64,000 nt of DNA. Origin: Ruania rhizosphaerae (GTDB lineage: Bacteria; Actinomycetota; Actinomycetes; Actinomycetales; Beutenbergiaceae). This document shows, one piece after another, positions 1-64,000 of the stretch; the stretch's first letter is position 1; each line of letters starts with the position of its first letter. The notes under the pieces are model-generated. The model had not been told where the DNA came from. It saw only the letters and a program-made list of their open reading frames with translations, and ran no database searches. The DNA lies in contig NZ_VSMB01000011.1 of assembly GCF_009805705.1 (NCBI RefSeq), positions 62,001 through 126,000 on the forward strand. Direction: 5' to 3'. The position numbers were made by a program, and so were the translations under genes.

Positions 1-2
1 TC

Positions 3-1457
3 TACAACAACGCGCCGGGTCTCGTCTCCCCCACCGTGGAAGGCGAGACCCCGATCACCATCCCGGTCCCGTCCCTCTCCCTGGACGACGGGCTGACCCT
101 GGTGGCCGCCGTCGAAGAAGGGACGGCCACCGAGCTGGTGTGGAGCGATGAGACGATTTCCGCACCGAACCCGACCGGTGGGCTCATCTCCGACTTCAGC
201 TCCTACGGCATGACGGCAGACCTGCAGCTCAAGCCCGATCTGGGCGCACCGGGTGGGCAGATCTGGTCGACGATGCCGCTCGAGCAGGGTGGGTACGGAT
301 CGAAGTCGGGCACGTCGATGGCATCGCCGCATGTGGCGGGCGCGATCGCACTCCTGCTGCAGGCGCGAGACGACCTCGACCCGGGTGAGATCAAGGATGT
401 GCTGCAGAACTCGGCCGATCCCACGCTGTGGTCGCTCAACACCGACTTCGGGCTGCTGGAGCCGGTGTTCCGCCAAGGGGCCGGGATGCTCGACATCGAT
501 GCGGCGATCCTGTCCACCACACGGGTCTCCCCCGGCGCGATCGAGCTCGGCGAGAGCGAGCACGGCCCGGTCTCGCGCACGGTGACGCTGCACAACGACG
601 GCGGGACTGACGTGACGTACACGGTCTCGGCTGAGGATGCGATCGCCACGGGCGGGGATCCGGACGACCCGACGTTCCTGTACGGCGTCAGCAGCGTAGA
701 TGCCCCTTCGCAGATCACGGTGCCCGCGGGGTCAAGCGTGTCCGTCGATGTCACGATCGCTCCGAGCGCCGATCTGGAGCAGGCGCAGTACGGCGGGTAC
801 CTGACCCTGATGCCCGAGGACGGCGAACCGATCCGGGTGCCCTACGTCGGGTACGCCGGTGACTATCAGGGGGTGCCGCTGCTCACCGACATCGGGTACG
901 GGTTGCCGGTGCTCGGCCAGCTCACCGCGTGTGACCGCCTGATCGGAGCGGACTGCACGATGAACGGCGAGTGGGATCTGATGCCGGACGGCGCCACCTA
1001 CTCGATGGCCGACGGCGATGTGCCGACGTTCCTGGTGCACCTGGAGCACCCGGCCCAGTCGCTGGAGATGACGGTCTACGCGGCCGTCGATGGTGAGCGC
1101 GGCGCGGCGATCGGTCCGACGGCGACGTTCCTGGCCACAGAGCATGTGGGACGTTCGGGTGGTGCGGAGGCGTTCACGCCGTACACCTGGGACGGGGTGC
1201 TGGCCTCGGTCTACCGGGCCGGGCGCCACAACACCGAGTGGTCGGTGCCGGACGGGGACTACATCATCGGCCTGACCGTGGTGAACGCCCTCGGCGACCC
1301 GGAGAACCCCGATCACATGGAGAGCGCCGATACCGCGGTGTTCACCATCGACCGGGACGGTGATGGCAACCCACCGAGCGAGTTCCGGGAGCAGCTGCGG
1401 GACGTGCCGCCGAAGATGAAGGGACAGCTGCGTTGCATCGTCGACGGGCGGTGCTGA
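3..1457 (+). CDS. S8 family serine peptidase (subtilase), 5'-truncated by window edge
   Basis: C-terminal part of a secreted subtilisin-like protease. The reading frame is open from base 3, so the true start lies upstream of the window; the GTG at 36 is internal. The visible protein begins in what looks like a protease-associated (PA) insert, then runs into the catalytic core with the GTSMASPHVAGA block, whose catalytic Ser codon is 315-317. After the catalytic domain comes a beta-rich stretch (from about base 540) typical of the Fn3-like domain of cell-envelope subtilases such as Vpr/lactocepin. The protein ends in a Cys-containing tail without LPXTG or a membrane anchor, so it is probably released. 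The Asp and His of the triad are outside the window. A strong hairpin follows the stop. Family assignment is secure; substrate unknown. Confidence 0.93.
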   Translation, partial: YNNAPGLVSPTVEGETPITIPVPSLSLDDGLTLVAAVEEGTATELVWSDETISAPNPTGGLISDFSSYGMTADLQLKPDLGAPGGQIWSTMPLEQGGYGSKSGTSMASPHVAGAIALLLQARDDLDPGEIKDVLQNSADPTLWSLNTDFGLLEPVFRQGAGMLDIDAAILSTTRVSPGAIELGESEHGPVSRTVTLHNDGGTDVTYTVSAEDAIATGGDPDDPTFLYGVSSVDAPSQITVPAGSSVSVDVTIAPSADLEQAQYGGYLTLMPEDGEPIRVPYVGYAGDYQGVPLLTDIGYGLPVLGQLTACDRLIGADCTMNGEWDLMPDGATYSMADGDVPTFLVHLEHPAQSLEMTVYAAVDGERGAAIGPTATFLATEHVGRSGGAEAFTPYTWDGVLASVYRAGRHNTEWSVPDGDYIIGLTVVNALGDPENPDHMESADTAVFTIDRDGDGNPPSEFREQLRDVPPKMKGQLRCIVDGRC

Positions 1458-1507
1458 CCAGACCGGCAGTCACTGCCATCCGGGTGAGTCGCAGCCCCTG
1501 ATTCACA

Positions 1508-1547
1508 GGGCGCGGGCCTCGGGCCACCAGGCTCGCGGCCCGCGCCC
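1508..1547 (+). terminator. Strong hairpin downstream of the subtilase
   Basis: A perfect 11-bp GC-rich stem (GGGCGCGGGCC at 1508-1518 with GGCCCGCGCCC at 1537-1547) and an 18-nt loop, 51 bp after the subtilase stop. There is no T-run, as is usual in high-GC actinomycete terminators. It separates the protease transcript from the tRNA gene. Confidence 0.7.
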
Positions 1548-1682
1548 GGCGTGTCTGGCGCGCTCGGCCTCGTGATCGAAGACACTGCACTACACCAGTG
1601 ACCGGGTTACAGATCGGCAAGCCCGTCATGGTATGTTTACCGGCGTCGCGAACGCCCCTGCGGGAGTGTTCGCCTCACCCTT

Positions 1683-1770
1683 GTCCGGGTGGCGGAAATG
1701 GCAGACGCGCTAGCTTGAGGTGCTAGTGCCCGTATAGGGCGTGGGGGTTCAAGTCCCCCCTCGGACACCA
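1683..1770 (+). tRNA. tRNA-Leu(GAG)
   Basis: An 88-nt class II tRNA with encoded CCA. The acceptor stem GTCCGGG (1683-1689) pairs with CTCGGAC (1760-1766) with one G-T wobble; 1767 is the discriminator A and 1768-1770 the CCA. The anticodon stem CTAGC/GCTAG encloses loop TTGAGGT, giving anticodon GAG. A long variable arm follows, and the T-arm GGGGGTTCAAGTCCCCC is intact. The gene stands alone between a protease and the metallopeptidase-like pair. A TATGTT element at 1632-1637 could be its -10 box. Confidence 0.96.
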
Positions 1771-1864
1771 TGTGACCTGCGGCGATGCAGGATCGCGGAA
1801 GGCGCATCGCCATCTGTTCATCGTCGCCTCCGCGTGAAGATCACATTCCTGAACGCAGCACCGA

Positions 1865-3088
1865 TCAGGGCATCGGTGCGTTGAGGTCCGCGGCCCACGC
1901 ACGTATCGCCTCGCGCTCGGATTCGTCGCACACATACCCGTAGCCGATCCAGTAGTCCTCGGTCTCGAGCGTCCATTCGTCATGGTAGGTGAGCGCGTAG
2001 CAGTCGGCCATCTTCTCGCTGCTGCCCTGGAACAGCCCCTGGTCCAGCAGCCGTTCGTAATCGCGGGACCCGTCCATGAATCTCGCGGCATCTGCTCGCT
2101 GGTAGACGTGGGCAAGCTCGTGCACGACCATCATCCGCAGCTCCCACTCGCTGGAGTACTCGCTCTCAGCGAGCAGATGGATGGTCAGCGAATCCCCCCG
2201 GAGCACGCAACCGGTCGTCCTCCACCCGTCCCTGTCAGAGGCTCCGCACACGGACGCAGCGTCCCAGCGGACATCGATGAATCCGTCGCCGGCACCGTCA
2301 ACGAGCTCCTCACTGAGGGAACCGGAACTGTTCACGCTTCGATCTTCGGCCTCGGCAATTAGCTGCTGCAGGTCCTCCCGGCGCCGCTGCGCTTCCTGAG
2401 CGGCTGACTGCGCTGAGAACGCGTTGTTCCCGTCCACTGCGTCTTGCGCCCGTTCCTCGAGTCGTTCGAACCAGACGAGCTCGGTCACCAGCGGTGCGAC
2501 GGGATTACCGTCGAGCTGGGCGGCAAGATCGTAGTACTGCTGGCGCTCCGACTCAAAGATCGCCATCTGCTCGTCCAACTCCGCATTCCCACTGCCACCT
2601 GCGGGTGCCGACGGATCGGCGCCGGTCGGCGTTGCAAGACCCGGGGGGTCTCCAGGATCCGAATGATCCGATGCCAGAAGCGCGCCGGAGCACGAGAAGA
2701 GGGTGATCAGGAGAACGACGGCGGACAGGCAGCCACCGGCCGCGAGACCCCACCCGCGGCCTTGGCGAGGCGGGTGCGGGCCAGCAGGCTGTGGGTACGG
2801 TCCTGGCCGCGGCCAGGGACCCACTCGCTGCGGAGGCGGGCCGACCGGCTGCGGGCCACGAACGGGCGCTGCAGCGGGCCCTGGCTGCGGGCGGACGCTG
2901 CCCTGCCCACGCATGCCACCTGGATTCACCGAGGTCATCCAGTGGCGCAGCGCGGGATAGGCGCGCGGGTTGGCCGCGATCACCGCATGGAGATCCCAGC
3001 GCCGGGCCGCGATGGTGGCTAAGTGTTCAGGAGGAGTCCTCGGATCCCTCGCAATGAGCCACTCATGATCCCCCTGACCACCAACCAC
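1865..3088 (-). CDS. Membrane-anchored HExxH protein with N-terminal variant-leucine-repeat-like domain (paralog A)
   Basis: 407 aa, GTG start. Three parts can be seen: an N-terminal segment of about 50 aa (ending near TSVNPG) that resembles the leucine-rich-repeat-variant domain common in actinobacterial proteins; a Pro/Gly/Gln-rich linker; a transmembrane helix near residues 112-138; then an extracytoplasmic region. That region has HELAH at H323-E324-H327 and a downstream Glu (E358 in SSEKMADC), the layout of a gluzincin zinc peptidase. This suggests a membrane-tethered metalloprotease with its catalytic part outside, but proteolysis is inferred only. The next gene upstream (3214-4422) is a clear paralog with the same order of parts and the same GTG-GTT-GGT-GG start region, which supports this start although no good ribosome-binding site is visible. 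Confidence 0.8.
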   Translation of the reverse strand: MVGGQGDHEWLIARDPRTPPEHLATIAARRWDLHAVIAANPRAYPALRHWMTSVNPGGMRGQGSVRPQPGPAAAPVRGPQPVGPPPQRVGPWPRPGPYPQPAGPHPPRQGRGWGLAAGGCLSAVVLLITLFSCSGALLASDHSDPGDPPGLATPTGADPSAPAGGSGNAELDEQMAIFESERQQYYDLAAQLDGNPVAPLVTELVWFERLEERAQDAVDGNNAFSAQSAAQEAQRRREDLQQLIAEAEDRSVNSSGSLSEELVDGAGDGFIDVRWDAASVCGASDRDGWRTTGCVLRGDSLTIHLLAESEYSSEWELRMMVVHELAHVYQRADAARFMDGSRDYERLLDQGLFQGSSEKMADCYALTYHDEWTLETEDYWIGYGYVCDESEREAIRAWAADLNAPMP

Positions 3089-3213
3089 ACCGACACGTTA
3101 TCCCACGGCGCCCCCTGACCCGCCGTCGGTCGGTCCCCCGCCGCTTCCACAGCGGCAGCGCGCTGATCCAGGACGATCACAACCTCCACCGCCACATCCT
3201 CCGGGGCACCCGA

Positions 3214-4422
3214 TCAGGGCACCGGAGCGTTGAGATCTGCCGCCCACGTGCGGATCGCCTCGCGCTCCGACTCGTCGCACACGTACCCGTAGCCGATCTC
3301 GTAGCCGTTCCCGCCTTCCGGTAGCTCGAGTGTCCATTCGTTGTGATGGGCGAGCGAATAGCAGTCGGCCATCGATTCGAAGCTGCCCTGGAACAGCCCC
3401 TCGTCCAGGAGCCGTTCGTACTCGCTGGACCCGTCCTCGAACCTCGCGGCATCCGCATTCTGGTAGACGTGGGCCAGTTCATGCACGAGGACCATCCGCA
3501 GATGCCGCTCGCTGAAGTATTCGCTGTCAGGCAGCACATGGACGGTGAGCACATCCTCGTCGAGGACGCATCCGAGCGTGATCCAGTTCTCCTGATCAGC
3601 GGGAGCGTCAACGTCCTCGCACGCGGACGCAGCGTCCCAGCGGATATCGATGAAGCCGTTTCCGGCACTGTCGACGATGTCCTCACTGAGGGTGCCTGAA
3701 CTATTGACACGACGATCTTCGGCCGCTGCGACAACGTGCTGCAGATCCTCCCGGTACTGCCGCGCGTCCCGCGCCACGCTCGCAGCAGCGGAAGGGTAGT
3801 CAGCTGACGCCGCTCGTTCCTCGAGAGCTTCGAACAACTCGGGGCGAGTGACCAACGATGCGACGGGATTACCGTCGACCTGGGCGAGAAGCTCGTAGTA
3901 CTGCTCCCGCTCCGACTCATAGATCGCCATGTGCTCGTCCACCTCCGGGTCCCGGCTGGGGCCTGCGGGAGCGGACGGGGACGAGGACTGGAACGCGGAC
4001 GGGGACCGGGACGCGGACGGGTCGCTTCCCGCGCCGGTGGGATCTGGATCGTCCGATGCCAGAAGCGCGCCGGAGCACGAGAAGAGTGCGACCACGAGGA
4101 CGAGAGCGGTGAGGCAGCCTCCGGCCGCGAGCCCCCACGCGGAGCCACGGCGCCGCGGCTGTGGGTACGGTCCGGCGGGCCGCTGCGGGTACGGTCCGGC
4201 GGGCTGCGGTCCCGCAGAGGGGGCAGCGTGCCCTGGCTGCGGCCGCATGCTGCCTGGATTCACCGAAGCGATCCAGTCGCGCAGCGCAGGGTAGGTGCGC
4301 GGGTTGGCGGCGATCACCGGGTGGAGATCCCAGCGCCGGGCCGCGATATCGGCCAACTGCGCAGGCGGGGTCCGCGGATCCCCCGCTATGACCGACTCAT
4401 GATCCCTGTGCCCACCAACCAC
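3214..4422 (-). CDS. Membrane-anchored HExxH protein with N-terminal variant-leucine-repeat-like domain (paralog B)
   Basis: 402 aa from the GTG at 4422, chosen because it aligns exactly with the start of the neighbouring paralog; an in-frame GTG at 4512 would add 30 residues with no counterpart. The architecture matches paralog A: N-terminal repeat-variant domain, Pro/Gln-rich linker, transmembrane helix, low-complexity Ser/Pro linker, then the HELAHVYQ motif (H314, E315, H318) with a downstream Glu in GSFESMADC (E349). Sequence is most alike around the HExxH motif and the C-terminus and least alike in the linkers, as expected after an old tandem duplication. Only 125 bp separate the two genes, so they may share a transcript. 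Function is unproven; a surface zinc metallopeptidase is the best guess. Confidence 0.78.
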   Translation of the reverse strand: MVGGHRDHESVIAGDPRTPPAQLADIAARRWDLHPVIAANPRTYPALRDWIASVNPGSMRPQPGHAAPSAGPQPAGPYPQRPAGPYPQPRRRGSAWGLAAGGCLTALVLVVALFSCSGALLASDDPDPTGAGSDPSASRSPSAFQSSSPSAPAGPSRDPEVDEHMAIYESEREQYYELLAQVDGNPVASLVTRPELFEALEERAASADYPSAAASVARDARQYREDLQHVVAAAEDRRVNSSGTLSEDIVDSAGNGFIDIRWDAASACEDVDAPADQENWITLGCVLDEDVLTVHVLPDSEYFSERHLRMVLVHELAHVYQNADAARFEDGSSEYERLLDEGLFQGSFESMADCYSLAHHNEWTLELPEGGNGYEIGYGYVCDESEREAIRTWAADLNAPVP

Positions 4423-4646
4423 CCGGAAACGGTACCGCGGGAATCGACCTGCTCCGGCGAAGCCAGAGGTGCGTCCCAGCGCTCTCAATGCAGTGCCCGT
4501 ATCCGTCACCACAGCCGGGCCGACAGCATGACTGGCATGGTGAAGGCACCGTGACCGGCGTGCGGGCCGTCGCTATGACCGATCCCACCACCAGTCGGCA
4601 GCTTGAGACTTTGTTCGAACAAGCGACCAGGAGCAATCACCTAGGA
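4423..4646. other. Intergenic stretch without a convincing gene
   Basis: Divergent interval between the HExxH pair and the sugar-transport operon. Apart from a possible 30-codon N-terminal extension of the upstream minus-strand gene (to 4512), I see no coding signal or RNA gene. The regulatory signals of the rightward operon start at 4647. Confidence 0.4.
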
Positions 4647-4666
4647 GGCAACGAAAACTCGTTGCC
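4647..4666. promoter_or_regulatory. Perfect inverted repeat, candidate operator of the sugar-uptake operon
   Basis: GGCAACGA-AAAC-TCGTTGCC: 8-bp arms, 4-bp spacer, no mismatch. It lies 8 bp upstream of a plausible -35 element and about 175 bp before the dehydrogenase gene. The layout suits a dimeric repressor or activator. No regulator is encoded beside it, so the binding protein would act from elsewhere. Confidence 0.55.
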
Positions 4667-4674
4667 CAATCCGC

Positions 4675-4703
4675 TTGTGTGATGTCCACCACCACGCTAC
4701 GGT
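4675..4703 (+). promoter_or_regulatory. Candidate promoter of the dehydrogenase/ABC operon
   Basis: TTGTGT at 4675-4680, a 17-bp spacer and TACGGT at 4698-4703 give a weak sigma-70-like promoter (TAnnnT -10 as in many actinomycete promoters). It sits directly after the perfect inverted repeat and before the ribosome-binding site of the small ORF. Confidence 0.35.
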
Positions 4704-4735
4704 CCATATGTCCTAACAAACGCGAAGGAGCGTCC

Positions 4736-4813
4736 ATGGCTACGAACCTCCACCGTCCGCCCGCGACCCACATCCGACCCGGGCCAAGTGACGAGCAGCA
4801 CAATCTCAGCTGA
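4736..4813 (+). CDS. Possible 25-aa leader or small protein
   Basis: An ATG at 4736 is preceded by a near-ideal AAGGAG (4725-4730, 5-nt spacing) and opens a 25-codon frame ending TGA at 4811-4813, 27 bp before the dehydrogenase start. The peptide is rich in Pro, His and Arg (begins MATNLHRPPATH) and has no membrane segment or signal peptide. It may be a translated leader coupled to expression of the downstream operon, or a small protein. I see no run of one amino acid that would make it a classical attenuator peptide. Support rests only on the ribosome-binding site and position. Confidence 0.4.
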   Translation: MATNLHRPPATHIRPGPSDEQHNLS

Positions 4814-4840
4814 CGCATCCGAGACCGGCAGGAGGTTCAC

Positions 4841-5839
4841 ATGCGCATCGCAGTACTCGGAGCGGGGCGGATCGGTATCGCCCACCTCTCGACCTTGGCC
4901 GCCGTGCCCGGCATCGACGAGCTGATCGTCGCAGACCCCGACAGAGAACGGTCCGTATCGGCGGCGGCAGCGGTCGGGGCGTCCTCGATGTCGATCGACG
5001 AAGCCCTGGCGAGCCGGCCCGACGGCATCGTCATCACGGCACCCACACCAGCGCACCCGGACCTGGTCCGCGCCGGGATCTCAGCCGGGATACCCGTCTT
5101 CTGCGAGAAGCCCCTCGCCCAGGACGTCGCCGGCTCACGTGCGCTCGTCGAGGACTGCGAAGGCAGCGACGTTCCGGTGCAGATCGGATTCCAGCGTCGA
5201 TTCGACGCCGGCTATCGGGCTGCGCGGCAAGCAGTGCGCCGAGGTGACCTCGGAGAGCTGCGCCGGGTTCACCTCATGACGTGCGACCCGGCTCCCCCGT
5301 CAGCGGAGTACATCGCCAGCAGCGGAGGCATCTTTCGGGACTGCCACGTCCACGACTTCGATGTCCTGCGGTGGGTTACCGGGTCCGAGGTTGCCACGGT
5401 CCACGCTGTCGGAGCCAATCGCGGAGCGGACTACTTCCGCGAAGCGCACGACGTAGACGAGTCGGCCGCTCTGCTCACCATGACCGACGGCACCCTCGTG
5501 ACGCTGTCCGGATCGCGGTACAACGGGGCCGGATACGACGTCAGGATGGAGCTGGCTGGCACGGTAGCTACCCTGCTTGTAGGACTGGACGAGCAGTCAC
5601 CCCTGCGGAGTGCTGAGGCACGTGTCCCCTTCCCCGGCGGTGCGCCATACTCGGACTTCCAGCACCGGTTTGCGGCTGCCTATGCCACCGAGCTCGAAGA
5701 ATTCGTGCGCGTCGTCCGCGGCGAGGTCACGAACCCGTGTACGCCGCGCGACGCCCTCTCCGCGCAACTGATCGCCGAGGCGGCACAGACATCCCGACGC
5801 GAGGGGCGCACCGTCGATATGGCTGAACTGAATCTGTGA
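4841..5839 (+). CDS. Gfo/Idh/MocA oxidoreductase, inositol 2-dehydrogenase-like
   Basis: 332 aa; ATG with AGGAGG 6 nt upstream. The N-terminus is a Rossmann NAD(P)-binding fold (VLGAGRIGIAHL), followed by the family EKPLA motif (CEKPLAQDV) carrying the catalytic Lys, and a C-terminal alpha/beta substrate domain with the conserved HDFDVLRW helix (HVHDFD). The family oxidises polyols or sugars such as myo-inositol or scyllo-inositol to ketones. It is the first gene of an operon with a periplasmic-type sugar-binding protein, permease and ATPase, so it probably acts on the imported compound. The exact substrate cannot be read from sequence; inositol or a related cyclitol or sugar is favoured. Confidence 0.88.
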   Translation: MRIAVLGAGRIGIAHLSTLAAVPGIDELIVADPDRERSVSAAAAVGASSMSIDEALASRPDGIVITAPTPAHPDLVRAGISAGIPVFCEKPLAQDVAGSRALVEDCEGSDVPVQIGFQRRFDAGYRAARQAVRRGDLGELRRVHLMTCDPAPPSAEYIASSGGIFRDCHVHDFDVLRWVTGSEVATVHAVGANRGADYFREAHDVDESAALLTMTDGTLVTLSGSRYNGAGYDVRMELAGTVATLLVGLDEQSPLRSAEARVPFPGGAPYSDFQHRFAAAYATELEEFVRVVRGEVTNPCTPRDALSAQLIAEAAQTSRREGRTVDMAELNL

Positions 5840-5841
5840 AA

Positions 5842-5925
5842 CAGCGGGACCGCTGGTAGGGACGGTCCCCGACGACAATCACCACCATGAAGTACAACCA
5901 CCCAACAGGGGCGACCCAACGCCCC
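5842..5925 (+). other. Intercistronic hairpins between dehydrogenase and binding-protein genes
   Basis: Three hairpins can form: CAGCG-GGAC-CGCTG (5842-5855), an alternative GGGACC/GGTCCC stem (5846-5851 with 5864-5869) that excludes the first, and a perfect GGGGCG-ACCCAA-CGCCCC (5908-5925). Hairpins here commonly stabilise the 5' end of binding-protein mRNA and raise its level relative to the flanking genes. No T-tract is present, so complete termination seems unlikely. Confidence 0.4.
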
Positions 5926-5949
5926 ATGTGGATTCCAAAGGAGGAAGCC

Positions 5950-6942
5950 ATGACGAAGAAGATGGTGAAGGCGGGCCTGGCGGCCCTCATCGCTGCACCC
6001 CTGGCCCTGGCTGGCTGCTCGACGGCGTCGGAGGAGCCCACCACAGCCGGAGGCACTGGCGACAGCGGTTCTGGTAGCTCGGGAGGCGAGACGATCGCGG
6101 TCGTCACTCACGGAACCCCGGGCGACGCATTCTGGGACGTGGTCAAGAGTGGTGCCGAGCAGGCTGGTGACGACCTCGGAGTCACTGTGACCTATCAGGG
6201 CGACGGCGACCCCGTGGAGCAGTCGCAACTGATCCAGGCCGCAGTGGCCTCCGACATCGATGGCCTCATCGTGTCCATGTCGAACCCGGATGGCGTTCGC
6301 GGCGCTGTGGAGGAAGCTGTGGCCGCGGGGGTCCCGGTCATCACCATCAACTCCGGTTTGGAGCAGTCCCAGGAGTTCGGTGCCCAGACTCACGTCGGTC
6401 AGAGCGAGTTCATCGCCGGCCAGGGTGCCGGCGAGCAACTGGGCGAGGCCGGGGTCACCAACCTGGTGTGCATCGTCCACGAAGCCGGGAACACCGGGCT
6501 GGAGGATCGGTGTGCCGGTGCAGCCGACACCATGGGGGGCACGGTCTCCAACGTGCAGGTCGACGTCGCCAACGTCGCCGACGCCCAGAACACCATCGAG
6601 TCCCAGCTGCTCTCCGATGACAGCATCGACGGTGTTCTGACCCTGAACCCGGGCATCGCCGTGGCTGCCGCTCAGGCCATCGAGTCCTCCGGATCGACCG
6701 CGCAGCTGGCCACCTTCGACGTCAGCGAGGATGTACTCGAACTCGTCCAGGACGGCGGCATCATCTTCGCCGTCGACCAGCAGCCCTATGCGCAGGGCTA
6801 CGTCCCGGTGAGCCTGCTCACCCTGCAGGCCCGCAACGGCGACGTCGTCGGTGGCGGCCACCCCATCTACTCCGGTCCCGGATTCATCACCCAGGAGAAC
6901 GCCGCTCAGGTGGCCGAGTTCGCCGAGAATGGGACCCGCTAA
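5950..6942 (+). CDS. Sugar ABC transporter substrate-binding lipoprotein
   Basis: 330 aa from the ATG at 5950, which has AAGGAGG 5 nt upstream; an in-frame ATG at 5887 lacks such a site and would place 21 extra residues before the signal peptide. The N-terminus is a lipoprotein signal (Lys-rich start, hydrophobic core, LALAGC lipobox) followed by a Ser/Gly linker. The body fits the ribose/galactose-binding family (Peripla_BP_4), with the typical core VVTHGTPGDAFW near its start. It would capture the sugar outside the cell and deliver it to the permease of the next gene, which starts directly after its TAA stop. Substrate not determined. Confidence 0.92.
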   Translation: MTKKMVKAGLAALIAAPLALAGCSTASEEPTTAGGTGDSGSGSSGGETIAVVTHGTPGDAFWDVVKSGAEQAGDDLGVTVTYQGDGDPVEQSQLIQAAVASDIDGLIVSMSNPDGVRGAVEEAVAAGVPVITINSGLEQSQEFGAQTHVGQSEFIAGQGAGEQLGEAGVTNLVCIVHEAGNTGLEDRCAGAADTMGGTVSNVQVDVANVADAQNTIESQLLSDDSIDGVLTLNPGIAVAAAQAIESSGSTAQLATFDVSEDVLELVQDGGIIFAVDQQPYAQGYVPVSLLTLQARNGDVVGGGHPIYSGPGFITQENAAQVAEFAENGTR

Positions 6943-7983
6943 ATGAGCGCCGCAACCCTGACAGCCGCCGACGAGCGGGTGGTGAGAACAAACCCGCTCG
7001 TCGTGCTGCTCCAACGGCCGGAGATCGGCGCCGCAGTCGCGGCGCTGGCGATCTTCATCCTCTTCTCCAGCCTCACCCAGGCGTTCCTGACACCGGCCGG
7101 AGTCTCGACGTGGCTCTACTCGGCCTCTCTGTACGGGATCATGGCGGTCGCCGTGTCGATGCTGATGATCGGTGGTGAGTTCGACCTCTCGACGGGCGCC
7201 ATGACCGGCACCTCCGGCCTGATGGTCGGAGTGATGGCCACGCACTACGAGATCAACGTATGGCTGGCGGTGACCATCGCGCTGGCCGCCTCGCTCGGAA
7301 TCGGCGCATGGAACGGGTGGATCACGATGAAGACCGGGCTCCCGAGCTTTATCGTGACCCTGTCGACCTTCTTCATTCTGCAGGGCATCAACCTCGCGGT
7401 CACGAAGCTGATCACCGGAACAGTGGCGATCCAAGGCATGTCCGATGTGCCCGGTTTCGAGCAAGTGAAGGTCATCTTCGGATCGGTCATCCGGTTCGGC
7501 GACTTCAGTCTGCGCGCGTCGGTTCTGTGGTGGATCGCGCTGACTGCCGTGGCCACCTGGGTGCTGCTGCGCACTCGCGCGGGCAACTGGGTGTTCGCCG
7601 TCGGGGGGCAGTCTCACTCAGCCCGCCAGGTCGGCGTCCCGGTGGTTCGCACCAAGATCTTCCTGTTCATGGGAACGGCCGGTGCCGGTTGGCTGGTGGG
7701 GATGCTCTCGCTGTTCGACGTCGGCACGGTCCAGGCGACCACCGGTATCGGGCAGGAGTTCATCTACATCATCTGCGCCGTCGTCGGCGGTTGCCTGCTC
7801 ACGGGTGGCTACGGCTCGGCCATCGGCGCAGCGATCGGTGCCCTGATTTACGGCATGGCACTCCAGGGAATCGTCTTCGCGCAGTGGGACAACAATTGGT
7901 TGAAGGCGTTCCTCGGGGCGATGCTGCTGCTGGCCGTCCTGGTCAACCTCTACGTTCGCCGACAGGCAGGAGTCAGGTCATGA
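6943..7983 (+). CDS. Sugar ABC transporter permease (RbsC/FrcC-like)
   Basis: 346 aa, very hydrophobic with about 8-10 membrane helices; member of the BPD_transp_2 family that includes RbsC and FrcC. The motif [10 protein letters not shown] in the first third is the family signature near the cytoplasmic coupling region. The start ATG follows the stop of the binding-protein gene without a gap, and the end overlaps the ATPase gene by 4 bp (ATGA), which implies translational coupling. It would form a homodimeric pore. Confidence 0.92.
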
Positions 7984-8798
7984 GTGAGGACACCGCGCAG
8001 GCCACCGAACTCGACCCCGGCGTGCCGATCCTGGCGATGACGCAGATTGCCAAACACTACGGATCGAGTATTGCGCTGCAGGACGTCGACGCCCATATCC
8101 ACGCCGGCGAGGTCCTGTGCGTGCTGGGCGACAACGGCGCCGGGAAGTCGACGTTCATCAAGATCATCGCAGGAGCGCACCAGCAGACCGAGGGCACGCT
8201 GGCCGTCTACGGCCACAACCGCAGGTTCGCGAGCCCCAGAGATGCCCTCGACGCCGGGATCGCGACCGTCTACCAGGATCTTGCCGTCGTGCCGCTGATG
8301 TCGGTGTGGCGGAACTTCTTCCTGGGTTCGGAGATCACCCGTGGCTGGGGACCGTTCCGGCGCCTCGACGTCGCCGCGATGAAACGGATCGCCAAGGACG
8401 AGCTGAAGAAAATGGGGATCGACCTGCGTGATGTGGACCAGCCGATCGGGACCCTCTCGGGAGGTGAACGACAGTCGGTCGCGATCGCGCGGTCCGTCTA
8501 CTTCGGAGCCAAGCTCGTGATCCTCGACGAGCCGACGTCCGCCCTCGGGGTCAAGCAGGCCGGCGTCGTCCTGCGCTACATCGCTCAGGCCCGCGACGCC
8601 GGACTCGGCGTCATCTTCATCACTCACAACCCCCACCACGCTTATCCCGTCGGTGACCGCTTCCTGATCCTGAACAGGGGCAAGAGTCTCGGTCTGCATG
8701 AGAAGGCTGACATCAGCATCGCGGAGCTGACAGCGCTGATGTCCGGCGGAGCGGAACTCGCAAGCCTCGCTCACGAGCTGGAACGTGCGAGCACCTGA
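7980..8798 (+). CDS. Sugar ABC transporter ATPase, single-domain FrcA-like
   Basis: 272 aa; start ATG overlaps the permease stop (7980-7983). Walker [10 protein letters not shown] at residues 50-58, signature LSGGE, Walker B LVILDEP and the switch His in FITHNP are all present, so it should be active. Unlike RbsA, MglA or XylG, which carry two fused ATPase domains in about 500 aa, this protein has only one; the FrcA subunit of the FrcBCA fructose importer is the known example of this form. Two copies would then energise the permease dimer. Last gene of the operon; a hairpin follows 11 bp after the stop. Confidence 0.9.
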
Positions 8799-8809
8799 GT
8801 AGCCGGACC

Positions 8810-8827
8810 GGACGACGAGGGTCGTCC
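8810..8827 (+). terminator. Hairpin at end of sugar-uptake operon
   Basis: GGACGAC-GAGG-GTCGTCC, a perfect 7-bp stem with 4-nt loop, 11 bp after the ATPase stop. A further palindrome CCCGTGCACGGG (8834-8845) follows, and its core CCGTGCACGG recurs near 8880. The region lies between convergent genes and may terminate both. Confidence 0.55.
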
Positions 8828-8892
8828 ACTTCACCCGTGCACGGGCGGTCCTGGTCGTCTCCCCCGGGGCCTGGGCCGGCCGTGCACGGGGC

Positions 8893-9378
8893 TCATGCCG
8901 TTGGCCGCCCGCGCAGCCACAGCGGCAACAGGGCCCACAGCACACCGGCCAGCACGAGTGCGGCCGCTGCGGCGATCACACCGGCGGTGCGTCCGAGCAC
9001 AACGTCGAAGACGAACAGAGCGATCCCCACAACGAGTGCCGCGAGCGTCGCCAGCGCGACTTTCGCGAGCCGGTTCCCCAACCGCACGATCTGCGGTTTG
9101 CGTCGTCGCTGGAAGAGCATCCGGTGGATGCTCACCGGTGCTACGGCCAGCGCCGTCGTCGCCATCCCGAGAACGACCAGGCACAGGTAGACAATCACCT
9201 GATCGCTACGCAGCTCGGTGAAGCGCTGCTGGAACGGAAGAGTGAGCAGGAACCCGGTGAGGATCTGGGTGCCCGTCTGAGTGACGCGGAGCTCCTGCAT
9301 GAGCTCATCCCAGTTCCGGTCGGCACGTTGCTCGGCGGACTCATGGCGCCCACTTTCCGACTGCTGCTCGGTGCTCAT
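8893..9378 (-). CDS. DUF6328-like small membrane protein
   Basis: 161 aa from the ATG at 9378; a longer frame reaches 9444, but its added residues look non-coding. An Arg/Glu-rich cytoplasmic N-terminus containing RNWDELMQELRVTQTGTQILTGFLL is followed by four predicted membrane helices. This N-terminal signature followed by four helices is typical of the DUF6328 family of actinobacterial membrane proteins. Function unknown. It is transcribed alone, divergent from the kinase-like gene at 9460. Confidence 0.75.
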   Translation of the reverse strand: MSTEQQSESGRHESAEQRADRNWDELMQELRVTQTGTQILTGFLLTLPFQQRFTELRSDQVIVYLCLVVLGMATTALAVAPVSIHRMLFQRRRKPQIVRLGNRLAKVALATLAALVVGIALFVFDVVLGRTAGVIAAAAALVLAGVLWALLPLWLRGRPTA

Positions 9379-9459
9379 ACGCCCAGTATCGGCACCACCA
9401 CCGCTGTGCGCCCGGTGAACACCCTCAGGCTTGCCTCCTGCCACCGCTACGCTCGCCTC

Positions 9460-10341
9460 GTGAGCCCCGATCTCGCCCTGGTCCGAGCGCTGCTGGAGCT
9501 CCGGGGGTTCCCGACATCATCGGTCCAGCCGCTCGAGGGCGGCGCCTGGTCGACGGCGTTCGCGTTCGACAGCGGTCAGGACGCCCTGATCCTGCGGCTC
9601 GGGGGGTCCACCGAGGACTACGAGGCGGATGCCTTCATCGCCCGCCTGCGTCCGGACGGCGTGCCCATTCCCGATGTGCTCGCGCATGGCACGATCGACA
9701 GCGGCCCCCTCACCGGCACGACGTACGCGATCTCCACCCGCGTGCCCGGGACTGCGCTCGAGCGCGTCTCTCGTTCCCAGTGGTCAGTCCTGGTCCCCCA
9801 GCTGGCCGACGTCCTGGAGTCGCTCCGTCGCAGGCCCGCACCCGCCGGTCACCGCGTTCAGGACTGGCGCGACCATCTGCTCCAGGTCGGCTCCTACCCG
9901 TGGCAGCAAGGCTGGCGCGAGCACGCCATGCCTGCAGCCATACACCTCTTCGATCACGGTCTGGACCGGCTGCACGAGACATGCCCGGCCACCGTACCGG
10001 TCTCCCTGGTGCATGCTGATTGGATCAACCGGAACGTGCACGTGGAGAACGGCCGGATCACGGGGATCTTCGACTGGGGCTGCTACCGTTTCGGCGATCA
10101 CCTCTACGACCTGGCGTGGCTAGAGTTCTGGGCACCCTGGCACCGCAACCTGGACTTGCCGCTGCTGGTGCGGGAGCTGGAGAGCCGGTGGCACGCCGTC
10201 GGGATCGCACCACTGGCGGACCCTGACAGGCGCCGCGCATGCCTGCTGCACATCGGCCTGGACCACATCGTCTACAACATCCTGCACGGCACCACGCAGG
10301 CGCTCCTCGGCACGATGGAGCGACTCGCCCGCTACCTGTGA
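9460..10341 (+). CDS. Aminoglycoside-phosphotransferase-fold kinase
   Basis: 293 aa from a GTG at 9460; the frame is open further upstream but that part runs antisense through the DUF6328 gene. The protein has the APH/choline-kinase fold: a Gly-rich start (LEGGAWSTAFAF), the Brenner-type catalytic loop LVHADWINRNV, and the metal-binding FDWG segment followed by DHLYDLAWLEFW. It would transfer phosphate from ATP to a small hydroxylated substrate. Many such actinomycete proteins are not resistance enzymes, and nothing nearby indicates a substrate. It ends 3 bp before the convergent oxidoreductase gene. Confidence 0.85.
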   Translation: MSPDLALVRALLELRGFPTSSVQPLEGGAWSTAFAFDSGQDALILRLGGSTEDYEADAFIARLRPDGVPIPDVLAHGTIDSGPLTGTTYAISTRVPGTALERVSRSQWSVLVPQLADVLESLRRRPAPAGHRVQDWRDHLLQVGSYPWQQGWREHAMPAAIHLFDHGLDRLHETCPATVPVSLVHADWINRNVHVENGRITGIFDWGCYRFGDHLYDLAWLEFWAPWHRNLDLPLLVRELESRWHAVGIAPLADPDRRRACLLHIGLDHIVYNILHGTTQALLGTMERLARYL

Positions 10342-10344
10342 GTC

Positions 10345-11337
10345 CTAGGCGAACGTGAGGCCGTACTCGGTCCGATACTCGGCAAGGAGCGCATCGACCA
10401 CCCGCGCGGTACGGATGGCACTCGTTCCGGTGCTGGGCGAGACTCCCACACCCGTGAGCTCGTCCACGACCGCCTGGATCAGCGGCTGCTGCACAGTGGC
10501 CGGGTACGGCGCCTCGATGTCGCGCACACCGGCATCGTTCCGCAGCAGCAACGGTTCTTGGCCGAAGCTGGAGAACGTCAAGGTTCCGTCGGTGCCGATG
10601 ATCTCCACCAGGTCACGGTCTTCACCCGCCGCGTAGCACCACAGCCCCGTGCCCACGACGGCGGAGCCCACCCGGAAGGTCCCGCTGACCGTGTCTTCGG
10701 CCTGGGAGGAACCGGAGATGTTCAGGGCGTGCCCGTGCACCTGCGTCACAGGCCCGAGCAGGTGGTCGAGCAGGTCCAGCGTGTGCGAGGCAAGATCGAC
10801 GAAGTGGCCGCCCCCGGAGATCTCCGGGCGCAGCCGCCAGGGCACCGGTTCTCCCCCGGCCGGCGCCGGGCGGAAGTTCTCCACCCGGAACGCGTGCACC
10901 TGGCCGATGGCACCGCCGTCGAGCAGTTCCTTCACCGTGACGAAGCGCGGCATCGACCGCCGGTAGTAGGCCACGAACAGCGGCAAACCGGCACGCTCAG
11001 CGGCGGCGAGCATCTCCTCGCACTCACGCGTGGTGCGCGCCATCGGCTTCTCCACGTAGACCGGTTTGCCGGCCGCGAGTGCGCGGACCGCATAGTCACG
11101 ATGGGAGTCCGGCGGCGTGGCGATATAGACGGCGTCGACCTCCGGGTCCCCGAGCAGGTCCTCGGCGTCGTCGTACCAGCGTGGAACCTCGTGCCGGCGC
11201 GCGTAGTCGGCCGCCTTCGCACCGTCCCGGCGCATCACCGCGACCAGCTCGGACCGCTGCGCGTGCCGGAAACCTGGCCCGCTCTTGGTCTCGGTGACGT
11301 CCCCGACGCCGATGATTCCCCACCGCACAGTGTCCAC
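10345..11337 (-). CDS. Gfo/Idh/MocA family oxidoreductase
   Basis: 330 aa, GTG start. N-terminal NAD(P)-binding fold with GIIGVGDVTETKSGPGF, the EKPMA motif (VEKPMARTT) with the catalytic Lys, and a substrate domain containing SGGGHFVDLASHTLDLLDHLLG, where the conserved His pair is present. It shares only the fold with the MocA protein at 4841; the two are not close copies. It faces away from a DUF4862 gene with a 78-bp gap, and both lie next to the sulfatase/transporter/mannosidase island, so a role in oxidising or epimerising a released sugar is plausible but unproven. Confidence 0.87.
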   Translation of the reverse strand: MDTVRWGIIGVGDVTETKSGPGFRHAQRSELVAVMRRDGAKAADYARRHEVPRWYDDAEDLLGDPEVDAVYIATPPDSHRDYAVRALAAGKPVYVEKPMARTTRECEEMLAAAERAGLPLFVAYYRRSMPRFVTVKELLDGGAIGQVHAFRVENFRPAPAGGEPVPWRLRPEISGGGHFVDLASHTLDLLDHLLGPVTQVHGHALNISGSSQAEDTVSGTFRVGSAVVGTGLWCYAAGEDRDLVEIIGTDGTLTFSSFGQEPLLLRNDAGVRDIEAPYPATVQQPLIQAVVDELTGVGVSPSTGTSAIRTARVVDALLAEYRTEYGLTFA

Positions 11338-11415
11338 GTGTTGAGCGTAGCTGCCGGACGGCGGTGGTCGGGTGGATAGCCTGGCACGACTCCACGTCCA
11401 CAGATCGGCAGGTCG

Positions 11416-12378
11416 ATGCCCGCACCGTCACCGCAACCTGGCGTGTACGTCGGCGCGTACGCCTCCTCCCCCACATCGCGGTCCTGGGATCCCCAGCTCG
11501 AACGGGCGTACCTGGACCAGATCGCCGAGATCCCTGGCGTGCGGGGTCTGGAGGTCCCGTGGATCACGTCGCTGCACGCTCACAACCGGGACTGGTATGC
11601 CACTCACCTCCCGGCCGGATGGGAGATGGTGATCAGCCAGATCGGTGGGGTCATGCACCGACTCACCGAGGATCCCGCCTACGGGTTGGCCTCGGCGGAC
11701 CCGGGCGGGCGGGCTCGAGCGGTGGCCGATGTGGCGGCCATTCGTGACGACGTCGCGCGCCTGCACGATGTGCTCGGCCGTCAGGTGGTCATCGGGGTCG
11801 AGTTGCACAGCGCCCCAGCCTCCACGTCCGCCCGCGGCACCACCGCCGCACTGACCGAATCCTTGCGGGAGATCGCGGCCTGGGACTTCGGCGGCGCGCA
11901 GATCCTGATCGAGCATTGTGACGAACGCAGGTCCGGGCGCCCGACCGCCAAGGGTTTCCTCTCCGTGGCGGAGGAACTGCAGGCGATCGCCGATGGCGAC
12001 ACAGGCACCGGCATGGTGGTGAACTGGGGCCGTTCAGCCATCGAGCTCGGCGATCCGGACCTGGTGCCTGAGCAGGTCCGCGCGATCCGCGACGCCGGTG
12101 TGCTGGCCGGTGTGGTCTTCTCCGGCGTGGCTGATGTGGCCACCGACTACGGGCCGGCCTGGGCCGACGCGCACCCCTCGTTCTCTCCGGACCACACCGG
12201 CACGGGCGCCGGCGGCTCGCTGCTCACCGATGCCCGCGCTGCCGCCACTCTCACCGAGGCGGGCCCGCACGTGTGGTGCGGTCTCAAGGTCGGGTGCCGC
12301 CCTCGGGAGGCCCCGCTCGAGCAGCGGGTGGACCTGATCCGCAACGGCGTGGAGCGGGTGCTCGCCGCCCGCGGCTGA
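11416..12378 (+). CDS. DUF4862 family protein (TIM-barrel-like, sugar-locus associated)
   Basis: 320 aa, ATG start. Recognised by the N-terminal YVGAYASSP segment and the pattern GLEVPW...WEMVISQIGGVM...GVELHS of the DUF4862 family, which has xylose-isomerase-like TIM-barrel character and is often found in actinobacterial carbohydrate loci. Conserved acidic/His positions (VELHSAP, IEHCDE, GCRPRE) could be metal or catalytic sites. The reaction is unknown. It converges on the sulfatase gene with 17 bp between stops and is divergent from the MocA-type oxidoreductase. Confidence 0.75.
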   Translation: MPAPSPQPGVYVGAYASSPTSRSWDPQLERAYLDQIAEIPGVRGLEVPWITSLHAHNRDWYATHLPAGWEMVISQIGGVMHRLTEDPAYGLASADPGGRARAVADVAAIRDDVARLHDVLGRQVVIGVELHSAPASTSARGTTAALTESLREIAAWDFGGAQILIEHCDERRSGRPTAKGFLSVAEELQAIADGDTGTGMVVNWGRSAIELGDPDLVPEQVRAIRDAGVLAGVVFSGVADVATDYGPAWADAHPSFSPDHTGTGAGGSLLTDARAAATLTEAGPHVWCGLKVGCRPREAPLEQRVDLIRNGVERVLAARG

Positions 12379-12395
12379 GCCGGACGATCGGGCGG

Positions 12396-13772
12396 TCAGC
12401 GAACGGGTGTCTCGGCGTCCGCCCACGCACGGTTCTTCGCCTGGAAGATGCTCAGCTCCTCGGTGAGGGCAGCCAGCTGATCGCTTCGCTCCGCCGAGAC
12501 GTCGGTGGTCTCGGCCGGGTCGGTCGCCAGGTCGTAGAGCGCCTCCACGACCGCCGCCGGCGGGTCCATTCCCTCACGGGCCCCGTGCACGAGCTTGAGG
12601 TCGCCACGCCGCACGGCCCACTGACCCTCATAGGTCCAGTACACCGAACGATCCAGGCCACCAGCACCTGGCGCACCGGCCGCCGTCAGGGCCTCCAGGA
12701 GGGAGACGCCATCGATCGACTCCGCCTCGGTGGGAGTGCCGTCCACGGCGTGCAGCACGGTGGGGAGCACGTCCATCATCATTCCGACCGAATCGAACTC
12801 GGTGCCAGCGGGCAGCCGCGCAGGCCAGGAGATGATGCTGGGCTCGCGCACCCCGCCCTCGAAGACCGATCCCTTGGTGCCGCGCAGACCGCCGGCCCAG
12901 CCGCCGTCGTAGGAGATCTCCTCCCCGTCCAGCCAGTTCCGGCTCTCCGCGGAAGGGCCGTTGTCGGAGGAGAAGAACACCAGCGTGTTCTCCGCCAGCC
13001 CGTGCTCGGTCAGCGCCGCCAGGATCGTTCCGACCGCGTCGTCCATGGCACCCACCATCGCCGCCATCTCCTGGCGTCCCTCGGGCAGGTGGGCGAACCG
13101 GTCCATGTACTCGGCCGGAGCATGCATCGGGTAGTGCGGGGCGTTGAACGGGACGAAACAGAAGAACGGGTCGTCGGCGTGCCGGCCGATGAAGTCCGCG
13201 GCCCGGTCCCCGATTACCGTCGTGAGGTACTCGCCGTTCAGCCAGACCTCCTCGTCGTCGTCCCATAGGTCGTGGATCGGGTTGTGGTCGCCCCAGTAGA
13301 AGATGTGCGAGTAGTAGTCCACGCACCCGGCGCGGATGCCGAAGGTCTCCTCGAAACCGTACTGGCTCGGGCTGTACTCATCCGAGGCGCCCAGGTGCCA
13401 CTTGCCGAACAGTCCGGTCCGATACCCCCGACGGCGCAACTCACTGGCGAGGGTGTCCTGCTGCGGTAGTCCGGGGGTCCGTCGGGTTCCTCCGAGGATC
13501 GCCGGCACACCGGCATGCTCTGGGTACTTTCCCGTGAGCAATGAAGCCCGCGAGGGGGAGCACACCGGGGAATTGGAGTACCACTGGGAGAGTTTGACCC
13601 CCGAGGCGCACAGGGCGTCCAGGGCCGGGGTCTCGAACTCGGCGCCGAAACACCCGAGGTCACCCCAGCCGAGGTCGTCGGCGTAGAGGATGACGATATT
13701 GGGGCGGTCCGGTCGACCCCGGTCACCAGTTCGGTCCATCTGGTCAGTGCTGAACGTGTTGTCGGTTTGCAT
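12396..13772 (-). CDS. Arylsulfatase-type sulfatase without signal peptide
   Basis: 458 aa. Type I sulfatase: metal-binding Asp pair in YADDLGWGD (D32, D33) and the CSPSRA signature with Cys71, the residue that must be converted to formylglycine, then GKWHLG. It would hydrolyse a sulfate ester from a sugar. No signal peptide or lipobox precedes the domain, so the enzyme should stay in the cytoplasm, which is less usual for this family. The start lies 3 bp after the stop of the upstream permease gene, and its ribosome-binding site (AAGGGGTGAGG) is inside the end of that gene, so it is the fourth gene of the binding protein-permease-permease operon. No formylglycine-generating enzyme is in the window. 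Confidence 0.93.
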   Translation of the reverse strand: MQTDNTFSTDQMDRTGDRGRPDRPNIVILYADDLGWGDLGCFGAEFETPALDALCASGVKLSQWYSNSPVCSPSRASLLTGKYPEHAGVPAILGGTRRTPGLPQQDTLASELRRRGYRTGLFGKWHLGASDEYSPSQYGFEETFGIRAGCVDYYSHIFYWGDHNPIHDLWDDDEEVWLNGEYLTTVIGDRAADFIGRHADDPFFCFVPFNAPHYPMHAPAEYMDRFAHLPEGRQEMAAMVGAMDDAVGTILAALTEHGLAENTLVFFSSDNGPSAESRNWLDGEEISYDGGWAGGLRGTKGSVFEGGVREPSIISWPARLPAGTEFDSVGMMMDVLPTVLHAVDGTPTEAESIDGVSLLEALTAAGAPGAGGLDRSVYWTYEGQWAVRRGDLKLVHGAREGMDPPAAVVEALYDLATDPAETTDVSAERSDQLAALTEELSIFQAKNRAWADAETPVR

Positions 13773-13775
13773 ACC

Positions 13776-14675
13776 TCACCCCTTGATAGCGCCAGCAGCG
13801 ACACCGGCGACCAGCCGGCGCTGCAGGAAAGAGAACAGAATGATCGTCGGTGCCGCCGCAATGGTGGACGCCGCCATCACCACGCCCCAGTCGGTGCCGT
13901 ACTCACCGAACAGGCCCGCGAGGCCGACCTGCGCTGTCTTCAGCGAATCGTCGGTGAGAAAGACCTGGGCGAAGAGGAACTCCTCCCACATCGCGATGAA
14001 GGCCGTCACCGAGACGGTCACGATTCCCGGCCAGACCAAGGGGGCGATCACTCGCGCGATCACGGTCAGAGTGGAGGCGCCGTCCATGCGCGCCGCCTCG
14101 TCCAGGGTGCGCGGTACGCCGTTGAAGAACCCGCTCATCAGGAGCACGGCGAGTGGCAGGGTCATAGCGACGTACACCAGCACGATGCCCGGGAAACTGT
14201 TGAGCAGACCGAGCTGCGAGAAGAACAGGTACACCGGGGTGATCAGCACGACGAACGGGAGCAGCTGGGTCGCCACGAGCAGCAGGAACATCGCTCCCCT
14301 GCCCCGGAAGGAGTAGCGCGAGAGGGCGAAGCCGGCCAGGCTGGCGACGATCACGGTGCAGAAGGTGCCGACGAGGCACACCAGGAGCGAGTTCACGATG
14401 TACTGCTCGAAGTTCGTGGCCTCGAACAGCCGCACGAAGGCATCCAGGCTGATGTTGTCCAGGAGGGTCGACCAACTCACGCCCGCGGCGATGTCCTGCA
14501 CCGGACGGAGGGCGCTGTAGACCATCCACAGCACCGGGAAGATGATGGCCAGCAGCACCACGGCGAGCGGCACGAGTAGCACCAGGTCGCTCGCGCGGCG
14601 CGCTGAGCTATCCCGGCGTCGAGCACGGAGCCGGCTGGGCGCAGGTGCAGCCTCCTGCTGGGTCACGGCGCTCAT
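13776..14675 (-). CDS. Carbohydrate ABC transporter permease (MalG-type)
   Basis: 299 aa with about six membrane helices and the EAA-like loop (EAARMDGASTLTVIARVIAPL) that docks the ATPase. Start chosen at the ATG 14675, which has GGAGG 7 nt upstream and overlaps the stop of the previous permease gene by one base (TGATG); a GTG directly before it is an alternative. It pairs with the MalF-type permease to make the channel. No ATPase gene is in the operon, so a shared MsmK/UgpC-type ATPase from elsewhere is expected, as is usual for CUT1 importers of actinomycetes. Confidence 0.92.
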   Translation of the reverse strand: MSAVTQQEAAPAPSRLRARRRDSSARRASDLVLLVPLAVVLLAIIFPVLWMVYSALRPVQDIAAGVSWSTLLDNISLDAFVRLFEATNFEQYIVNSLLVCLVGTFCTVIVASLAGFALSRYSFRGRGAMFLLLVATQLLPFVVLITPVYLFFSQLGLLNSFPGIVLVYVAMTLPLAVLLMSGFFNGVPRTLDEAARMDGASTLTVIARVIAPLVWPGIVTVSVTAFIAMWEEFLFAQVFLTDDSLKTAQVGLAGLFGEYGTDWGVVMAASTIAAAPTIILFSFLQRRLVAGVAAGAIKG

Positions 14676-15577
14676 CACTGGTCCTCCGTTCGGGTCGCGC
14701 GCATGTAGAGGACGGCGAACACCGCCATGATCATCGTCATCACCAGACCGATGGCCGCACCGGCGCCCAGCTTGTTCGCAAAGAACGCCATCGAGTACAG
14801 CTCAGTCGCGAGCACCGCCGTATAGGTTCCCGGTCCGCCACCGGTGGTGAGCCAGACGTAGACGAAGTTGTTGAAGGTCTGGATCACGGTCACCAGTACG
14901 ACGACCGTCAGCACCGGACGCAGATTCGGCACCGTGATGCTGCGGAAGGCGCGGATCCGGCCCGCGCCGTCGAGCGACGCGGCCTCGTACTGCTCGTCGG
15001 GGATCGACTGCAGACCAGCAAGCAACACCATCACCACGAAGGGCAGCTCACGCCAGACGATGATCGCCACGATGCTCCACCACACGGTGCTCGTCTGCGC
15101 GAGGAACGCCACTCCGGACTCGGTGAGCCCGGATCCGACGAGCACCTGGTTGAGCACACCGGAACTGCCGTCCAGGAGCCAGCGCCATGAGGCGATCGCG
15201 ACCACCTGCGGCACCATCCACGGGATGAGCACGAGGGTGCGCGCCAGCCCGCGGACCTTCCACCGGCGCAGTACCGGCGAGTGCAGTGCGACGGCAAGGG
15301 CGAGTCCGAAGACGATGCGCAGCAGCACGGTCAAGGCGGTGAGCCAGAAGACCGTGTTGCGAGCGATCGCCCAGAACTCCGGGTTGCCGAAGACGTACTC
15401 GAAGTTGCCCAGCCCGATCCACTCTCCGTCACCCGGCCCCTGGAAAGGGGAGATCTCCTGCAGCGAGAGGATGACGTTGTAGATCGAGGGGAAGAGGAAC
15501 AGCAAGGCGACGATGACGAGCGCCGGAGCGCTCAACAGGTACGCCTGCAGGGAGGTCCGGCGCGTCGTCATCGTCAC
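14675..15577 (-). CDS. Carbohydrate ABC transporter permease (MalF-type)
   Basis: 300 aa, GTG start (an ATG six bases on is possible). About six membrane helices, with the EAA loop EAASLDGAGRIRAFRSITVPNLRP. It belongs to the CUT1 family (binding-protein-dependent transport inner-membrane component) that imports oligosaccharides and glycosides. It follows the binding-protein gene by 4 bp and is translationally linked to the MalG-type gene. Confidence 0.92.
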   Translation of the reverse strand: MTMTTRRTSLQAYLLSAPALVIVALLFLFPSIYNVILSLQEISPFQGPGDGEWIGLGNFEYVFGNPEFWAIARNTVFWLTALTVLLRIVFGLALAVALHSPVLRRWKVRGLARTLVLIPWMVPQVVAIASWRWLLDGSSGVLNQVLVGSGLTESGVAFLAQTSTVWWSIVAIIVWRELPFVVMVLLAGLQSIPDEQYEAASLDGAGRIRAFRSITVPNLRPVLTVVVLVTVIQTFNNFVYVWLTTGGGPGTYTAVLATELYSMAFFANKLGAGAAIGLVMTMIMAVFAVLYMRATRTEDQ

Positions 15578-15581
15578 CGCC

Positions 15582-16856
15582 TCAGCCCTGCAGCTCGCGC
15601 TCGATAGCGTCGATGATCGCCTGCGCTGCAGTGGCGGAGTCCGACTGGCCGGAGTAGACCGCCGAGAACTGCTGGTTCACCAGCTCCTGCAGGGACGCGA
15701 TGGTGATCGGGGCACCGATGTAGCGGACGAACGGCACCGAATGCGGAAGTTGGTCGACGAATCCCTGTTCGGCCGGATCGACGTCGAGCTGGGTGATCGT
15801 GCTCGCCGACGCCGGGTACTGGTCGTAGGTCTCGAACGTCTCCGCGCTGAGCAGGTACTGCACGACCTGCCACGCCTCGTCCTGATGCTCGGTGTTGGCG
15901 TTGATGCCCAGTGCACGTCCACCGAGGTGGGTCGAGCCATCATCCAGGCCACCCGGCATGGGCGCGGTGAGGAGCTCGGCGTCGACCTGCTCCTGCACCG
16001 CCCGGAAGGCCGCCGGCGGCATGAAGGTCATCGCGCAGGTGCCATCTCCCAGGCCCGCCGCCACGGACGGATCTGCGTAGTCGGTGATCGCCTGCATCGA
16101 CGTCGGGGTGATGCCCTCGGTGAAGAAGGAGTTGAAGTAGTCGATGGCGCCGGCCAGCTGATCCTGGGTGGCACCGACGGACCAGTCGCCTCCGTTGTTC
16201 TCGATCAGCTGGAAGTCGTTGTTCCACATGTAGTAGTTGATCGCGAACCACTGGGCCGCCTGCTGCTGTGCGCCGGCAGCGAAGCAGAAACCGCTCACCT
16301 CACCACCCGAGGAGTCGGTGATCTGGCCCGCCACGTCGAGCATCTCGGGCCAGTCACTCGGAGTCCCGCTCACTCCTGCATCGGCGAGCACGTCCTCCCG
16401 GTAGACCATCGCCATGGTGTCGGCCGTCCACGGGATGGCCCACGTCGTCTCCTCCAGGATGGTCATGTCCGTGGCGAGCAGACTGTCAGCATCCTCCAGC
16501 GGCTGCTCGGTCATCAGCTCGTCCAGCGGGAGCAGGATGTTCGGGTCCGCGAGGAAGGCCGCGTCAGCGAGGGCGATGTGGATCAGGTCCGGTCCCGATC
16601 CGGAGTTGGCCTCGCGAGCGAACTGCTGTGGGTTGTTCGGGGTCACCGTCTCCAGTTCGACCTGGATGTCCGGGTTGTCCGCGTTCCAGGTATCGACGGC
16701 TTGCACCAGTCCCTGGATCTGATCGGCAGGATCGAACTGCCGGAAGGTCAGCCGGACGACTCCGTCGTCCGGCTCCGCCCCTTCCCCACCACACGCGGCG
16801 AGGGTCGCTGCAAGCGCGCCGACTGCTGCGGCGGCGATGTACCGGGATGTCTTCAC
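15582..16856 (-). CDS. Extracellular solute-binding lipoprotein (CUT1 sugar importer)
   Basis: 424 aa from a GTG at 16856 with GGAGAGG 7 nt upstream; a more distal in-frame ATG has no such site. The N-terminus is a short lipoprotein signal with LAAC lipobox. The rest fits family 1 extracellular solute-binding proteins (SBP_bac_1; LTFRQFDPADQIQGLV start, GWPEML-like hinge, GRALGINANTEHQDEAW near the C-terminus). First gene of the transporter-sulfatase operon. Its promoter has a consensus -35 and an element shared with the mannosidase gene, so control by the divergent ROK regulator is likely. Ligand unknown; a sulfated alpha-mannoside is inferred from the operon. Confidence 0.93.
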   Translation of the reverse strand: MKTSRYIAAAAVGALAATLAACGGEGAEPDDGVVRLTFRQFDPADQIQGLVQAVDTWNADNPDIQVELETVTPNNPQQFAREANSGSGPDLIHIALADAAFLADPNILLPLDELMTEQPLEDADSLLATDMTILEETTWAIPWTADTMAMVYREDVLADAGVSGTPSDWPEMLDVAGQITDSSGGEVSGFCFAAGAQQQAAQWFAINYYMWNNDFQLIENNGGDWSVGATQDQLAGAIDYFNSFFTEGITPTSMQAITDYADPSVAAGLGDGTCAMTFMPPAAFRAVQEQVDAELLTAPMPGGLDDGSTHLGGRALGINANTEHQDEAWQVVQYLLSAETFETYDQYPASASTITQLDVDPAEQGFVDQLPHSVPFVRYIGAPITIASLQELVNQQFSAVYSGQSDSATAAQAIIDAIERELQG

Positions 16857-16889
16857 GTGACTGCCTCTCCGTTGATGCATGTGAGCCAC

Positions 16890-16918
16890 AGTTAATTCCA
16901 CCAATTTGAGTTTGTCAA
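16890..16918 (-). promoter_or_regulatory. Promoter of the transporter-sulfatase operon
   Basis: On the minus strand TTGACA (16918-16913), a 17-bp spacer and TTAACT (16895-16890). The start codon of the binding protein is 34 bp further on. The 17-bp shared element described separately occupies almost exactly the spacer and enters the -10 box, so a bound protein would block RNA polymerase. Confidence 0.65.
16893..16909. promoter_or_regulatory. Candidate ROK operator, copy 1
   Basis: TAATTCCA-CCAAT-TTGA. The same TAATTCCA-N5-TTGA word occurs at 18294-18310 before the mannosidase gene. It lies between the divergent ROK regulator and the binding-protein gene, so it may also autoregulate the regulator. 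Confidence 0.6.
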
Positions 16919-16946
16919 CGCGGCATGGCCTGCGTAGCATCACCCC

Positions 16947-18212
16947 ATGCCGAGCCGGACGCCGACGCCCTCCGAGGACGATGCTGCGCCCACAGCACCT
17001 GGCCGCCGCGGCACGAACCTGCCCCGGGTGGCCGACTACAACAAGATGCTGGTCCTGGACCTGATCCGCCGCTCGGCCGGGATCAGCAGGGTTGAACTGG
17101 TCCAGCACACAGGCCTGACGGCACAGACCATGTCGAACATCTGTCGCCGCCTCGGTGACGCCGGGCTGATCAAGGAGTCGGGCCGCATCTACGCCGGCGC
17201 CGGGGCCCCGCGCACGATCTTCGAGGTGGAACCAGGCGGCCTGTACGCACTCGGCCTGCACATCGACCCGGCGTGGCTGACGTCGGTCGTGCTCAACCTC
17301 GCCGGTGAAGTGGTCGGTACGGTCCGCATCCCGACACCGGCCTCGCCGGACCCGACATCGGTGCTCGACGCGATCGAGAGGATGATCCGCTCGCTCATCG
17401 CCGACACCGCGATTCCGGTCGACCGACTGGCCGGACTGGGCGTGGGAACCCCCGGCCCGATCGATATCCGCACCGGCGCCGTGGTCGGCGCGCCCTATCT
17501 GGCGGGCTGGGAACGGGTGCCACTGAAGACGGACTTGGAACGGCGACTCGACCTTCCCGTCACGATCGACAAGGACTCGACGGCGGTCGCCGTCGGGGAG
17601 ATGTGGAATGCAGAGGACGGCACGCGCAACATGGCGTTCGTCTACATCGGCACCGGAATCGCGGCCGGCCTGGTGCTCGACGGCGAGGTGATGCGAGGTT
17701 CCAGCGGCAACATTGGCCACATGAACGCCGATCCGAACGGTCCGATCTGCTTCTGCGGCGGACGGGGGTGCCTGGAGAGCACCATCCTGCCGCGCAACCT
17801 CGTCGGCGAGGCGACGGTGCGTGGCGTTCTGCCCGCGGTCGACATCGGCGACGCTCGCGCCCTGGGCGCCGCGCTGACCGAACTGTGCCGCCTCGCCGAC
17901 TCCGGCCAGACCGACGCAGTGGAGATCGTCGAGCGCGCCGCACGCGGCCTGGGCCGGATCACCGGTCAACTCGCGAACCTGCTCGACCTGGACACGATCG
18001 TCTTCGGCGGACCCCAGTGGGAGCCGTTCGCGCCCACGATCCTACGGATCGTGCCGGACGTCGTGACGCGGATGTTCATCGGTCGGGCGGTGCACCAGGT
18101 CACCGTCCGTGGCACCTCGATCGGTGACCACGTGGGTGCTGTGGGTGCAGCGTCACTGGCGATGTGGTCCAGCACGTTCAACGCACCGACACAGCTGTTC
18201 CTGCCCCGCTGA
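16947..18212 (+). CDS. ROK family transcriptional regulator (XylR/NagC type)
   Basis: 421 aa. A winged helix-turn-helix at about residues 30-80 (VLDLIRRSAGISRVELVQHTGLTAQTMSNICRRL) is followed by a ROK domain. The ROK domain retains the zinc-binding ICFCGGRGCLE motif, but the ATP-binding DxGxT of sugar kinases is replaced (LHIDPAWLTSV), so it should sense a sugar and not phosphorylate it. It is divergent from the transporter-sulfatase operon (90-bp gap) and followed by the GH38 mannosidase gene. The repeated element in both promoters makes this protein the likely local repressor, released by an imported or processed sugar. Confidence 0.92.
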   Translation: MPSRTPTPSEDDAAPTAPGRRGTNLPRVADYNKMLVLDLIRRSAGISRVELVQHTGLTAQTMSNICRRLGDAGLIKESGRIYAGAGAPRTIFEVEPGGLYALGLHIDPAWLTSVVLNLAGEVVGTVRIPTPASPDPTSVLDAIERMIRSLIADTAIPVDRLAGLGVGTPGPIDIRTGAVVGAPYLAGWERVPLKTDLERRLDLPVTIDKDSTAVAVGEMWNAEDGTRNMAFVYIGTGIAAGLVLDGEVMRGSSGNIGHMNADPNGPICFCGGRGCLESTILPRNLVGEATVRGVLPAVDIGDARALGAALTELCRLADSGQTDAVEIVERAARGLGRITGQLANLLDLDTIVFGGPQWEPFAPTILRIVPDVVTRMFIGRAVHQVTVRGTSIGDHVGAVGAASLAMWSSTFNAPTQLFLPR

Positions 18213-18278
18213 GGCCCCCTGCGACTAACCGCACGAGCGATGGGTTCGCGTTGCCTCCGTACGCCCCGACGTCCCGCC

Positions 18279-18307
18279 GTGACACGGTGTACGTAATTCC
18301 ATATGCT
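18279..18307 (+). promoter_or_regulatory. Promoter of the alpha-mannosidase gene
   Basis: GTGACA (18279-18284), 17-bp spacer, TATGCT (18302-18307). The shared element overlaps the end of the spacer and the whole -10 box. Start codon 61 bp downstream. Confidence 0.5.
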
Positions 18308-18310
18308 TGA
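18294..18310. promoter_or_regulatory. Candidate ROK operator, copy 2
   Basis: TAATTCCA-TATGC-TTGA, identical to copy 1 at all 12 fixed positions. It is placed so that a bound repressor would cover the -10 box of the mannosidase promoter. Confidence 0.6.
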
Positions 18311-18367
18311 CTAATTGCCGATCGGAGAACCGATGCCGCGCCGACGCGGTCCGAAGGGACGAGACAG

Positions 18368-21300
18368 ATGACCGAGATTCGCCAGCAGGATGCCGCCACC
18401 CAGACTGTCCGGCGCCTGGACCGCGTGGTCCGCGAGGTGATCCGGCCCGCACGGGTGCGCCAGCGTAGTCCGCTCGCGGTGTCTGCTCGACGGGTCGGTG
18501 GTGAACCTGTCTCCTTCGCCGAGGGCACCCACCATGGAGGTGCTCCACTCGCTGTCGGCGAGGCGTGGGGGCGGGCTTGGGACACCGTCTGGATGCACAT
18601 CAGCGGCGCCGTCCCCAGTGAGTGGGACGCGCGTACCGCAGCCGCCGCCGAGCTCGAGATCGACCTCGGCTTCACCACGGCGCAGTCCGGATTTCAGGCC
18701 GAGGGGCTGGTGTACACCACGGAGGGATCAGTGGTCCGAGCACTCTCCCCACTGAATCACCGCCTACCGCTCCAGGTGGGCCCGGGCGCGGCCGTCGAGT
18801 ACTGGGTCGAGGCGGCCGCCAACCCCACATTGAACAACGCCCACGGCACGAACCTGATCCCGCTCGCCCACCTGGGCAGCTGGGAGAGCGCCGGTGAGGA
18901 GGAGATCTACCGATTCGCCGGTGCGCACCTCGTGGTGCCCGAGGCGGAGGTCGTCGCCCTCGCCCATGACGTAGACCTACTGCGCGGGATCGCGACCCAC
19001 GACGGCACCGACGTGCGCCGTCGCGACCTGATCCTGGCCGCGATCGAGCGGATGCTCGCCGTACTCGACCCCACCGACGTCGCCGGAACCGCCGCCGCAG
19101 CACGCGAGCGGCTCACCGGCGTGCTGACCGTGCCGGCGCACGCCAGCGCCATGACGCTGACCGCCGTCGGTCACGCGCACATCGACTCGGCCTGGCTCTG
19201 GCCGCTGCGCGAGACGATCCGCAAGTGCGCACGCACCTTCTCCAACGTGGTCACCCTGATGGAGGACAATCCGGACTTCGTGTTCGCCTGCTCCTCCGCC
19301 CAGCAGTTCGCCTGGATGAAGGAGCATTACCCCGACTTGTACGAACGGATCCGCGAGGCCGTCGCGCGAGGCCAGTTCGTGCCGGTGGGCGGGATGTGGG
19401 TGGAGTCCGACACGAACATGCCCAGCGGTGAGTCCCTGGTGCGCCAGTTCGTGGCCGGTCAGGGCTTCTTCATGCGCGAGTTCGGCATCGAGTGCCCGGA
19501 GGTGTGGCTGCCGGACAGCTTCGGCTACACCGGCGCGCTGCCGCAGATCGCGCGATCAGCGGGTGCGCGATGGTTCTTCGGGCAGAAGATGTCCTGGAAC
19601 CGGATCAACCGGATGCCGCATCACACCTTCACCTGGGAGGGCATCGACGGCTCCCGCATCCTGACCCACTTCACACCAGTCGACACCTACAACTGCGACC
19701 TCTCCCCCGCCGAGCTCGCCTACGCCCAGCAGAACTTCGCTGATCATGGCCAGTTCTCCGGCGGGCTCGTGCCTTTCGGCTACGGCGACGGTGGGGGCGG
19801 ACCGACGCGGGAGATGCTCGCGGCCGGGCGCCGTGCCGCTGATGTCGAGGGGCTGCCCCGGGTGCAGTTCGGGGCGCCGGCGGAGTTCTTCGCGCAGGCC
19901 GAGGCGCAGGCGCAGGCGCCCGCCACCTGGACCGGGGAGATGTACCTCGAACTCCATCGTGGAACCTACTCCGCCCAGGTCCGGACCAAGCGCGGCAACC
20001 GGCGTGCGGAATCGCTCCTGCGGGAAGCGGAGCTGTGGGCCGCCACCGCGGCAGTCCGGACGGGTGCGCCGTATCCGGCCGATGAGCTCAGGCGAATCTG
20101 GGAACGTACCCTGCTGCTGCAGTTCCACGACATCCTCCCCGGCAGCTCGATCTCCTGGGTGCATGACGACGCCGAACGCATGCATGCCGAGGACGCTGCG
20201 GTGCTCGAGCAGATCATCGAATCCGCGCTCGCGGTACTTACCGGTCCCGGGGACCGGCCGATCGCCGTCAATGGGTCACCGTTTTCCCGCCGTGACCTGC
20301 TGCCCTTCAGCGCCGGCGAACTCGCACCACAGCGCGCAGACGTTGCTCTCGATCGGGTCGGCGACCACCACGTCCTGCGCAGCCCGCACCTGACGTTGCA
20401 CATCGCGGCGGACGGGACTTTTGTCACACTGCACGACCGCGACTCCGACCGGCAGCTGTTCAGCGCGGAACACCCCGGCAACGCGCTGGCGCTCTATCAG
20501 GACATCCCTACGGACTGGGACGCGTGGGACGTGGATGCGCACTACCGCGACCTGGAGATCCCGGCCTCGGGTCCAGTCGATGTCTCGATCGCCGACGACG
20601 GGTCGGCGCAGGTGCTCATCTCACGCGAGTTCGGGTCCTCCCGGGTGAATCAGAGTGTCACGCTGGCGCCTGACCGGCCGGTCGTCGACATCACGACCAC
20701 CGTGCAGTGGCACGAACAGCAACGACTGCTGAAACTGGCGCACCCGTTCCGCATCGATGCACCCACCTCCAGCGCCGAGACGCAGTTCGGTCACGTCCAC
20801 CGCCCGACCCACGTGAACACGTCGTGGGACGAAGCACGATTCGAGGTGGTTGCTCATCGCTGGGTGCACGTCAGCGACGGTGTCGTCGGGGCAGCTGTGG
20901 TGAACGATTCCACCTATGGCCACGACGTCACCCGGTTCCCGGGCGATGAGTCGTCGCCGGGCTATCGGACTCAGGTGCGTCAGACGCTGGTCCGTGGGCC
21001 GCTCTATCCGGACCCGGAGAGCGACCAGGGTGAGCACACCTTCCGCTCACGCCTGGTGATCACGCCCGATGTCGCCGGTGCGGTCGAGGAGGCGTACGAC
21101 CTGGACACACCCATACGGACGGTCACGGGTGGGCGGTTGTCCGTGCCTCCGGTCGCGCAAGTGTTCGGCGATGGCGTGGTACTGCACACAGTCAAGCTGG
21201 CTGAAGACGGGTCCGGGGACGTGATCGTCCGCGCCTACGAGTCGATGGGTCGACCCACGCGTGCCCGGATCGTGGTGGATTCGGCATCAATCCGCCTTGT

Positions 21301-21409
21301 CGACGTGCTCGAGCGCCCACTCGATACCGATCGCGAGGTCGCGGAGAACCAGCGCGAGTTCGACCTTCGCGGCTTCGAACTCATCACCGTGCGTGCCCAA
21401 CCACGCTGA
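18368..21409 (+). CDS. GH38 alpha-mannosidase, cytoplasmic
   Basis: 1013 aa, the usual length for bacterial GH38. Zinc ligands are seen in VGHAHIDSAWLWP (H269, H271, D273), and the catalytic nucleophile is expected at D383 in WLPDSFGYTG. The C-terminal half is the beta-sandwich region of the family (HPFRIDAPTSSAETQFGHVHRPTH and following). The enzyme removes terminal alpha-mannosyl residues with retention of configuration. There is no signal peptide, so it acts on imported substrate. It follows the ROK regulator by 155 bp and has its own promoter with the shared operator. A 7-bp hairpin follows the stop. Confidence 0.95.
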   Translation: MTEIRQQDAATQTVRRLDRVVREVIRPARVRQRSPLAVSARRVGGEPVSFAEGTHHGGAPLAVGEAWGRAWDTVWMHISGAVPSEWDARTAAAAELEIDLGFTTAQSGFQAEGLVYTTEGSVVRALSPLNHRLPLQVGPGAAVEYWVEAAANPTLNNAHGTNLIPLAHLGSWESAGEEEIYRFAGAHLVVPEAEVVALAHDVDLLRGIATHDGTDVRRRDLILAAIERMLAVLDPTDVAGTAAAARERLTGVLTVPAHASAMTLTAVGHAHIDSAWLWPLRETIRKCARTFSNVVTLMEDNPDFVFACSSAQQFAWMKEHYPDLYERIREAVARGQFVPVGGMWVESDTNMPSGESLVRQFVAGQGFFMREFGIECPEVWLPDSFGYTGALPQIARSAGARWFFGQKMSWNRINRMPHHTFTWEGIDGSRILTHFTPVDTYNCDLSPAELAYAQQNFADHGQFSGGLVPFGYGDGGGGPTREMLAAGRRAADVEGLPRVQFGAPAEFFAQAEAQAQAPATWTGEMYLELHRGTYSAQVRTKRGNRRAESLLREAELWAATAAVRTGAPYPADELRRIWERTLLLQFHDILPGSSISWVHDDAERMHAEDAAVLEQIIESALAVLTGPGDRPIAVNGSPFSRRDLLPFSAGELAPQRADVALDRVGDHHVLRSPHLTLHIAADGTFVTLHDRDSDRQLFSAEHPGNALALYQDIPTDWDAWDVDAHYRDLEIPASGPVDVSIADDGSAQVLISREFGSSRVNQSVTLAPDRPVVDITTTVQWHEQQRLLKLAHPFRIDAPTSSAETQFGHVHRPTHVNTSWDEARFEVVAHRWVHVSDGVVGAAVVNDSTYGHDVTRFPGDESSPGYRTQVRQTLVRGPLYPDPESDQGEHTFRSRLVITPDVAGAVEEAYDLDTPIRTVTGGRLSVPPVAQVFGDGVVLHTVKLAEDGSGDVIVRAYESMGRPTRARIVVDSASIRLVDVLERPLDTDREVAENQREFDLRGFELITVRAQPR

Positions 21410-21423
21410 CTGAGAAGGGACCG

Positions 21424-21442
21424 GCTGCTCGGGCTGAGCAGC
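21424..21442. terminator. Hairpin between convergent mannosidase and MarR genes
   Basis: GCTGCTC-GGGCT-GAGCAGC, perfect 7-bp stem with 5-nt loop, 14 bp after the mannosidase stop and 20 bp beyond the stop of the opposing MarR gene. It could end both transcripts. Confidence 0.6.
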
Positions 21443-21462
21443 ATCTCGGGTCTGCGGCCGGC

Positions 21463-21897
21463 TCAGTCTTCCTGGGGCTCGTCGTCGCTCAGCCGAGCGA
21501 TCAGCTGGAGGAAAACTACCTGTTCGGCCCGCGTGAGTGGCGCGAGGAATCGCTCTTGTGCCTCATCGAGCACCGCGTCGAGGCGGTGTAGTTCCGAACG
21601 CCCACGATCGGTCAACGAGATCACATTCCGGCGCCGGTCGGCCGGATCTGCCTGACGGGCGGTCAACCCGCTGCTGCACAGGGCCTCGATCGCAACGGAG
21701 ATGTCACTTCGATCACTACCCGTGGCTCGCCCGAGCTCAGCCTGACTCACCGGGCCGGACTCATCCAATGCCGCAAGAATCCGGTAGTGGTAAGGGCGAA
21801 CACCCACTGCACCGAACATCTCCTTGAGCAACGAGTAGGCGCGCACCTGCGCTCTGCTGACCAGCCATGTCGCACGAGTCCGAAGGGCCTTCACCAT
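21463..21897 (-). CDS. MarR family transcriptional regulator
   Basis: 144 aa from the ATG at 21897; an in-frame GTG 33 bp upstream would extend the protein into its own operator region. Winged-helix core: RPYHYRILAALDESGPVSQAELGRATGSDRSDISVAIEALCSSGLTARQADPADRRRNVISLTDRG, with the recognition helix around SDRSDISVAIEAL and the DxRRR wing. Family members bind palindromes as dimers and respond to small phenolic or oxidant ligands. It is divergent from a second winged-helix gene, with two spaced palindromes between them. Confidence 0.9.
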   Translation of the reverse strand: MVKALRTRATWLVSRAQVRAYSLLKEMFGAVGVRPYHYRILAALDESGPVSQAELGRATGSDRSDISVAIEALCSSGLTARQADPADRRRNVISLTDRGRSELHRLDAVLDEAQERFLAPLTRAEQVVFLQLIARLSDDEPQED

Positions 21898-21916
21898 GGA
21901 ACGATCGTAACAAGTC

Positions 21917-21931
21917 GTTGGTGGAACCAAT
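21917..21931. promoter_or_regulatory. MarR-type operator 1
   Basis: GTTGGT-GGA-ACCAAT, a 6-3-6 inverted repeat with one end mismatch, starting 20 bp from the MarR start codon. Confidence 0.6.
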
Positions 21932-21942
21932 CATCGATTATC

Positions 21943-21957
21943 GTTGGTGCGACCAAC
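21943..21957. promoter_or_regulatory. MarR-type operator 2
   Basis: GTTGGT-GCG-ACCAAC, a perfect 6-3-6 inverted repeat, 16 bp before the start codon of the rightward gene and centred 26 bp from operator 1. The same half-site in both sites points to one protein binding twice between the divergent genes. Confidence 0.65.
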
Positions 21958-21972
21958 AGATTGGGAGACGCC

Positions 21973-22371
21973 ATGATTCCATTCGGACCACAGCTCATCG
22001 GGCAAACCGAGAAGGCACTCAACGCCGTGCTGGGCACGCTCCTCGCACGCCACCACCTCTCGGAGGCACAGTGGGTGAGCCTCAAACTCACGGCTCAGTT
22101 CGACGGGGGCGGAAGCCTCACCGAGTACATCACCGGTCAGGCACACTTCCCCGACGCCGCGGCCCAGGTGTCCACCCTGACCGACCGCGGACTCATTGCC
22201 GGAGATCGACTGACTGATACCGGTCGTGAAACCGTCGACGAGGTCGGCCGCCGCATCGCAGAACTCACAGGACCGGTATGGGCCGGCCTCGACTCGGACG
22301 AACTCGCCGCGGCAGAACGGACGCTCAACCTCGTGCTGGAGCGGACTCGCACGATACTGCGGACGCACTGA
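21973..22371 (+). CDS. MarR-like winged-helix protein
   Basis: 132 aa; ATG with GGGAG upstream. The sequence LSEAQWVSLKLTAQFDGGGSLTEYITGQAHFPDAAAQVSTLTDRGLIAGDRLTDTGRETVDEV reads as a MarR-like winged helix flanked by dimerisation helices, although the wing is short and the Asp-Arg wing motif is missing. It lies head to head with a canonical MarR gene and should be controlled by the two palindromes between them. It may be a second regulator or an accessory partner. No transporter or enzyme target lies directly next to the pair. Confidence 0.65.
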   Translation: MIPFGPQLIGQTEKALNAVLGTLLARHHLSEAQWVSLKLTAQFDGGGSLTEYITGQAHFPDAAAQVSTLTDRGLIAGDRLTDTGRETVDEVGRRIAELTGPVWAGLDSDELAAAERTLNLVLERTRTILRTH

Positions 22372-22453
22372 CTCGCCATCGTGCGGCACTCCCCCAGGAT
22401 GAGCACCCCCATTCCCCGGATTCGATGTCGCACCTCGGTGCCACACTGACACC

Positions 22454-23980
22454 ATGTCCGCAGGTACCACCCTGATTGCCGACCTGGACGCCACCAGCGC
22501 TGCGCTCACGGCGACCCGCTCGCGCACGACCAAGATCTCAACTCTGGCCGATCTGCTCGGGCGACTCGACGCCGAGGAGGTGAGCCCCGCCGTCGGGATG
22601 CTGCTGGGCAGGGTGCGCCAGGGGCGCATCGGCATCGGGTGGCGCCGCCTGCAGACCGTGCGACCCGAACCCGCCGGCGTGGCATCGCTGACCGTGCTGG
22701 ACGTGGACGAGACGCTGACCGAGCTCGCGGCCACGACCGGAACCGGCTCTCAGATGCGCCGCACCGAACTGCTGCACGCACTGCTTGGGCGTGCCACCGC
22801 CACGGAGCAGGACTTCCTCGCCAGGGTGATGCTCGGTGACATGCGGACGGGTGCGTTGGAGGGAGTACTGACGGACGCCGTCGCCAAGGCCTGGGGCCTG
22901 CCCCTGGAGAGGGTGCGCCGGGCCGCGATGCTGACCGGGGACCTGGGTGAGACGGCGCGGCTGGCCCGCACCGGCGACGACCTGACGAAGGTAGGTCTTC
23001 GGGTGGGGACCCCGGTGCTGCCGATGCTCGCCGCCACCGCGACCGCTGCCGGGGAGGCGATCGAGACGCTGGGCCGGTGCAGTGTGCAGGCGAAGCTGGA
23101 CGGCGCCCGCATCCAGGTGCACCGACAGGGTGACCGGGTGCAGGTGTTCACCCGCAGCCTCGCCGAGATCACCGGCCGGGTACCGGAGATCGTCGAGATG
23201 GTGCGCGCCCTGCCTGCGCAGGAACTGATCCTCGACGGGGAGACTCTCGCGCTCACTGAAGACGGACTACCCCGGGCGTTCCAGGACTCGATGGCCCGCT
23301 TCGGCAGCGAGGCCGGGGAGGTGGTGCTGCGGCCCTGGTTCTTCGATCTGCTGCACGTGGACGGACGGGACCTCATCGATGAGCCATTGCAGCACCGCCT
23401 CGCGGAGCTCACCCGAGTGGCGGGAGAGCTCGTGGTGCCGGGCACCGTCACCGATGAACCGGAGACTGCCGAGCGAGTGATGCACGAGGCCCTGGCCGCC
23501 GGCCACGAGGGCGTCGTGGTCAAGGCTCTGAATGGTGCCTATGCCGCCGGACGGCGAGGGGCGAACTGGCTGAAGGTCAAGCCCGTGCACACACTCGATC
23601 TGGTGGTGCTGGCCGCCGAATGGGGGTACGGGCGACGCACCGGATGGCTCTCGAACCTGCACCTGGCCGCACGCGACCCCGCCGGGCGGTTCGGGGAGCC
23701 GGACGGGCTGGTGATGGTGGGCAAGACCTTCAAGGGGCTCACCGACGCCCTGCTGCGGTGGCAGACGGAGCACTTCCCGGCGATCGCCACCGAGCGGGAC
23801 GAGGCACTCGTGCGCATCCGCCCGGACGTGGTGGTCGAGATCGCCGTCGACGGGGTGCAGCGCTCAACCCGCTACCCAGGCGGTGTGGCACTGCGGTTCG
23901 CCCGGGTGAAGCGATACCGCCAGGACAAGCCGGTCACCGAGGCCGACACCATCGACACGGTCCGGGAACTGCTGCACTGA
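22454..23980 (+). CDS. ligB: ATP-dependent DNA ligase (LigB type)
   Basis: 508 aa, matching the about 507-aa mycobacterial LigB. The N-terminal DNA-binding domain is followed by the nucleotidyltransferase core with AMP-accepting Lys214 in QAKLDGARIQVHR, later motifs LILDGE and GVVVKAL, and a C-terminal OB-fold with WLKVKP. It seals nicks with ATP, as a second ligase beside the essential NAD-dependent LigA, which is not in this window. ATG start; 40-bp gap to the AAA ATPase gene. Confidence 0.94.
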   Translation: MSAGTTLIADLDATSAALTATRSRTTKISTLADLLGRLDAEEVSPAVGMLLGRVRQGRIGIGWRRLQTVRPEPAGVASLTVLDVDETLTELAATTGTGSQMRRTELLHALLGRATATEQDFLARVMLGDMRTGALEGVLTDAVAKAWGLPLERVRRAAMLTGDLGETARLARTGDDLTKVGLRVGTPVLPMLAATATAAGEAIETLGRCSVQAKLDGARIQVHRQGDRVQVFTRSLAEITGRVPEIVEMVRALPAQELILDGETLALTEDGLPRAFQDSMARFGSEAGEVVLRPWFFDLLHVDGRDLIDEPLQHRLAELTRVAGELVVPGTVTDEPETAERVMHEALAAGHEGVVVKALNGAYAAGRRGANWLKVKPVHTLDLVVLAAEWGYGRRTGWLSNLHLAARDPAGRFGEPDGLVMVGKTFKGLTDALLRWQTEHFPAIATERDEALVRIRPDVVVEIAVDGVQRSTRYPGGVALRFARVKRYRQDKPVTEADTIDTVRELLH

Positions 23981-24020
23981 CAGTGTCTCCCGTGTCACCG
24001 TCAGCGCATAACGTGGCCTC

Positions 24021-25181
24021 ATGCTGACCACGCTCGCCGTCCAGGGATACCGTTCGCTGCGGGACGTGGTGGTGCCGCTCGGGCAGCTGACCGTGGTGAC
24101 CGGTGCCAATGGGAGCGGCAAGTCGAGTCTGTACCGGGCGCTGCGCCTGCTGGCCGACACTGCTCGCGGGACCGCCATCGGCGCCCTCGCCGCCGAGGGC
24201 GGGTTGGGATCGACCATGTGGGCAGGTCCGGAGCATCTCAGTGGCGCGATGCGACGCGGCGACGTACCGGTGCAGGGCACCCGCCGCACCGGTCCGGTGC
24301 GGCTGCAGGTGGGCTTCGCCTCCGAGGAGCTCAGCTACGCGATGGACCTGGGCCTGCCCCGCCCGGATACCGGTTCGCGATTCGCACTGGACCCGGAGAT
24401 CAAGGCTGAGACCGTCTGGGCCGGACCGCTGGCCCGGCCGGGGTCGCAGCTGGTGCGCCGCCACGGGCCGCTGGTCAAGGCGCGAGGCGATGACGGCTGG
24501 GATGAGCTCACCCACGCCCTCACGCCTGCCGACTCGTGTGTGACGTCGCTGGCTGACCCCACTCGGGCACCGGAACTGGTGACGCTGCGAGAGTCATTGC
24601 GGGGGTGGCGTTTCTACGACCATCTGCGCACCGATGCCGGTGCACCTGCACGAGCGGCCGCCGTCGGAACCCGAACCCCGGCGCTGGCTGCGGACGGGTC
24701 CGATCTACCCAGCGCGTTGGCCACGATCGAGGAGGTCGGCCGCGCAGACCTGCTCCAGCGCGCGGTCGCCGAGGCGTTCGGCGGTAGCCGGCTCGAGATC
24801 GAGGTGACAGGGGGCCGGTTCTCCGTACAGCTGCACCAGCCCGGGATGCTGCGAGCGCTGCAGGCGCCCGAACTCTCCGACGGCACACTGCGTTATCTGA
24901 TGCTCGCCGCGGCGCTGCTCTCACCGCGCCCGCCTCAGCTGCTGGTGCTCAACGAGCCGGAGACGAGCCTGCACCCGGAGCTGCTGGTGCCGCTGGCGCA
25001 TCTGATGCAGCGGGCGGCACAGGAGACGCAGTTGGTGGTGGTGACCCATGCGGCAGCATTGCAGGAGGCACTGGGTACCGGCGTCGAGCATGTGCACCTG
25101 GTCAAAGAACTGGGTGAGACCCAGATCGAGGGTCAGGAGGGCCCGCTGGACCGTCCCGCCTGGGTGTGGCCGTCGCGGTGA
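24021..25181 (+). CDS. RecF/SMC-like AAA family ATPase
   Basis: 386 aa. Walker A GANGSGKSS close to the N-terminus, an insertion of roughly 250 residues, then an LSDGTLR signature-like segment and Walker B LLVLNEPETSLHPEL followed by a switch region VVVTHAAAL. This is the AAA_21 type of ABC-like ATPase found in RecF-like and OLD-like proteins. It may act on DNA, considering the ligase before it, but a biological role is not established. Its last 49 bp overlap the end of the convergent helicase-like gene. Confidence 0.82.
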   Translation: MLTTLAVQGYRSLRDVVVPLGQLTVVTGANGSGKSSLYRALRLLADTARGTAIGALAAEGGLGSTMWAGPEHLSGAMRRGDVPVQGTRRTGPVRLQVGFASEELSYAMDLGLPRPDTGSRFALDPEIKAETVWAGPLARPGSQLVRRHGPLVKARGDDGWDELTHALTPADSCVTSLADPTRAPELVTLRESLRGWRFYDHLRTDAGAPARAAAVGTRTPALAADGSDLPSALATIEEVGRADLLQRAVAEAFGGSRLEIEVTGGRFSVQLHQPGMLRALQAPELSDGTLRYLMLAAALLSPRPPQLLVLNEPETSLHPELLVPLAHLMQRAAQETQLVVVTHAAALQEALGTGVEHVHLVKELGETQIEGQEGPLDRPAWVWPSR

Positions 25182-27208
25182 TCGACCGCCACAGCGGTCC
25201 GCAGCGGCCCGGGCTCGACGCCGAGGACCTCCACGATCCCGCGGAGATTGAATCGTGTGTCATCGCACCTGGTCTGACAAAGGCCGTACAGGTGGGGCGG
25301 GAGGATCCTGACCCACAGGACGTCCCGATCAGTGAGCACCCCAGCGGTCGTTCTGTACCGGATACGCACCATGTCCCCGTCGAGAACCGCGCGTACCAGC
25401 ATGCCGACCTGCCGCGCATCGAGCTGCTGGAGCGTCTCACGCACGGCGTCGAGATCGACGGGACGGTCCGGGACGACGTCCCCCGGGCGCGTGCCGGGGT
25501 ACCCGGCAGGAAGCCCACGCTCTCGGAGTCTGCCCGCGCACGCCAACGGGTCCTCGGGCTCGACCGCCTGACGTGGCTCGAGCACATCCCCCTCGATCAC
25601 ATCTGATGCCTGCGGTGGCACAGCCAACTGGGCGAGTTCGAGCCGCTGCACTGCCCGCCGCGCCTGCGCGCGATCGACATCGTCGGCATGTGCACCGTCC
25701 AGCAGCCCCTCGCCGAACTCGCTGACCCTCCCGTCGGCCACGACACCGAGCGCCTCGGCCTCGTGCCAGGTTCGCACCAGGCAGTCCTCGACCGCGTCGG
25801 CATACCAGGGAAAGCGCCACATGAAGTGGTCGCGCAATCCGACCGGATCGGCCAACCCGATCCCATCGGGAAGGTGGCGCACATGCGCGAGCATGGTCCA
25901 CCGGATCGCCGCCACATGCTCTCGCCAGTGTGGGAACAACGCGGGAGCATGTCCATACTCGTCCCGATCGACGGTCGGCAGAGCGAACATCCTCAGCCAC
26001 GCTCCGGCGAGCACGCCGGACTTGCGCTGCGGCGAGAGGCCGCACCACCACGTCTGATGTGCCTCGGTCGGGCACAAGCTGCGTTCGGATAGCTCGACCA
26101 GATCCGCCTCGAACGCGAGCTCGAGCGCGAGACGAACCGTCAGCACCGGCACAGCCGTCTGCTTCCCGATTCTGCGCATCTCACGGATCCCGATCCCGCC
26201 CTGCTGCAGCAGCCGCGGCGGTGCGGACACCACACAGGAGAGAACAGCGTCCACGTCGGCCACGATCGCCTCGCGCCGGACCCGGCCAGTACGCTCGGCC
26301 ACCGCCCGGTCCGTCGCGATCAGGTCTGGCTCGGGTGGGGCTGGAGGCACCTCGACGCTCATGTCGGCCACGGCGAGCAGCACCTCCGAAGGAACGATCA
26401 TTTCCCCCTCCTCGGTGCGGATCCCAAGATCATGCTCGACCGCCCATTGGGCAGCACGGTGGAATCCCGCATCGCGGACGATCCACGGGTCCGGCGCTCG
26501 CTTGGGCGTCCGGAACCACTCGGGCAGGCTCAGCCGCGCAGCTGCCGGCCGGCCCAGGCATCCGGCGAGCGCCGCTCTCGCACGCCGCTGTAGTGCAGCG
26601 ATGACGTCCGGGGGTGCTGCGGCGAGCATCGCCTTGAGACGTGCCGGCGAGCCGAATCGCTCACCCGCCTGCCGGTTCTGCGCCCGCGTCGCATCCATGA
26701 ATGGCTGCGTGTCCGCGCCATCGAGCAGCGCCGGATCGGGATCAGGAACGCCGAGTCGGTGCGCCAGGTCGCGGTACTGATCCCAGGGCATCAGAGAACT
26801 CAACCGGGTACAGGGTTCCCCCAGGCCCAGCGGATCCGTCACCAGCAGTTCAAGGTGGTCGACTGCGGCGATCGTGCCATCGGCGCGGACCCATACGAAG
26901 GCACCGAGGGCCAGTTCTTCCAGTACCTGCTCGAGCGGTTCCTCCGGTGGCATGACCAGCATCGATCGCAGGCGGTCGATCGTCGCCCCGCTGCCGAGTG
27001 CGACCACGCACTCGAGGACTGCCAGTTCGGAGTGCGTGGAGTCGATCAGCACGTCGAACATCCACTCCGGGTCGGTCAGGCGCTCGGCCAGATGTTCGTA
27101 GTCCACGACGATCGTTCCTGGAAGCAGCATGTTCCGCTTCACCAGGAGGTAGGCGAGATCGTACTCGCTGAGGGATTGCAGATGCGTGAGCAGTGCGGCG
27201 CTGGTCAT
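25133..27208 (-). CDS. Helicase-associated / WYL-like domain protein
   Basis: 691 aa, ATG start. The protein resembles the actinobacterial 'helicase-associated' proteins that lack the helicase motor itself: an N-terminal alpha-helical region (LSEYDLAYLLVKRNMLL...), an XPB/Ssl2-like middle segment, and a C-terminal stretch (MLVRAVLDGDMVRIRYRTTAGVLTDRDVLWVRILPPHLYG) that looks like the ligand-binding core of a WYL domain. No Walker A is visible. In many actinomycetes a similar gene lies beside an XPB helicase; here none is adjacent. A regulatory or DNA-repair role is possible. The 3' end overlaps the AAA ATPase gene by 49 bp. Confidence 0.72.
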   Translation of the reverse strand: MTSAALLTHLQSLSEYDLAYLLVKRNMLLPGTIVVDYEHLAERLTDPEWMFDVLIDSTHSELAVLECVVALGSGATIDRLRSMLVMPPEEPLEQVLEELALGAFVWVRADGTIAAVDHLELLVTDPLGLGEPCTRLSSLMPWDQYRDLAHRLGVPDPDPALLDGADTQPFMDATRAQNRQAGERFGSPARLKAMLAAAPPDVIAALQRRARAALAGCLGRPAAARLSLPEWFRTPKRAPDPWIVRDAGFHRAAQWAVEHDLGIRTEEGEMIVPSEVLLAVADMSVEVPPAPPEPDLIATDRAVAERTGRVRREAIVADVDAVLSCVVSAPPRLLQQGGIGIREMRRIGKQTAVPVLTVRLALELAFEADLVELSERSLCPTEAHQTWWCGLSPQRKSGVLAGAWLRMFALPTVDRDEYGHAPALFPHWREHVAAIRWTMLAHVRHLPDGIGLADPVGLRDHFMWRFPWYADAVEDCLVRTWHEAEALGVVADGRVSEFGEGLLDGAHADDVDRAQARRAVQRLELAQLAVPPQASDVIEGDVLEPRQAVEPEDPLACAGRLRERGLPAGYPGTRPGDVVPDRPVDLDAVRETLQQLDARQVGMLVRAVLDGDMVRIRYRTTAGVLTDRDVLWVRILPPHLYGLCQTRCDDTRFNLRGIVEVLGVEPGPLRTAVAVDHRDGHTQAGRSSGPS

Positions 27209-27297
27209 GCCCTCCGAACGTAGTCACACACCGCCGGCACTGCTTCAGTTATCCACAGGTTCAGCCGAGCGGACCACGCCCAGCTACGGTGTCTGCT

Positions 27298-27771
27298 GTG
27301 TTCCACATCGTCTTCTACGAACCCCGGATCCCCCCGAACACGGGCAACGCGATCCGGATGGTCGCCGCCACCGGCGCCACGCTGCACCTCGTGGAGCCAC
27401 TCGGGTTCGACCTCTCGGATGCCAAGCTGCGCCGCGCCGGGCTCGACTATCACGACCTGGCACGGGTGCACGTACACGCCGATCTGGATGCTGCGCTGGA
27501 GCACCTGCAGACCCACGGCACGGGCCGGGTGTACGCCTTCACCGGACACGCGGAGGCCTCCTTCGGTGCCGTCGCCTACCAACCCGGCGACGCACTGCTG
27601 TTCGGCCCCGAGCCGGACGGCCTGCCCGCCCATGTGCTCACCGACGACCGGATGACGGCGCTGGTGCGGATCCCGATGCGGCCGGGAGTGCGTTCTCTGA
27701 ACCTGTCGAACTCGGCGGCGATCGCCACGTATGAAGCGTGGCGCCAGCACGGGTACGCCGACGGCGTCTGA
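27298..27771 (+). CDS. trmL: tRNA (cytidine/uridine-2'-O-)-methyltransferase, TrmL-like
   Basis: 157 aa from a GTG at 27298, the usual TrmL length. SPOUT-type knotted methyltransferase: N-terminal FHIVFYEPRIPPNTGNAIRM, then LLFGPEPDGLP and the C-terminal knot IPMRPGVRSLNLSNSAAIATYEA. The family methylates the 2'-O of the wobble nucleotide 34 of tRNA-Leu isoacceptors using S-adenosylmethionine. The gene is transcribed alone, divergent from the helicase-associated gene. Confidence 0.93.
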   Translation: MFHIVFYEPRIPPNTGNAIRMVAATGATLHLVEPLGFDLSDAKLRRAGLDYHDLARVHVHADLDAALEHLQTHGTGRVYAFTGHAEASFGAVAYQPGDALLFGPEPDGLPAHVLTDDRMTALVRIPMRPGVRSLNLSNSAAIATYEAWRQHGYADGV

Positions 27772-27860
27772 GGCAGTCGGGTGGCAAGGTTCGCCTCCGC
27801 CCGGCGTTCTTGGGCGTACTGCGCGCAGACCGGCCCTCTAGCGACGGTGGTCCGGCATCC

Positions 27861-28688
27861 TCACGCCCAGTGGCCGGGCGTGTGCACACCTTCCGGCAGC
27901 TGTGTGCGGGCGCTGCCGCGGGCGGCGTCGAGTTGGGCCTGGGTGCAGTAGAGCACGCCGCGCAGGTCGGCCTCGTCGAGCCGGGCACCCCTCAGGTCGG
28001 CTCCGGCCAGGTCAGCGGCACGCAGATCGGCACCACGCAGATCGCTGCCGACGAGGACGGCACCCCTCAGGTTCGCGGCCCGCAGATCCCGCCGGCGCAG
28101 ATCTGCACCGGCGTGGTCGGTCCCGCGTAGATCTGCGGGGTCCTCCCTGATCTCGGTGCGGACCTGCTCGCTCACTGCCGCCAGCACCGGGGCGACGTTC
28201 CGCCAGCAGTCGTCGACGTCGATCCGCAGCAGTTCGTCTGCCTCACCCGCCGCCTCGGCAGCCACGCTGTCCCTGACGCGCGCCAGCTCCTGCCTGATCT
28301 CATCGTCGACGTCCCGGGCCGCAGCATGATCGAGGTGCCACAGTGCCTCGTGCAGTCGTCGCAGCACGGCGAAGGCAGTGAACATCTCCCCCGCGACGGC
28401 TGGTGTGCGCCAGTCCGGTCCGTCGAGACGGCCATCCCGTGCCGCCTCAGCGAAACGTGCTGTGGTCGCCTGGCCCGCACCGAAACAGTCGAACGTCGTA
28501 CATCCCGCCATTCCCCGCCCGCGCAGCCGGTCATGAATCCCGCACCGGAAGTCGTCAGCCAGGTGCTGGCATGCTTGCCCGGGCTCCTTGTCGAAGGCGA
28601 ACTCCGCCGAGGTGCGGAACCCCAGCCCGACACAGCACAGTCCGACGCACGCTGAACAGTCCGCCACGAGTTCCACTGCCGGCCCCAT
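27861..28688 (-). CDS. Pentapeptide-repeat protein with Cys-rich N-terminus
   Basis: 275 aa, ATG start. The first 70 residues hold a Cys cluster (CSACVGLCC, then C40, C49, C63 and C68) that could bind a metal. A helical middle part follows. Near the C-terminus come about ten tandem A(D/N)LRG-type pentapeptides that should form a right-handed quadrilateral beta-helix. Pentapeptide proteins can mimic DNA and protect gyrase, but this fold alone does not show that. The Cys-rich plus pentapeptide combination recurs in actinomycete genomes. No operon partner. Confidence 0.8.
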
Positions 28689-28720
28689 CGGGTCAGCCTA
28701 GCCCTCGATAGGCTGGCGCC

Positions 28721-29404
28721 GTGATGTTGCCTTCTCCTGTGACCGCAGTCCTGCTCGACCTGGACGGCACGATCATCGACTCTGCACCAGGCATCGTGGC
28801 GACCGTCGCGGACACGCTGAGCGAACTCGGCCTACCCGCCGTTGCCCCCACGAGGCTCCAGTCCGTGGTCGGTCCCCCGCTCCCCTGGGGCCTGCAGCAC
28901 GTAGCCGGCGTTCCTGCCACACAGCTCGAGCGGGCCGTCACGCTCTACCGCCACCGCTACGCGGCCGGTGCGATGCTCGCGGCTCCCGTCTTCGACGGGA
29001 TGCGGGACCTGGTGGTCTCACTCCACGGTGCGGGTCTCCCTATCGCGTTGGCAACGTCGAAACCCGAGCACTATGCCCGCCAGATCCTCGACCACGTCCA
29101 GCTGACCGGCTACTTCACGGCCGTCTGTGGCGCCCTCGACGACGGACCCTCCTCGACCAAGGCCGTGGTGGTCGACCGGGCCCTCACCACGTTGCGGGAG
29201 ACAGGCACTGACACCTCCGGCGCCGTTCTGCTCGGTGATCGTGTACACGATGTCGAGGGTGCAGCCGTGCACGGCGTGCCATGCATCGTGGCCGGCTGGG
29301 GTTACGGCGCGGGCGACGACCTCTCCCACGCCGCCGCGACCGTCGCGCACGCAGCGCACGTGAGGGAACTGCTCGAGGTGAACACCCTCCCGGTGGACCG
29401 GTGA
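28721..29404 (+). CDS. HAD family hydrolase, phosphoglycolate-phosphatase-like
   Basis: 227 aa. HAD motif I LLDLDGTIIDS, a helical cap domain of the Gph/PGMB type, motif II ALATSK, and motif IV LLGDRVHDVEGA with its Asp residues. It should dephosphorylate a small phosphometabolite; phosphoglycolate is the family reference substrate. Start is GTG-ATG; either codon could be used. The last 4 bp overlap the start of the APH(6)-type gene (GTGA), so the two are probably translated together. Confidence 0.85.
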   Translation: MMLPSPVTAVLLDLDGTIIDSAPGIVATVADTLSELGLPAVAPTRLQSVVGPPLPWGLQHVAGVPATQLERAVTLYRHRYAAGAMLAAPVFDGMRDLVVSLHGAGLPIALATSKPEHYARQILDHVQLTGYFTAVCGALDDGPSSTKAVVVDRALTTLRETGTDTSGAVLLGDRVHDVEGAAVHGVPCIVAGWGYGAGDDLSHAAATVAHAAHVRELLEVNTLPVDR

Positions 29405-30372
29405 CGATCCACCTCCCCGCTTCCCTGACCGCCGGGGCAGGCTCCACTCCTGCTGGCCGGGCCTGGTTGGACCGGCTTCCCACGCTCGTGGACCGTGCGG
29501 TGCGCCGATGGGGCCTGCAGCTCGGGGCGCCGTTCGGACTCGGGACGGCAGCCTGGACCGCTCCGGGCACCCGGGGCGACGGCACCCCCGTAGTCCTGAA
29601 GATCACTTTCCCGCACGACGAGGCCCGTCATGAGGCGACCGCGCTCCGGATGTGGCACGGCCTGGCCGCCGTCGAACTCCTCGATCACGACGCCGACGAC
29701 TGGGCGCTGCTGCTGCGGCGGGCACACCCGGGCACGCCGATGCTGAACGAGCCGAGTCCGGCCCCCGTGCGGCTGCGCGCCGGGCTGGACGTGCTGGCGA
29801 ACCTGCACACCGCCCGGATCGACACCCCCGTGCCGGACCAGGTGGAGGTCAGCGCCGCGTGGGCACGTGTGGCCGCCGAGCGCGCGGCACGCTGGTCTCA
29901 CCTCTATCCCGATGCGCGCCACCCGATGCAACACGGTCTGGAACTGCTAGAAGCGTTCGGGACCCGCGGCGCGATGCCTGGCCCGAGCGTGCTGCTGCAC
30001 GGGGATCTCAATCCGGGCAATGTGCTCCTGGATGCGCCACGAGGCGGCACCGGCTACTGGCTGGCGATCGACCCGAAGCCGATGGTGGGCGACCCCGCCT
30101 ACGACCTGTGGCCACTGCTGACCCAGCTCGACCAGCCCTTCGAATATCGGGACCCGGCCGGCGAGATCACCGCACGAGTGCGGCTTGCTGAAGCCACGCT
30201 GGGCATCCCTGCCCGGCGGATCTGCGAGTGGGCCCTGGCCCGCAGCGTGGAGTCGGTGCTGTGGCAATGGGACACCTGGCGCGAGCCGCAGCGCCAGGCC
30301 CGCACCCGGGAGGAGCTGGCACACGTCCACCTCTGGGCGGCACTTGCCACAGGCTGGCCCCTGCATCCCTGA
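29401..30372 (+). CDS. APH(6)/hydroxyurea-type kinase
   Basis: 323 aa from a GTG that overlaps the previous stop. It fits the aminoglycoside/hydroxyurea antibiotic resistance kinase family (APH_6_hur): catalytic loop LLHGDLNPGNVLL, metal-binding AIDPKPMVGDPAYDLWPLL. Members include streptomycin 6-kinases, but most chromosomal actinomycete homologues have no proven drug substrate. Linkage to an HAD phosphatase suggests a kinase/phosphatase pair, though this is only an inference from the overlap. Confidence 0.85.
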   Translation: MTIHLPASLTAGAGSTPAGRAWLDRLPTLVDRAVRRWGLQLGAPFGLGTAAWTAPGTRGDGTPVVLKITFPHDEARHEATALRMWHGLAAVELLDHDADDWALLLRRAHPGTPMLNEPSPAPVRLRAGLDVLANLHTARIDTPVPDQVEVSAAWARVAAERAARWSHLYPDARHPMQHGLELLEAFGTRGAMPGPSVLLHGDLNPGNVLLDAPRGGTGYWLAIDPKPMVGDPAYDLWPLLTQLDQPFEYRDPAGEITARVRLAEATLGIPARRICEWALARSVESVLWQWDTWREPQRQARTREELAHVHLWAALATGWPLHP

Positions 30373-30451
30373 CGCCTGGCCCCATGACATCACGCGGCGA
30401 TTCGCACCCGATCCATCGCACGATCGGCCGACGCTGAGGCAGACTGACAGG

Positions 30452-31669
30452 GTGAAGATCACCACCCGCCGGGTCGCAACGGTCAAGACTCCGGTCTTGC
30501 CGAAGTTGACCCGATCGCCCGCCCGGGGCGCCCGGCTGCACCCGCACCGGCTTCCCGAGCGGCACCTGCGGTCCGAGACGACCGGCGACGGCGTCCCGCG
30601 CTGGATGGTCAAGGCCGGCGGCTGGTCGTGGCGTCTGCTCGTCGTGGTAGCCGTGGTGGCCCTGCTGGTGTGGGCGACGGCGAAGATCCAGCTCGTGTTC
30701 ATCGCCGTCTTCATCGCCTTGGTGTTCTCGGCTGTGCTGCGCCCGTTCGTGAACCTCATGGACAGGGTGATGCCCCGCGGACTCGCCACCGCCCTGTCGA
30801 TGCTCGGGGCTGTCCTGGTGATCGGTGGCATGGTCACCTACGTCGTCCGGTCGGTGACCGGGCAGTGGGAGCGGCTGTCCACTCAGTTCGCCGACGGCAT
30901 CGACGAACTCTTCAACCTGGCCGCCAATCTGCCGTTCGGGATCTCCATCACCGCCGAGCAGTTGCGGGAGTGGTCCGACGCCGGGCTGCAGTGGATCCAG
31001 GAGAATCAGTCCGAGCTCCTCGACCGGGCCGCTGAAGGTGCGGGATCGGTGGTGGAGACGTTCGCCATCATGGCGTTGGCCACCTTCACGACCGTGTTCT
31101 TCCTGGCGCGCGGGAACGAGATGTGGCGCTGGTTCATCAACCAGTTGCCCTCACGGCTGCGCGAGAAGTGGCTGATCGCCGGCGGAGTCGGCTGGTACAC
31201 GTTCTCCGGCTACGCACGCGGCACCGTCATCATCGCCCTGGTCGACGGGATACTCGCCCTGATCGTGCTGCTGATCGCCGGGGTGCCGCTCGCCGCTCCG
31301 CTGGCTGTGCTGGTGTTCATCGGTGCGTTCATTCCACTGGTCGGTGCCCCGGCGGCGATGATCGTGGCGATGATCGTGGCGCTCGCCGTGAACGGCTTCT
31401 GGAACGCGGTGATCGTCGGGATCGCGATCGCGTTGATCGGGCAGTTCGAAGGGCACGTGCTGCAGCCGCTGGTGATGGGGAAGCAGGTCTCCCTGCACCC
31501 GGTGGCGGTGGCCCTGGCCGTCACCTCCGGCACGCTGGTGGCGGGGATCCTGGGAGCGATCATCGTCATCCCGATCGTCGCAGTGATCTGGGCTGTGTAC
31601 GCCCGGCTGCGTACCGTGGACCCACCGATGGAGGACGTCGAAGAACCGGACGTCCTCCCCCGGTCGTGA
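30452..31669 (+). CDS. AI-2E family transporter
   Basis: 405 aa from a GTG at 30452. A basic cytoplasmic N-terminus of about 60 residues is followed by paired helices (LLVVVAVVALLVWATAKIQ, AVFIALVFSAVLRPFV), a long central extramembrane section, and a second group of helices (FSGYARGTVIIALVDGILALI, LAVLVFIGAFIPLVGAP), the pattern of the PF01594 permeases. Members export AI-2 or act as Na+/H+ antiporters; which applies here is unknown. It ends with a 4-bp overlap (GTGA) with the spermidine-synthase-like gene. Confidence 0.88.
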   Translation: MKITTRRVATVKTPVLPKLTRSPARGARLHPHRLPERHLRSETTGDGVPRWMVKAGGWSWRLLVVVAVVALLVWATAKIQLVFIAVFIALVFSAVLRPFVNLMDRVMPRGLATALSMLGAVLVIGGMVTYVVRSVTGQWERLSTQFADGIDELFNLAANLPFGISITAEQLREWSDAGLQWIQENQSELLDRAAEGAGSVVETFAIMALATFTTVFFLARGNEMWRWFINQLPSRLREKWLIAGGVGWYTFSGYARGTVIIALVDGILALIVLLIAGVPLAAPLAVLVFIGAFIPLVGAPAAMIVAMIVALAVNGFWNAVIVGIAIALIGQFEGHVLQPLVMGKQVSLHPVAVALAVTSGTLVAGILGAIIVIPIVAVIWAVYARLRTVDPPMEDVEEPDVLPRS

Positions 31670-32337
31670 CAGCCAGCGAGCTGGTCGCCGCACGGGACTC
31701 CCCACGAGGCGAGGTCGCGCTGCTACGCCGCGGGCGGACGCTCGAGCTGCGTGTGAACGGGGTGTTCGTGATGGACACCGCCGAGACCTCCACCGAGCGT
31801 GCGCTCGCCGATGCGGCACTGGCCCAGGCTCCGCAGGCGTCCTCGGTGTTGGTGGGCGGGCTGGGCCTGGGATACACCACGGCCGAGGTGCTCACGGATC
31901 CGCGGGTCGAGCACGTACAGGTGGCGGAGCTGGAGCCGGCGGTGGTCGACTGGATGGCGCAAGGGTATGTCCCGCACGGCCCGCAGCTGCTGGCCGACGA
32001 CCGGGTCGAGGTCGCTGTGGCCGACCTGGCGGACGTGGTCGAGCACATTCCTTCTCATACGGTGGATGTGGCGTTGCTCGATGTCGACAACGGTCCCGGC
32101 TACCTCGTGTACGAGCGTAATGCCGCGCTGTACCGAGAGGGCTTCCTGGGCCAGGTGCGCCGGGTGCTGCGCCCGGGTGGCGTGGTCGTGGTGTGGGCTG
32201 CCAACCGTGCCATCGAACTGCGCCACGCTCTCACGAGCGTCTTCGGCCAGGCCCAGGAGACACCACTGCCCGTGCTGCTGCAGGGACGCGAGGAGCGTTA
32301 CTGGCTGTACTCGGCACCGCTACCGGAAGTCCCGTGA
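31666..32337 (+). CDS. Spermidine-synthase-like methyltransferase-fold protein
   Basis: 223 aa; GTG start overlaps the AI-2E stop. Rossmann core VLVGGLGLGYTTAEVL with the E-L-E-P acidic strand end (VAELEPAVVDW), then VDVALLDVDNGPGYLVY and RVLRPGGVVVVWAAN. It belongs to the spermine/spermidine synthase superfamily but is short and lacks the N-terminal beta domain of true enzymes, so polyamine synthesis is not assured. Its 3' end overlaps the convergent dnaE2 by 18 bp. Confidence 0.8.
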   Translation: MTASELVAARDSPRGEVALLRRGRTLELRVNGVFVMDTAETSTERALADAALAQAPQASSVLVGGLGLGYTTAEVLTDPRVEHVQVAELEPAVVDWMAQGYVPHGPQLLADDRVEVAVADLADVVEHIPSHTVDVALLDVDNGPGYLVYERNAALYREGFLGQVRRVLRPGGVVVVWAANRAIELRHALTSVFGQAQETPLPVLLQGREERYWLYSAPLPEVP

Positions 32338-35300
32338 CCGGCTGGGCACCCGCAGGCTGAGCGGCTCGATCCGGTCGGCCATGAGGTTCGTGACGCCGTC
32401 GGCGTGCTCGACCACCCCACGCACCACCAGCGCGGCACTGCCCAGGGCGACCTTGCGGTAGCGCTGCCACAGCCCGGCCGAGCAGATCACGTTCAGCAGT
32501 CCGGTCTCGTCCTCCAGGGAGAGGAAGGTAACCCCCTTGGCAGTGCCTGGCCGTTGCCGATGGGTGACCACCCCGGCAGCCCGGACCCGGACACCGGATC
32601 CGGCTCCGGGCACGTCAGTGACCCGCAGCACCCCGGCCTCGTCCAGGTCGTCGCGGCGGAACTGCGTGGGGAACGACGACGGCGAGACCCCCGTGGCCCA
32701 CACGTCCGCCACCGCTGTGGTCACCTCGTCCATCGCGGGCAGGTCTGGCACATCCAGCCCGACCGAGGTGAACGGCAAGGGCTCGGCGATCCACCCATGA
32801 CTGGTCTTCCCGCTCTCCCCGGCGAGCGCCCCCGCCACCCACAACCCCTGGCGACGCTCGTGCCCCAGGTCTGCCAGGGCACCGGACGTGGCGAGCGCTT
32901 CCAGCTGGGCGGTACTCAACCGCACCCGGCGGGCCAGATCGGCGACATCGACGAACGGTGCCCGCTCCCGGGCGGTGACGATCCGCTCGGCGGTCTCCTC
33001 CCCCACACCCCGGACCGGGGCGAGGCCGAGGCGCAGGGCTAACGCTCCGCCGTCAGGGGTTGAGACCCGCTCCACACTGGCCTGGGCCTGGGATCGGACC
33101 ACGCTCGCCCGCTCCACCCGCACCCCGCGGCGGCGGGCATCGGCCACCAGCGACTGCGGGGAGTAGAACCCCATCGGCTGGGCGGCGAGCAGACCGGCGT
33201 AGAAGGCCTCCGGATGGTGCACCTTGAGCCAGGCACTGGCGTAGACGAGGTAGGCGAAGGAAAACGCGTGCGACTCGGGGAAGCCGAAGTCGGCGAACGC
33301 CTTGAGCTTGTCGAAGATCTGCTCACCGACCTCGTGGCTCACCCCGTTGGCCGCCATGCCGCCCAGCAGCCGCTGGTGCAGGGCTTCCATCCGTTCCGCG
33401 GAGCGTTTGGATCCCATCGCCCGGCGCAGCTGGTCGGCTTCGTCCGGGGTGAAGGAGGCCACGTCGACGGCAATCTGCATGAGCTGTTCCTGGAACAGCG
33501 GCACGCCGAGGGTCTTCTCCAAGGCTGGTTTGAGCAGCGGGTGCAGGTAGCTGATCTGCCCAGGGTCGTTGCGGCGTTCGATATAGGGATGCACGGCATC
33601 GCCCTGGATGGGCCCAGGGCGGATGAGGGCCACCTCGACGACGATGTCGTAGAAGGTGCGGGGCTTCAGCCGCGGCAGGGTGGCCATCTGGGCGCGGGAC
33701 TCCACCTGGAACACGCCGACGGTGTCGGCGGCGCAGAGCAGGTCGTACACCGCGGTGTCATCCTGCGGGAGCGAGTGCAGGCCGAGCTCGATCCCTTCCA
33801 TCTCGCGGATCGTGGTGAACGCCAGCCGCAGCGCGGTGAGCATGCCGAGGCCGAGCAGGTCGAACTTCACCAGGCCGGCGTCGGCGCAGTCGTCCTTGTC
33901 CCACTGCAGCACGGTGCGCCCGGGCATCGTGGCCCACTCGACCGGGCACACGTCGATCACGGGCCGGTCGCACAGCACCATGCCACCGGAGTGGATGCCG
34001 AGGTGGCGGGGCAGACGCAGCATCTGCTCGGCGGTGTCGACGACGTGGGCTGGGATGGTCTCGAGGTCGTTGTCACGCTGGGAGCCACGCAGGGGGCCCC
34101 AGTGTTCGATGGACTTCGACCAGGCGTCCTGCTGCCCGGTCTCGTACCCGAAGGCGCGGGCGGCGTCCCGGACCGCGGAGCGGGGCCGGTAGGAGATGAC
34201 GTTCGCGACCTGCGCGGCGTGGGTACGCCCGTAGCTGGTGTAGACGTGCTGGATGACCTCCTCCCGGCGGCCTGACTCGATGTCGAGGTCGATATCGGGC
34301 GGGCCGGTGCGGCCCGGGGAGAGGAAGCGTTCGAACAGCAGCTGATGCTGCACGGCGTCCACGGCGGTGATGCCGAGGGCGTAGCAGACGGCGGAGTTGG
34401 CGGCCGATCCGCGACCCTGGCAGAGGGTGCCCTCGCGGCGGCAGAAATCGACGATCTCGTGAATGATGAGGAAGTAGCCGGGGAAGTCCAGGGTGGTGAT
34501 GATGTCGAGCTCGTAGGCGAGCTTGGCGTAGGCCGCGCGGGCCGTCTCGGGTGGGCCGTAGCGCTCCCGGGCGCCCCGGTAGGTGAGCTCACGCAACCAG
34601 GTGGCTTCGGTGTGACCAGCCGGCACGGGGCATGGCGGCAGGTGGGGGGCGACCAGGCGAAGGTCGAAGGTGCACTCGGCTGCCAGCGCGGCGGCCGTGG
34701 CCACGGCCTGGGGGTGGCGGTGGTGTCGGGCGTACATCTCGGCGGGGCTGCGCAGGTGGGAGCCGGCGGCTGGGAGGTAGCCGTCGAGTTCGTCGAGGCT
34801 GGACCGGGCACGGACGGCGGCCAGCACGTGGGCAAGTCGTTGGTCCGCGGGGGTGGCGCAGTGCACCCCGCCGGTGGCCACCAGCGGCAGCCGGGTGCGA
34901 GCCGCGAGTTCGGCGAGTGCGTCATTGCGGACGGAGTCGAGCGGGGCGCCGGTGTCGGTGATCTCGATGGCCACGTTCTCGGCGCCGAAGTAGTCGGTGA
35001 GGAGGTCGAGCTCGGAGCGGGCGGCGTCGAGGTCGAACCGGCCGGGTTCGGGTTCGAGGGCGCGGCGGACGGCGCCCTTGCGGCACCCGGTGAGCACCAG
35101 CCAGTTGCCTGCGGCGAGGTCGGCGAGCTCGGGCAGGTGGTAGACCGCCTCCCCCTTCGTGCCGCTGGCCAGGTGAGCGGTGGCGATGGACCGCGAGAGC
35201 CGCCGGTACCCTTCGGCGCCGCGGGCGAGCACGAGAAGGTGGGTTCCAGGCGGGTCGGGCATCCCGGTGGGGCGGACCGGGGCGTCCAGACTCAGCTCCG

Positions 35301-35499
35301 CGCCGTACATCGCGGGCAGCTTCGCGGCGCGGGCGGCCTCGGAGAAACGGACCACTCCGTACAAGCCGTTGTGATCGGTGAGCGCGATCGCACTCAGCCC
35401 GAGCCGGGCGGCCTCGATCACCAGCTCCTCCGGCTGGCTGGCGCCGTCGAGGAAGCTGAACGCCGAGTGGGCGTGCAGCTCGGCATACCCTTCGAACAT
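32320..35499 (-). CDS. dnaE2: Error-prone DNA polymerase DnaE2
   Basis: 1059 aa from the ATG at 35499; homology begins immediately with the PHP domain (FEGYAELHAHSAFSFLDGAS). The palm motif PDIDLDIESGRREEVI with its Asp pair, the FQEQLMQIA segment of the fingers and a C-terminal OB-fold are present. DnaE2 performs translesion synthesis during SOS mutagenesis with ImuA' and ImuB, which are encoded at 38.4-40.9 kb. A LexA box covers the start codon and a TATACT -10 lies 7 bp before it, so the mRNA may be leaderless. The end overlaps the spermidine-synthase-like gene by 18 bp. Confidence 0.96.
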   Translation of the reverse strand: MFEGYAELHAHSAFSFLDGASQPEELVIEAARLGLSAIALTDHNGLYGVVRFSEAARAAKLPAMYGAELSLDAPVRPTGMPDPPGTHLLVLARGAEGYRRLSRSIATAHLASGTKGEAVYHLPELADLAAGNWLVLTGCRKGAVRRALEPEPGRFDLDAARSELDLLTDYFGAENVAIEITDTGAPLDSVRNDALAELAARTRLPLVATGGVHCATPADQRLAHVLAAVRARSSLDELDGYLPAAGSHLRSPAEMYARHHRHPQAVATAAALAAECTFDLRLVAPHLPPCPVPAGHTEATWLRELTYRGARERYGPPETARAAYAKLAYELDIITTLDFPGYFLIIHEIVDFCRREGTLCQGRGSAANSAVCYALGITAVDAVQHQLLFERFLSPGRTGPPDIDLDIESGRREEVIQHVYTSYGRTHAAQVANVISYRPRSAVRDAARAFGYETGQQDAWSKSIEHWGPLRGSQRDNDLETIPAHVVDTAEQMLRLPRHLGIHSGGMVLCDRPVIDVCPVEWATMPGRTVLQWDKDDCADAGLVKFDLLGLGMLTALRLAFTTIREMEGIELGLHSLPQDDTAVYDLLCAADTVGVFQVESRAQMATLPRLKPRTFYDIVVEVALIRPGPIQGDAVHPYIERRNDPGQISYLHPLLKPALEKTLGVPLFQEQLMQIAVDVASFTPDEADQLRRAMGSKRSAERMEALHQRLLGGMAANGVSHEVGEQIFDKLKAFADFGFPESHAFSFAYLVYASAWLKVHHPEAFYAGLLAAQPMGFYSPQSLVADARRRGVRVERASVVRSQAQASVERVSTPDGGALALRLGLAPVRGVGEETAERIVTARERAPFVDVADLARRVRLSTAQLEALATSGALADLGHERRQGLWVAGALAGESGKTSHGWIAEPLPFTSVGLDVPDLPAMDEVTTAVADVWATGVSPSSFPTQFRRDDLDEAGVLRVTDVPGAGSGVRVRAAGVVTHRQRPGTAKGVTFLSLEDETGLLNVICSAGLWQRYRKVALGSAALVVRGVVEHADGVTNLMADRIEPLSLRVPSRSRDFR

Positions 35500-35512
35500 A
35501 CGTTCCAGTATA
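35492..35512 (-). promoter_or_regulatory. LexA box and -10 element of dnaE2
   Basis: Read on the plus strand, TCGAAC-ATAC-GTTCCA (35492-35507) matches the actinobacterial SOS box TCGAAC-N4-GTTCGA except at one outer base. It contains the dnaE2 ATG (35499-35497). On the minus strand TATACT (35512-35507) is a good -10. LexA would sit on the transcription start. Confidence 0.8.
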
Positions 35513-35796
35513 GGTGACGTGCAGCCTTGGGTCGGACTGCGGGCCCGGCCCCAACCCCGCCACCGCCAACACCCCGGCACACCACCCGACCCGCACCATC
35601 CCCCGAGAAATCATGCGCACGAGACTGCCGCAGGTCACCGCGGCACGGCAGACCTCCTATGGAAATCTCATACCGCAACCTCGGCGACACAGGATCGGGC
35701 GCTGCAGCCACCGGTAGCGGCAATGTGACCAACTGCACCACCCGGATCGACACGACGTCGCTCGTCCATCGGCCGTGCCACCAGTACCGTGAGCAG

Positions 35797-36474
35797 GTGA
35801 CCTCTCCCCTGCCCGCCGGCGTCCTGTTCGACATGGACGGCACGCTCGTCGACACCGAACCGCACTGGCAGTCAGCTCAGGAGTCCCTCGCAGCGAGCGC
35901 CGGCACTGTCTGGTCCCAGGAGGACTTCGAGGCTTCGATCGGTCGCCCGATGGAGCGCTGGGCCACGATTCTCCGCGACCGCGGGGTCTCCGGGAGCATC
36001 GAGGAGATCATCAACCAGGCGGTGACCCACGTCTCGGCACAGATGCGGGCGGAGATGCCCTGGCTGCCCGGGGCGCGGGAACTGCTGACGGAGCTGGCCG
36101 CGGCCGGAGTGCCGTGCGCCTTGGTCACCAACAACACGAGCACCAATGCCGAGTTGCTGCTGGAGGCGGCTCCCCACGGTGCTCTCCGCCTGGCTGTCAG
36201 CTCGGACGACGTCAGCGCACCCAAGCCCGACCCGGAGCCTTACCTCACAGCAGCAACTCGCTTGGGGATCGACCCGGCCCGCAGCATCGCGTTCGAGGAC
36301 TCCGCCGCCGGTGCCACCAGCGCCTACCGCGCGGGCCTGGCCGTCTGGTTCCTCACCGGCCACACCTCGGACCCGGGAATACCGGCCCGACTCCTGCCCT
36401 CCCTGGACTCGGTGACAACCGCGGACGTCCAGGCTGGGCTCGCACACACTGAGGGAACACCGCAGCACGCGTAG
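35797..36474 (+). CDS. HAD family phosphatase
   Basis: 225 aa from a GTG at 35797; the upstream open frame (from 35527) is low-complexity and lies in the 297-bp interval before this gene that otherwise holds only the dnaE2 promoter. HAD motifs: VLFDMDGTLVDTEP, the cap domain, ALVTNNT, and FEDSAAGATSAYRAG preceded by KPDPEPYL. The pattern is that of the beta-phosphoglucomutase-like/phosphatase subgroup. Substrate unknown. It runs towards the popR-like gene 99 bp away. Confidence 0.88.
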   Translation: MTSPLPAGVLFDMDGTLVDTEPHWQSAQESLAASAGTVWSQEDFEASIGRPMERWATILRDRGVSGSIEEIINQAVTHVSAQMRAEMPWLPGARELLTELAAAGVPCALVTNNTSTNAELLLEAAPHGALRLAVSSDDVSAPKPDPEPYLTAATRLGIDPARSIAFEDSAAGATSAYRAGLAVWFLTGHTSDPGIPARLLPSLDSVTTADVQAGLAHTEGTPQHA

Positions 36475-36492
36475 ACCGGCAGACATATCTAC

Positions 36493-36534
36493 CCGGTCGT
36501 TCGCCATCCATCCGGTCGTTCGCCCCGGACGAAC
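36493..36534. promoter_or_regulatory. Direct and inverted repeats before the PopR-like gene
   Basis: CCGGTCGTTCGCC occurs twice (36493-36505 and 36512-36524), offset by 19 bp. The second copy forms part of an inverted repeat GTTCG-N7-CGAAC (36518-36534). Spacing near two helical turns suggests a cooperative binding site, possibly autoregulatory. GTTCGC half-sites are reminiscent of ClgR targets, but spacing does not fit exactly. Confidence 0.4.
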
Positions 36535-36573
36535 TCGGCAGCGCACAAGGCACCGGCAGCCTACGATCACGTC

Positions 36574-36942
36574 ATGGGTGAAGTCCTGCAGTTCCCCGGC
36601 CCCCGGCGCACCTCCCAGGTCACCGACAACCTACGAGCCCAGCGTCCGGCCCCCGGTCGATCCCGGCCGAAGCCGCTACGTCCACTGCTGTGGCGGGAGT
36701 CGCTGGGGCATGAGCTTCGCCGCGAGCGCCGCGACCAGGAACGACACCTCACCGATATCGCCGGGCAGGCGGGGATCTCCCCGCAGTACCTCTCCGAGGT
36801 GGAACGCGGCCGCAAGGAAGCGTCCTCGGAGATTCTCGCTGCCGTCGCCGAAGCGCTCGGCCTCGATCTCGCCACCCTCACCACACGCGCTTCGCACACG
36901 CTCGGCGGTGCGGCACCTCAGCTGCTGGCTGCAGTTGTCTGA
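36574..36942 (+). CDS. XRE-family activator of the ClgR/PopR type
   Basis: 122 aa. A basic, Pro-rich N-terminus of about 40 residues precedes a helix-turn-helix: GHELRRERRDQERHLTDIAGQAGISPQYLSEVERGRKEASSEILAAVAEALGL. The ERGRKEASSE signature is typical of ClgR and PopR, the activators of clp genes in actinobacteria. The protein ends in LLAAVV, a hydrophobic tail like those recognised by Clp proteases; in Streptomyces, PopR and ClgR are themselves degraded by ClpP through C-terminal residues (PopR's are two alanines). It is encoded next to and convergent with a clpP pair whose upstream region carries PopR-like palindromes, so this assignment is favoured over ClgR. Confidence 0.8.
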   Translation: MGEVLQFPGPRRTSQVTDNLRAQRPAPGRSRPKPLRPLLWRESLGHELRRERRDQERHLTDIAGQAGISPQYLSEVERGRKEASSEILAAVAEALGLDLATLTTRASHTLGGAAPQLLAAVV

Positions 36943-36990
36943 GGAGACTCCACGACCGCCCCGCGCCAGGCCATCCTGGTCGCTTCTTCC

Positions 36991-37599
36991 TCACGCCGCT
37001 GACAGTTCCTTCCTGCTCGCCACCACCTCATCGGCCAACCCGTAGGCCACCGCCTGATCGCTGGTGAAGATCCTGTCCCTGGACGTATCTGCCTGCAGCA
37101 CGTCCAGCGGCTGGCCCGTGTGGGCCGAGAGCACCTCGTCGACGGCGTGACGTAGCCGGGCGATCTCGGCCGCCTGGATCTGCAGGTCCGGGAGTGCCCC
37201 GCGCCCACCCATCGACGGCGGGTGCAGCAGTACCCGGGCGTGCGGGAGCACTCCCCGGCGTCCGGGTTCCCCTGCTGCGAGCAGTACGGCGGCACTGGAG
37301 GCCGCCTGCCCCACGCAGATCGTCGCAATCGGGGCACGGACGAACCGCATCGTGTCGTAGATGGCGAGCATCGCCGTCACCGAGCCGCCCGGCGAGTTGA
37401 TGTAGAGGTTGATCTCACCGCCCGGGTCTGCCGACTCGAGATGGATGAGCTGAGCGATCACGGTGTTGGCCACCCCGTCGTCGATCTCGGTGCCGAGGAA
37501 GACGATGCGGTCTCCGAGCAGCCGGGAGTAGACATCGGCAGCGCGTTCACCGCTACTGGTGCGTTCGATCACGCTGGGGATCGTGTACTGGCCGGTCAT
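36991..37599 (-). CDS. ATP-dependent Clp protease proteolytic subunit (ClpP4-like)
   Basis: 202 aa. ClpP fold with catalytic Ser in [12 protein letters not shown] (the usual Met after the Ser is replaced by Ser), His in ARVLLHPP and Asp in TSRDRIFTS, so the triad is intact. It also has INSPGGSV and the C-terminal GLADEVV. Two ClpP proteins of an actinomycete form a mixed 14-mer that works with ClpX or ClpC. Its start overlaps the stop of the other clpP by 4 bp (ATGA), so they form a two-gene operon. No clpX or tig is adjacent, as would be expected for the housekeeping pair, which supports a second, conditionally expressed set. Confidence 0.9.
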
Positions 37600-38198
37600 C
37601 GCTGCGCCCCCAGTCCCGCCCGCCGGCGCCCCGGAATCACCTGAGCCATCGACGTGACGATCTCATCCACGAAGCCGTACTCGCGCGCCTGCTCGGCGGT
37701 GAACCACCGGTCCCGGTCGGAGTCGGCCTCGATCCGTTCGACCGGTTGCCCCGTGTGCTCGGCGATGAGCGCCAGCATCGTGGCCTTGGTGTGCTCAAGG
37801 TTCTCGGCCTGGATGGCGATGTCCACAGCGGTGCCCTGCAGTCCGGCCGATCCCTGGTGCATGAGGATGCGGGCATGCGGCAGGGCGTACCGCTTCCCCG
37901 GGGCGCCAGCGCACAGAAGAACCTGCCCCATACTCGCGGCCAGCCCCATCCCGAGCGTGATCACATCGTTGGGGATGAGCCGCATCGTGTCGTACATGGC
38001 CAGACCGGCCGGCACCGACCCTCCGGGTGAGTGGATGAGCAGGGCGATGTCCGCCGTCGGATCCTGAGCGGAGAGCAGGAGGAGCTGGCTGCACACTCGG
38101 GCGGCGAGGGAATCCTCGACCTCCTCGGAGATGACAATCACGCGTTGCTGCATCAACGCCTCGGCCAGCTGCTCGGTCATCGGTGGTGTCTCGGTCAT
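37596..38198 (-). CDS. ATP-dependent Clp protease proteolytic subunit (ClpP3-like)
   Basis: 200 aa from the ATG at 38198 (GGAG 8 nt upstream); the frame is open to 38324 but that part has no ClpP homology and contains the operator. Catalytic Ser in [11 protein letters not shown], His in ARILMHQG and Asp in [18 protein letters not shown] and YGFVDEIV are conserved. First gene of the clpP pair. The long upstream leader (79 bp to the nearest palindrome) includes a short hairpin GTGGTG-GAG-CACCAC at 38214-38228 close to the ribosome-binding site. Confidence 0.9.
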
Positions 38199-38264
38199 GG
38201 CAGTCTCCGTTTCGTGGTGGAGCACCACCATGCGCACCTCACCCGCCCCTGCGGTGCCCATGCG

Positions 38265-38291
38265 TCTGCGGGCAGATCTGCTGTGAGCAGA
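38265..38291. promoter_or_regulatory. Two abutting TCTGC/GCAGA palindromes, PopR-type operator
   Basis: TCTGC-GG-GCAGA (38265-38276) is directly followed by TCTGCT-GTG-AGCAGA (38277-38291). The second keeps the 6-3-6 layout of the PopR target as I remember it (TCTGCC-N3-GGCAGA) with one symmetric change per arm; the first has the same half-sites one base closer. All four half-sites are TCTGC. They lie upstream of the clpP pair and near the PopR-like gene. Confidence 0.65.
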
Positions 38292-38293
38292 TC

Positions 38294-38307
38294 CAGCGAC
38301 ACCGCTG
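38294..38307. promoter_or_regulatory. Small inverted repeat next to the PopR-type sites
   Basis: CAGCG-ACAC-CGCTG, a perfect 5-bp inverted repeat two bases beyond the TCTGC palindromes on the side distal to clpP. It could be a further binding site or chance; no family match. Confidence 0.25.
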
Positions 38308-38358
38308 AACCTCTCTCCCGGCACGTCTCTGGATCCACGGCAGGCTCATCAGCACCGA

Positions 38359-40026
38359 TCAGTCGTAGACCCCCTCAGCCCACCACTGCTCTCCGTCCCC
38401 GGAGATCAGCAGCGCGACCCCCTCCTCTCCCGCCACCTGCAGGTAGTACCGCGCACCTCTGCCTGCCCACCATCGCTCGTGCACCGGCCATGGACCCGCC
38501 CACCGGGACACCGCCAGACGGCGCGGCATCGCCTTCTCGCTGGGACACGGTGCCTGCCGTGCAGGGCGCCCTTGGCGCACAGGTGCCATCTCCACCCGGG
38601 CCGGCATCCCGGAGAGCGCACCACGATCATCGACCCCCACCGGCTCGCCCACCTCGTCCAGCACCCTGACCAGTACCGGCTCCGCGGGAACCGTGGCCGG
38701 CAGCGGCTGCGGGATCTGCCCCGGCCACGGCTGGGCAGGGTCCCGGACCGGGGTCACGTCGTCACCCCAGGCCACCAGCCGCACCCGGTCCCGCGGAGAG
38801 CGACCACCTTCGGGAACCGGAACGAGCACACCATCGGCGCCGAGCATCCCCTGCACCCGTAGTGCTGCCCGGCCTGCCTGCCGCTCCCCACGACCGACTC
38901 TCCCCCACAGGCCCTCGGCAACCGTGTTTGCGGGAGACACTTCCTCCGCGGTGAGGGTCAGGCGAGTCAGTGCTGCACTGGGCGGGCGACCGCTGCGGCC
39001 GCTGAGCCACCCGTCAAGCTGCCACCGCACCCGGTCGGTCAGCTCGGTGGCCGCCAGCACCCCCTCGATCCGCCAGGTGCGTTCCAGCTCAGCCCCGTCC
39101 TCCGTTCGCGCCCGCACCCGTAGGCGACCACAGAGCACCCCACGTCGCATCATCCGCGCATGTAGATCTTCGGCGAGCCGCCTGGCCGCGAAGGCGGCCG
39201 TGTCCATCCGCTGCGCGGGTGGGTCGAGTTCGGCCGCACTGGTCAGATCCGGCTCGCCCCGCCGTCCAGAAGGGGGGTGACCGTCCAGACCGGCCGCCAG
39301 TCGCCGAGCCTGAGACCCCAAGGCACCGAATCGGGCGGCGACCTGCCCCGAGCGCATCTGCGCCAACGCACCCAGGGTGGTGATTCCCAGTCGGCGCAGC
39401 ACACCCGTGAACTCAGTCATCTCCGCCCGTGCCTGCCGGGTGGTGGTCACGTGCACGAGATCGCGCACGTCTCTACCGGCGAGGAAGGCAGCCGAGGCAC
39501 CGGGAGGAACCAGCACTGACTCACGCGCGGCGATCAACGCGGCGAGTTGCCCGTCCGCCACCCCCACCTGCGCCTCGACCCCCGCGCTGGCTGCTGCCCC
39601 GATCAGAGTGTCCGCGACCGCCTCCTCCGAACCGAAATAACGGCGAGGCCCCTGGGCTGCGAGTACCACCACCCCAGGACGCATCACCTGCACCTGCGGC
39701 ACGTCCCCTTCGACTGCCTGAACCACCGCCTCGAAAGCAGACACGTCCCGGCCTTCGTCCATCGGGACGAGCACGAGATCGGGGCACAAGGACTGCGCAG
39801 TCCTGCGGCGCTGCCCCCGGCGGACCCCGCTCGCCCGGGCACGAGCAGATGCCGCCACAACGCCCCGCGCATCGTGCACCGCGATGGGCTGGTGGGCCTG
39901 CACCAGCCCTTCCACCACGGCAGCGACCACCGGCCAGTCCGGCACCCAGAGGACGGCCAGCCGGGTCGCTGGCTCCTCCCGCCCAGCTGGGACGTGCTCT
40001 GACACTGCAGCACTCACTGCACTCAC
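38359..40026 (-). CDS. imuB: ImuB, Y-family polymerase-like mutasome subunit
   Basis: 555 aa, GTG start overlapping the imuA stop by 4 bp. The fold is that of Y-family DNA polymerases, but the catalytic acidic residues are gone: the first motif (DxD) reads LWVPDWPVV and the second (normally SIDEA) reads GVVVLAAQG. This is typical of ImuB, which is an inactive adaptor linking ImuA', DnaE2 and the beta clamp. The HhH region RRLGITTLGALAQMRSGQVAARFG is present. It completes the SOS mutasome with DnaE2 (32.3-35.5 kb). Confidence 0.93.
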   Translation of the reverse strand: MSAVSAAVSEHVPAGREEPATRLAVLWVPDWPVVAAVVEGLVQAHQPIAVHDARGVVAASARARASGVRRGQRRRTAQSLCPDLVLVPMDEGRDVSAFEAVVQAVEGDVPQVQVMRPGVVVLAAQGPRRYFGSEEAVADTLIGAAASAGVEAQVGVADGQLAALIAARESVLVPPGASAAFLAGRDVRDLVHVTTTRQARAEMTEFTGVLRRLGITTLGALAQMRSGQVAARFGALGSQARRLAAGLDGHPPSGRRGEPDLTSAAELDPPAQRMDTAAFAARRLAEDLHARMMRRGVLCGRLRVRARTEDGAELERTWRIEGVLAATELTDRVRWQLDGWLSGRSGRPPSAALTRLTLTAEEVSPANTVAEGLWGRVGRGERQAGRAALRVQGMLGADGVLVPVPEGGRSPRDRVRLVAWGDDVTPVRDPAQPWPGQIPQPLPATVPAEPVLVRVLDEVGEPVGVDDRGALSGMPARVEMAPVRQGRPARQAPCPSEKAMPRRLAVSRWAGPWPVHERWWAGRGARYYLQVAGEEGVALLISGDGEQWWAEGVYD

Positions 40027-40886
40027 CCCGCTCGCACCAGTTCGCCCGGTCGTTGCATGTCAAGCGCCCGCAGTGCCGGGGCCTGCGCCGACTCCCATCC
40101 GTTCCCACTGCGGCGCGCGCGAACGACCAGCGACGCATCGCCCCGCCGGTGCCGTGCAGCGATGGTCACCTCACCGGAGTGCAGCATGCCGCTACCGCGT
40201 CCGATGCCGTACCAGCCACCCGGATCCACCTTGAGTACGACGTCGGCACCCGACCAGGGACCAGCGGTGAGCAGCACCGCCTCCCGTACCCGGACCCGTG
40301 AGCCGAGTGTGCGACGCTCCCGGTCGAGCAATGCGGTTGTGGAACCGACCACCAGCACGTCCACCCCGTCCACCAGGGCACCGAGCACTGCAGCCAGATC
40401 CGGCCCCGGGCGTGGGACCACGACCGTACGCTCCAGTGGTAGCCCCAGCTCGGCCGCAGCCGCGAGGCCCAGGTCTGGGAGCCCCACCATCGCGCACCAT
40501 GCCCCCTCCCCGGCCGCCGCAGCCGCCAGGGAGAGCAGCACCGAGGTACTGCCCAGAACCTGCACCGCACTGCCCCGACGCATGCCTACCGGGAAAAGTG
40601 GAGCAAGGCCACCGGGGATGTCGACGGCTCGCTCCAGATCCACTCGCTGGTCGCTGTCGCGACCGCCCGGGTCGCTTTCCGCCGGCGGTGTCAACGGCAC
40701 GACGTTCTCGGCTGATCCCAGCCGGGCGTGCACCCCCACCGCCGACTCGGCGGTGGCGAGCGCCCTCCGCGCTGCTTCCAGTCGTGTCGCCACTTCAGAT
40801 GACTGATCCAGCTGTGGCCGCGACTGCACGGGCGGCGCAGGCGAGGACGGCATGGGCTCCATCACCGGTCTCACTGTGAGGCTCAT
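40023..40886 (-). CDS. imuA: ImuA'-like mutasome protein
   Basis: 287 aa from the ATG at 40886 with a strong GGGAGGG 4 nt upstream; an open frame to 41045 would run through the LexA box and is rejected. The protein has a RecA-like fold without an obvious Walker A motif (the place reads VLGSTSVLLSLAA), conserved PGGLAPLFPVGMRRGSAVQV, and a C-terminal basic tail. In mycobacteria the corresponding protein is ImuA', which binds ImuB and is needed for DnaE2-dependent mutagenesis. Expression should be under LexA control (box at 40934). The gene is co-transcribed with imuB. Confidence 0.85.
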   Translation of the reverse strand: MSLTVRPVMEPMPSSPAPPVQSRPQLDQSSEVATRLEAARRALATAESAVGVHARLGSAENVVPLTPPAESDPGGRDSDQRVDLERAVDIPGGLAPLFPVGMRRGSAVQVLGSTSVLLSLAAAAAGEGAWCAMVGLPDLGLAAAAELGLPLERTVVVPRPGPDLAAVLGALVDGVDVLVVGSTTALLDRERRTLGSRVRVREAVLLTAGPWSGADVVLKVDPGGWYGIGRGSGMLHSGEVTIAARHRRGDASLVVRARRSGNGWESAQAPALRALDMQRPGELVRAG

Positions 40887-40933
40887 CAGTCCCTCCCTTC
40901 TTCTGCGCTGCACGGTAGGAGCGACCACCGACA

Positions 40934-40949
40934 TCGAACATCGGTTCGA
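40934..40949 (-). promoter_or_regulatory. LexA box upstream of imuA-imuB
   Basis: TCGAAC-ATCG-GTTCGA: a perfect inverted repeat and exact match to the actinobacterial SOS box, 48 bp from the imuA start codon. The divergent PEBP-like gene begins 153 bp on the other side and is probably not controlled by it. Confidence 0.88.
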
Positions 40950-41101
40950 ACAAGTACACGTCGCCGGCCGGTTCCTGTCAAGACCTCCCAGGCCGGAGAG
41001 ATCGTGCGCGACACACCACCGCCGATGTCCCGGCAGAGAACCCATGCAGGCGCGAAGCGTCGTAGGTTGGGACCGACGCCGTCGATCGGAAAGGACGTGT
41101 C

Positions 41102-41629
41102 ATGGACCTGCAGCGCCCCGTGGCCCCGCACCCCTACGAGATCCTGCCCACCGTCCCCTCGTTCCCTCTGACCAGCCCGGACATCAGCGAGGGCGAACCG
41201 ATGGACTCCCAGTTCGTAGCCGACGGGCAGAACACGTCCCCCACCCTGATCTGGAGCGACCTGCCCGAGGGCACCGAGGGACTGCTCGTCACCTGCTTCG
41301 ACCCCGACGCCCCCACACCCGCCGGTTACTGGCACTGGACCGTGACCGACCTGGACTCCTCAGTCTCCACCCTGGAGCAGGGCGCCGGGGAGAGTGACCT
41401 CAGCCTGCCTGGTGCCGCATTCCACCTGCGCACCGACGGCGGAGCTTTCGCCTACGAGGGAGCCGCGCCTCCCCCAGGCGACCGCGCGCACCGGTACGTC
41501 TTCGCCGTGCACGCCCTCGACGTCCCCACGCTCGAGCTCACCAGTGAGGACAGCGCCACCAAGGCCTCGTTCCTGGCCCTGTTCCACACCCTCGGCCGTG
41601 GCACGCTGACCGCGACCTACCAGCGCTGA
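41102..41629 (+). CDS. YbhB/YbcL family Raf-kinase-inhibitor-like protein (PEBP)
   Basis: 175 aa; ATG with AAGGA 6 nt upstream. PEBP fold signature: GQNTSPTLIWSDLPEGTEGLLVTCFDPDAPTPAGYWHW with the anion-pocket Asp-Pro-Asp-Ala-Pro, and GDRAHRYVFAVHALD. Bacterial members are small cytosolic proteins of uncertain function that may bind phospholipid head groups or inhibit enzymes. The stop overlaps the start of the YbaK gene (TGATG). Confidence 0.9.
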   Translation: MDLQRPVAPHPYEILPTVPSFPLTSPDISEGEPMDSQFVADGQNTSPTLIWSDLPEGTEGLLVTCFDPDAPTPAGYWHWTVTDLDSSVSTLEQGAGESDLSLPGAAFHLRTDGGAFAYEGAAPPPGDRAHRYVFAVHALDVPTLELTSEDSATKASFLALFHTLGRGTLTATYQR

Positions 41630-42177
41630 TGCGGTTCGGCACCCTCGACTGGTCCCCTGCTCTGGACCACCCGCACCTGCTGGCGGCGCCGGTGCGCCAG
41701 GCACTGGAGGCCTGGGCGCAGAACTCGCCGGACGCCGTCGGGCAGGTGCTGGTGGCGCCGATCGATCCGGACCGGGCAGACACCGCCGACATGACGGCCA
41801 CCTACGAACTGCCGCTGGAGGCCTCGGCCAACTGCGTGCTGGTGGCCGGTAAACGCAACGGCGAGGAGCGCCTCGCCGCGGCCATCGTGCGTGCCACCAC
41901 CCGGGCGGACGTGAACTCCACCATCAAGAAGCTGCTGGACGTGCGCAAGGCCTCGTTCCTGCCCACCGACCGGGCGGTGGCCGAGGCCGGGATGGAGTAC
42001 GGCGGTATCACGCCCATCGGACTGCCCGGCCAGTACCGAGTGCTGCTGGACACCCGCACCACGGCGAGCCCGGCGATCATCGGCAGCGGCATCCGCGGCT
42101 CGAAGATCTTGCTGCCCGGTGAGGTGCTCGCCGAACTGCCGGGGTCTGAGATCGTGGCGGGGCTCGCGAAGGAGTAA
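41629..42177 (+). CDS. YbaK/EbsC-type aminoacyl-tRNA deacylase
   Basis: 182 aa. YbaK/ProX domain with the conserved Lys-containing NCVLVAGKR near residue 60-70, then DVNSTIKKLLDVRKASFLP and EYGGITPIGLPGQYRVLLD and a GSGIRGSKILLPG segment. The family clears mischarged Cys- or Ala-tRNA-Pro. One base of overlap links it to the PEBP gene, so both are on one transcript ending at the hairpin that begins at the YbaK stop. Confidence 0.88.
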   Translation: MRFGTLDWSPALDHPHLLAAPVRQALEAWAQNSPDAVGQVLVAPIDPDRADTADMTATYELPLEASANCVLVAGKRNGEERLAAAIVRATTRADVNSTIKKLLDVRKASFLPTDRAVAEAGMEYGGITPIGLPGQYRVLLDTRTTASPAIIGSGIRGSKILLPGEVLAELPGSEIVAGLAKE

Positions 42178-42235
42178 GAGGTTCCACCGGTATCGGGCGC
42201 CGCACAGCAAGCATCGCCCTCCTGGCGGAACCTCT
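42177..42235. terminator. Bidirectional terminator between ybaK-type gene and metH
   Basis: AGAGGTTCC (42177-42185) pairs with GGAACCTCT (42227-42235), and an inner GGGCG (42195-42199) pairs with CGCCC (42215-42219). It begins on the last base of the YbaK stop and ends 5 bp before the metH stop, so the structure can serve both converging transcripts. Confidence 0.7.
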
Positions 42236-42240
42236 CACGC

Positions 42241-45200
42241 TCACACTGAGAAGTACTTCGCCTCCGGATGGTGGAAGACCACCGCATCGGTGGACTGCTC
42301 CGGGTGCAACTGCAGCTCTTCGCTCAGCGTCACCCCGATCCGTTCCGGACGGAGCAGCTCGATGATCTTCGCCCGGTCCTCCAGGTCCGGGCAGGCCGGG
42401 TAGCCGAAGGAGTACCGCGCGCCCCGGTAGTCCACCTTGAACATGCCCTCCAGATCGGCCGGGTCCTCCCCGGCGAACCCGAGCTCGGCACGTACCCGCG
42501 CGTGCCAGTACTCCGCGAGCGCCTCGGTCAACTGGACCGAAAGTCCGTGCAACTCCAGGTACTCGCGGTAGGCATTCTGCTCGAACAGCTGCGCCGTGTG
42601 CTCGGCCACGCCGGAACCCACGGTGACCAGCTGCACCCCGAGCACATCGGTCTCACCCGCCGCACGCGGCCGCACGAAGTCGGCCAGGCACAGGTGCCGG
42701 TCGCGTCGCTGCCTGGGGAAGGTGAAACGCATCCGTTCGGTCCCCGGCTCGCCGCCACTACCGCCGTCGGGACCCTCGTGGTGCAGCAGCACCACATCGT
42801 CCCCCTCGGCGACCACCGGAAAGTACCCGTACACCACCGATGGGGTGAGCATGTCCTCGGTGGCAATCCTGGCCATCCACTCCCGCAGCCGCGGACGCCC
42901 CTCGGTCTCGACCAGTTCCTCATAAGAGGAACCGCCCTCCCCGCGGCCGGGCTTGAGGCCCCACTGGCCCATGAACGTGGCCCGTTCGTCCAGGAACGCA
43001 GAGTACTCGGCGAGCGCGATGCCCTTGACGATGCGCGTTCCCCAGAACGGCGGCTCCGGCACCCGGTTGTCGGTCGCCACGTCCGAGCGCTCGGGCAGGT
43101 CCTCGGCCGGGGTTTCGTCCACGGTCACCTGCGCGTGGCGGCGCTTCTTCAGAGCGGGGAGCCCGACGGCGTCCGCCGCCTCTCCCCGGGCGACCCGCAC
43201 GAGGGGCTCCATCAGGCGCAGCCCTTCGAAGGCGTCGCGGGCGTAGCGCACCTGCCCGTCGTAGACCTCGTCCAGATCGTCCTCGACGTAGACGCGCGTC
43301 AGCGCCGCACCCCCGAGCAGCACCGGGTACTTTGCGGCGAGCCCCCGGGTATTGAGCTCCTCCAGGTTCTCCTTCATCACCACAGTCGACTTCACCAGTA
43401 GCCCGCTCATGCCGATCACGTCGGCCTGGTGCTCCTCGGCGGCCTCGATGAATGCTGACACCGGCTGCTTGATGCCGATGTTGACCACCGTGAAGCCGTT
43501 GTTGGTCAGGATGATGTCCACGAGGTTCTTGCCGATATCGTGCACGTCCCCACGGACGGTACCGAGCACGATGGTGCCCTTCCCCCCGCCCTCTTCGACC
43601 TTCTCCATATGGGGTTCGAGGTGGGCCACGGCGGTCTTCATCGTCTCGGCGGAGGTCAGCACGAACGGCAGCTGCATCTCCCCCGCGCCGAACCGCTCTC
43701 CGACCACCTTCATCCCGGCGAGCAGCTGGTCGTTGACGATGTCCAGCGCCTTCCACCCCTGCTCCAGCGCGGCGTCAAGATCCGCGTGCAGGCCCTTCAT
43801 CTCGCCGTCGATGATGCGGCGGGCGAGGCGTTCGTCCAGGGGCAGCGCGGCCAGCTCGGCGGCGCGGGCGTCCTTCAGTGCTGCCGAGTCCACCCCGGAG
43901 AAGACGTCCAGCAGGTGCGCGAGCGGGTCATGGGTGAGCTGGTCACCGTCGTAGGTGCGCCGGTCCCACACCAGATCCTCGGCGGCCTGTCGCTGCTCGT
44001 CGGGGATCTGCGCCAGCGGCAGGATCTTCGCGGCGTGCACGATCGCCGAGTCCAGCCCGGCCTCGACGGCGGCGTGCAGGAACACCGAGTTCAGCACCAC
44101 CCGGGCGGCCGGGTTGAGCCCGAAGGAGATGTTCGAGACTCCCAGGGTGGTGTGCACGGCCGGGTAGCGGCGCTTGAGCTCCCTGATCGCCTCGATCGTC
44201 TCGATCGCATCTCGCCGGGTCTCCTCCTGCCCGGTGGCGATCGGGAAGGTCAGGGTGTCGACGATGATGTCCTCCACCGCCATCCCCCAGCGGCCGGTGA
44301 GGTCCTCGATGAGGCGGGAGGCGATCTCCACCTTCTTCGCGGCGGTGCGCGCCTGCCCCTCCTCGTCGATCGTCAGGGCCACGACGGCGGCTCCGTGCTC
44401 GACCACGTGAGGCATGATCTTCGCGTACCGGGAGTCCGGACCGTCACCGTCCTCGAAGTTCACCGAGTTCACCACGGCCCGCCCGCCCACCAGTTCCAGC
44501 CCGGCACCGATCACGGCCGGTTCGGTGGAGTCGATCACCAGCGGCAGCGTGGAGGCGCTCGCCAACCGGGAGACCACGTCGCGGATGTCGGCCACGCCGT
44601 CACGGCCCACGTAGTCCACGCACACATCCAGCAGGTGCGCACCGTCGCGGGTCTGCGCCCGGGCGATCTGGACGCACTCGTCCCAGTTCTCGGCGAGCAT
44701 CGCCTCCCGGAACGCCTTGGAGCCATTGGCGTTGGTACGCTCGCCGATGGCCAGGAAGGCGGCGTCCTGGTCGAAGTCGGTGTGGGCATACAGGCTCGCC
44801 ACCCCGTGGGTGGGCTCGGGCTCCCGGGTGACGACGGCCCTGCCCCGGACCTTCTCCACCACCGCCCGCAGGTGCTCAGGTGTCGTCCCGCAGCAGCCAC
44901 CCACGAGGTTGAGCCCGAACTCGCCGACGAACTGCTCGTGGGCGGCGGCGAGCTCGTCCGGGGTGAGCGGGTACTCGGCGCCGTGCTTGCCCAGCACCGG
45001 CAATCCGGCGTTGGGCATGCAGGTGATCGGCACCGGGGAGTGCTTGGACAGGTGGCGCAGGTGCTCGCTCATCTCCGCCGGACCGGTGGCGCAGTTCAGG
45101 CCGATCGCGTCGATGCCCAGGGCGGCCAGGGTGGTCAGGGCCGCTCCGATCTCGGATCCCATCAGCATCGTGCCGGTGGTCTCGACCGTGACCTGGGCGA

Positions 45201-45771
45201 AGATCGGCACCTCGAGGCCGGTCTCGCGCTGGGCCTGCTTGCAGGCGTTGATCGCGGCCTTGGTCTGCAGCAGGTCCTGGCTGGTCTCCACCAGCAGCGC
45301 ATCAGCACCACCACGGATCAGTCCCGCCGCTTGCTGCGCGAAGGAGGCCTTCAGGGAGGCATAGGTGACGTGCCCGAGGCTGGGCAGCTTGGTGCCCGGG
45401 CCCATGGAGCCGAGGACCCAGCGCGGATGGTCGGGCGTGGAGTGCTTCTCGGCGCTGCGCCGCGCGATCACGGCCCCGGCCTCGGCGAGCTCGCCGATGC
45501 GCTCGATGATGTCGTAGTCGCCCAGGTTGGAGGCGTTCGCGCCGAAGGTGTTGGTCTCCACGCAGTCGACCCCGACGGCGAAGAACTCCGCGTGCAGGGA
45601 CTCGATCACCTCGGGACGGGTGACGTTGAGGATCTCGTTGCAGCCTTCCAGGCCCTGGAAGTCCTCGAGGGTGAGCCCCGCGTCCTGGATCATCGTGCCC
45701 ATCGCGCCGTCAGCGACCACCACCCGGCAGCGCATGGTCTCGAGCAGAGCGGCGGAACGGGGTGGGCGCAT
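42241..45771 (-). CDS. metH: Cobalamin-dependent methionine synthase
   Basis: 1176 aa with all four modules of MetH. The N-terminal homocysteine-binding barrel starts VADGAMGTMIQDAG and has zinc Cys residues in GLNCATGP and VGGCCGTTP. A pterin (methyl-THF)-binding barrel follows (AIGERTNANGSKAFREAML). The B12 domain has DVHDIGKNLVDIIL, whose His is the lower cobalt ligand, and the C-terminal reactivation domain includes RYSFGYPACPDL. The enzyme transfers the methyl group of methyltetrahydrofolate to homocysteine. Start ATG 45771; a TACACT element 6 bp upstream would make a nearly leaderless mRNA. I see no cobalamin or SAM riboswitch in the 152-bp upstream gap. Confidence 0.97.
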   Translation of the reverse strand: MRPPRSAALLETMRCRVVVADGAMGTMIQDAGLTLEDFQGLEGCNEILNVTRPEVIESLHAEFFAVGVDCVETNTFGANASNLGDYDIIERIGELAEAGAVIARRSAEKHSTPDHPRWVLGSMGPGTKLPSLGHVTYASLKASFAQQAAGLIRGGADALLVETSQDLLQTKAAINACKQAQRETGLEVPIFAQVTVETTGTMLMGSEIGAALTTLAALGIDAIGLNCATGPAEMSEHLRHLSKHSPVPITCMPNAGLPVLGKHGAEYPLTPDELAAAHEQFVGEFGLNLVGGCCGTTPEHLRAVVEKVRGRAVVTREPEPTHGVASLYAHTDFDQDAAFLAIGERTNANGSKAFREAMLAENWDECVQIARAQTRDGAHLLDVCVDYVGRDGVADIRDVVSRLASASTLPLVIDSTEPAVIGAGLELVGGRAVVNSVNFEDGDGPDSRYAKIMPHVVEHGAAVVALTIDEEGQARTAAKKVEIASRLIEDLTGRWGMAVEDIIVDTLTFPIATGQEETRRDAIETIEAIRELKRRYPAVHTTLGVSNISFGLNPAARVVLNSVFLHAAVEAGLDSAIVHAAKILPLAQIPDEQRQAAEDLVWDRRTYDGDQLTHDPLAHLLDVFSGVDSAALKDARAAELAALPLDERLARRIIDGEMKGLHADLDAALEQGWKALDIVNDQLLAGMKVVGERFGAGEMQLPFVLTSAETMKTAVAHLEPHMEKVEEGGGKGTIVLGTVRGDVHDIGKNLVDIILTNNGFTVVNIGIKQPVSAFIEAAEEHQADVIGMSGLLVKSTVVMKENLEELNTRGLAAKYPVLLGGAALTRVYVEDDLDEVYDGQVRYARDAFEGLRLMEPLVRVARGEAADAVGLPALKKRRHAQVTVDETPAEDLPERSDVATDNRVPEPPFWGTRIVKGIALAEYSAFLDERATFMGQWGLKPGRGEGGSSYEELVETEGRPRLREWMARIATEDMLTPSVVYGYFPVVAEGDDVVLLHHEGPDGGSGGEPGTERMRFTFPRQRRDRHLCLADFVRPRAAGETDVLGVQLVTVGSGVAEHTAQLFEQNAYREYLELHGLSVQLTEALAEYWHARVRAELGFAGEDPADLEGMFKVDYRGARYSFGYPACPDLEDRAKIIELLRPERIGVTLSEELQLHPEQSTDAVVFHHPEAKYFSV

Positions 45772-45884
45772 GGGAAAAGTGTAGGGATCGATACCCCCGC
45801 CCCGGCACCGAGTCTGGGATGCGGGATCTCACCCGGCACTTACTGGCACTGATCGGCTCTTGCGGTGTGATTCCGACGTATGAG

Positions 45885-45918
45885 GCACATCGCCATCGCA
45901 TCGCAAGCAATGATGTGC
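45885..45918 (-). terminator. Hairpin after the amino-sugar operon
   Basis: GCACATC (45885-45891) and GATGTGC (45912-45918) form a 7-bp stem starting 5 bp beyond the aldolase stop on the minus strand. It lies between the aldolase gene and metH and probably ends the upstream operon. Confidence 0.5.
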
Positions 45919-45923
45919 AGCGC

Positions 45924-46760
45924 CTACTGGTCCGCGTACCACCGCAGCAGTCGCTCCACCTCGACGCCGATCGCGTCCAGCCCCGGGCGGAACCACTTCC
46001 GGGAGTCGACCAGGTCGGGATTCTCCGCCAGCACCGAGCGGACCTCGCCGGTGAAGATCTTGTTCAGGTGCGTCGAGACGTTGATCTTGGTCATGCCCGC
46101 CTCGATCGCCGCGCGCATCCCCTCGTCACTCACCCCGGACGAGCCGTGCAGCACCAGCGGCACGTCCACCGCCGCCGCGATCCGCGCGATCAGCTCCGTG
46201 TCCAGCACAGCGCCACGCGTGGTCATCGCGTGCGAGGAACCGACAGCCACGGCCAGCAGGTCCACCCCGGTTTCGGCCACGAACCAGGCGGCTTCGCCGG
46301 GATCGGTGCGCGCGGAGGGGTCGTGCACCCCGTTCTTGCCGCCCACCTCGCCCAGTTCCGCCTCCACGCTGACCCCGCGCTCGTGCGCAAGCCGCACCAC
46401 CTCGGCCGTCGTGGCGACGTTCTGCTCGGTCGGCAGCTTGGACCCGTCGTACATGACCGAGGTGAATCCCAGGTCGAGCGCCTCACGCACCAGATCGACA
46501 TCGTCAGCGTGGTCCAGGTGCACCACCACGTCCACCGACGCTGCTCTGGCCAGCGCGAGGGTCGCCATCCCGATCGGCGCCAGCGCCCCGTGGAACGTCA
46601 CCGCATTCTGGCTGACCTGCAGCACCACCGGGTGGCCCGCGCGTTCGGCAGCGGCCACGAAGGCGGCGCCATGTTCGAGGTGGACCACGTTGAACGCACC
46701 GAGTCCGGTGCGCGCTGCACGGAGGGGGGCGGCAACGGTCGTGAGGTCAGCGAGCGGCAT
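45924..46760 (-). CDS. Class II aldolase (tagatose/fructose-bisphosphate type)
   Basis: 278 aa from the ATG at 46760 (GGAG 7 nt upstream). Zinc-dependent class II aldolase of the GatY/KbaY/FbaA family: metal-binding VHLDHADD, VEAELGEVGGKNG, GSSHAMTTRG and VLHGSSGV with KINVSTHLN. It would split tagatose-1,6-bisphosphate or fructose-1,6-bisphosphate. It is the last gene of the operon and overlaps the PfkB gene by 14 bp. Together with a PfkB sugar-phosphate kinase and an AgaS-like SIS protein, tagatose-1,6-bisphosphate is the more likely substrate. Confidence 0.9.
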   Translation of the reverse strand: MPLADLTTVAAPLRAARTGLGAFNVVHLEHGAAFVAAAERAGHPVVLQVSQNAVTFHGALAPIGMATLALARAASVDVVVHLDHADDVDLVREALDLGFTSVMYDGSKLPTEQNVATTAEVVRLAHERGVSVEAELGEVGGKNGVHDPSARTDPGEAAWFVAETGVDLLAVAVGSSHAMTTRGAVLDTELIARIAAAVDVPLVLHGSSGVSDEGMRAAIEAGMTKINVSTHLNKIFTGEVRSVLAENPDLVDSRKWFRPGLDAIGVEVERLLRWYADQ

Positions 46761-47676
46761 CGAGAGGCTCCGTCCGGATCGAGGTGCGCATGCGCGCGTA
46801 GGCATCGGCGTCGACCGCACCGGCCGTCGGCATGAGCACCGCGGCGGCCGAGAGGGCAACAACATCGGGCAGATGGTCGGCCAGTGCGGCCCCCTCGGCG
46901 CCGGAGGCGACCGCCGCCGCAAGCGCAGCCACGGCGGCATCACCGGCACCCGTCGGGTTACCGCCATTGATCGGCTCGGGACGCGCCTGCCAGGCACCGT
47001 CGGCGGTCACCAGCAGCACACCGTCCGAGCCGCGGGAGACGAGCACGGCACCGGCGCCGCGGCGCAAGAGCTCGCGCGCCCCGGCGACAGGATCGTCGAG
47101 ACCCGTCGCGGCCTGCAACTCGAGGTGGTTCGGTTTGAGCACTGTCGGCCCAGCGGACGCGACGGCGAGCAGCGCCGGACCGGAGGTGTCGGCGATCACC
47201 CGTGTTCCCGCATCGACGAGGGCCCGTACGAGGTCGGGCAGGTCCGTCTCGCCGGTGCCTGGCGGGGTGGAGCCGGAGATCACGACGACGTCACCCGCCC
47301 GGGTGCGGGCCTGCACGGTGCGTGAGAGCCGTTCCCAGTCCCGGTGGGCTACCGGGGGCCCTGGTTCGTTGATCAGGGTCGCCCCGGCCTCGTCCACGAT
47401 GGTCACGGTGCGGCGCGTCTCTCCCGCTACCAGGGTCCAGTCCTGGTGCACGGGCGAGTGGCTGAGCAGGTGCTCCAGGTGCTCACCGGTGCTGCCGCCG
47501 AGGAAGCCGCCGCAATCCACGTCGTGGCCGAGTGCGGCCAGCACCCGGGCAACATTGATCCCCTTGCCACCGGGAGTCTCAGTGACGTCGTCGGTGCGGT
47601 GTACCTCTCCGATTCGCAGGCGGGTGAGCCGGTAGGTGAGGTCCAAGGCTGGGTTGGGGGTGACGGTATGAATCAT
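46747..47676 (-). CDS. PfkB-type hexose-phosphate kinase (1-phosphofructokinase/tagatose-6-P kinase family)
   Basis: 309 aa. Starts with TVTPNPALDLTY typical of the FruK/LacC branch of ribokinases, followed by GGKGINVARVLAALG; the C-terminal PfkB signature GNPTGAGDAAVA holds the catalytic Asp. Members phosphorylate tagatose-6-P or fructose-1-P. Position between ROK kinase and aldolase in one operon suits a tagatose-6-phosphate kinase. Both ends overlap the neighbouring genes (ATGA with the ROK gene). Confidence 0.9.
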   Translation of the reverse strand: MIHTVTPNPALDLTYRLTRLRIGEVHRTDDVTETPGGKGINVARVLAALGHDVDCGGFLGGSTGEHLEHLLSHSPVHQDWTLVAGETRRTVTIVDEAGATLINEPGPPVAHRDWERLSRTVQARTRAGDVVVISGSTPPGTGETDLPDLVRALVDAGTRVIADTSGPALLAVASAGPTVLKPNHLELQAATGLDDPVAGARELLRRGAGAVLVSRGSDGVLLVTADGAWQARPEPINGGNPTGAGDAAVAALAAAVASGAEGAALADHLPDVVALSAAAVLMPTAGAVDADAYARMRTSIRTEPLDAAR

Positions 47677-48566
47677 CGGCGCTCCTGTCGCAGCTCAAGG
47701 GCCAACGCACCTGCGCCCAGGCATCCCGCCCACGACCCCAGCACAGCAGCACGTAGCGGTGCGCGCAGCTCGGTGGGGAGGCGCTGCGCCAGCGCAGCAC
47801 GCAGAGGTTCCAGGACGGCGTCCCCCGCCTCGGCCAGTCCGCCTCCCAGGACGATCGGGACGGGTCCGAGGAGTCCGGCGGTGTCGGCAAGCAGGTCGGC
47901 GAGGGCATCGATCGCGGTACGCACGATCTCGGCGGCCACAGGGTCGCCGGTGGCGAGCCGCTCCAGCACGCCTCGGGCGCCCGCGCTGACGTCACTCGAT
48001 CCGGTGGCGGCAGCGTAGCGAGCGGCGAGCGCCGAGGCCGAGGCGATCTGTTCGAACGGGACACGGGCGCCTGGGTGGTCGGGGTCGGGGATGAGCACCT
48101 GCCCCACCTCCCCGGCCCAGCCGGTGCCCCGCACGACCCCGTCGAGCACGAGTGCCGAGGCGATCCCGGTGCCCAGCGGCATGAACAGCATGTCCCCGGC
48201 CGCGCCGGCGCCCCACAGCGATTCGGCCAGGGCACCGGCCCGGACGTCGTGGCCGAGCAGCACCCGTCGCCCGAGTCTGTGCTCGAGGATCGCCTGGAGC
48301 GGCAGGTCCCGCCACCCCAGGTTCGCCGCGAAGGTGACCACACCGGTGCGCTCGTCGATGATGCCCGGATTGACGACTCCGATCGCCGGCTCCGGGGTGC
48401 GGTCCACCTCTGTTGCGATCACCTCGGCCAGCACGTGCGGATCGCGAGGCGTCGGTACGGTGCGAGTATCAGTCAGGCTTCCATCACTGGCGACCCGGCC
48501 CAGTTTGATGGTCGTACCGCCGATATCCACGCCCAGCGCCGTCGCGGGGCTCACTGCCATACTCAT
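47673..48566 (-). CDS. ROK family sugar kinase
   Basis: 297 aa. ATP-binding ALGVDIGGTTIKLG and catalytic Asp in LGHDVRAGALAE are intact, as is PLGTGIASALVLDG. The zinc-binding CxCGxxGCxE loop of most ROK kinases is missing: the segment reads GEVGQVLIPDPDHPG. It probably phosphorylates the incoming hexose or amino sugar before the SIS and PfkB steps. Second gene of the operon; 4-bp gap from the SIS gene and overlap with the pfkB gene. Confidence 0.85.
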   Translation of the reverse strand: MSMAVSPATALGVDIGGTTIKLGRVASDGSLTDTRTVPTPRDPHVLAEVIATEVDRTPEPAIGVVNPGIIDERTGVVTFAANLGWRDLPLQAILEHRLGRRVLLGHDVRAGALAESLWGAGAAGDMLFMPLGTGIASALVLDGVVRGTGWAGEVGQVLIPDPDHPGARVPFEQIASASALAARYAAATGSSDVSAGARGVLERLATGDPVAAEIVRTAIDALADLLADTAGLLGPVPIVLGGGLAEAGDAVLEPLRAALAQRLPTELRAPLRAAVLGSWAGCLGAGALALELRQERR

Positions 48567-48570
48567 CGCC

Positions 48571-49458
48571 TCAGTCGAGGATCACGGCGCGCGAGAGGTG
48601 CCGTGGGGTATCCGGGTTCAGGTTCCGCGCCTCGGCCCGGGCGACGGCGAGACGATGCAGCAGCACGAGATGAGCAAGCGGGTCGAGATCGCTGGTGGCC
48701 AGGTCGGCCCCCGTGGCGTGCACGTCCTCTGTGAGCCCAGCGGGTGGCTGACCGAACACCCACACCACCCGGCCGGGCTGGGCGATCGAGATCGGACCGT
48801 GCCGGTACTCCATCGCGGGATAGGACTCTGTCCAGGACTGCGAGGATTCACGCAGTTTCAGCGCCGCCTCATGCGCCAGGCCAATGGTCCAGCCGGTGCC
48901 GAGGAAGCTGATCTGGTCCGCCGCCACCCAGTCCGCTTCGATCGGGGCTGCCAGGGCCGTGCGAGCGTCAGCCACTGCGGCCGCGAGGTCCTCACCCAGG
49001 CTGGCGCGCAGGACCAGCAGCACGGTGCTCGCGAATCGGGTCTGCACGACCGAGGACTCATCCGCGCGGTCGAGCACGATCTCGTGATCGGCATGGGCGG
49101 CGGCAGGTCCCTCACCCACAGCCGTGAGCAGCACGCTGGGAGTAGCCGTGGCGGACAGGAGCTGCACGATCTCGGTGGTGGTGCCCGAACGGGAGATGGT
49201 CACGAGCCGGTCATAGGAGCGTCCGGCAGGAAACTCCGATGCGGTGAAGGCGTCCGTGACCCCGTGGCCGGCGGCCTCGCGCAACGCGGCGTAGGACTGC
49301 GCCATGAACCAGGAGGTGCCGCATCCGACCACGGCGACGCGTTCGCCCTTGGCGGGCAGGCCGACCGAGTCACGGGTGTGCGCGATCGCCCATTCCCACA
49401 CCTCGGGCTGGGAGGCGACCTCGACGCTGGTCTGCGACTGCGGTGCTGCGTCTGACAC
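48571..49458 (-). CDS. SIS-domain isomerase/deaminase, AgaS-like
   Basis: 295 aa from a GTG at 49458 preceded by AAGGGG at 6-nt spacing; a further in-frame ATG at 49494 lies inside the operator. Two SIS domains: first VAVVGCGTSWFMAQSYAAL...FPAGRSYDRLVTISRSGTTTEI, second ISFLGTGWTIGLAHEAALKLRE and YRHGPIS. AgaS-like proteins convert galactosamine-6-phosphate to tagatose-6-phosphate with release of ammonia. First gene of the operon SIS-ROK-PfkB-aldolase. The amino-sugar role is inferred from this set. Confidence 0.87.
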   Translation of the reverse strand: MSDAAPQSQTSVEVASQPEVWEWAIAHTRDSVGLPAKGERVAVVGCGTSWFMAQSYAALREAAGHGVTDAFTASEFPAGRSYDRLVTISRSGTTTEIVQLLSATATPSVLLTAVGEGPAAAHADHEIVLDRADESSVVQTRFASTVLLVLRASLGEDLAAAVADARTALAAPIEADWVAADQISFLGTGWTIGLAHEAALKLRESSQSWTESYPAMEYRHGPISIAQPGRVVWVFGQPPAGLTEDVHATGADLATSDLDPLAHLVLLHRLAVARAEARNLNPDTPRHLSRAVILD

Positions 49459-49483
49459 GGAGAACCCCTTCACTGGTTGAAAG

Positions 49484-49517
49484 TTTCTGATCATAGTACC
49501 CTGTCATCAATCAGAAA
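49484..49517. promoter_or_regulatory. Candidate DeoR-family operator
   Basis: TTTCTGAT (49484-49491) and ATCAGAAA (49510-49517) form an inverted repeat with 18-bp spacer in the 75-bp gap between the divergent SIS and DeoR genes. A minus-strand TACTAT (49499-49494) in the spacer could be the operon's -10 box. Confidence 0.5.
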
Positions 49518-49533
49518 ACATCAAGGAGGGGCG

Positions 49534-50313
49534 ATGAATCGCGACGACCGTTTGGCCTCGCTGCTGGACATGGTGGTGGCGCGCGACCACGTGCAAGTCG
49601 AAGACGTCGTCTCCGAACTCAGTGTCTCGCCCGCGACGGCTCGGCGCTACCTGGATTCCCTCGCCGCCCAGCAGCTCGTGGTGCGCACCCGGGGCGGCGC
49701 GCGGATGCAACCCTCCTCCGGGGATCTTCCGTTGCGGTACAAGGCGGCGCGCCACAGTGCGCAGAAGGCGAGGATCGCCGCGGCCGCCGCACACCTCGTC
49801 CAGCCTGGTCAGGTGGTGGCGATCAATGGCGGCACCACCACCACCGAGGTCGCCCGCGAACTCGCGGTGCACACCGGCCTGCGCGACAGTGGCCAGCCCG
49901 TCACCGTGGTGACCAACGCCGTCAACATCGCCGGCGAACTCGCCGTCCGCGCGCACCTACGCGTCGTGGTGACTGGAGGCGTGGTGCGGGCACAAAGCTA
50001 TGAGCTCACCGGCCCGCTCGCTGACCTCCTGCTCGGGCAGGTCGAGATCGACACACTGTTCCTCGGTGTGAACGGTCTCGATGCCAACGCGGGAGCGTGT
50101 GCTCATGACGACGGCGAAGCCTCGATCGCGGCCTCTCTCGCCGCGCGCTCGGCCCGGGTGGTGGTGGTTGCCGACTCCTCCAAGCTGGGCCACCGCGCGT
50201 TCGCGCGCATCGTCCCGGCAGCGCAGATCGATGCGGTGATCACCGACGACGGGGCCGACCAGTCCGTGGTGACCTCACTCCAGCGGGCTGGGATCGACGT
50301 CACGCTCGTCTAA
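49534..50313 (+). CDS. DeoR/GlpR family transcriptional regulator
   Basis: 259 aa from the ATG at 49534 with AAGGAGGGG upstream. N-terminal winged helix (HVQVEDVVSELSVSPATARRYLDSLAAQQLVVRTRGGARM) and a C-terminal DeoR sensor domain (AINGGTTTTEVAREL, VVTNAVNIA, GVNGLDANAGACAHDDGEA, VVADSSKLG). Members repress sugar-phosphate operons and are induced by a phosphorylated intermediate. It faces the SIS-kinase-aldolase operon and should control it through the inverted repeat in the gap. AgaR is the best-known functional parallel. Confidence 0.92.
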   Translation: MNRDDRLASLLDMVVARDHVQVEDVVSELSVSPATARRYLDSLAAQQLVVRTRGGARMQPSSGDLPLRYKAARHSAQKARIAAAAAHLVQPGQVVAINGGTTTTEVARELAVHTGLRDSGQPVTVVTNAVNIAGELAVRAHLRVVVTGGVVRAQSYELTGPLADLLLGQVEIDTLFLGVNGLDANAGACAHDDGEASIAASLAARSARVVVVADSSKLGHRAFARIVPAAQIDAVITDDGADQSVVTSLQRAGIDVTLV

Positions 50314-50338
50314 CAGGCGTCCACCGACCTAGCAGGCC

Positions 50339-50352
50339 CGCCCGGCCGGGCG
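50339..50352. terminator. Palindrome between convergent deoR and exonuclease genes
   Basis: CGCCCGGCCGGGCG is a perfect 14-bp palindrome able to form a 5-bp stem with GGCC loop, 25 bp after the regulator stop and 6 bp beyond the exonuclease stop. Plausible shared terminator; weak. Confidence 0.35.
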
Positions 50353-50358
50353 AACCGG

Positions 50359-51339
50359 TCAGCCGCGCAGTACTGCGAGCAGTCGCTCGACCGATGAATC
50401 CAGACCCCAGCGAGAGACCAGGGCCGCCAACGCCTCCGGATCGGCGGGCGCGGGACGCTCGGGCACGCTCCCCGGGCGGCGCAGGTCGAGCCCACTGCGG
50501 TCGATGGCCTCGATGTCACGCGCGACGGCCACCACCCGTGGCGCGACGTCGAGGTAGTCCGCGGCGGCGTTGATCTTCGCGCGCATCCCGGCAGCGAGCG
50601 GGGTGCCGGGATCGGCCGCAGCGGCCCTCACCCCGGCGATGTCGCCGTAGCTGGCCAACAGGGAGGCAGCCGTCTTCTCCCCGACACCCTTCACGCCGGG
50701 CAGACCGTCAGAACTGTCCCCGCGCAGCGTCGCGAAATCGGCATAGCGAGCGGCCGGGACCCCGTACTTCTCCTGCACGACGGCATCGGTGAGCACCTCG
50801 TGCCGCCCGACCCCGCGGGCGGTGTAGAGGACGCGCACCGGGTGGCTCGGACCACCAGGATCGCTATCACTGCCGTCGCTGACCAACTGGAACAGGTCCC
50901 GGTCCCCGGTCACCACGTCCACGGCCATTCCGGCGTCGGTGGCGAGCGTGCCGATCACGTCGTCCGCCTCGTAGCCATCAGCTCCGACCACCGCGATGCC
51001 CAGCGCCGCGAGCGTCTCGGCGATGACCGGGACCTGGACCGCCAGCGGATCCGGAACTTCCTCCACGTCGCTGCCCTCGCGTACCTCCTCGACCACCCGG
51101 TGCTCCTTGTAACTGGGCACCAGGTCCACCCGCCACTGCGGGCGCCAGTCGTTGTCCCAGCAGCAGGCGACGTGTGTGGGCTGATACTGGTCGATCAGCC
51201 GGGTGAGGAAGTCCAGCAGCCCGCGCACCGCGTTCACCGGCGTACCGTCCGGGGCGGTGATCGAATCGGGGACACCGAAGAAGGCGCGGAAGTACAGCGA
51301 GGCGGTGTCGAGCAACATCAGCGACTGGCGATCGGTCAT
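50359..51339 (-). CDS. 5'-3' exonuclease (DNA polymerase I N-terminal-domain type)
   Basis: 326 aa stand-alone flap nuclease. PIN-like fold with acidic cluster MLLDTASLYFRAFF, GYEADDVIGTLA and VVTGDRDLFQLV, then a helix-hairpin-helix region DSSDGLPGVKGVGEKTAASLLASYG. It would degrade 5' flaps or RNA primers. A polymerase domain is not attached. Likely monocistronic. Terminal part of the interval to the deoR gene carries a palindrome. Confidence 0.92.
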   Translation of the reverse strand: MTDRQSLMLLDTASLYFRAFFGVPDSITAPDGTPVNAVRGLLDFLTRLIDQYQPTHVACCWDNDWRPQWRVDLVPSYKEHRVVEEVREGSDVEEVPDPLAVQVPVIAETLAALGIAVVGADGYEADDVIGTLATDAGMAVDVVTGDRDLFQLVSDGSDSDPGGPSHPVRVLYTARGVGRHEVLTDAVVQEKYGVPAARYADFATLRGDSSDGLPGVKGVGEKTAASLLASYGDIAGVRAAAADPGTPLAAGMRAKINAAADYLDVAPRVVAVARDIEAIDRSGLDLRRPGSVPERPAPADPEALAALVSRWGLDSSVERLLAVLRG

Positions 51340-51383
51340 ACCGCCTAGCCTGCCCTATCGCGGGCGGCAAGCCCACGCGATCG

Positions 51384-52304
51384 TCACTTCCACCACCGCA
51401 CGGTTTCCTTCAGCCCCTCGGCCAACGGTGTCGGCTCCTGGCCAAGGAGCCCCTCACTGCGGGATGAGTCGACAACGAACGGGCGGTCGAACATGTAGCC
51501 GGTTTCGGCCAACTCACGCATCTCGGAGGAGACCATGCCGAGTGCGCGCATCAGGCCGACCGGGATCGCGCCCGTGCGCGGCACCGCAACCTCACCGGCC
51601 CGGGCCACCTGTGCCACCAGCTCGCGCTGGGTGACCGGCGGCGCGGTCGGGGCGAGCAGGAAGGTGTTCCACAGTTCTTCCCGGCCTGCCGCCGCGATCA
51701 TGGCCCGCGTCAGATCGGGTACGTAGGTGAACGAGTGCGGCTGGTCGAGGCTCCCGACGAGCCAGAGCCTCCTACCGGCCAACACCGTCGGCACCAAGCG
51801 CTCCCCCGCATGTGCGGTACGCACCCGCGGGCCGTAGAAGTCCGACGCCGCCACACTCACGGTGGGCGTGGAGTGAGCACCGCGCGCAGCGAGCAGATCG
51901 CTGCGCACGCCGAGCTTGCCTCCGCTCGCCCACCCGTATCCGGACTCGGTCATCGGAGCCTCGACCACGCCGTAGGAGTACAGACTCTCCGGGAAGACCA
52001 CGACGGCGCCGACCTCGCCCGCGACGTCCATGACCACCTGCTCGGCGGCGGGCAGCTCAGCCCGCCACGTGGCCGCCTCATATCGGGAACCATGAATGCA
52101 GTGATAGATGCTCACGGCCCCCTCGCACGCCTCCCGGAGCGCGGTGCGGTCTGACGCGTCGACGCGACGACGCTCCACCAATGGGTGCTCCGGCCCGGAG
52201 CCGGAACGCGTGAGTACCCGCACCCGCTCGCCCGCCTCGGCGAGTTGCAGAGCCAGGGTGGAGCCGACGGGTCCGGCTCCGGTGACGATGTGGATCGTGG
52301 ACAT
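51384..52304 (-). CDS. NAD-dependent epimerase/dehydratase (atypical SDR)
   Basis: 306 aa from the ATG at 52304 (AGGAG 5 nt upstream). The Rossmann motif reads HIVTGAGPVGSTLALQL, and the C-terminal part resembles extended or atypical SDRs (YVPDLTRAMIAAAG; the YxxxK-like position reads YGWASGGK). Substrate unknown. It is divergent from a TetR gene with two related palindromes between them, so it is the probable target of that regulator. Confidence 0.85.
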   Translation of the reverse strand: MSTIHIVTGAGPVGSTLALQLAEAGERVRVLTRSGSGPEHPLVERRRVDASDRTALREACEGAVSIYHCIHGSRYEAATWRAELPAAEQVVMDVAGEVGAVVVFPESLYSYGVVEAPMTESGYGWASGGKLGVRSDLLAARGAHSTPTVSVAASDFYGPRVRTAHAGERLVPTVLAGRRLWLVGSLDQPHSFTYVPDLTRAMIAAAGREELWNTFLLAPTAPPVTQRELVAQVARAGEVAVPRTGAIPVGLMRALGMVSSEMRELAETGYMFDRPFVVDSSRSEGLLGQEPTPLAEGLKETVRWWK

Positions 52305-52331
52305 GACAACTCCTGAGGTCTGAGACAAAGA

Positions 52332-52346
52332 GAGAGCACCGCTCTC
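52332..52346. promoter_or_regulatory. TetR-type operator 1
   Basis: GAGAGC-ACC-GCTCTC, perfect 6-3-6 inverted repeat 28 bp upstream of the epimerase start codon. Confidence 0.6.
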
Positions 52347-52378
52347 GTTCAATGGTGGCAGGCGTGGAACTCGAAAAC

Positions 52379-52393
52379 AAGAGCATCGCTCTC
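52379..52393. promoter_or_regulatory. TetR-type operator 2
   Basis: AAGAGC-ATC-GCTCTC, the same site with one end mismatch, 41 bp before the TetR start. The two centres are 47 bp apart. A further lone GCTCTC half-site follows at about 52397. Confidence 0.55.
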
Positions 52394-52433
52394 TTTGGTT
52401 GCATGCGCTCTCTCGATGCGCCACGATCGACCG

Positions 52434-53180
52434 ATGAGCCCCACGCCCCGCGAGCGCGCCCGCGCCCAGACCGAACGCGACATCATCCGGATCGCCCGCG
52501 CCCACCTGGCTACCGGTGGTGCCGCGAGCCTGTCGCTACGCGCGGTCGCGCGCGACCTCGGCGTCGTCTCCTCGGCCGTGTACCGGTACGTGCGCAGCCG
52601 GGACGAGTTGCTCACCCTGCTCCTGGTGGAGGGGTACACGGAGTTGGCGGACACCGTCGATGCTGCCCTGGAGCACGTGGCGGACCAGGACGACCGCACC
52701 CGGTTCTACACCCTCGGGAACGCGATGCGGGAGTGGGCGAAAAGTGAACCTGCGATGTACGCCCTGCTCTACGGCACCCCGGTCCCGGGCTACGACGCCC
52801 CCGGTGAGCAGACCACCGGCCCGGGGACGCGCGTCATCCTCACCTTCGCAGATCTGGTCGAGCAGGCCTATCGCGCCGGTCGGCTGGCGCCATGGCCGGG
52901 CACAACAGCACCGGGTCCGAGTTCAGACTATGACGCCATGCGTCGCGACCTGGTCCTTACCGGCGACGATGCCACCATCGGACGCACCTTCCTCGCTTGG
53001 CACGCACTCATCGGCGCGGTCACCGCCGAGCTGTTCGGACAGTTCGGACCGGACACCTTCAGTGACCCCGCTGCCCTGTTCGCCCAGCAGCTGTCGCTCA
53101 TCGCCGACACTCTCGGACTCGCAGAGGCACCCCTCCCGCCCGAGCAGCCCCAACCAGCCTGCCGACCACCACTCGGTTGA
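52434..53180 (+). CDS. TetR/AcrR family transcriptional regulator
   Basis: 248 aa from the ATG at 52434. N-terminal helix-turn-helix RAQTERDIIRIARAHLATGGAASLSLRAVARDLGVVSSAVYRYVRSRDELLTLLLVEGYTEL and a C-terminal all-helical ligand domain of the TetR_C_13-like type (AMREWAKSEPAMYALLYGTPVPGYDAP). Likely represses itself and the divergent epimerase. The stop codon lies inside a TTGACA sequence that could belong to the next gene's promoter. Confidence 0.92.
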   Translation: MSPTPRERARAQTERDIIRIARAHLATGGAASLSLRAVARDLGVVSSAVYRYVRSRDELLTLLLVEGYTELADTVDAALEHVADQDDRTRFYTLGNAMREWAKSEPAMYALLYGTPVPGYDAPGEQTTGPGTRVILTFADLVEQAYRAGRLAPWPGTTAPGPSSDYDAMRRDLVLTGDDATIGRTFLAWHALIGAVTAELFGQFGPDTFSDPAALFAQQLSLIADTLGLAEAPLPPEQPQPACRPPLG

Positions 53181-53206
53181 CACGGCATCATCGAACACGG
53201 GAACCT

Positions 53207-53224
53207 ACCTGACACGTGTTAGGT
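53207..53224. promoter_or_regulatory. LacI-type operator upstream of the GH32 gene
   Basis: ACCTGACACGTGTTAGGT: an 18-bp palindrome with one mismatched pair and a central CG step as in LacI/GalR operators, 29 bp before the GH32 start. A TTGACA at 53177-53182 lies upstream. The LacI gene beyond the GH32 gene is the natural candidate to bind it. Confidence 0.6.
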
Positions 53225-53253
53225 CGCTGATCTCTGACCCTCTGGGAGTACCC

Positions 53254-54555
53254 GTGCCCCATCCCCGCCTCGACCCGTTCCCTCGCCTGCATGTGCGGCC
53301 GCCCTCGGGCTGGGTAAACGACCCGAACGGCATCGCCTACATCGACGGCACCTGGCACGTCTTCTACCAGCACAATCCGGACGCTCCGGTGCACGGGAAC
53401 ATCTGCTGGGGTCACGCCACCTCGACCGACCTGCTCACCTGGACCGACGAGCCGATCGCACTACGCCCGCGCCCGGAGACGATCGACGCCGGCGGGGTGT
53501 GGAGCGGCGTCGCCACGATGGCCGACGATGAGCCCGTGCTCGTCTACACCGCGATGCCCGGCGACCCGGCTGAGGCGGGTGCGGCTTTGGCCCGGCGCCG
53601 CCGGGACGGCACGTGGCAGCAGTCCGACCAGTTCGCTGCTCCCCCGGCGCCCGGCCTGCGGGAGATGCGCGATCCGTTCCTCGTGAGCGTCGATGGCCGG
53701 CGATACGCGCTTCTCGGCGGTGGCCGGACGGACGGCACTCCGGTCGTCCTGATCTACGATGCCACCGATCTGGAGCACTGGGAGCTGCTCGGCGACCTGC
53801 TCACCGGTCCCGACCTCACACCGGACCTGCGCACGCTCGCCCACGCCCAGATCTGGGAGTGCCCGCAACTGGTGCGGCTCCCGAGTGCGGACGAGGAAGG
53901 CCACACATGGGCACTGATCGTCTCGCTGTGGCACGACGAGCCGGGGGTCCCCCAGCTCGATGGCGTCACTGTGCTGCTCGGCGAACTCGATCTCACCGGC
54001 ACTCACCCCCGGATCCTTCCTGAAGCCGGGCACCGGCTCGACGACGGCCCTGACTTCTACGCCCCCCAAGCCGTCGCGCACGAGGGGCGGGTGCTGCTGT
54101 GGGGATGGACCTGGGAGTCCCGCAGCGACCGCACCGAAGCCGAGGTCGAGGAGGCCGGATGGGCGGGTGCACTCACGTTCCCCCGCGAGTTGTTCCTGGC
54201 CCGGACGGCGGACCGTCCACAGCTCCACAGCGCACCCGCCCCCGAGCTCACCGGCCTACGACGGCGGCCCCTCACCGTGCCCGAGAACGGCACCCTCGCT
54301 GTGCCCGCCTGGGAGATCGCGACCACCGAAGCAGGAGAGGTGCACGTGCGCCTGGTCGGCCCCGACGGTATCCGTGAGGTGTGGTCAGCCGCTGCGGCCA
54401 CCTCCGCGACCGTATTGGTCGACGGCTCGGTGCTGGAGGCCTTCGTCGACGGCCGGGCCAGCACTGTCCGGGCCTACCCCCGCGCCGGGGAGGCCTGGCA
54501 GGTGGAGGCGAGCTGCGCCGTCACCGGTTGGGAACTGGGCCCACCGACTCCCTGA
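53254..54555 (+). CDS. GH32 beta-fructosidase (sucrose-6-phosphate hydrolase/invertase type)
   Basis: 433 aa from a GTG at 53254 with GGGAG 5 nt upstream. Five-bladed propeller motifs: nucleophile Asp in SGWVNDPNG, transition-state Asp in EMRDPF and acid/base Glu in WECPQL; a C-terminal beta-sandwich follows. Hydrolyses beta-fructosidic bonds in sucrose, sucrose-6-phosphate or fructans. No signal peptide, so it is cytoplasmic. No transporter gene is linked. Its last 35 bp overlap the end of the convergent LacI gene. Confidence 0.94.
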   Translation: MPHPRLDPFPRLHVRPPSGWVNDPNGIAYIDGTWHVFYQHNPDAPVHGNICWGHATSTDLLTWTDEPIALRPRPETIDAGGVWSGVATMADDEPVLVYTAMPGDPAEAGAALARRRRDGTWQQSDQFAAPPAPGLREMRDPFLVSVDGRRYALLGGGRTDGTPVVLIYDATDLEHWELLGDLLTGPDLTPDLRTLAHAQIWECPQLVRLPSADEEGHTWALIVSLWHDEPGVPQLDGVTVLLGELDLTGTHPRILPEAGHRLDDGPDFYAPQAVAHEGRVLLWGWTWESRSDRTEAEVEEAGWAGALTFPRELFLARTADRPQLHSAPAPELTGLRRRPLTVPENGTLAVPAWEIATTEAGEVHVRLVGPDGIREVWSAAAATSATVLVDGSVLEAFVDGRASTVRAYPRAGEAWQVEASCAVTGWELGPPTP

Positions 54556-55573
54556 GCACGAGACGGCACGGCACGTGCACATCGGAATCCGGCAGCGGAT
54601 CGCCGTCGAGCAGGTGCGCCAGCAGCAGTTCGACGGTCCGTTCGCCGATCTGCTGATGCGGCAGTGCCACCGTGGTCAGTGCCGGGACGGTTTCGGCGGC
54701 GATCTGATCCTCGTCGTCATAGCCGACGACGCAGACGTCCTCGGGAACCCGTAGCCCAAGGTGGGCGGCGGCCAGGAGGACGCCGAGGGCCACGCGGTCG
54801 CGGGCGGCGAGGATCGCCGTCGGACGGTCGCCAGCCGGGGCATCGAGGAGCGCGGTCCCCCACCGCACACCGTCCGCGATCTGCCACCCGGCGTCGATGA
54901 CACGCACTCGCGCACCGGCTGCCGCGGCGGCGCGCTGTGCGCCCGCAATGCGGCATTCGGTTGCGCTCCCTCGTCGCGCTCCCTCGACGCCCGCCAGCAT
55001 CGCCACGCGCGTGTGCCCGCGGGAGAGCACCGCTTGCGCTGCAAGGGCCCCTCCCTGCTCGTCATCAGCGATCACCCCCGCAGGTCCTTCGCGGCTGACG
55101 CAGTTGGCCAGCAGCGCAGGAACCTCGAGCATCCCGGCAGCGGGCTCGTACTCGCGCAACGACATCGCCGCGTGCACGAAACCGTCGACCTGGCGGGCCC
55201 GCAACGCCGCGACCATCTCCCGCTCTCGCGCCGGGTCACGTCCGTAGTCGGCCACTATCGTCACGTAGCCGCGTGCGTATGCGGCCTCCCGGGCTCCCTG
55301 CAACAGTCTGCCGGCGAACGGGCTCTGGGTGATCTCGTCGGTGATCACCCCCAGCGTCGCCGTGGACCGCCGCCGCAGGTTCACCGCGGCCGAGTTCGCC
55401 ACATATCCGAGCTCGGCGGCCGCGGCACGGATGCGATCGGCGTTCTCGGCCGAGATGTTGCCAGTCCCGCGGCCGTTCAACACGAACGAGACGGCGGTGC
55501 GCGAGACACCCGCGAGCCGTGCGACGTCGGCACTGGTCGGCCGAGGAGCACTGGTCGGTCGGCGGTCCGGCAC
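54521..55573 (-). CDS. LacI family transcriptional regulator
   Basis: 350 aa from a GTG at 55573 with GGGAGGGG 3 nt upstream; an ATG at 55588 without such a site would add five residues. HTH and hinge: TSADVARLAGVSRTAVSFVLNG...ISAENADRIRAAAAELGY, then the periplasmic-binding-like effector domain (TLGVITDEITQSPFAGRLLQGAREAA, VVGYDDEDQIAAETVPALTTV). It probably represses the neighbouring GH32 gene through the palindrome at 53207. Confidence 0.92.
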   Translation of the reverse strand: MPDRRPTSAPRPTSADVARLAGVSRTAVSFVLNGRGTGNISAENADRIRAAAAELGYVANSAAVNLRRRSTATLGVITDEITQSPFAGRLLQGAREAAYARGYVTIVADYGRDPAREREMVAALRARQVDGFVHAAMSLREYEPAAGMLEVPALLANCVSREGPAGVIADDEQGGALAAQAVLSRGHTRVAMLAGVEGARRGSATECRIAGAQRAAAAAGARVRVIDAGWQIADGVRWGTALLDAPAGDRPTAILAARDRVALGVLLAAAHLGLRVPEDVCVVGYDDEDQIAAETVPALTTVALPHQQIGERTVELLLAHLLDGDPLPDSDVHVPCRLVLRESVGPVPNR

Positions 55574-55634
55574 CGGCCCCTCCCTCATGTCAGCTACGGG
55601 GCGCCTATGCTATCGGTGCGACCGGTGCCGAGCG

Positions 55635-56495
55635 TCACGACCGGGTCGCGTAGAAGGCAATAGCCGACGAAGCCGCCACGTTGAGCGAGTCGACGCCGTG
55701 CATCATGGGGATCGTCACTCGTCGATCAAGGCGCTGGTCGACCGCTGGCGTCAGACCATGCCCCTCGGTGCCGAAGACCAGTGCCAGGTGCTGGTGATCC
55801 TCCGCGACCAACGCGTCGAGCGAGATCGCACCTTCACCCAGCGTCATACCTGCCACGACGTAGCCGGCCTCCTGCAGCAGTTCCATGTCTGCCGGCCATC
55901 TGCCCAGGCGGGTCCACGGCACCTGGAAGACCGTACCCATCGACACACGGATAGAACGGCGGTACAGGGGGTCAGCACAGCTGGGCGTCACGAGGACAGC
56001 GTCGACCCCGAGCGCAGCGGCACTGCGGAATGCCGCCCCGAGATTCGTGTGATCGACGAAGTTCTCGAAGATCGCGATCCTCGAACGGCGTGGGCCCTCG
56101 CTGTGCCTCGCCGCCCGGCGAGCGTCCGCGAGGAGATCTGCGACGGCCGGTAGTTCCGGCCGGTGCATCGCCGCGAGCGCCCCGCGGTGCAAGTGGAAAC
56201 CGGTGATGGTGTGCAGCACATCCTCCTCGGCGAGGTAGACGGGCACCTCTCCGTGCTCACCAGCACCCACCTGCGCCAGCAGGTCCTCAAGGTCAGCCAA
56301 CCAGCGCGGCGCCATGAGGAACGACCGCGGCCGGTAACCGGCCGCCACGGCTCGCCGGATCACGGTGGAGGACTCCGCCATGAACAGCCCTCGCTCGGGC
56401 TCGAGCAGACGGCGAAGGGCCACGTCAGTCAGCCGCGTGTAGTCGGCCAGCCGGTCCTCGCCCAGGTCGGCGGCGGTCAGTGTCAGCACAGGCAC
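55635..56495 (-). CDS. TrmH/SpoU family RNA 2'-O-methyltransferase
   Basis: 286 aa. N-terminal substrate-binding part (LTDVALRRLLEPERGLFMAESSTVIRRAVAAGYRPRSFLM) followed by the SPOUT domain: NFVDHTNLGAAFRSAAALGVDAVLV, LVFGTEGHGL and IPMMHGVDSLNVAASSAIAFY. Methylates rRNA or tRNA at a 2'-hydroxyl; target not determinable. Divergent from the YrhK gene. Confidence 0.92.
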   Translation of the reverse strand: MPVLTLTAADLGEDRLADYTRLTDVALRRLLEPERGLFMAESSTVIRRAVAAGYRPRSFLMAPRWLADLEDLLAQVGAGEHGEVPVYLAEEDVLHTITGFHLHRGALAAMHRPELPAVADLLADARRAARHSEGPRRSRIAIFENFVDHTNLGAAFRSAAALGVDAVLVTPSCADPLYRRSIRVSMGTVFQVPWTRLGRWPADMELLQEAGYVVAGMTLGEGAISLDALVAEDHQHLALVFGTEGHGLTPAVDQRLDRRVTIPMMHGVDSLNVAASSAIAFYATRS

Positions 56496-56596
56496 CCGGT
56501 GAGCCTACCGATCGTCTGACCTTCCAGCCGATCTGGCATCGCGCCGTCGTCGTATCGTCATCATCAAGCGACATCGACGACCGAAGGAGACCTGCC

Positions 56597-56881
56597 ATGG
56601 CAGAGGAGCCTCACGACATCCACCTGGTGATCGGCAACGAAGAACTGGTGATCCGTCGGCTCTACCAGACGCTCTCGATCGTCAACGACATCGGGATCGG
56701 GCTGATCTTCCTCATCGGCTCGTTCATGTTCTTCGGCGAGAGCACGATGACCGCCGGGACGGTGCTGTTCGTGATCGGCAGTGCTCTCATGCTCATTAGG
56801 CCGTGCATCCGCATCGGACGCCAAGTACACCTGAAGCGCATCGGCTCGAAAGATCCCACGGATTCCGCACTCGGGTACTGA
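56597..56881 (+). CDS. YrhK-domain small membrane protein
   Basis: 94 aa; ATG with AAGGAGA 6 nt upstream. Two predicted membrane helices (LSIVNDIGIGLIFLIGSFMFF and AGTVLFVIGSALMLIRPCI) after a charged start, ending with the IRPxIRIGRxVHLKRI motif typical of YrhK-like proteins. Function unknown. It converges on the glycosyltransferase gene with 6 bp between stops. Confidence 0.8.
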   Translation: MAEEPHDIHLVIGNEELVIRRLYQTLSIVNDIGIGLIFLIGSFMFFGESTMTAGTVLFVIGSALMLIRPCIRIGRQVHLKRIGSKDPTDSALGY

Positions 56882-56887
56882 GGCGCT

Positions 56888-58060
56888 CTATCGGGTCAGC
56901 AGCCACCGCCGTGCGGGCCGGTGGCCGGCCTCCCGGTCACTTTCAGCGAAGCGGATCGCGTTGCGGTAATGGACCGTCACCTGCTCGTTGACGGCGTCCC
57001 AGCTACGGCCGTCCGTCGACTCCCTCGCCGTCATCCCCATCTCGGCACGACTGACCGGGTGCTGGACCAGCCATGCCACTTGCGCACGCATGGCCTCGAG
57101 GTCGCCCGGCGCATACAAGAAGCCGTTCTCGCCGTGTTGGATGAGGTCGATCGGTCCACCGCGAGCCGGCGCGATCGTCGGCACCCCGCACGCCTGGGCC
57201 TCCTGAATCGTCTGAGCGAAGGTGTCCATCTCCCCGGTATGCACGAAGGCGTCGAGGCTGGCCATCATGCGGGGAAGGTCACGGCCGTCGAGGCGACCGG
57301 TGAACGTCGCCCTCGGGAGCACCCTCCGCAACCATGCGTCCCTCGGCCCGTCGCCCACGATCACCACCCGCACGCCCGGAAGGTCCTGCAACGTGGCGAG
57401 GTCCTCCACCTGCTTCTCCCGGGCGAGCCGTCCGACATAGCCGACGAGCACCTCACCACCGGGTGCCAACTGCGAACGAAGCGCGTCGTCGCGGTGCACC
57501 GGCGAGAACCGGTCGCGGTCGACACCGTGCGGCCACACTGCCACCCGGTGGACGCCCCGGTCGATCAACTGCCCGCAGGCATAGCTCGACGGCGCCAGCG
57601 ACAGGGTGGCGCTCTTGTGGATGTCCTCGATACGCCGCCACAGCAGCGGCTCGATCCGACCGATCCGGTACCGCTTCGCGTATGACGGGACCTCCGTCTG
57701 GTAGACCGCGACGGACGGCAGGTCGAGTGCGTGTGCCGCGCCGATGGCTTGCCAGCCGAGCAGGAACGGTGCAGCCAGGTGGATGACGTCAGGGTCGAAG
57801 GAACGCAGGTGGTCCTCGAGGGTACGCACGCGTGGGGTCGACAGTCGCAGCTCTCCGTATCCGGGAAGGGGGACGGCCCGGAACCGGCGCACCGAGGCAC
57901 CGGCGTAACAGGTCACCTCGTCCTGACCACGCCCGGCCGCGGGGGCCAGGACGAGCACCTCGTCCCCACGAGCCGCGAGGTACTCCAACAACCGCAGCAG
58001 CGTAACGGTCACCCCGTTCGCCTGCGGCAGGAATGATTCTGCGACCACAGCGATGCGCAC
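56888..58060 (-). CDS. Glycosyltransferase family 4, MgtA/PimB-like alpha-mannosyltransferase
   Basis: 390 aa. GT-B fold: N-terminal acceptor domain IAVVAESFLPQANGVTVTLLRLLEYL and C-terminal nucleotide-sugar domain VGYVGRLAREKQVEDL...VVIVGDGPRDAWLRR and the E-x7-E-type motif TFAQTIQEAQACGVPTIAPARGGP. The SFLPQANGV start is characteristic of actinobacterial GDP-mannose-dependent MgtA-type enzymes that build lipomannan-like glycolipids. Donor and acceptor are inferred from family likeness only. Confidence 0.87.
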   Translation of the reverse strand: MRIAVVAESFLPQANGVTVTLLRLLEYLAARGDEVLVLAPAAGRGQDEVTCYAGASVRRFRAVPLPGYGELRLSTPRVRTLEDHLRSFDPDVIHLAAPFLLGWQAIGAAHALDLPSVAVYQTEVPSYAKRYRIGRIEPLLWRRIEDIHKSATLSLAPSSYACGQLIDRGVHRVAVWPHGVDRDRFSPVHRDDALRSQLAPGGEVLVGYVGRLAREKQVEDLATLQDLPGVRVVIVGDGPRDAWLRRVLPRATFTGRLDGRDLPRMMASLDAFVHTGEMDTFAQTIQEAQACGVPTIAPARGGPIDLIQHGENGFLYAPGDLEAMRAQVAWLVQHPVSRAEMGMTARESTDGRSWDAVNEQVTVHYRNAIRFAESDREAGHRPARRWLLTR

Positions 58061-58120
58061 ATGTGCATCGTGTCAGATGGGCACGTGGAAGCGAGTCAGC
58101 CTATGGGCTGATGTTGCACA

Positions 58121-58139
58121 GCCGTCTCACTCCGACGGC
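58121..58139 (-). terminator. Hairpin after the ABC exporter operon
   Basis: GCCGTC-TCACTCC-GACGGC, 6-bp stem and 7-nt loop, 23 bp beyond the exporter stop on the minus strand. A second perfect stem TCAGCC-TATG-GGCTGA (58096-58111) follows. Both lie in the 102-bp gap before the glycosyltransferase gene. Confidence 0.5.
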
Positions 58140-58162
58140 GTAGCTCCCCCGGTCCGGATACG

Positions 58163-60238
58163 TCAGTCCACCTCGGCTGCTGCCGCCGCGAACTGAGACC
58201 GGTAGAGGCGCGCATACGCGCCCTCGGCGGCGAGCAGCTCGTCATGGCTGCCCTGCTCCACGATCGATCCCTCCTCCATCACCAGGATGACGTCGGCGTC
58301 GCGGATGGTGGAGAGCCGGTGCGCGATGACGAAGCTCGTGCGGCCGCGGCGCAGTGCGTTCATCGCGCGCTGGACGAGCACCTCGGTCCGGGTGTCGACC
58401 GAGCTGGTGGCTTCGTCCAGGATCAGGATCGCCGGATCCGCGATGAACGCCCGGGCGATGGTCAGGAGTTGCTTTTCCCCTGCGCTCACCGCGACGCCAG
58501 TGGTGCCCTCCTCGTCGAGCGCGGTCTGATAGCCGTCCGCCAGTGTGCGCACGAACGGGTCCACACCGGTGGCCTCGGCCGCGGCGAGCATCTCCGCGTC
58601 GGTGACGGACCGATGGCTTCCGTACCGGATGTTGTCCTCGATCGAGCCGTTGAACAGCCACGTATCCTGCAGCACCATGCCGATGTGGGATCGCACCTCT
58701 GCCCGGGTGAGGTCCCGGGTGTCGACGCCGTCGATGGTGATCCGACCGCCTTGCACCTCGTAGAAGCGCATGATGAGGTTCACCAAGGTCGTCTTGCCCG
58801 CACCGGTCGGTCCGACGATCGCGATCGTCTCGCCTGGTTCGGCGACGAACGTCAGGCCTTCGATCAGCGGCTGATCCGGCCGGTAGGAGAAGTCGACATC
58901 CTCGAACGCGACGCGGCCGGCGACTGTTCCGAGGGCGGCCGGCTGCGGCGGGTCACCGCTCTCCTCCTCCTCGTCGAGTAGGTCGAAGACGCGTTCGGCC
59001 GACGCCGCACCGGACTGCATGAGGTTCATCAGCGAGGCGATCTGGGTGATCGGTTGCGAGAACTGCCGTGAGTACTGCACGAACGCTTGGACGTCGCCCA
59101 GCGACATCGTTCCCGCCGCCACCCGGAGCCCTCCCAGGACGGCGATCACCACATAACCGAGGTTGGCCACCCACCCCATCACCGGCTGGATCGTCCCGGT
59201 GATGAACTGGGCCCTGAAGGAGGCGCGGAAGAGTTTGTCGTTCTCCTCCCGGAACGTCGCCTGCGCCGCCTGCTGGTGGCCGAACACGTGCACCAGGTCG
59301 TGCCCGGTGTACATCTCCTCGACGTGCGCATTCACTGTCCCCGTGCGCTTCCACTGCTCCACGAACTCCGGCTGCGAGCGTTTCGCGATCTGGCCGACGA
59401 CGATGGCGGACAGCGGGATGGTCACGAGGGCCACCAGCGCCAGCTGCCAGGAGATCCACACCATCATCGTCACCACACCGACGACGGTGAGTACGGAGGT
59501 GATCAGCTGCGAGAGCGTCTGCTGAAGCGACTGGGCGATGTTGTCGATGTCGTTGGTCACCCGGGAGAGCACCTCTCCCCTGGCCTGCCGGTCGAAGTAG
59601 CGCAGCGGCAGGCGGCCGAGCTTGGTCTCCACACGCTCGCGCAGCCGGTAGACGACCTGCTGCACCACCGTGGTGATGAGGCGGCCCTGGAGCCACGTGA
59701 AGAGGAAGGCACCCGCGTACACGGCGAGCACGACGGCCAGCACGGCAGCCAGCCGGTCGAAGTCGACACCGTGGCCAGGGACGACCTGCGGCATCCCGGC
59801 GAGCATGTCCGCCTGCGAATCCTCGCCCGCTGCTCGGAGCGCCTCGATCGTTTCCTCGCGAGACATCGACGGGTCGAGCATCCGTCCGACGAGACCGTCG
59901 AAGATGACGTTGGTCGCGTTCCCCAGCATCTTCGGCCCGATGACGGTCAGGAACGTGCCCGCCGTTCCGAGCAGCACCGCGATCAGCACCCATGTGCGGT
60001 CTGTACGCAGCTCGGTGAGCACTCGGCGAGCAGCACCGAGAAGATCGCGGGGCTTCTCGGCGGGCATTCCGAAGCCACCGCCGGGCCCAGGGCCGGGCCG
60101 GGGGCGTTGCTCGACCTTGACCTGTGCCTTGAGCTCGGAGTCGTCGGCGCGCTCGCCGGCGGTCACGTCGGGCTCCGGCGGCCCTGACGAACCGCCCGTG
60201 TGGGCCTCCTCGTGCGGTCGTGGACTCCTCGCGCTCAC
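58163..60238 (-). CDS. ABC exporter half-transporter, catalytic-site subunit
   Basis: 691 aa: a Pro/Glu-rich N-terminus of about 75 residues, six membrane helices (type IV exporter fold), then an ATPase domain. Walker A GPTGAGKTT, Walker B ILILDEATSSVD with the catalytic Glu, and the switch His in VIAHRLST are intact, while the signature deviates (VAVSAGEKQ for LSGGQ). It starts 4 bp inside the end of the next exporter gene, so the two proteins likely form a heterodimer. Cargo (lipid, drug or peptide) unknown. Confidence 0.92.
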   Translation of the reverse strand: MSARSPRPHEEAHTGGSSGPPEPDVTAGERADDSELKAQVKVEQRPRPGPGPGGGFGMPAEKPRDLLGAARRVLTELRTDRTWVLIAVLLGTAGTFLTVIGPKMLGNATNVIFDGLVGRMLDPSMSREETIEALRAAGEDSQADMLAGMPQVVPGHGVDFDRLAAVLAVVLAVYAGAFLFTWLQGRLITTVVQQVVYRLRERVETKLGRLPLRYFDRQARGEVLSRVTNDIDNIAQSLQQTLSQLITSVLTVVGVVTMMVWISWQLALVALVTIPLSAIVVGQIAKRSQPEFVEQWKRTGTVNAHVEEMYTGHDLVHVFGHQQAAQATFREENDKLFRASFRAQFITGTIQPVMGWVANLGYVVIAVLGGLRVAAGTMSLGDVQAFVQYSRQFSQPITQIASLMNLMQSGAASAERVFDLLDEEEESGDPPQPAALGTVAGRVAFEDVDFSYRPDQPLIEGLTFVAEPGETIAIVGPTGAGKTTLVNLIMRFYEVQGGRITIDGVDTRDLTRAEVRSHIGMVLQDTWLFNGSIEDNIRYGSHRSVTDAEMLAAAEATGVDPFVRTLADGYQTALDEEGTTGVAVSAGEKQLLTIARAFIADPAILILDEATSSVDTRTEVLVQRAMNALRRGRTSFVIAHRLSTIRDADVILVMEEGSIVEQGSHDELLAAEGAYARLYRSQFAAAAAEVD

Positions 60239-61965
60239 GCTGCTTCCTCCGCGCTCAGCTGCGAGGCCACGATCTCCTGATAGGTCTCGTTCTCGGCGAG
60301 CAGCTCTGGATGCGTGCCTCGGCCCACGAGCCGGCCGTGCTCGAGCACCAGGATCTGGTCCGCGTCACGGATCGTCGCCACCCGCTGGGCCACCACGATC
60401 ACACTCGCCTGTCGGGTCATCGGCTGCAGCGCAGCGCGGAGAGCGGCGTCGGTGGCATAGTCCAGCGCGGAGAAGGAGTCATCGAAGAGATAGACCGCCG
60501 GCTGACGGACCAGCGCTCGCGCGATGGCCAGGCGCTGACGCTGACCACCCGAGACGTTGGTGCCTCCCTGAGCGATCCGGGCCTCGAGCCCGCCGTCCAT
60601 GGAGCGCACGAAATTGGCCGCCTGAGCCACTCGTAGCGCCTCCCACAGCTCGGCATCGCTGGCATCGGAGCGCCCGTAGCGCAGGTTCGAGGCGACGGTG
60701 CCGGTGAACAGATACGGCTTCTGTGGAACCAGACCGATGATCTGCGACAGCAGCTCCGGATCGAGATCGCGCACGTCGACCCCATCGATCTGCACCGACC
60801 CCGCGGTGGTGTCGAACAGCCGCGGCACCAGGTTCAGCAGCGTCGTCTTGCCTGCTCCGGTCGACCCGATGATGGCGGTGGTGGTCCCGGGGGTGGCGAC
60901 GAGATCGATCTGGTGGAGCACATCCTTCTCTGCCCCCGGGTACCGGAAGCTCGCTCCGGCCAGCTCCACCAGTCCACGTACCGCTTCCGGCCGCTGTGGT
61001 CGCAACGGCGCATGCACGGTGGGTTGGGACTGCAGCACCTCCTGGATGCGCTCGGAAGAGACAGCAGCGCGTGGGGCGAACATGAACATCATCGTCGCGA
61101 TCATGACCGAGAACATGATGAACATCAGGTAGGACAGGAACGCCACCAACGAGCCGATCTCGGCGCTCCCGGCATCGACCCGCTGACCGCCGAACCAGAT
61201 CACTGCCACCGAGGCGACGTTCACGATCAGCATCACCATGGGCATCGCGAGGGCCATCAACCGTCCGACCTTGACCGCGACATCCCTCAGATCGGCGTTG
61301 GCCACGCCGAAGCGCACGGCCTCGTCGGCCTCCTTGACGAATGCCCGCACGACACGGATTCCCGTGATCTGTTCCCGCAGGATGCCATTGACTGAATCGA
61401 TCCGCTTCTGCATGGAGCGGAAGTACGGCACCATCCGCATCGCGACCAGGCTCATCGTGCCGCCCAGCACGGGCACGACCACCACGAGCAGCAACGACAG
61501 GCCGGCATCTTGCCGCACGGCCATCACCACACCGCCGACCAGCATCATGGGGGCCATGATGATCGCGGTCAGGGCCATGAAGACGAACATCTGAACCTGC
61601 TGCACGTCGTTCGTCGATCGTGTGATCAGTGACGGGGTCCCGAGTGTGGACATCTCCTGTGCGGAGAACCGCATCACCCGGGTGAAGAGCGCTTCGCGCA
61701 GATCACGCCCCAGTGACATCGCGGTCTTTGCGCCGATGTAGACCGCCACGACGCTCGCCACGACCTGCACAGCACTGACAGCGAGCATGGCTGCGCCGAT
61801 CTGCCAGATCAGGGCGGTATCACCTGCAACCACGCCGTCATCGATGATCCGGGCGTTCAGGCTCGGCAGGTAGAGCGCTGCCAGGGTCTGGACCAGCTGC
61901 AGCGCACAGACGAGCACGAGCGACCAGCGGTACGGGGCGAGTGAGGCGCGCAGAAGACTCGGCAC
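60235..61965 (-). CDS. ABC exporter half-transporter, degenerate-site subunit
   Basis: 576 aa from a GTG at 61965 chosen because homology starts at once (PSLLRASLAPYRW); in-frame starts exist up to 62070. Six membrane helices and an ATPase domain with Walker A GSTGAGKTT and canonical signature VSGGQRQR. The catalytic Glu is replaced by Asp (YLFDDSFSALD) and the switch His by Gln (VVAQRVAT). With the partner at 58163 it would form one competent and one degenerate ATP site, as in BmrCD/TmrAB-type exporters. Confidence 0.92.
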   Translation of the reverse strand: MPSLLRASLAPYRWSLVLVCALQLVQTLAALYLPSLNARIIDDGVVAGDTALIWQIGAAMLAVSAVQVVASVVAVYIGAKTAMSLGRDLREALFTRVMRFSAQEMSTLGTPSLITRSTNDVQQVQMFVFMALTAIIMAPMMLVGGVVMAVRQDAGLSLLLVVVVPVLGGTMSLVAMRMVPYFRSMQKRIDSVNGILREQITGIRVVRAFVKEADEAVRFGVANADLRDVAVKVGRLMALAMPMVMLIVNVASVAVIWFGGQRVDAGSAEIGSLVAFLSYLMFIMFSVMIATMMFMFAPRAAVSSERIQEVLQSQPTVHAPLRPQRPEAVRGLVELAGASFRYPGAEKDVLHQIDLVATPGTTTAIIGSTGAGKTTLLNLVPRLFDTTAGSVQIDGVDVRDLDPELLSQIIGLVPQKPYLFTGTVASNLRYGRSDASDAELWEALRVAQAANFVRSMDGGLEARIAQGGTNVSGGQRQRLAIARALVRQPAVYLFDDSFSALDYATDAALRAALQPMTRQASVIVVAQRVATIRDADQILVLEHGRLVGRGTHPELLAENETYQEIVASQLSAEEAA

Positions 61966-62068
61966 CCCGTGAACGTACACCTCGTCAGGAAAGCCGTCGC
62001 CGGAATTTCTCGGTCGGCTGACACCTCGGCGACCATCCTCGCCTGCCGTGCGCATGTGATGAAACGCC

Positions 62069-62104
62069 ACGGTCGGCGCAGGGACAAGACCCCACGCCGA
62101 CCGT
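62069..62104 (-). terminator. Strong hairpin between stomatin and exporter operons
   Basis: ACGGTCGGCG (62069-62078) pairs perfectly with CGCCGACCGT (62095-62104), 10-bp stem, 16-nt loop, 32 bp past the SPFH stop on the minus strand. It separates the stomatin gene from the exporter genes. Confidence 0.7.
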
Positions 62105-62136
62105 CACCTGCGCGACCACCTACTGCTGGCGAGCGC

Positions 62137-63351
62137 TCACTGCTCCGGCCGTTGCTGCCACGGCTGCGGCTCGTCCGGCGGCGGCACGTCACCGTCAGCG
62201 GGCGGCTTCTGCCCCGCAGAGCTGGACGGGTCGAAGGGACGTCCGCTGGACTCCCCAGCCTGGGTGGCCTCCGCTGTGGCCTCACTGGCCTGGCCGCGCG
62301 CCTCACGCAGCGCCTCGGCCGGGTCCTGCAGCGAGGTCTCCGGCAACTCAACGTCCAAGCCCTCGATGTGCTCGAACGCATCGCGACGGCGTTCGCGACG
62401 GGTCTGTCCTCCGCCGCCCTCGGACGGGCTCTCGCCGCCGCCGGCCGGTGCACCGCCCGGGCCGTCGGAGCCGCCCCCGAAGGCTGACGTGATCGAACCC
62501 AGCGCAGCGGTGAACTCCGCGGGCACCACCCACAGCTTGGACGAGGTGCCGTTGGCGATCTCCGGCAGCATCTGCAGGTACTGGTAGGCGAGCAGCTTCG
62601 GGTCGGCATCCCCGCGGTGGATGGCGTCGAACACCTGCAGGATGGCGCGGGATTCACCCTGTGCCTTGAGGATGGCGGCCTGTGCCTGGCCTTCGGCCTT
62701 GAGGATGGCCGACTGCTTCTCACCCTCGGCGGTCAGGATGGCCGACTGCTTGACACCCTCGGCGGTCAGGATCGCAGCGCGACGGTCGCGCTCGGCGCGC
62801 ATCTGCTGCTCCATCGCTCCCTGCACGCTCGGCGGCGGGTCGATCGCCTTGAGCTCGACCCGGTTCACCCGGATACCCCAGCGACCGGTGGCTTCGTCCA
62901 ACACCCCGCGCAGCTGGCCGTTGATCTGGTCACGGCTGGTGAGCGTCTGCTCCAGGTCCATCGAACCGATGATGTTACGCAGCGTGGTCACGGTGAGCTG
63001 CTCGATCGCCTGGATGTAGTCGGCGATCTCATATGTCGCGGCCTTGGGGTCGGTCACCTGGTAGTAGACGACCGTGTCGATGCTGACGACGAGGTTGTCG
63101 GAGGTGATCACCGGCTGCGGCCGGAACGGCACCACACGCTCACGCAGGTCGACACCGGCGCGGATCCGGTCCACGAACGGGATGAGGAAATGAAGGCCGG
63201 CATACATCGTGGACTGGTAACGACCCAGCCGCTCGATGATCAGTGCTCCGGCCTGCGGCACGATCCGGATCGCACGCGCAATCGCGACGATGACGAACAG
63301 CGCCACGAGGATGATGATGATGAAACCGACGACGGTTCCTGCGTCTCCCAC
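62137..63351 (-). CDS. SPFH/stomatin-like membrane protein (band 7)
   Basis: 404 aa, GTG start with AGAGGGG upstream. An N-terminal membrane helix (TVVGFIIIILVALFVIVAIARA) is followed by the band-7 domain (VPQAGALIIERLGRYQSTMYAGLHFLIPFVDRI, ITSDNLVVSIDTVVYYQVTDP). A repeated helical segment of type AILxAEGxxQSAIL, probably a coiled coil for oligomerisation, comes next. A Gly/Pro/Glu-rich disordered tail of about 110 residues ends it. Such proteins scaffold membrane microdomains. The NfeD gene 121 bp upstream is its usual partner. Confidence 0.93.
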   Translation of the reverse strand: MGDAGTVVGFIIIILVALFVIVAIARAIRIVPQAGALIIERLGRYQSTMYAGLHFLIPFVDRIRAGVDLRERVVPFRPQPVITSDNLVVSIDTVVYYQVTDPKAATYEIADYIQAIEQLTVTTLRNIIGSMDLEQTLTSRDQINGQLRGVLDEATGRWGIRVNRVELKAIDPPPSVQGAMEQQMRAERDRRAAILTAEGVKQSAILTAEGEKQSAILKAEGQAQAAILKAQGESRAILQVFDAIHRGDADPKLLAYQYLQMLPEIANGTSSKLWVVPAEFTAALGSITSAFGGGSDGPGGAPAGGGESPSEGGGGQTRRERRRDAFEHIEGLDVELPETSLQDPAEALREARGQASEATAEATQAGESSGRPFDPSSSAGQKPPADGDVPPPDEPQPWQQRPEQ

Positions 63352-63472
63352 GATGACCCCTCTGTGTGGTGGTTGGTAGCGGCGCTACGCGTGCAACTCC
63401 GCCTCTGTCACGTTGTGTGGTTGTGATGGATGGGCGTTCACCGGCAACGGGCGGCTGCCGCCTCAGTCGGCG

Positions 63473-63958
63473 TCAGTAGCCCGGCGCTGGTGGTCCGTAG
63501 GGCTGACTCGGATCGGCCGGTGTCTCAGGTGCCGTGACGTAGGCGGTAGCGCCTTCGATCCGGACCACGACGACGTCCGTCCCCGCCGGCAGCACCGTTC
63601 CGCGCTGCTCGTTGCGGGCGGTCCACACCTCGCCCGAGAGCTTGACCCGCCCGGCGCGGTCGGTCACGTCTGCCACGACGGTGGCCGAGCGCCCGATCTG
63701 TGCGTCGATCCCGGTCTTGGCGTCCGGGGTCGTCGACTTCAACTTGGCGAGCGCCCATGGGCGCACCCCGAACAGCAGCAGGACGGCGACAACCGCCGCG
63801 ACGAGCAGCTGCACCAGGAAGGGGGCACCCAGCAGTCCAGCGACAGCGGCCGCAACAGCGCCACCTGCGAGCATCAGGAACAGCAGATCGACGGTCAGCA
63901 TCTCCACCACGCCGAGAATCAACGCGGCACCGAGCCACCACAGCCAGCCCAGGTCCAT
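63473..63958 (-). CDS. NfeD family protein, short form
   Basis: 161 aa; ATG with GGGAGGAG 5 nt upstream. About three membrane helices (LWWLGAALILGVVEMLTVDLLFLML and following) then a soluble OB-fold (IGRSATVVADVTDRAGRVKLSGEVWTARNEQRGTVLPAGTDVVVVRIEGATAYV). The N-terminal ClpP-like protease domain of long NfeD proteins is absent. NfeD proteins occur in operons with stomatins and help membrane-protein quality control. A TAGGAT -10-like element lies about 30 bp upstream at the window edge. Confidence 0.92.
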   Translation of the reverse strand: MDLGWLWWLGAALILGVVEMLTVDLLFLMLAGGAVAAAVAGLLGAPFLVQLLVAAVVAVLLLFGVRPWALAKLKSTTPDAKTGIDAQIGRSATVVADVTDRAGRVKLSGEVWTARNEQRGTVLPAGTDVVVVRIEGATAYVTAPETPADPSQPYGPPAPGY

Positions 63959-64000
63959 GGGTCTCCTCCCGTCTCGTTCTGCTCATCCTATCCATGCCGA

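Follow-up and report, generated by a model that had tools for sequence, protein, structure and literature searches.

A sulfatase and a GH38 alpha-mannosidase joined by a predicted ROK operator: a candidate actinobacterial route for the import and cytosolic breakdown of sulfated mannose-containing oligosaccharides

The use of sulfated glycans by bacteria has mostly been described in Bacteroidota, where desulfation takes place outside the cytoplasm and the products can be shared. The locus considered here raises the question of which glycan is handled by an actinobacterial gene set in which a sugar importer, a sulfatase and an alpha-mannosidase stand side by side, and in which compartment the two enzymes act on it. 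It lies in a window of 64,000 nucleotides, namely positions 62001-126000 of contig C2 of a 4.43-Mb, high-GC genome (G000) from the same order as Brachybacterium, and consists of the following features.

12396..13772, minus strand: 458-aa S1 sulfatase (FGly-type) without signal peptide, encoded by the last gene of the operon (PF00884, E 2.4e-54)
13776..14675, minus strand: CUT1 permease of the MalG/UgpE type (PF00528), with orthologues in congeners, Brachybacterium, Microbacterium and Streptomyces
14675..15571, minus strand: CUT1 permease of the MalF/UgpA type (PF00528), with a possible GTG start at 15577
15582..16856, minus strand: solute-binding lipoprotein (SBP), GTG start, lipobox LAAC (PF01547, SBP_bac_1, E 8.2e-32)
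16947..18212, plus strand: ROK-family transcriptional regulator (PF00480, E 2.4e-47, and MarR/HTH), zinc motif CFCGGRGCLE
18368..21409, plus strand: GH38 alpha-mannosidase, 1013 aa, no signal peptide (PF01074, E 9.9e-94; PF07748, PF09261, PF17677)
16893..16909, minus strand: predicted ROK operator 1, TCAAATTGGTGGAATTA, in the spacer and -10 of the SBP promoter
18294..18310, minus strand: predicted ROK operator 2, TCAAGCATATGGAATTA, which extends over the -10 of a promoter-like site (18279-18307) upstream of GH38

The first-pass annotation had described a tight operon of SBP, two CUT1 permeases and sulfatase, with a divergent ROK gene followed by GH38, and coordinates, Pfam domains and spacing all agree with that description. 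The SBP gene starts at GTG 16856 and is separated from the first permease gene by 4 bp or 10 bp, according to whether the latter is read from its GTG or its ATG start; the permease genes overlap by 1-4 bp, 3 bp lie between permease and sulfatase, and 155 bp between ROK and GH38. The importer consists of an SBP_bac_1 lipoprotein and two BPD_transp_1 permeases, with no ATPase gene within the cassette, and the regulator has an N-terminal winged HTH ahead of a ROK domain with its zinc motif. Taken singly, the proteins are ordinary members of their families, and it is the combination, its regulation and its spread that are new. Elsewhere in the window, an inositol-dehydrogenase-like gene is followed by an apparent CUT2-type sugar importer with binding protein, permease and ATPase (4841-8798), and two tandem paralogues with proline-rich N-termini and a HELAHVYQ metallopeptidase-like motif adjoin a tRNA-Leu gene (1865-4512).

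The sulfatase combines the sulfatase fold, the CxPxR signature and the metal- and sulfate-binding residues of family S1. It is of the Cys-type (CSPSR at C71), with D32, D33, R75, K124, H126, H213, D270, N271 and K300 invariant across 21 orthologues, and a maturation enzyme, an FGE with the CHDSYC motif, is encoded on contig C6 of the same genome, whereas the sulfatase of Bifidobacterium breve is matured by a radical SAM enzyme. Its closest solved structure is PsS1_19B (6PRM/6PSM), an exo-4S-kappa-carrageenan sulfatase of about 32% identity, which has the same fold and catalytic residues but acts on carrageenan; carrageenan or GalNAc are the substrates of the nearest solved sulfatases. In the GH38 enzyme, the zinc ligands and the catalytic Asp (H271, D273, D383 and H587) are present by motif, and the best structure match, over almost the full length, is PDB 7ufs, named as an alpha-mannosidase (E 6.9e-205). 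The structures 7UFR-7UFU are Bifidobacterium alpha-mannosidases that degrade N-glycans, and we know of no sulfated substrate for them. That both enzymes lack a leader, as noted at first reading, was borne out: no signal peptide was found on the window sulfatase or GH38, and sulfatase orthologues of other genera begin with MTxxRPNIV..., mostly 2-9 residues before the first beta-strand, so that the leaderless sulfatase is not a start-codon artefact. The structure models were set aside as a source for the ligand, since the SBP model is poor (pLDDT 66.8; sulfatase 73.9, moderate) and fold searches matched it to many sugar SBPs.

The alpha-mannosidase gene shares a regulatory motif with the operon. 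A 17-bp sequence, TCAAnnnnnTGGAWTWA, emerged when the SBP/ROK spacer and the region upstream of GH38 were compared among relatives. The 4.4-Mb genome has exactly two copies of it, one in the SBP/ROK promoter region (16893-16909) and one in the GH38 promoter (18294-18310); the SBP promoter itself reads TTGACA-17-TTAACT, with the -35 at 16918-16913 and the -10 at 16895-16890. At one mismatch, 0.03 matches are expected in the window by chance and two were found. Two copies are also present in each of the congeners G015 and G017, one exact and one degenerate copy in G019, and none in the four congeners that have no cassette; a reversed-motif control gave zero. Both sites are found at the corresponding positions in Microbacterium barkeri and M. 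oryzae, whose gene order is the same, some of them with 1-2 mismatches, and operator 2 is conserved in these two species as well as in G015 and G017. Since the motif is unique to both promoters and absent from the cassette-less congeners, membership of GH38 in the ROK regulon is very probable; ROK binding at both operators is what we infer from their position and conservation. The MocA oxidoreductase and the DUF4862 protein, initially suggested as proteins that could process the released sugar, were dropped as pathway steps: their domains were confirmed with Pfam, but no operator stands in front of either gene, and both adjoin the cassette only within the genus, incompletely even there, and are missing from it elsewhere. 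In G019, a second CUT1-ROK cassette (L040:11284-15762) is inserted between the sulfatase operon and DUF4862/MocA.

Four of the 24 family genomes, all from congeners, have both the sulfatase and the SBP orthologue; the other 20 have neither, and SBP orthologues are confined to cassette-bearing genomes. The GH38 orthologue (81-91%) is found in the same four congeners, and GH38 paralogues (~50%) are common (20 of the 24). A wider search of genome contigs found 467 sulfatase relatives in one scan, and among the 80 kept, the set ROK-SBP-permeases-sulfatase was complete or nearly so in about ten actinobacterial genera. GH38 adjoins ROK in two Microbacterium species, immediately follows the sulfatase in Streptomyces, Actinoallomurus, Amycolatopsis, Arthrobacter (A. 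castelli) and Paractinoplanes, and lies nearby in Pseudonocardia kunmingensis; no linked GH38 was seen in Labedella, Pseudonocardia sp. MH-G8 or Actinopolymorpha pittospori. Thus the co-occurrence of CUT1 genes, sulfatase and GH38 in relatives, suggested by the first-pass annotation as a check, was found across genera, and this recurrence makes the arrangement more than chance. Brachybacterium retains ROK-SBP-permeases-sulfatase with no GH38 nearby, and a GH38 search of strain G278 came up empty at E 1e-20; importer and sulfatase can therefore be of use in the absence of GH38. Each of six Brachybacterium genomes carries a single copy of the operator, and the idea of a GH38 within the ROK regulon of that genus was dropped for this reason. 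At four Brachybacterium loci (L054, L058, L060, L051) the sulfatase gene stands alone or with a permease remnant, and the cassette seems to be decaying in several species.

Further evidence on the substrate comes from the neighbours that the sulfatase clade has acquired. In seven other Microbacterium loci (L082, L085-L090), the sulfatase orthologue shares an operon with a GH5_18 beta-mannosidase (PDB 7LR7, E 1.6e-150) and a second sulfatase like N-acetylglucosamine-6-sulfatase 5G2V, accompanied by CUT1 genes and GH38; both sulfatases are leaderless, and a leader-bearing EndoS-type ENGase, GH20 and a fucosidase (GH29) adjoin where annotated (L082, L085). This is an N-glycan locus with two sulfatases, suggesting the use of sulfated N-glycans. 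In Paenibacillus contaminans, P. doosanensis, P. oceani and P. ginsengarvi, the order is permeases-SBP-sulfatase-GH38-GH125-second sulfatase, with a GH38 of another type; a GH42-like gene is also present in the row, and these loci (L105, L119, L120, L129) look like a second type of sulfated-mannoside locus. The sulfatases linked to these differing alpha-mannosidases form one clade in the tree. Monophyly of the linked GH38s is rejected (AU p 8e-29), so that alpha-mannosidases joined the sulfatase clade more than once; this non-monophyly is clear only for the set including the Microbacterium type, independent recruitment being not significant for the window type versus the Streptomyces type alone (p 0.11). 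The strongest case for a sulfated alpha-mannoside, the substrate that had been proposed from the outset, is that one sulfatase clade has repeatedly been paired with different alpha-mannosidases; that substrate stays a proposal, now favoured by the linkage to several alpha-mannosidase lineages and N-glycan enzymes. Mannose-6-sulfate occurs both in N-glycans (PMC8379841) and in diatom alpha-1,3-mannan (PMC13063451). In the source genome, no EndoS-type ENGase (PF23916) was found, so nothing found here releases N-glycans, and a GH5_18 homologue (48% identity) is present but unlinked to the cassette, within which GH38 lies. The organism may therefore depend on fragments made by others or by other enzymes of its own.

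The cassette stands in a genome rich in sulfatase genes, with about 25 Pfam matches in 4.4 Mb (loci L014-L027). All 22 sulfatases with a readable N-terminus are of the Cys-type, and no hydrophobic leader appears in any of them, nor does one when the frame is extended back to the preceding stop codon; the sulfatome is apparently all-cytosolic. A CUT1 permease pair lies no more than five genes away at 14 of the 22 sulfatase genes outside the window (two of which are contig-end fragments), and GH38 is beside none of these 22 in the neighbourhoods examined. The two fragments at contig ends (L017:1-612 and L027:9306-9995) are very similar, which makes it probable that the assembly is interrupted by repeats in sulfatase regions. 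On contig C11, two apparently identical sets of CUT1 permease pair and lipoprotein flank a sulfatase gene (L014:607-3813 and 13993-17199), reflecting either a recent duplication or an assembly effect.

Parts of the arrangement are known from other systems. The Streptococcus pneumoniae N-glycan pathway (EndoD, NgtS-P1-P2, SpGH92, SpGH38, SpGH125) likewise uses SBP-dependent ABC import of mannose-rich fragments and cytosolic demannosylation, by GH38 and GH125, and a ROK protein co-occurs at its locus, annotated as a putative sugar kinase; however, the described locus is without a sulfatase, and its glycan is released by EndoD, an activity for which the window genome offers no EndoS-type candidate (PMC5215778). 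As summarised in PMC7326374, citing Egan et al., the sulfatase clusters of Bifidobacterium breve UCC2003 also provide an intracellular sulfatase for an imported sulfated sugar, obtained by cross-feeding, but the substrate is the monosaccharide GlcNAc-6-sulfate and that summary reports no alpha-mannosidase. The earlier statement that most known systems desulfate outside the cytoplasm fits the Bacteroidota, although cytoplasmic sulfatases have a precedent in B. breve, going by the same summary (PMC7326374). The sulfated alpha-1,3-mannan PUL of Polaribacter and O. pacifica resembles the present module in its sulfatase and alpha-mannosidase chemistry, but employs extracellular and periplasmic enzymes of families S1_51, GH195, GH92 and S1_11 (PMC13063451). 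The window sulfatase is leaderless and matches the S1_51 structure 9FVT weakly (E 1.4e-15), and the module is not a member of this Bacteroidota PUL type. In its working, the module resembles the pneumococcal pathway supplemented by a cytosolic desulfation step of the B. breve kind, and it arrives at the chemistry of the sulfated-mannan PUL with other enzyme families and in another compartment. Among the papers searched, none joined a sulfatase with GH38, GH125 and an ABC transporter, or any four or more of these and sulfated N-glycans.

The best explanation, which we regard as reasonably probable, is regulated import of a sulfated, mannose-containing oligosaccharide followed by its desulfation and demannosylation in the cytosol. 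A sugar-responsive ROK repressor would control one operon and one monocistronic gene by means of an operator present in two copies, and when substrate is lacking it would block the SBP promoter, probably its own promoter, and that of GH38. The oligosaccharide would be produced outside by other enzymes or organisms, captured by the lipoprotein and imported unaltered through the two CUT1 permeases, presumably powered by a shared ATPase whose gene lies elsewhere. Within the cytosol, the S1 sulfatase, matured by the FGE, would take off a sulfate ester, and GH38 the alpha-mannose, before or after desulfation; the likeliest natural ligands would be fragments of sulfated high-mannose N-glycans or of sulfated alpha-mannans. 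The scheme of ROK-controlled import with intracellular desulfation and demannosylation, put forward in the first-pass annotation, is strengthened by the operator common to the GH38 and ROK/SBP promoters and by the co-occurrence across genera.

Other explanations account for parts of the same evidence. The core might import and desulfate a small sulfated sugar other than an alpha-mannoside, with GH38 added to the regulon at the level of the genus for a glycan that occurs alongside, as the Brachybacterium core without GH38, the one strain without any GH38 and the galactose-type substrates of the nearest solved sulfatases would allow; yet the window GH38 has the same ROK operator, different alpha-mannosidase lineages adjoin the sulfatase clade repeatedly in two phyla, and none of the genome's 22 other sulfatase genes has GH38 in the neighbourhood examined, which leaves this explanation unlikely, although it retains some weight. 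Alternatively, any sulfated sugar ester could be imported mainly for its sulfur, in keeping with some 22 leaderless sulfatases in the genome, many of them beside importers. ROK control with a predicted operator at the alpha-mannosidase gene points instead to carbon use, and no sulfate assimilation gene was seen adjoining the cassette, so that sulfur scavenging appears quite improbable as the main role.

The identity of the enzyme and the membership of GH38 can be questioned as well. Sulfatases and phosphonate or phosphodiester hydrolases have a common fold and the CxPxR signature, and Phosphodiest (PF01663) is the weak second Pfam match of the window protein, so it could be an FGly enzyme that cleaves phosphodiesters or phosphomonoesters in fragments of phosphomannan; this is very unlikely, however, as carbohydrate sulfatases are the best matches by sequence and by fold, and the 60 best sequence matches include no phosphonate monoester hydrolase. 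It is hardly credible that GH38 is a chance neighbour and the module only an importer with a sulfatase: the abundance of GH38 paralogues in the family and the 155 bp behind ROK would permit it, but the two operators have no further copy in the genome and are conserved, and the positional linkage recurs in other genera.

The preferred reading, import of a sulfated mannose-containing oligosaccharide for cytosolic breakdown, can be extended, as a tentative suggestion, to the whole sulfatase clade, which may be specialised for desulfating sulfated mannose, or a sulfated sugar of the N-glycan core, in the cytosol, as part of a Gram-positive pathway of Actinomycetota and Paenibacillus that takes up sulfated high-mannose glycans intact, the window organism being a specialist whose whole sulfatome is cytosolic behind CUT1 importers. 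To our knowledge, such a specificity has not been described for relatives of this clade. If true, this would assign a class of substrates to a sulfatase clade for which a single scan turned up 467 relatives, and would supply enzymes for the analysis of sulfated N-glycans or mannans. Import with the sulfate still on would be a Gram-positive 'selfish' strategy, and predicts sulfate-tolerant binding proteins. Judging from the related sets in other actinobacteria and Paenibacillus, such bacteria may share a widespread and so far undescribed way of feeding on sulfated mannose glycans.
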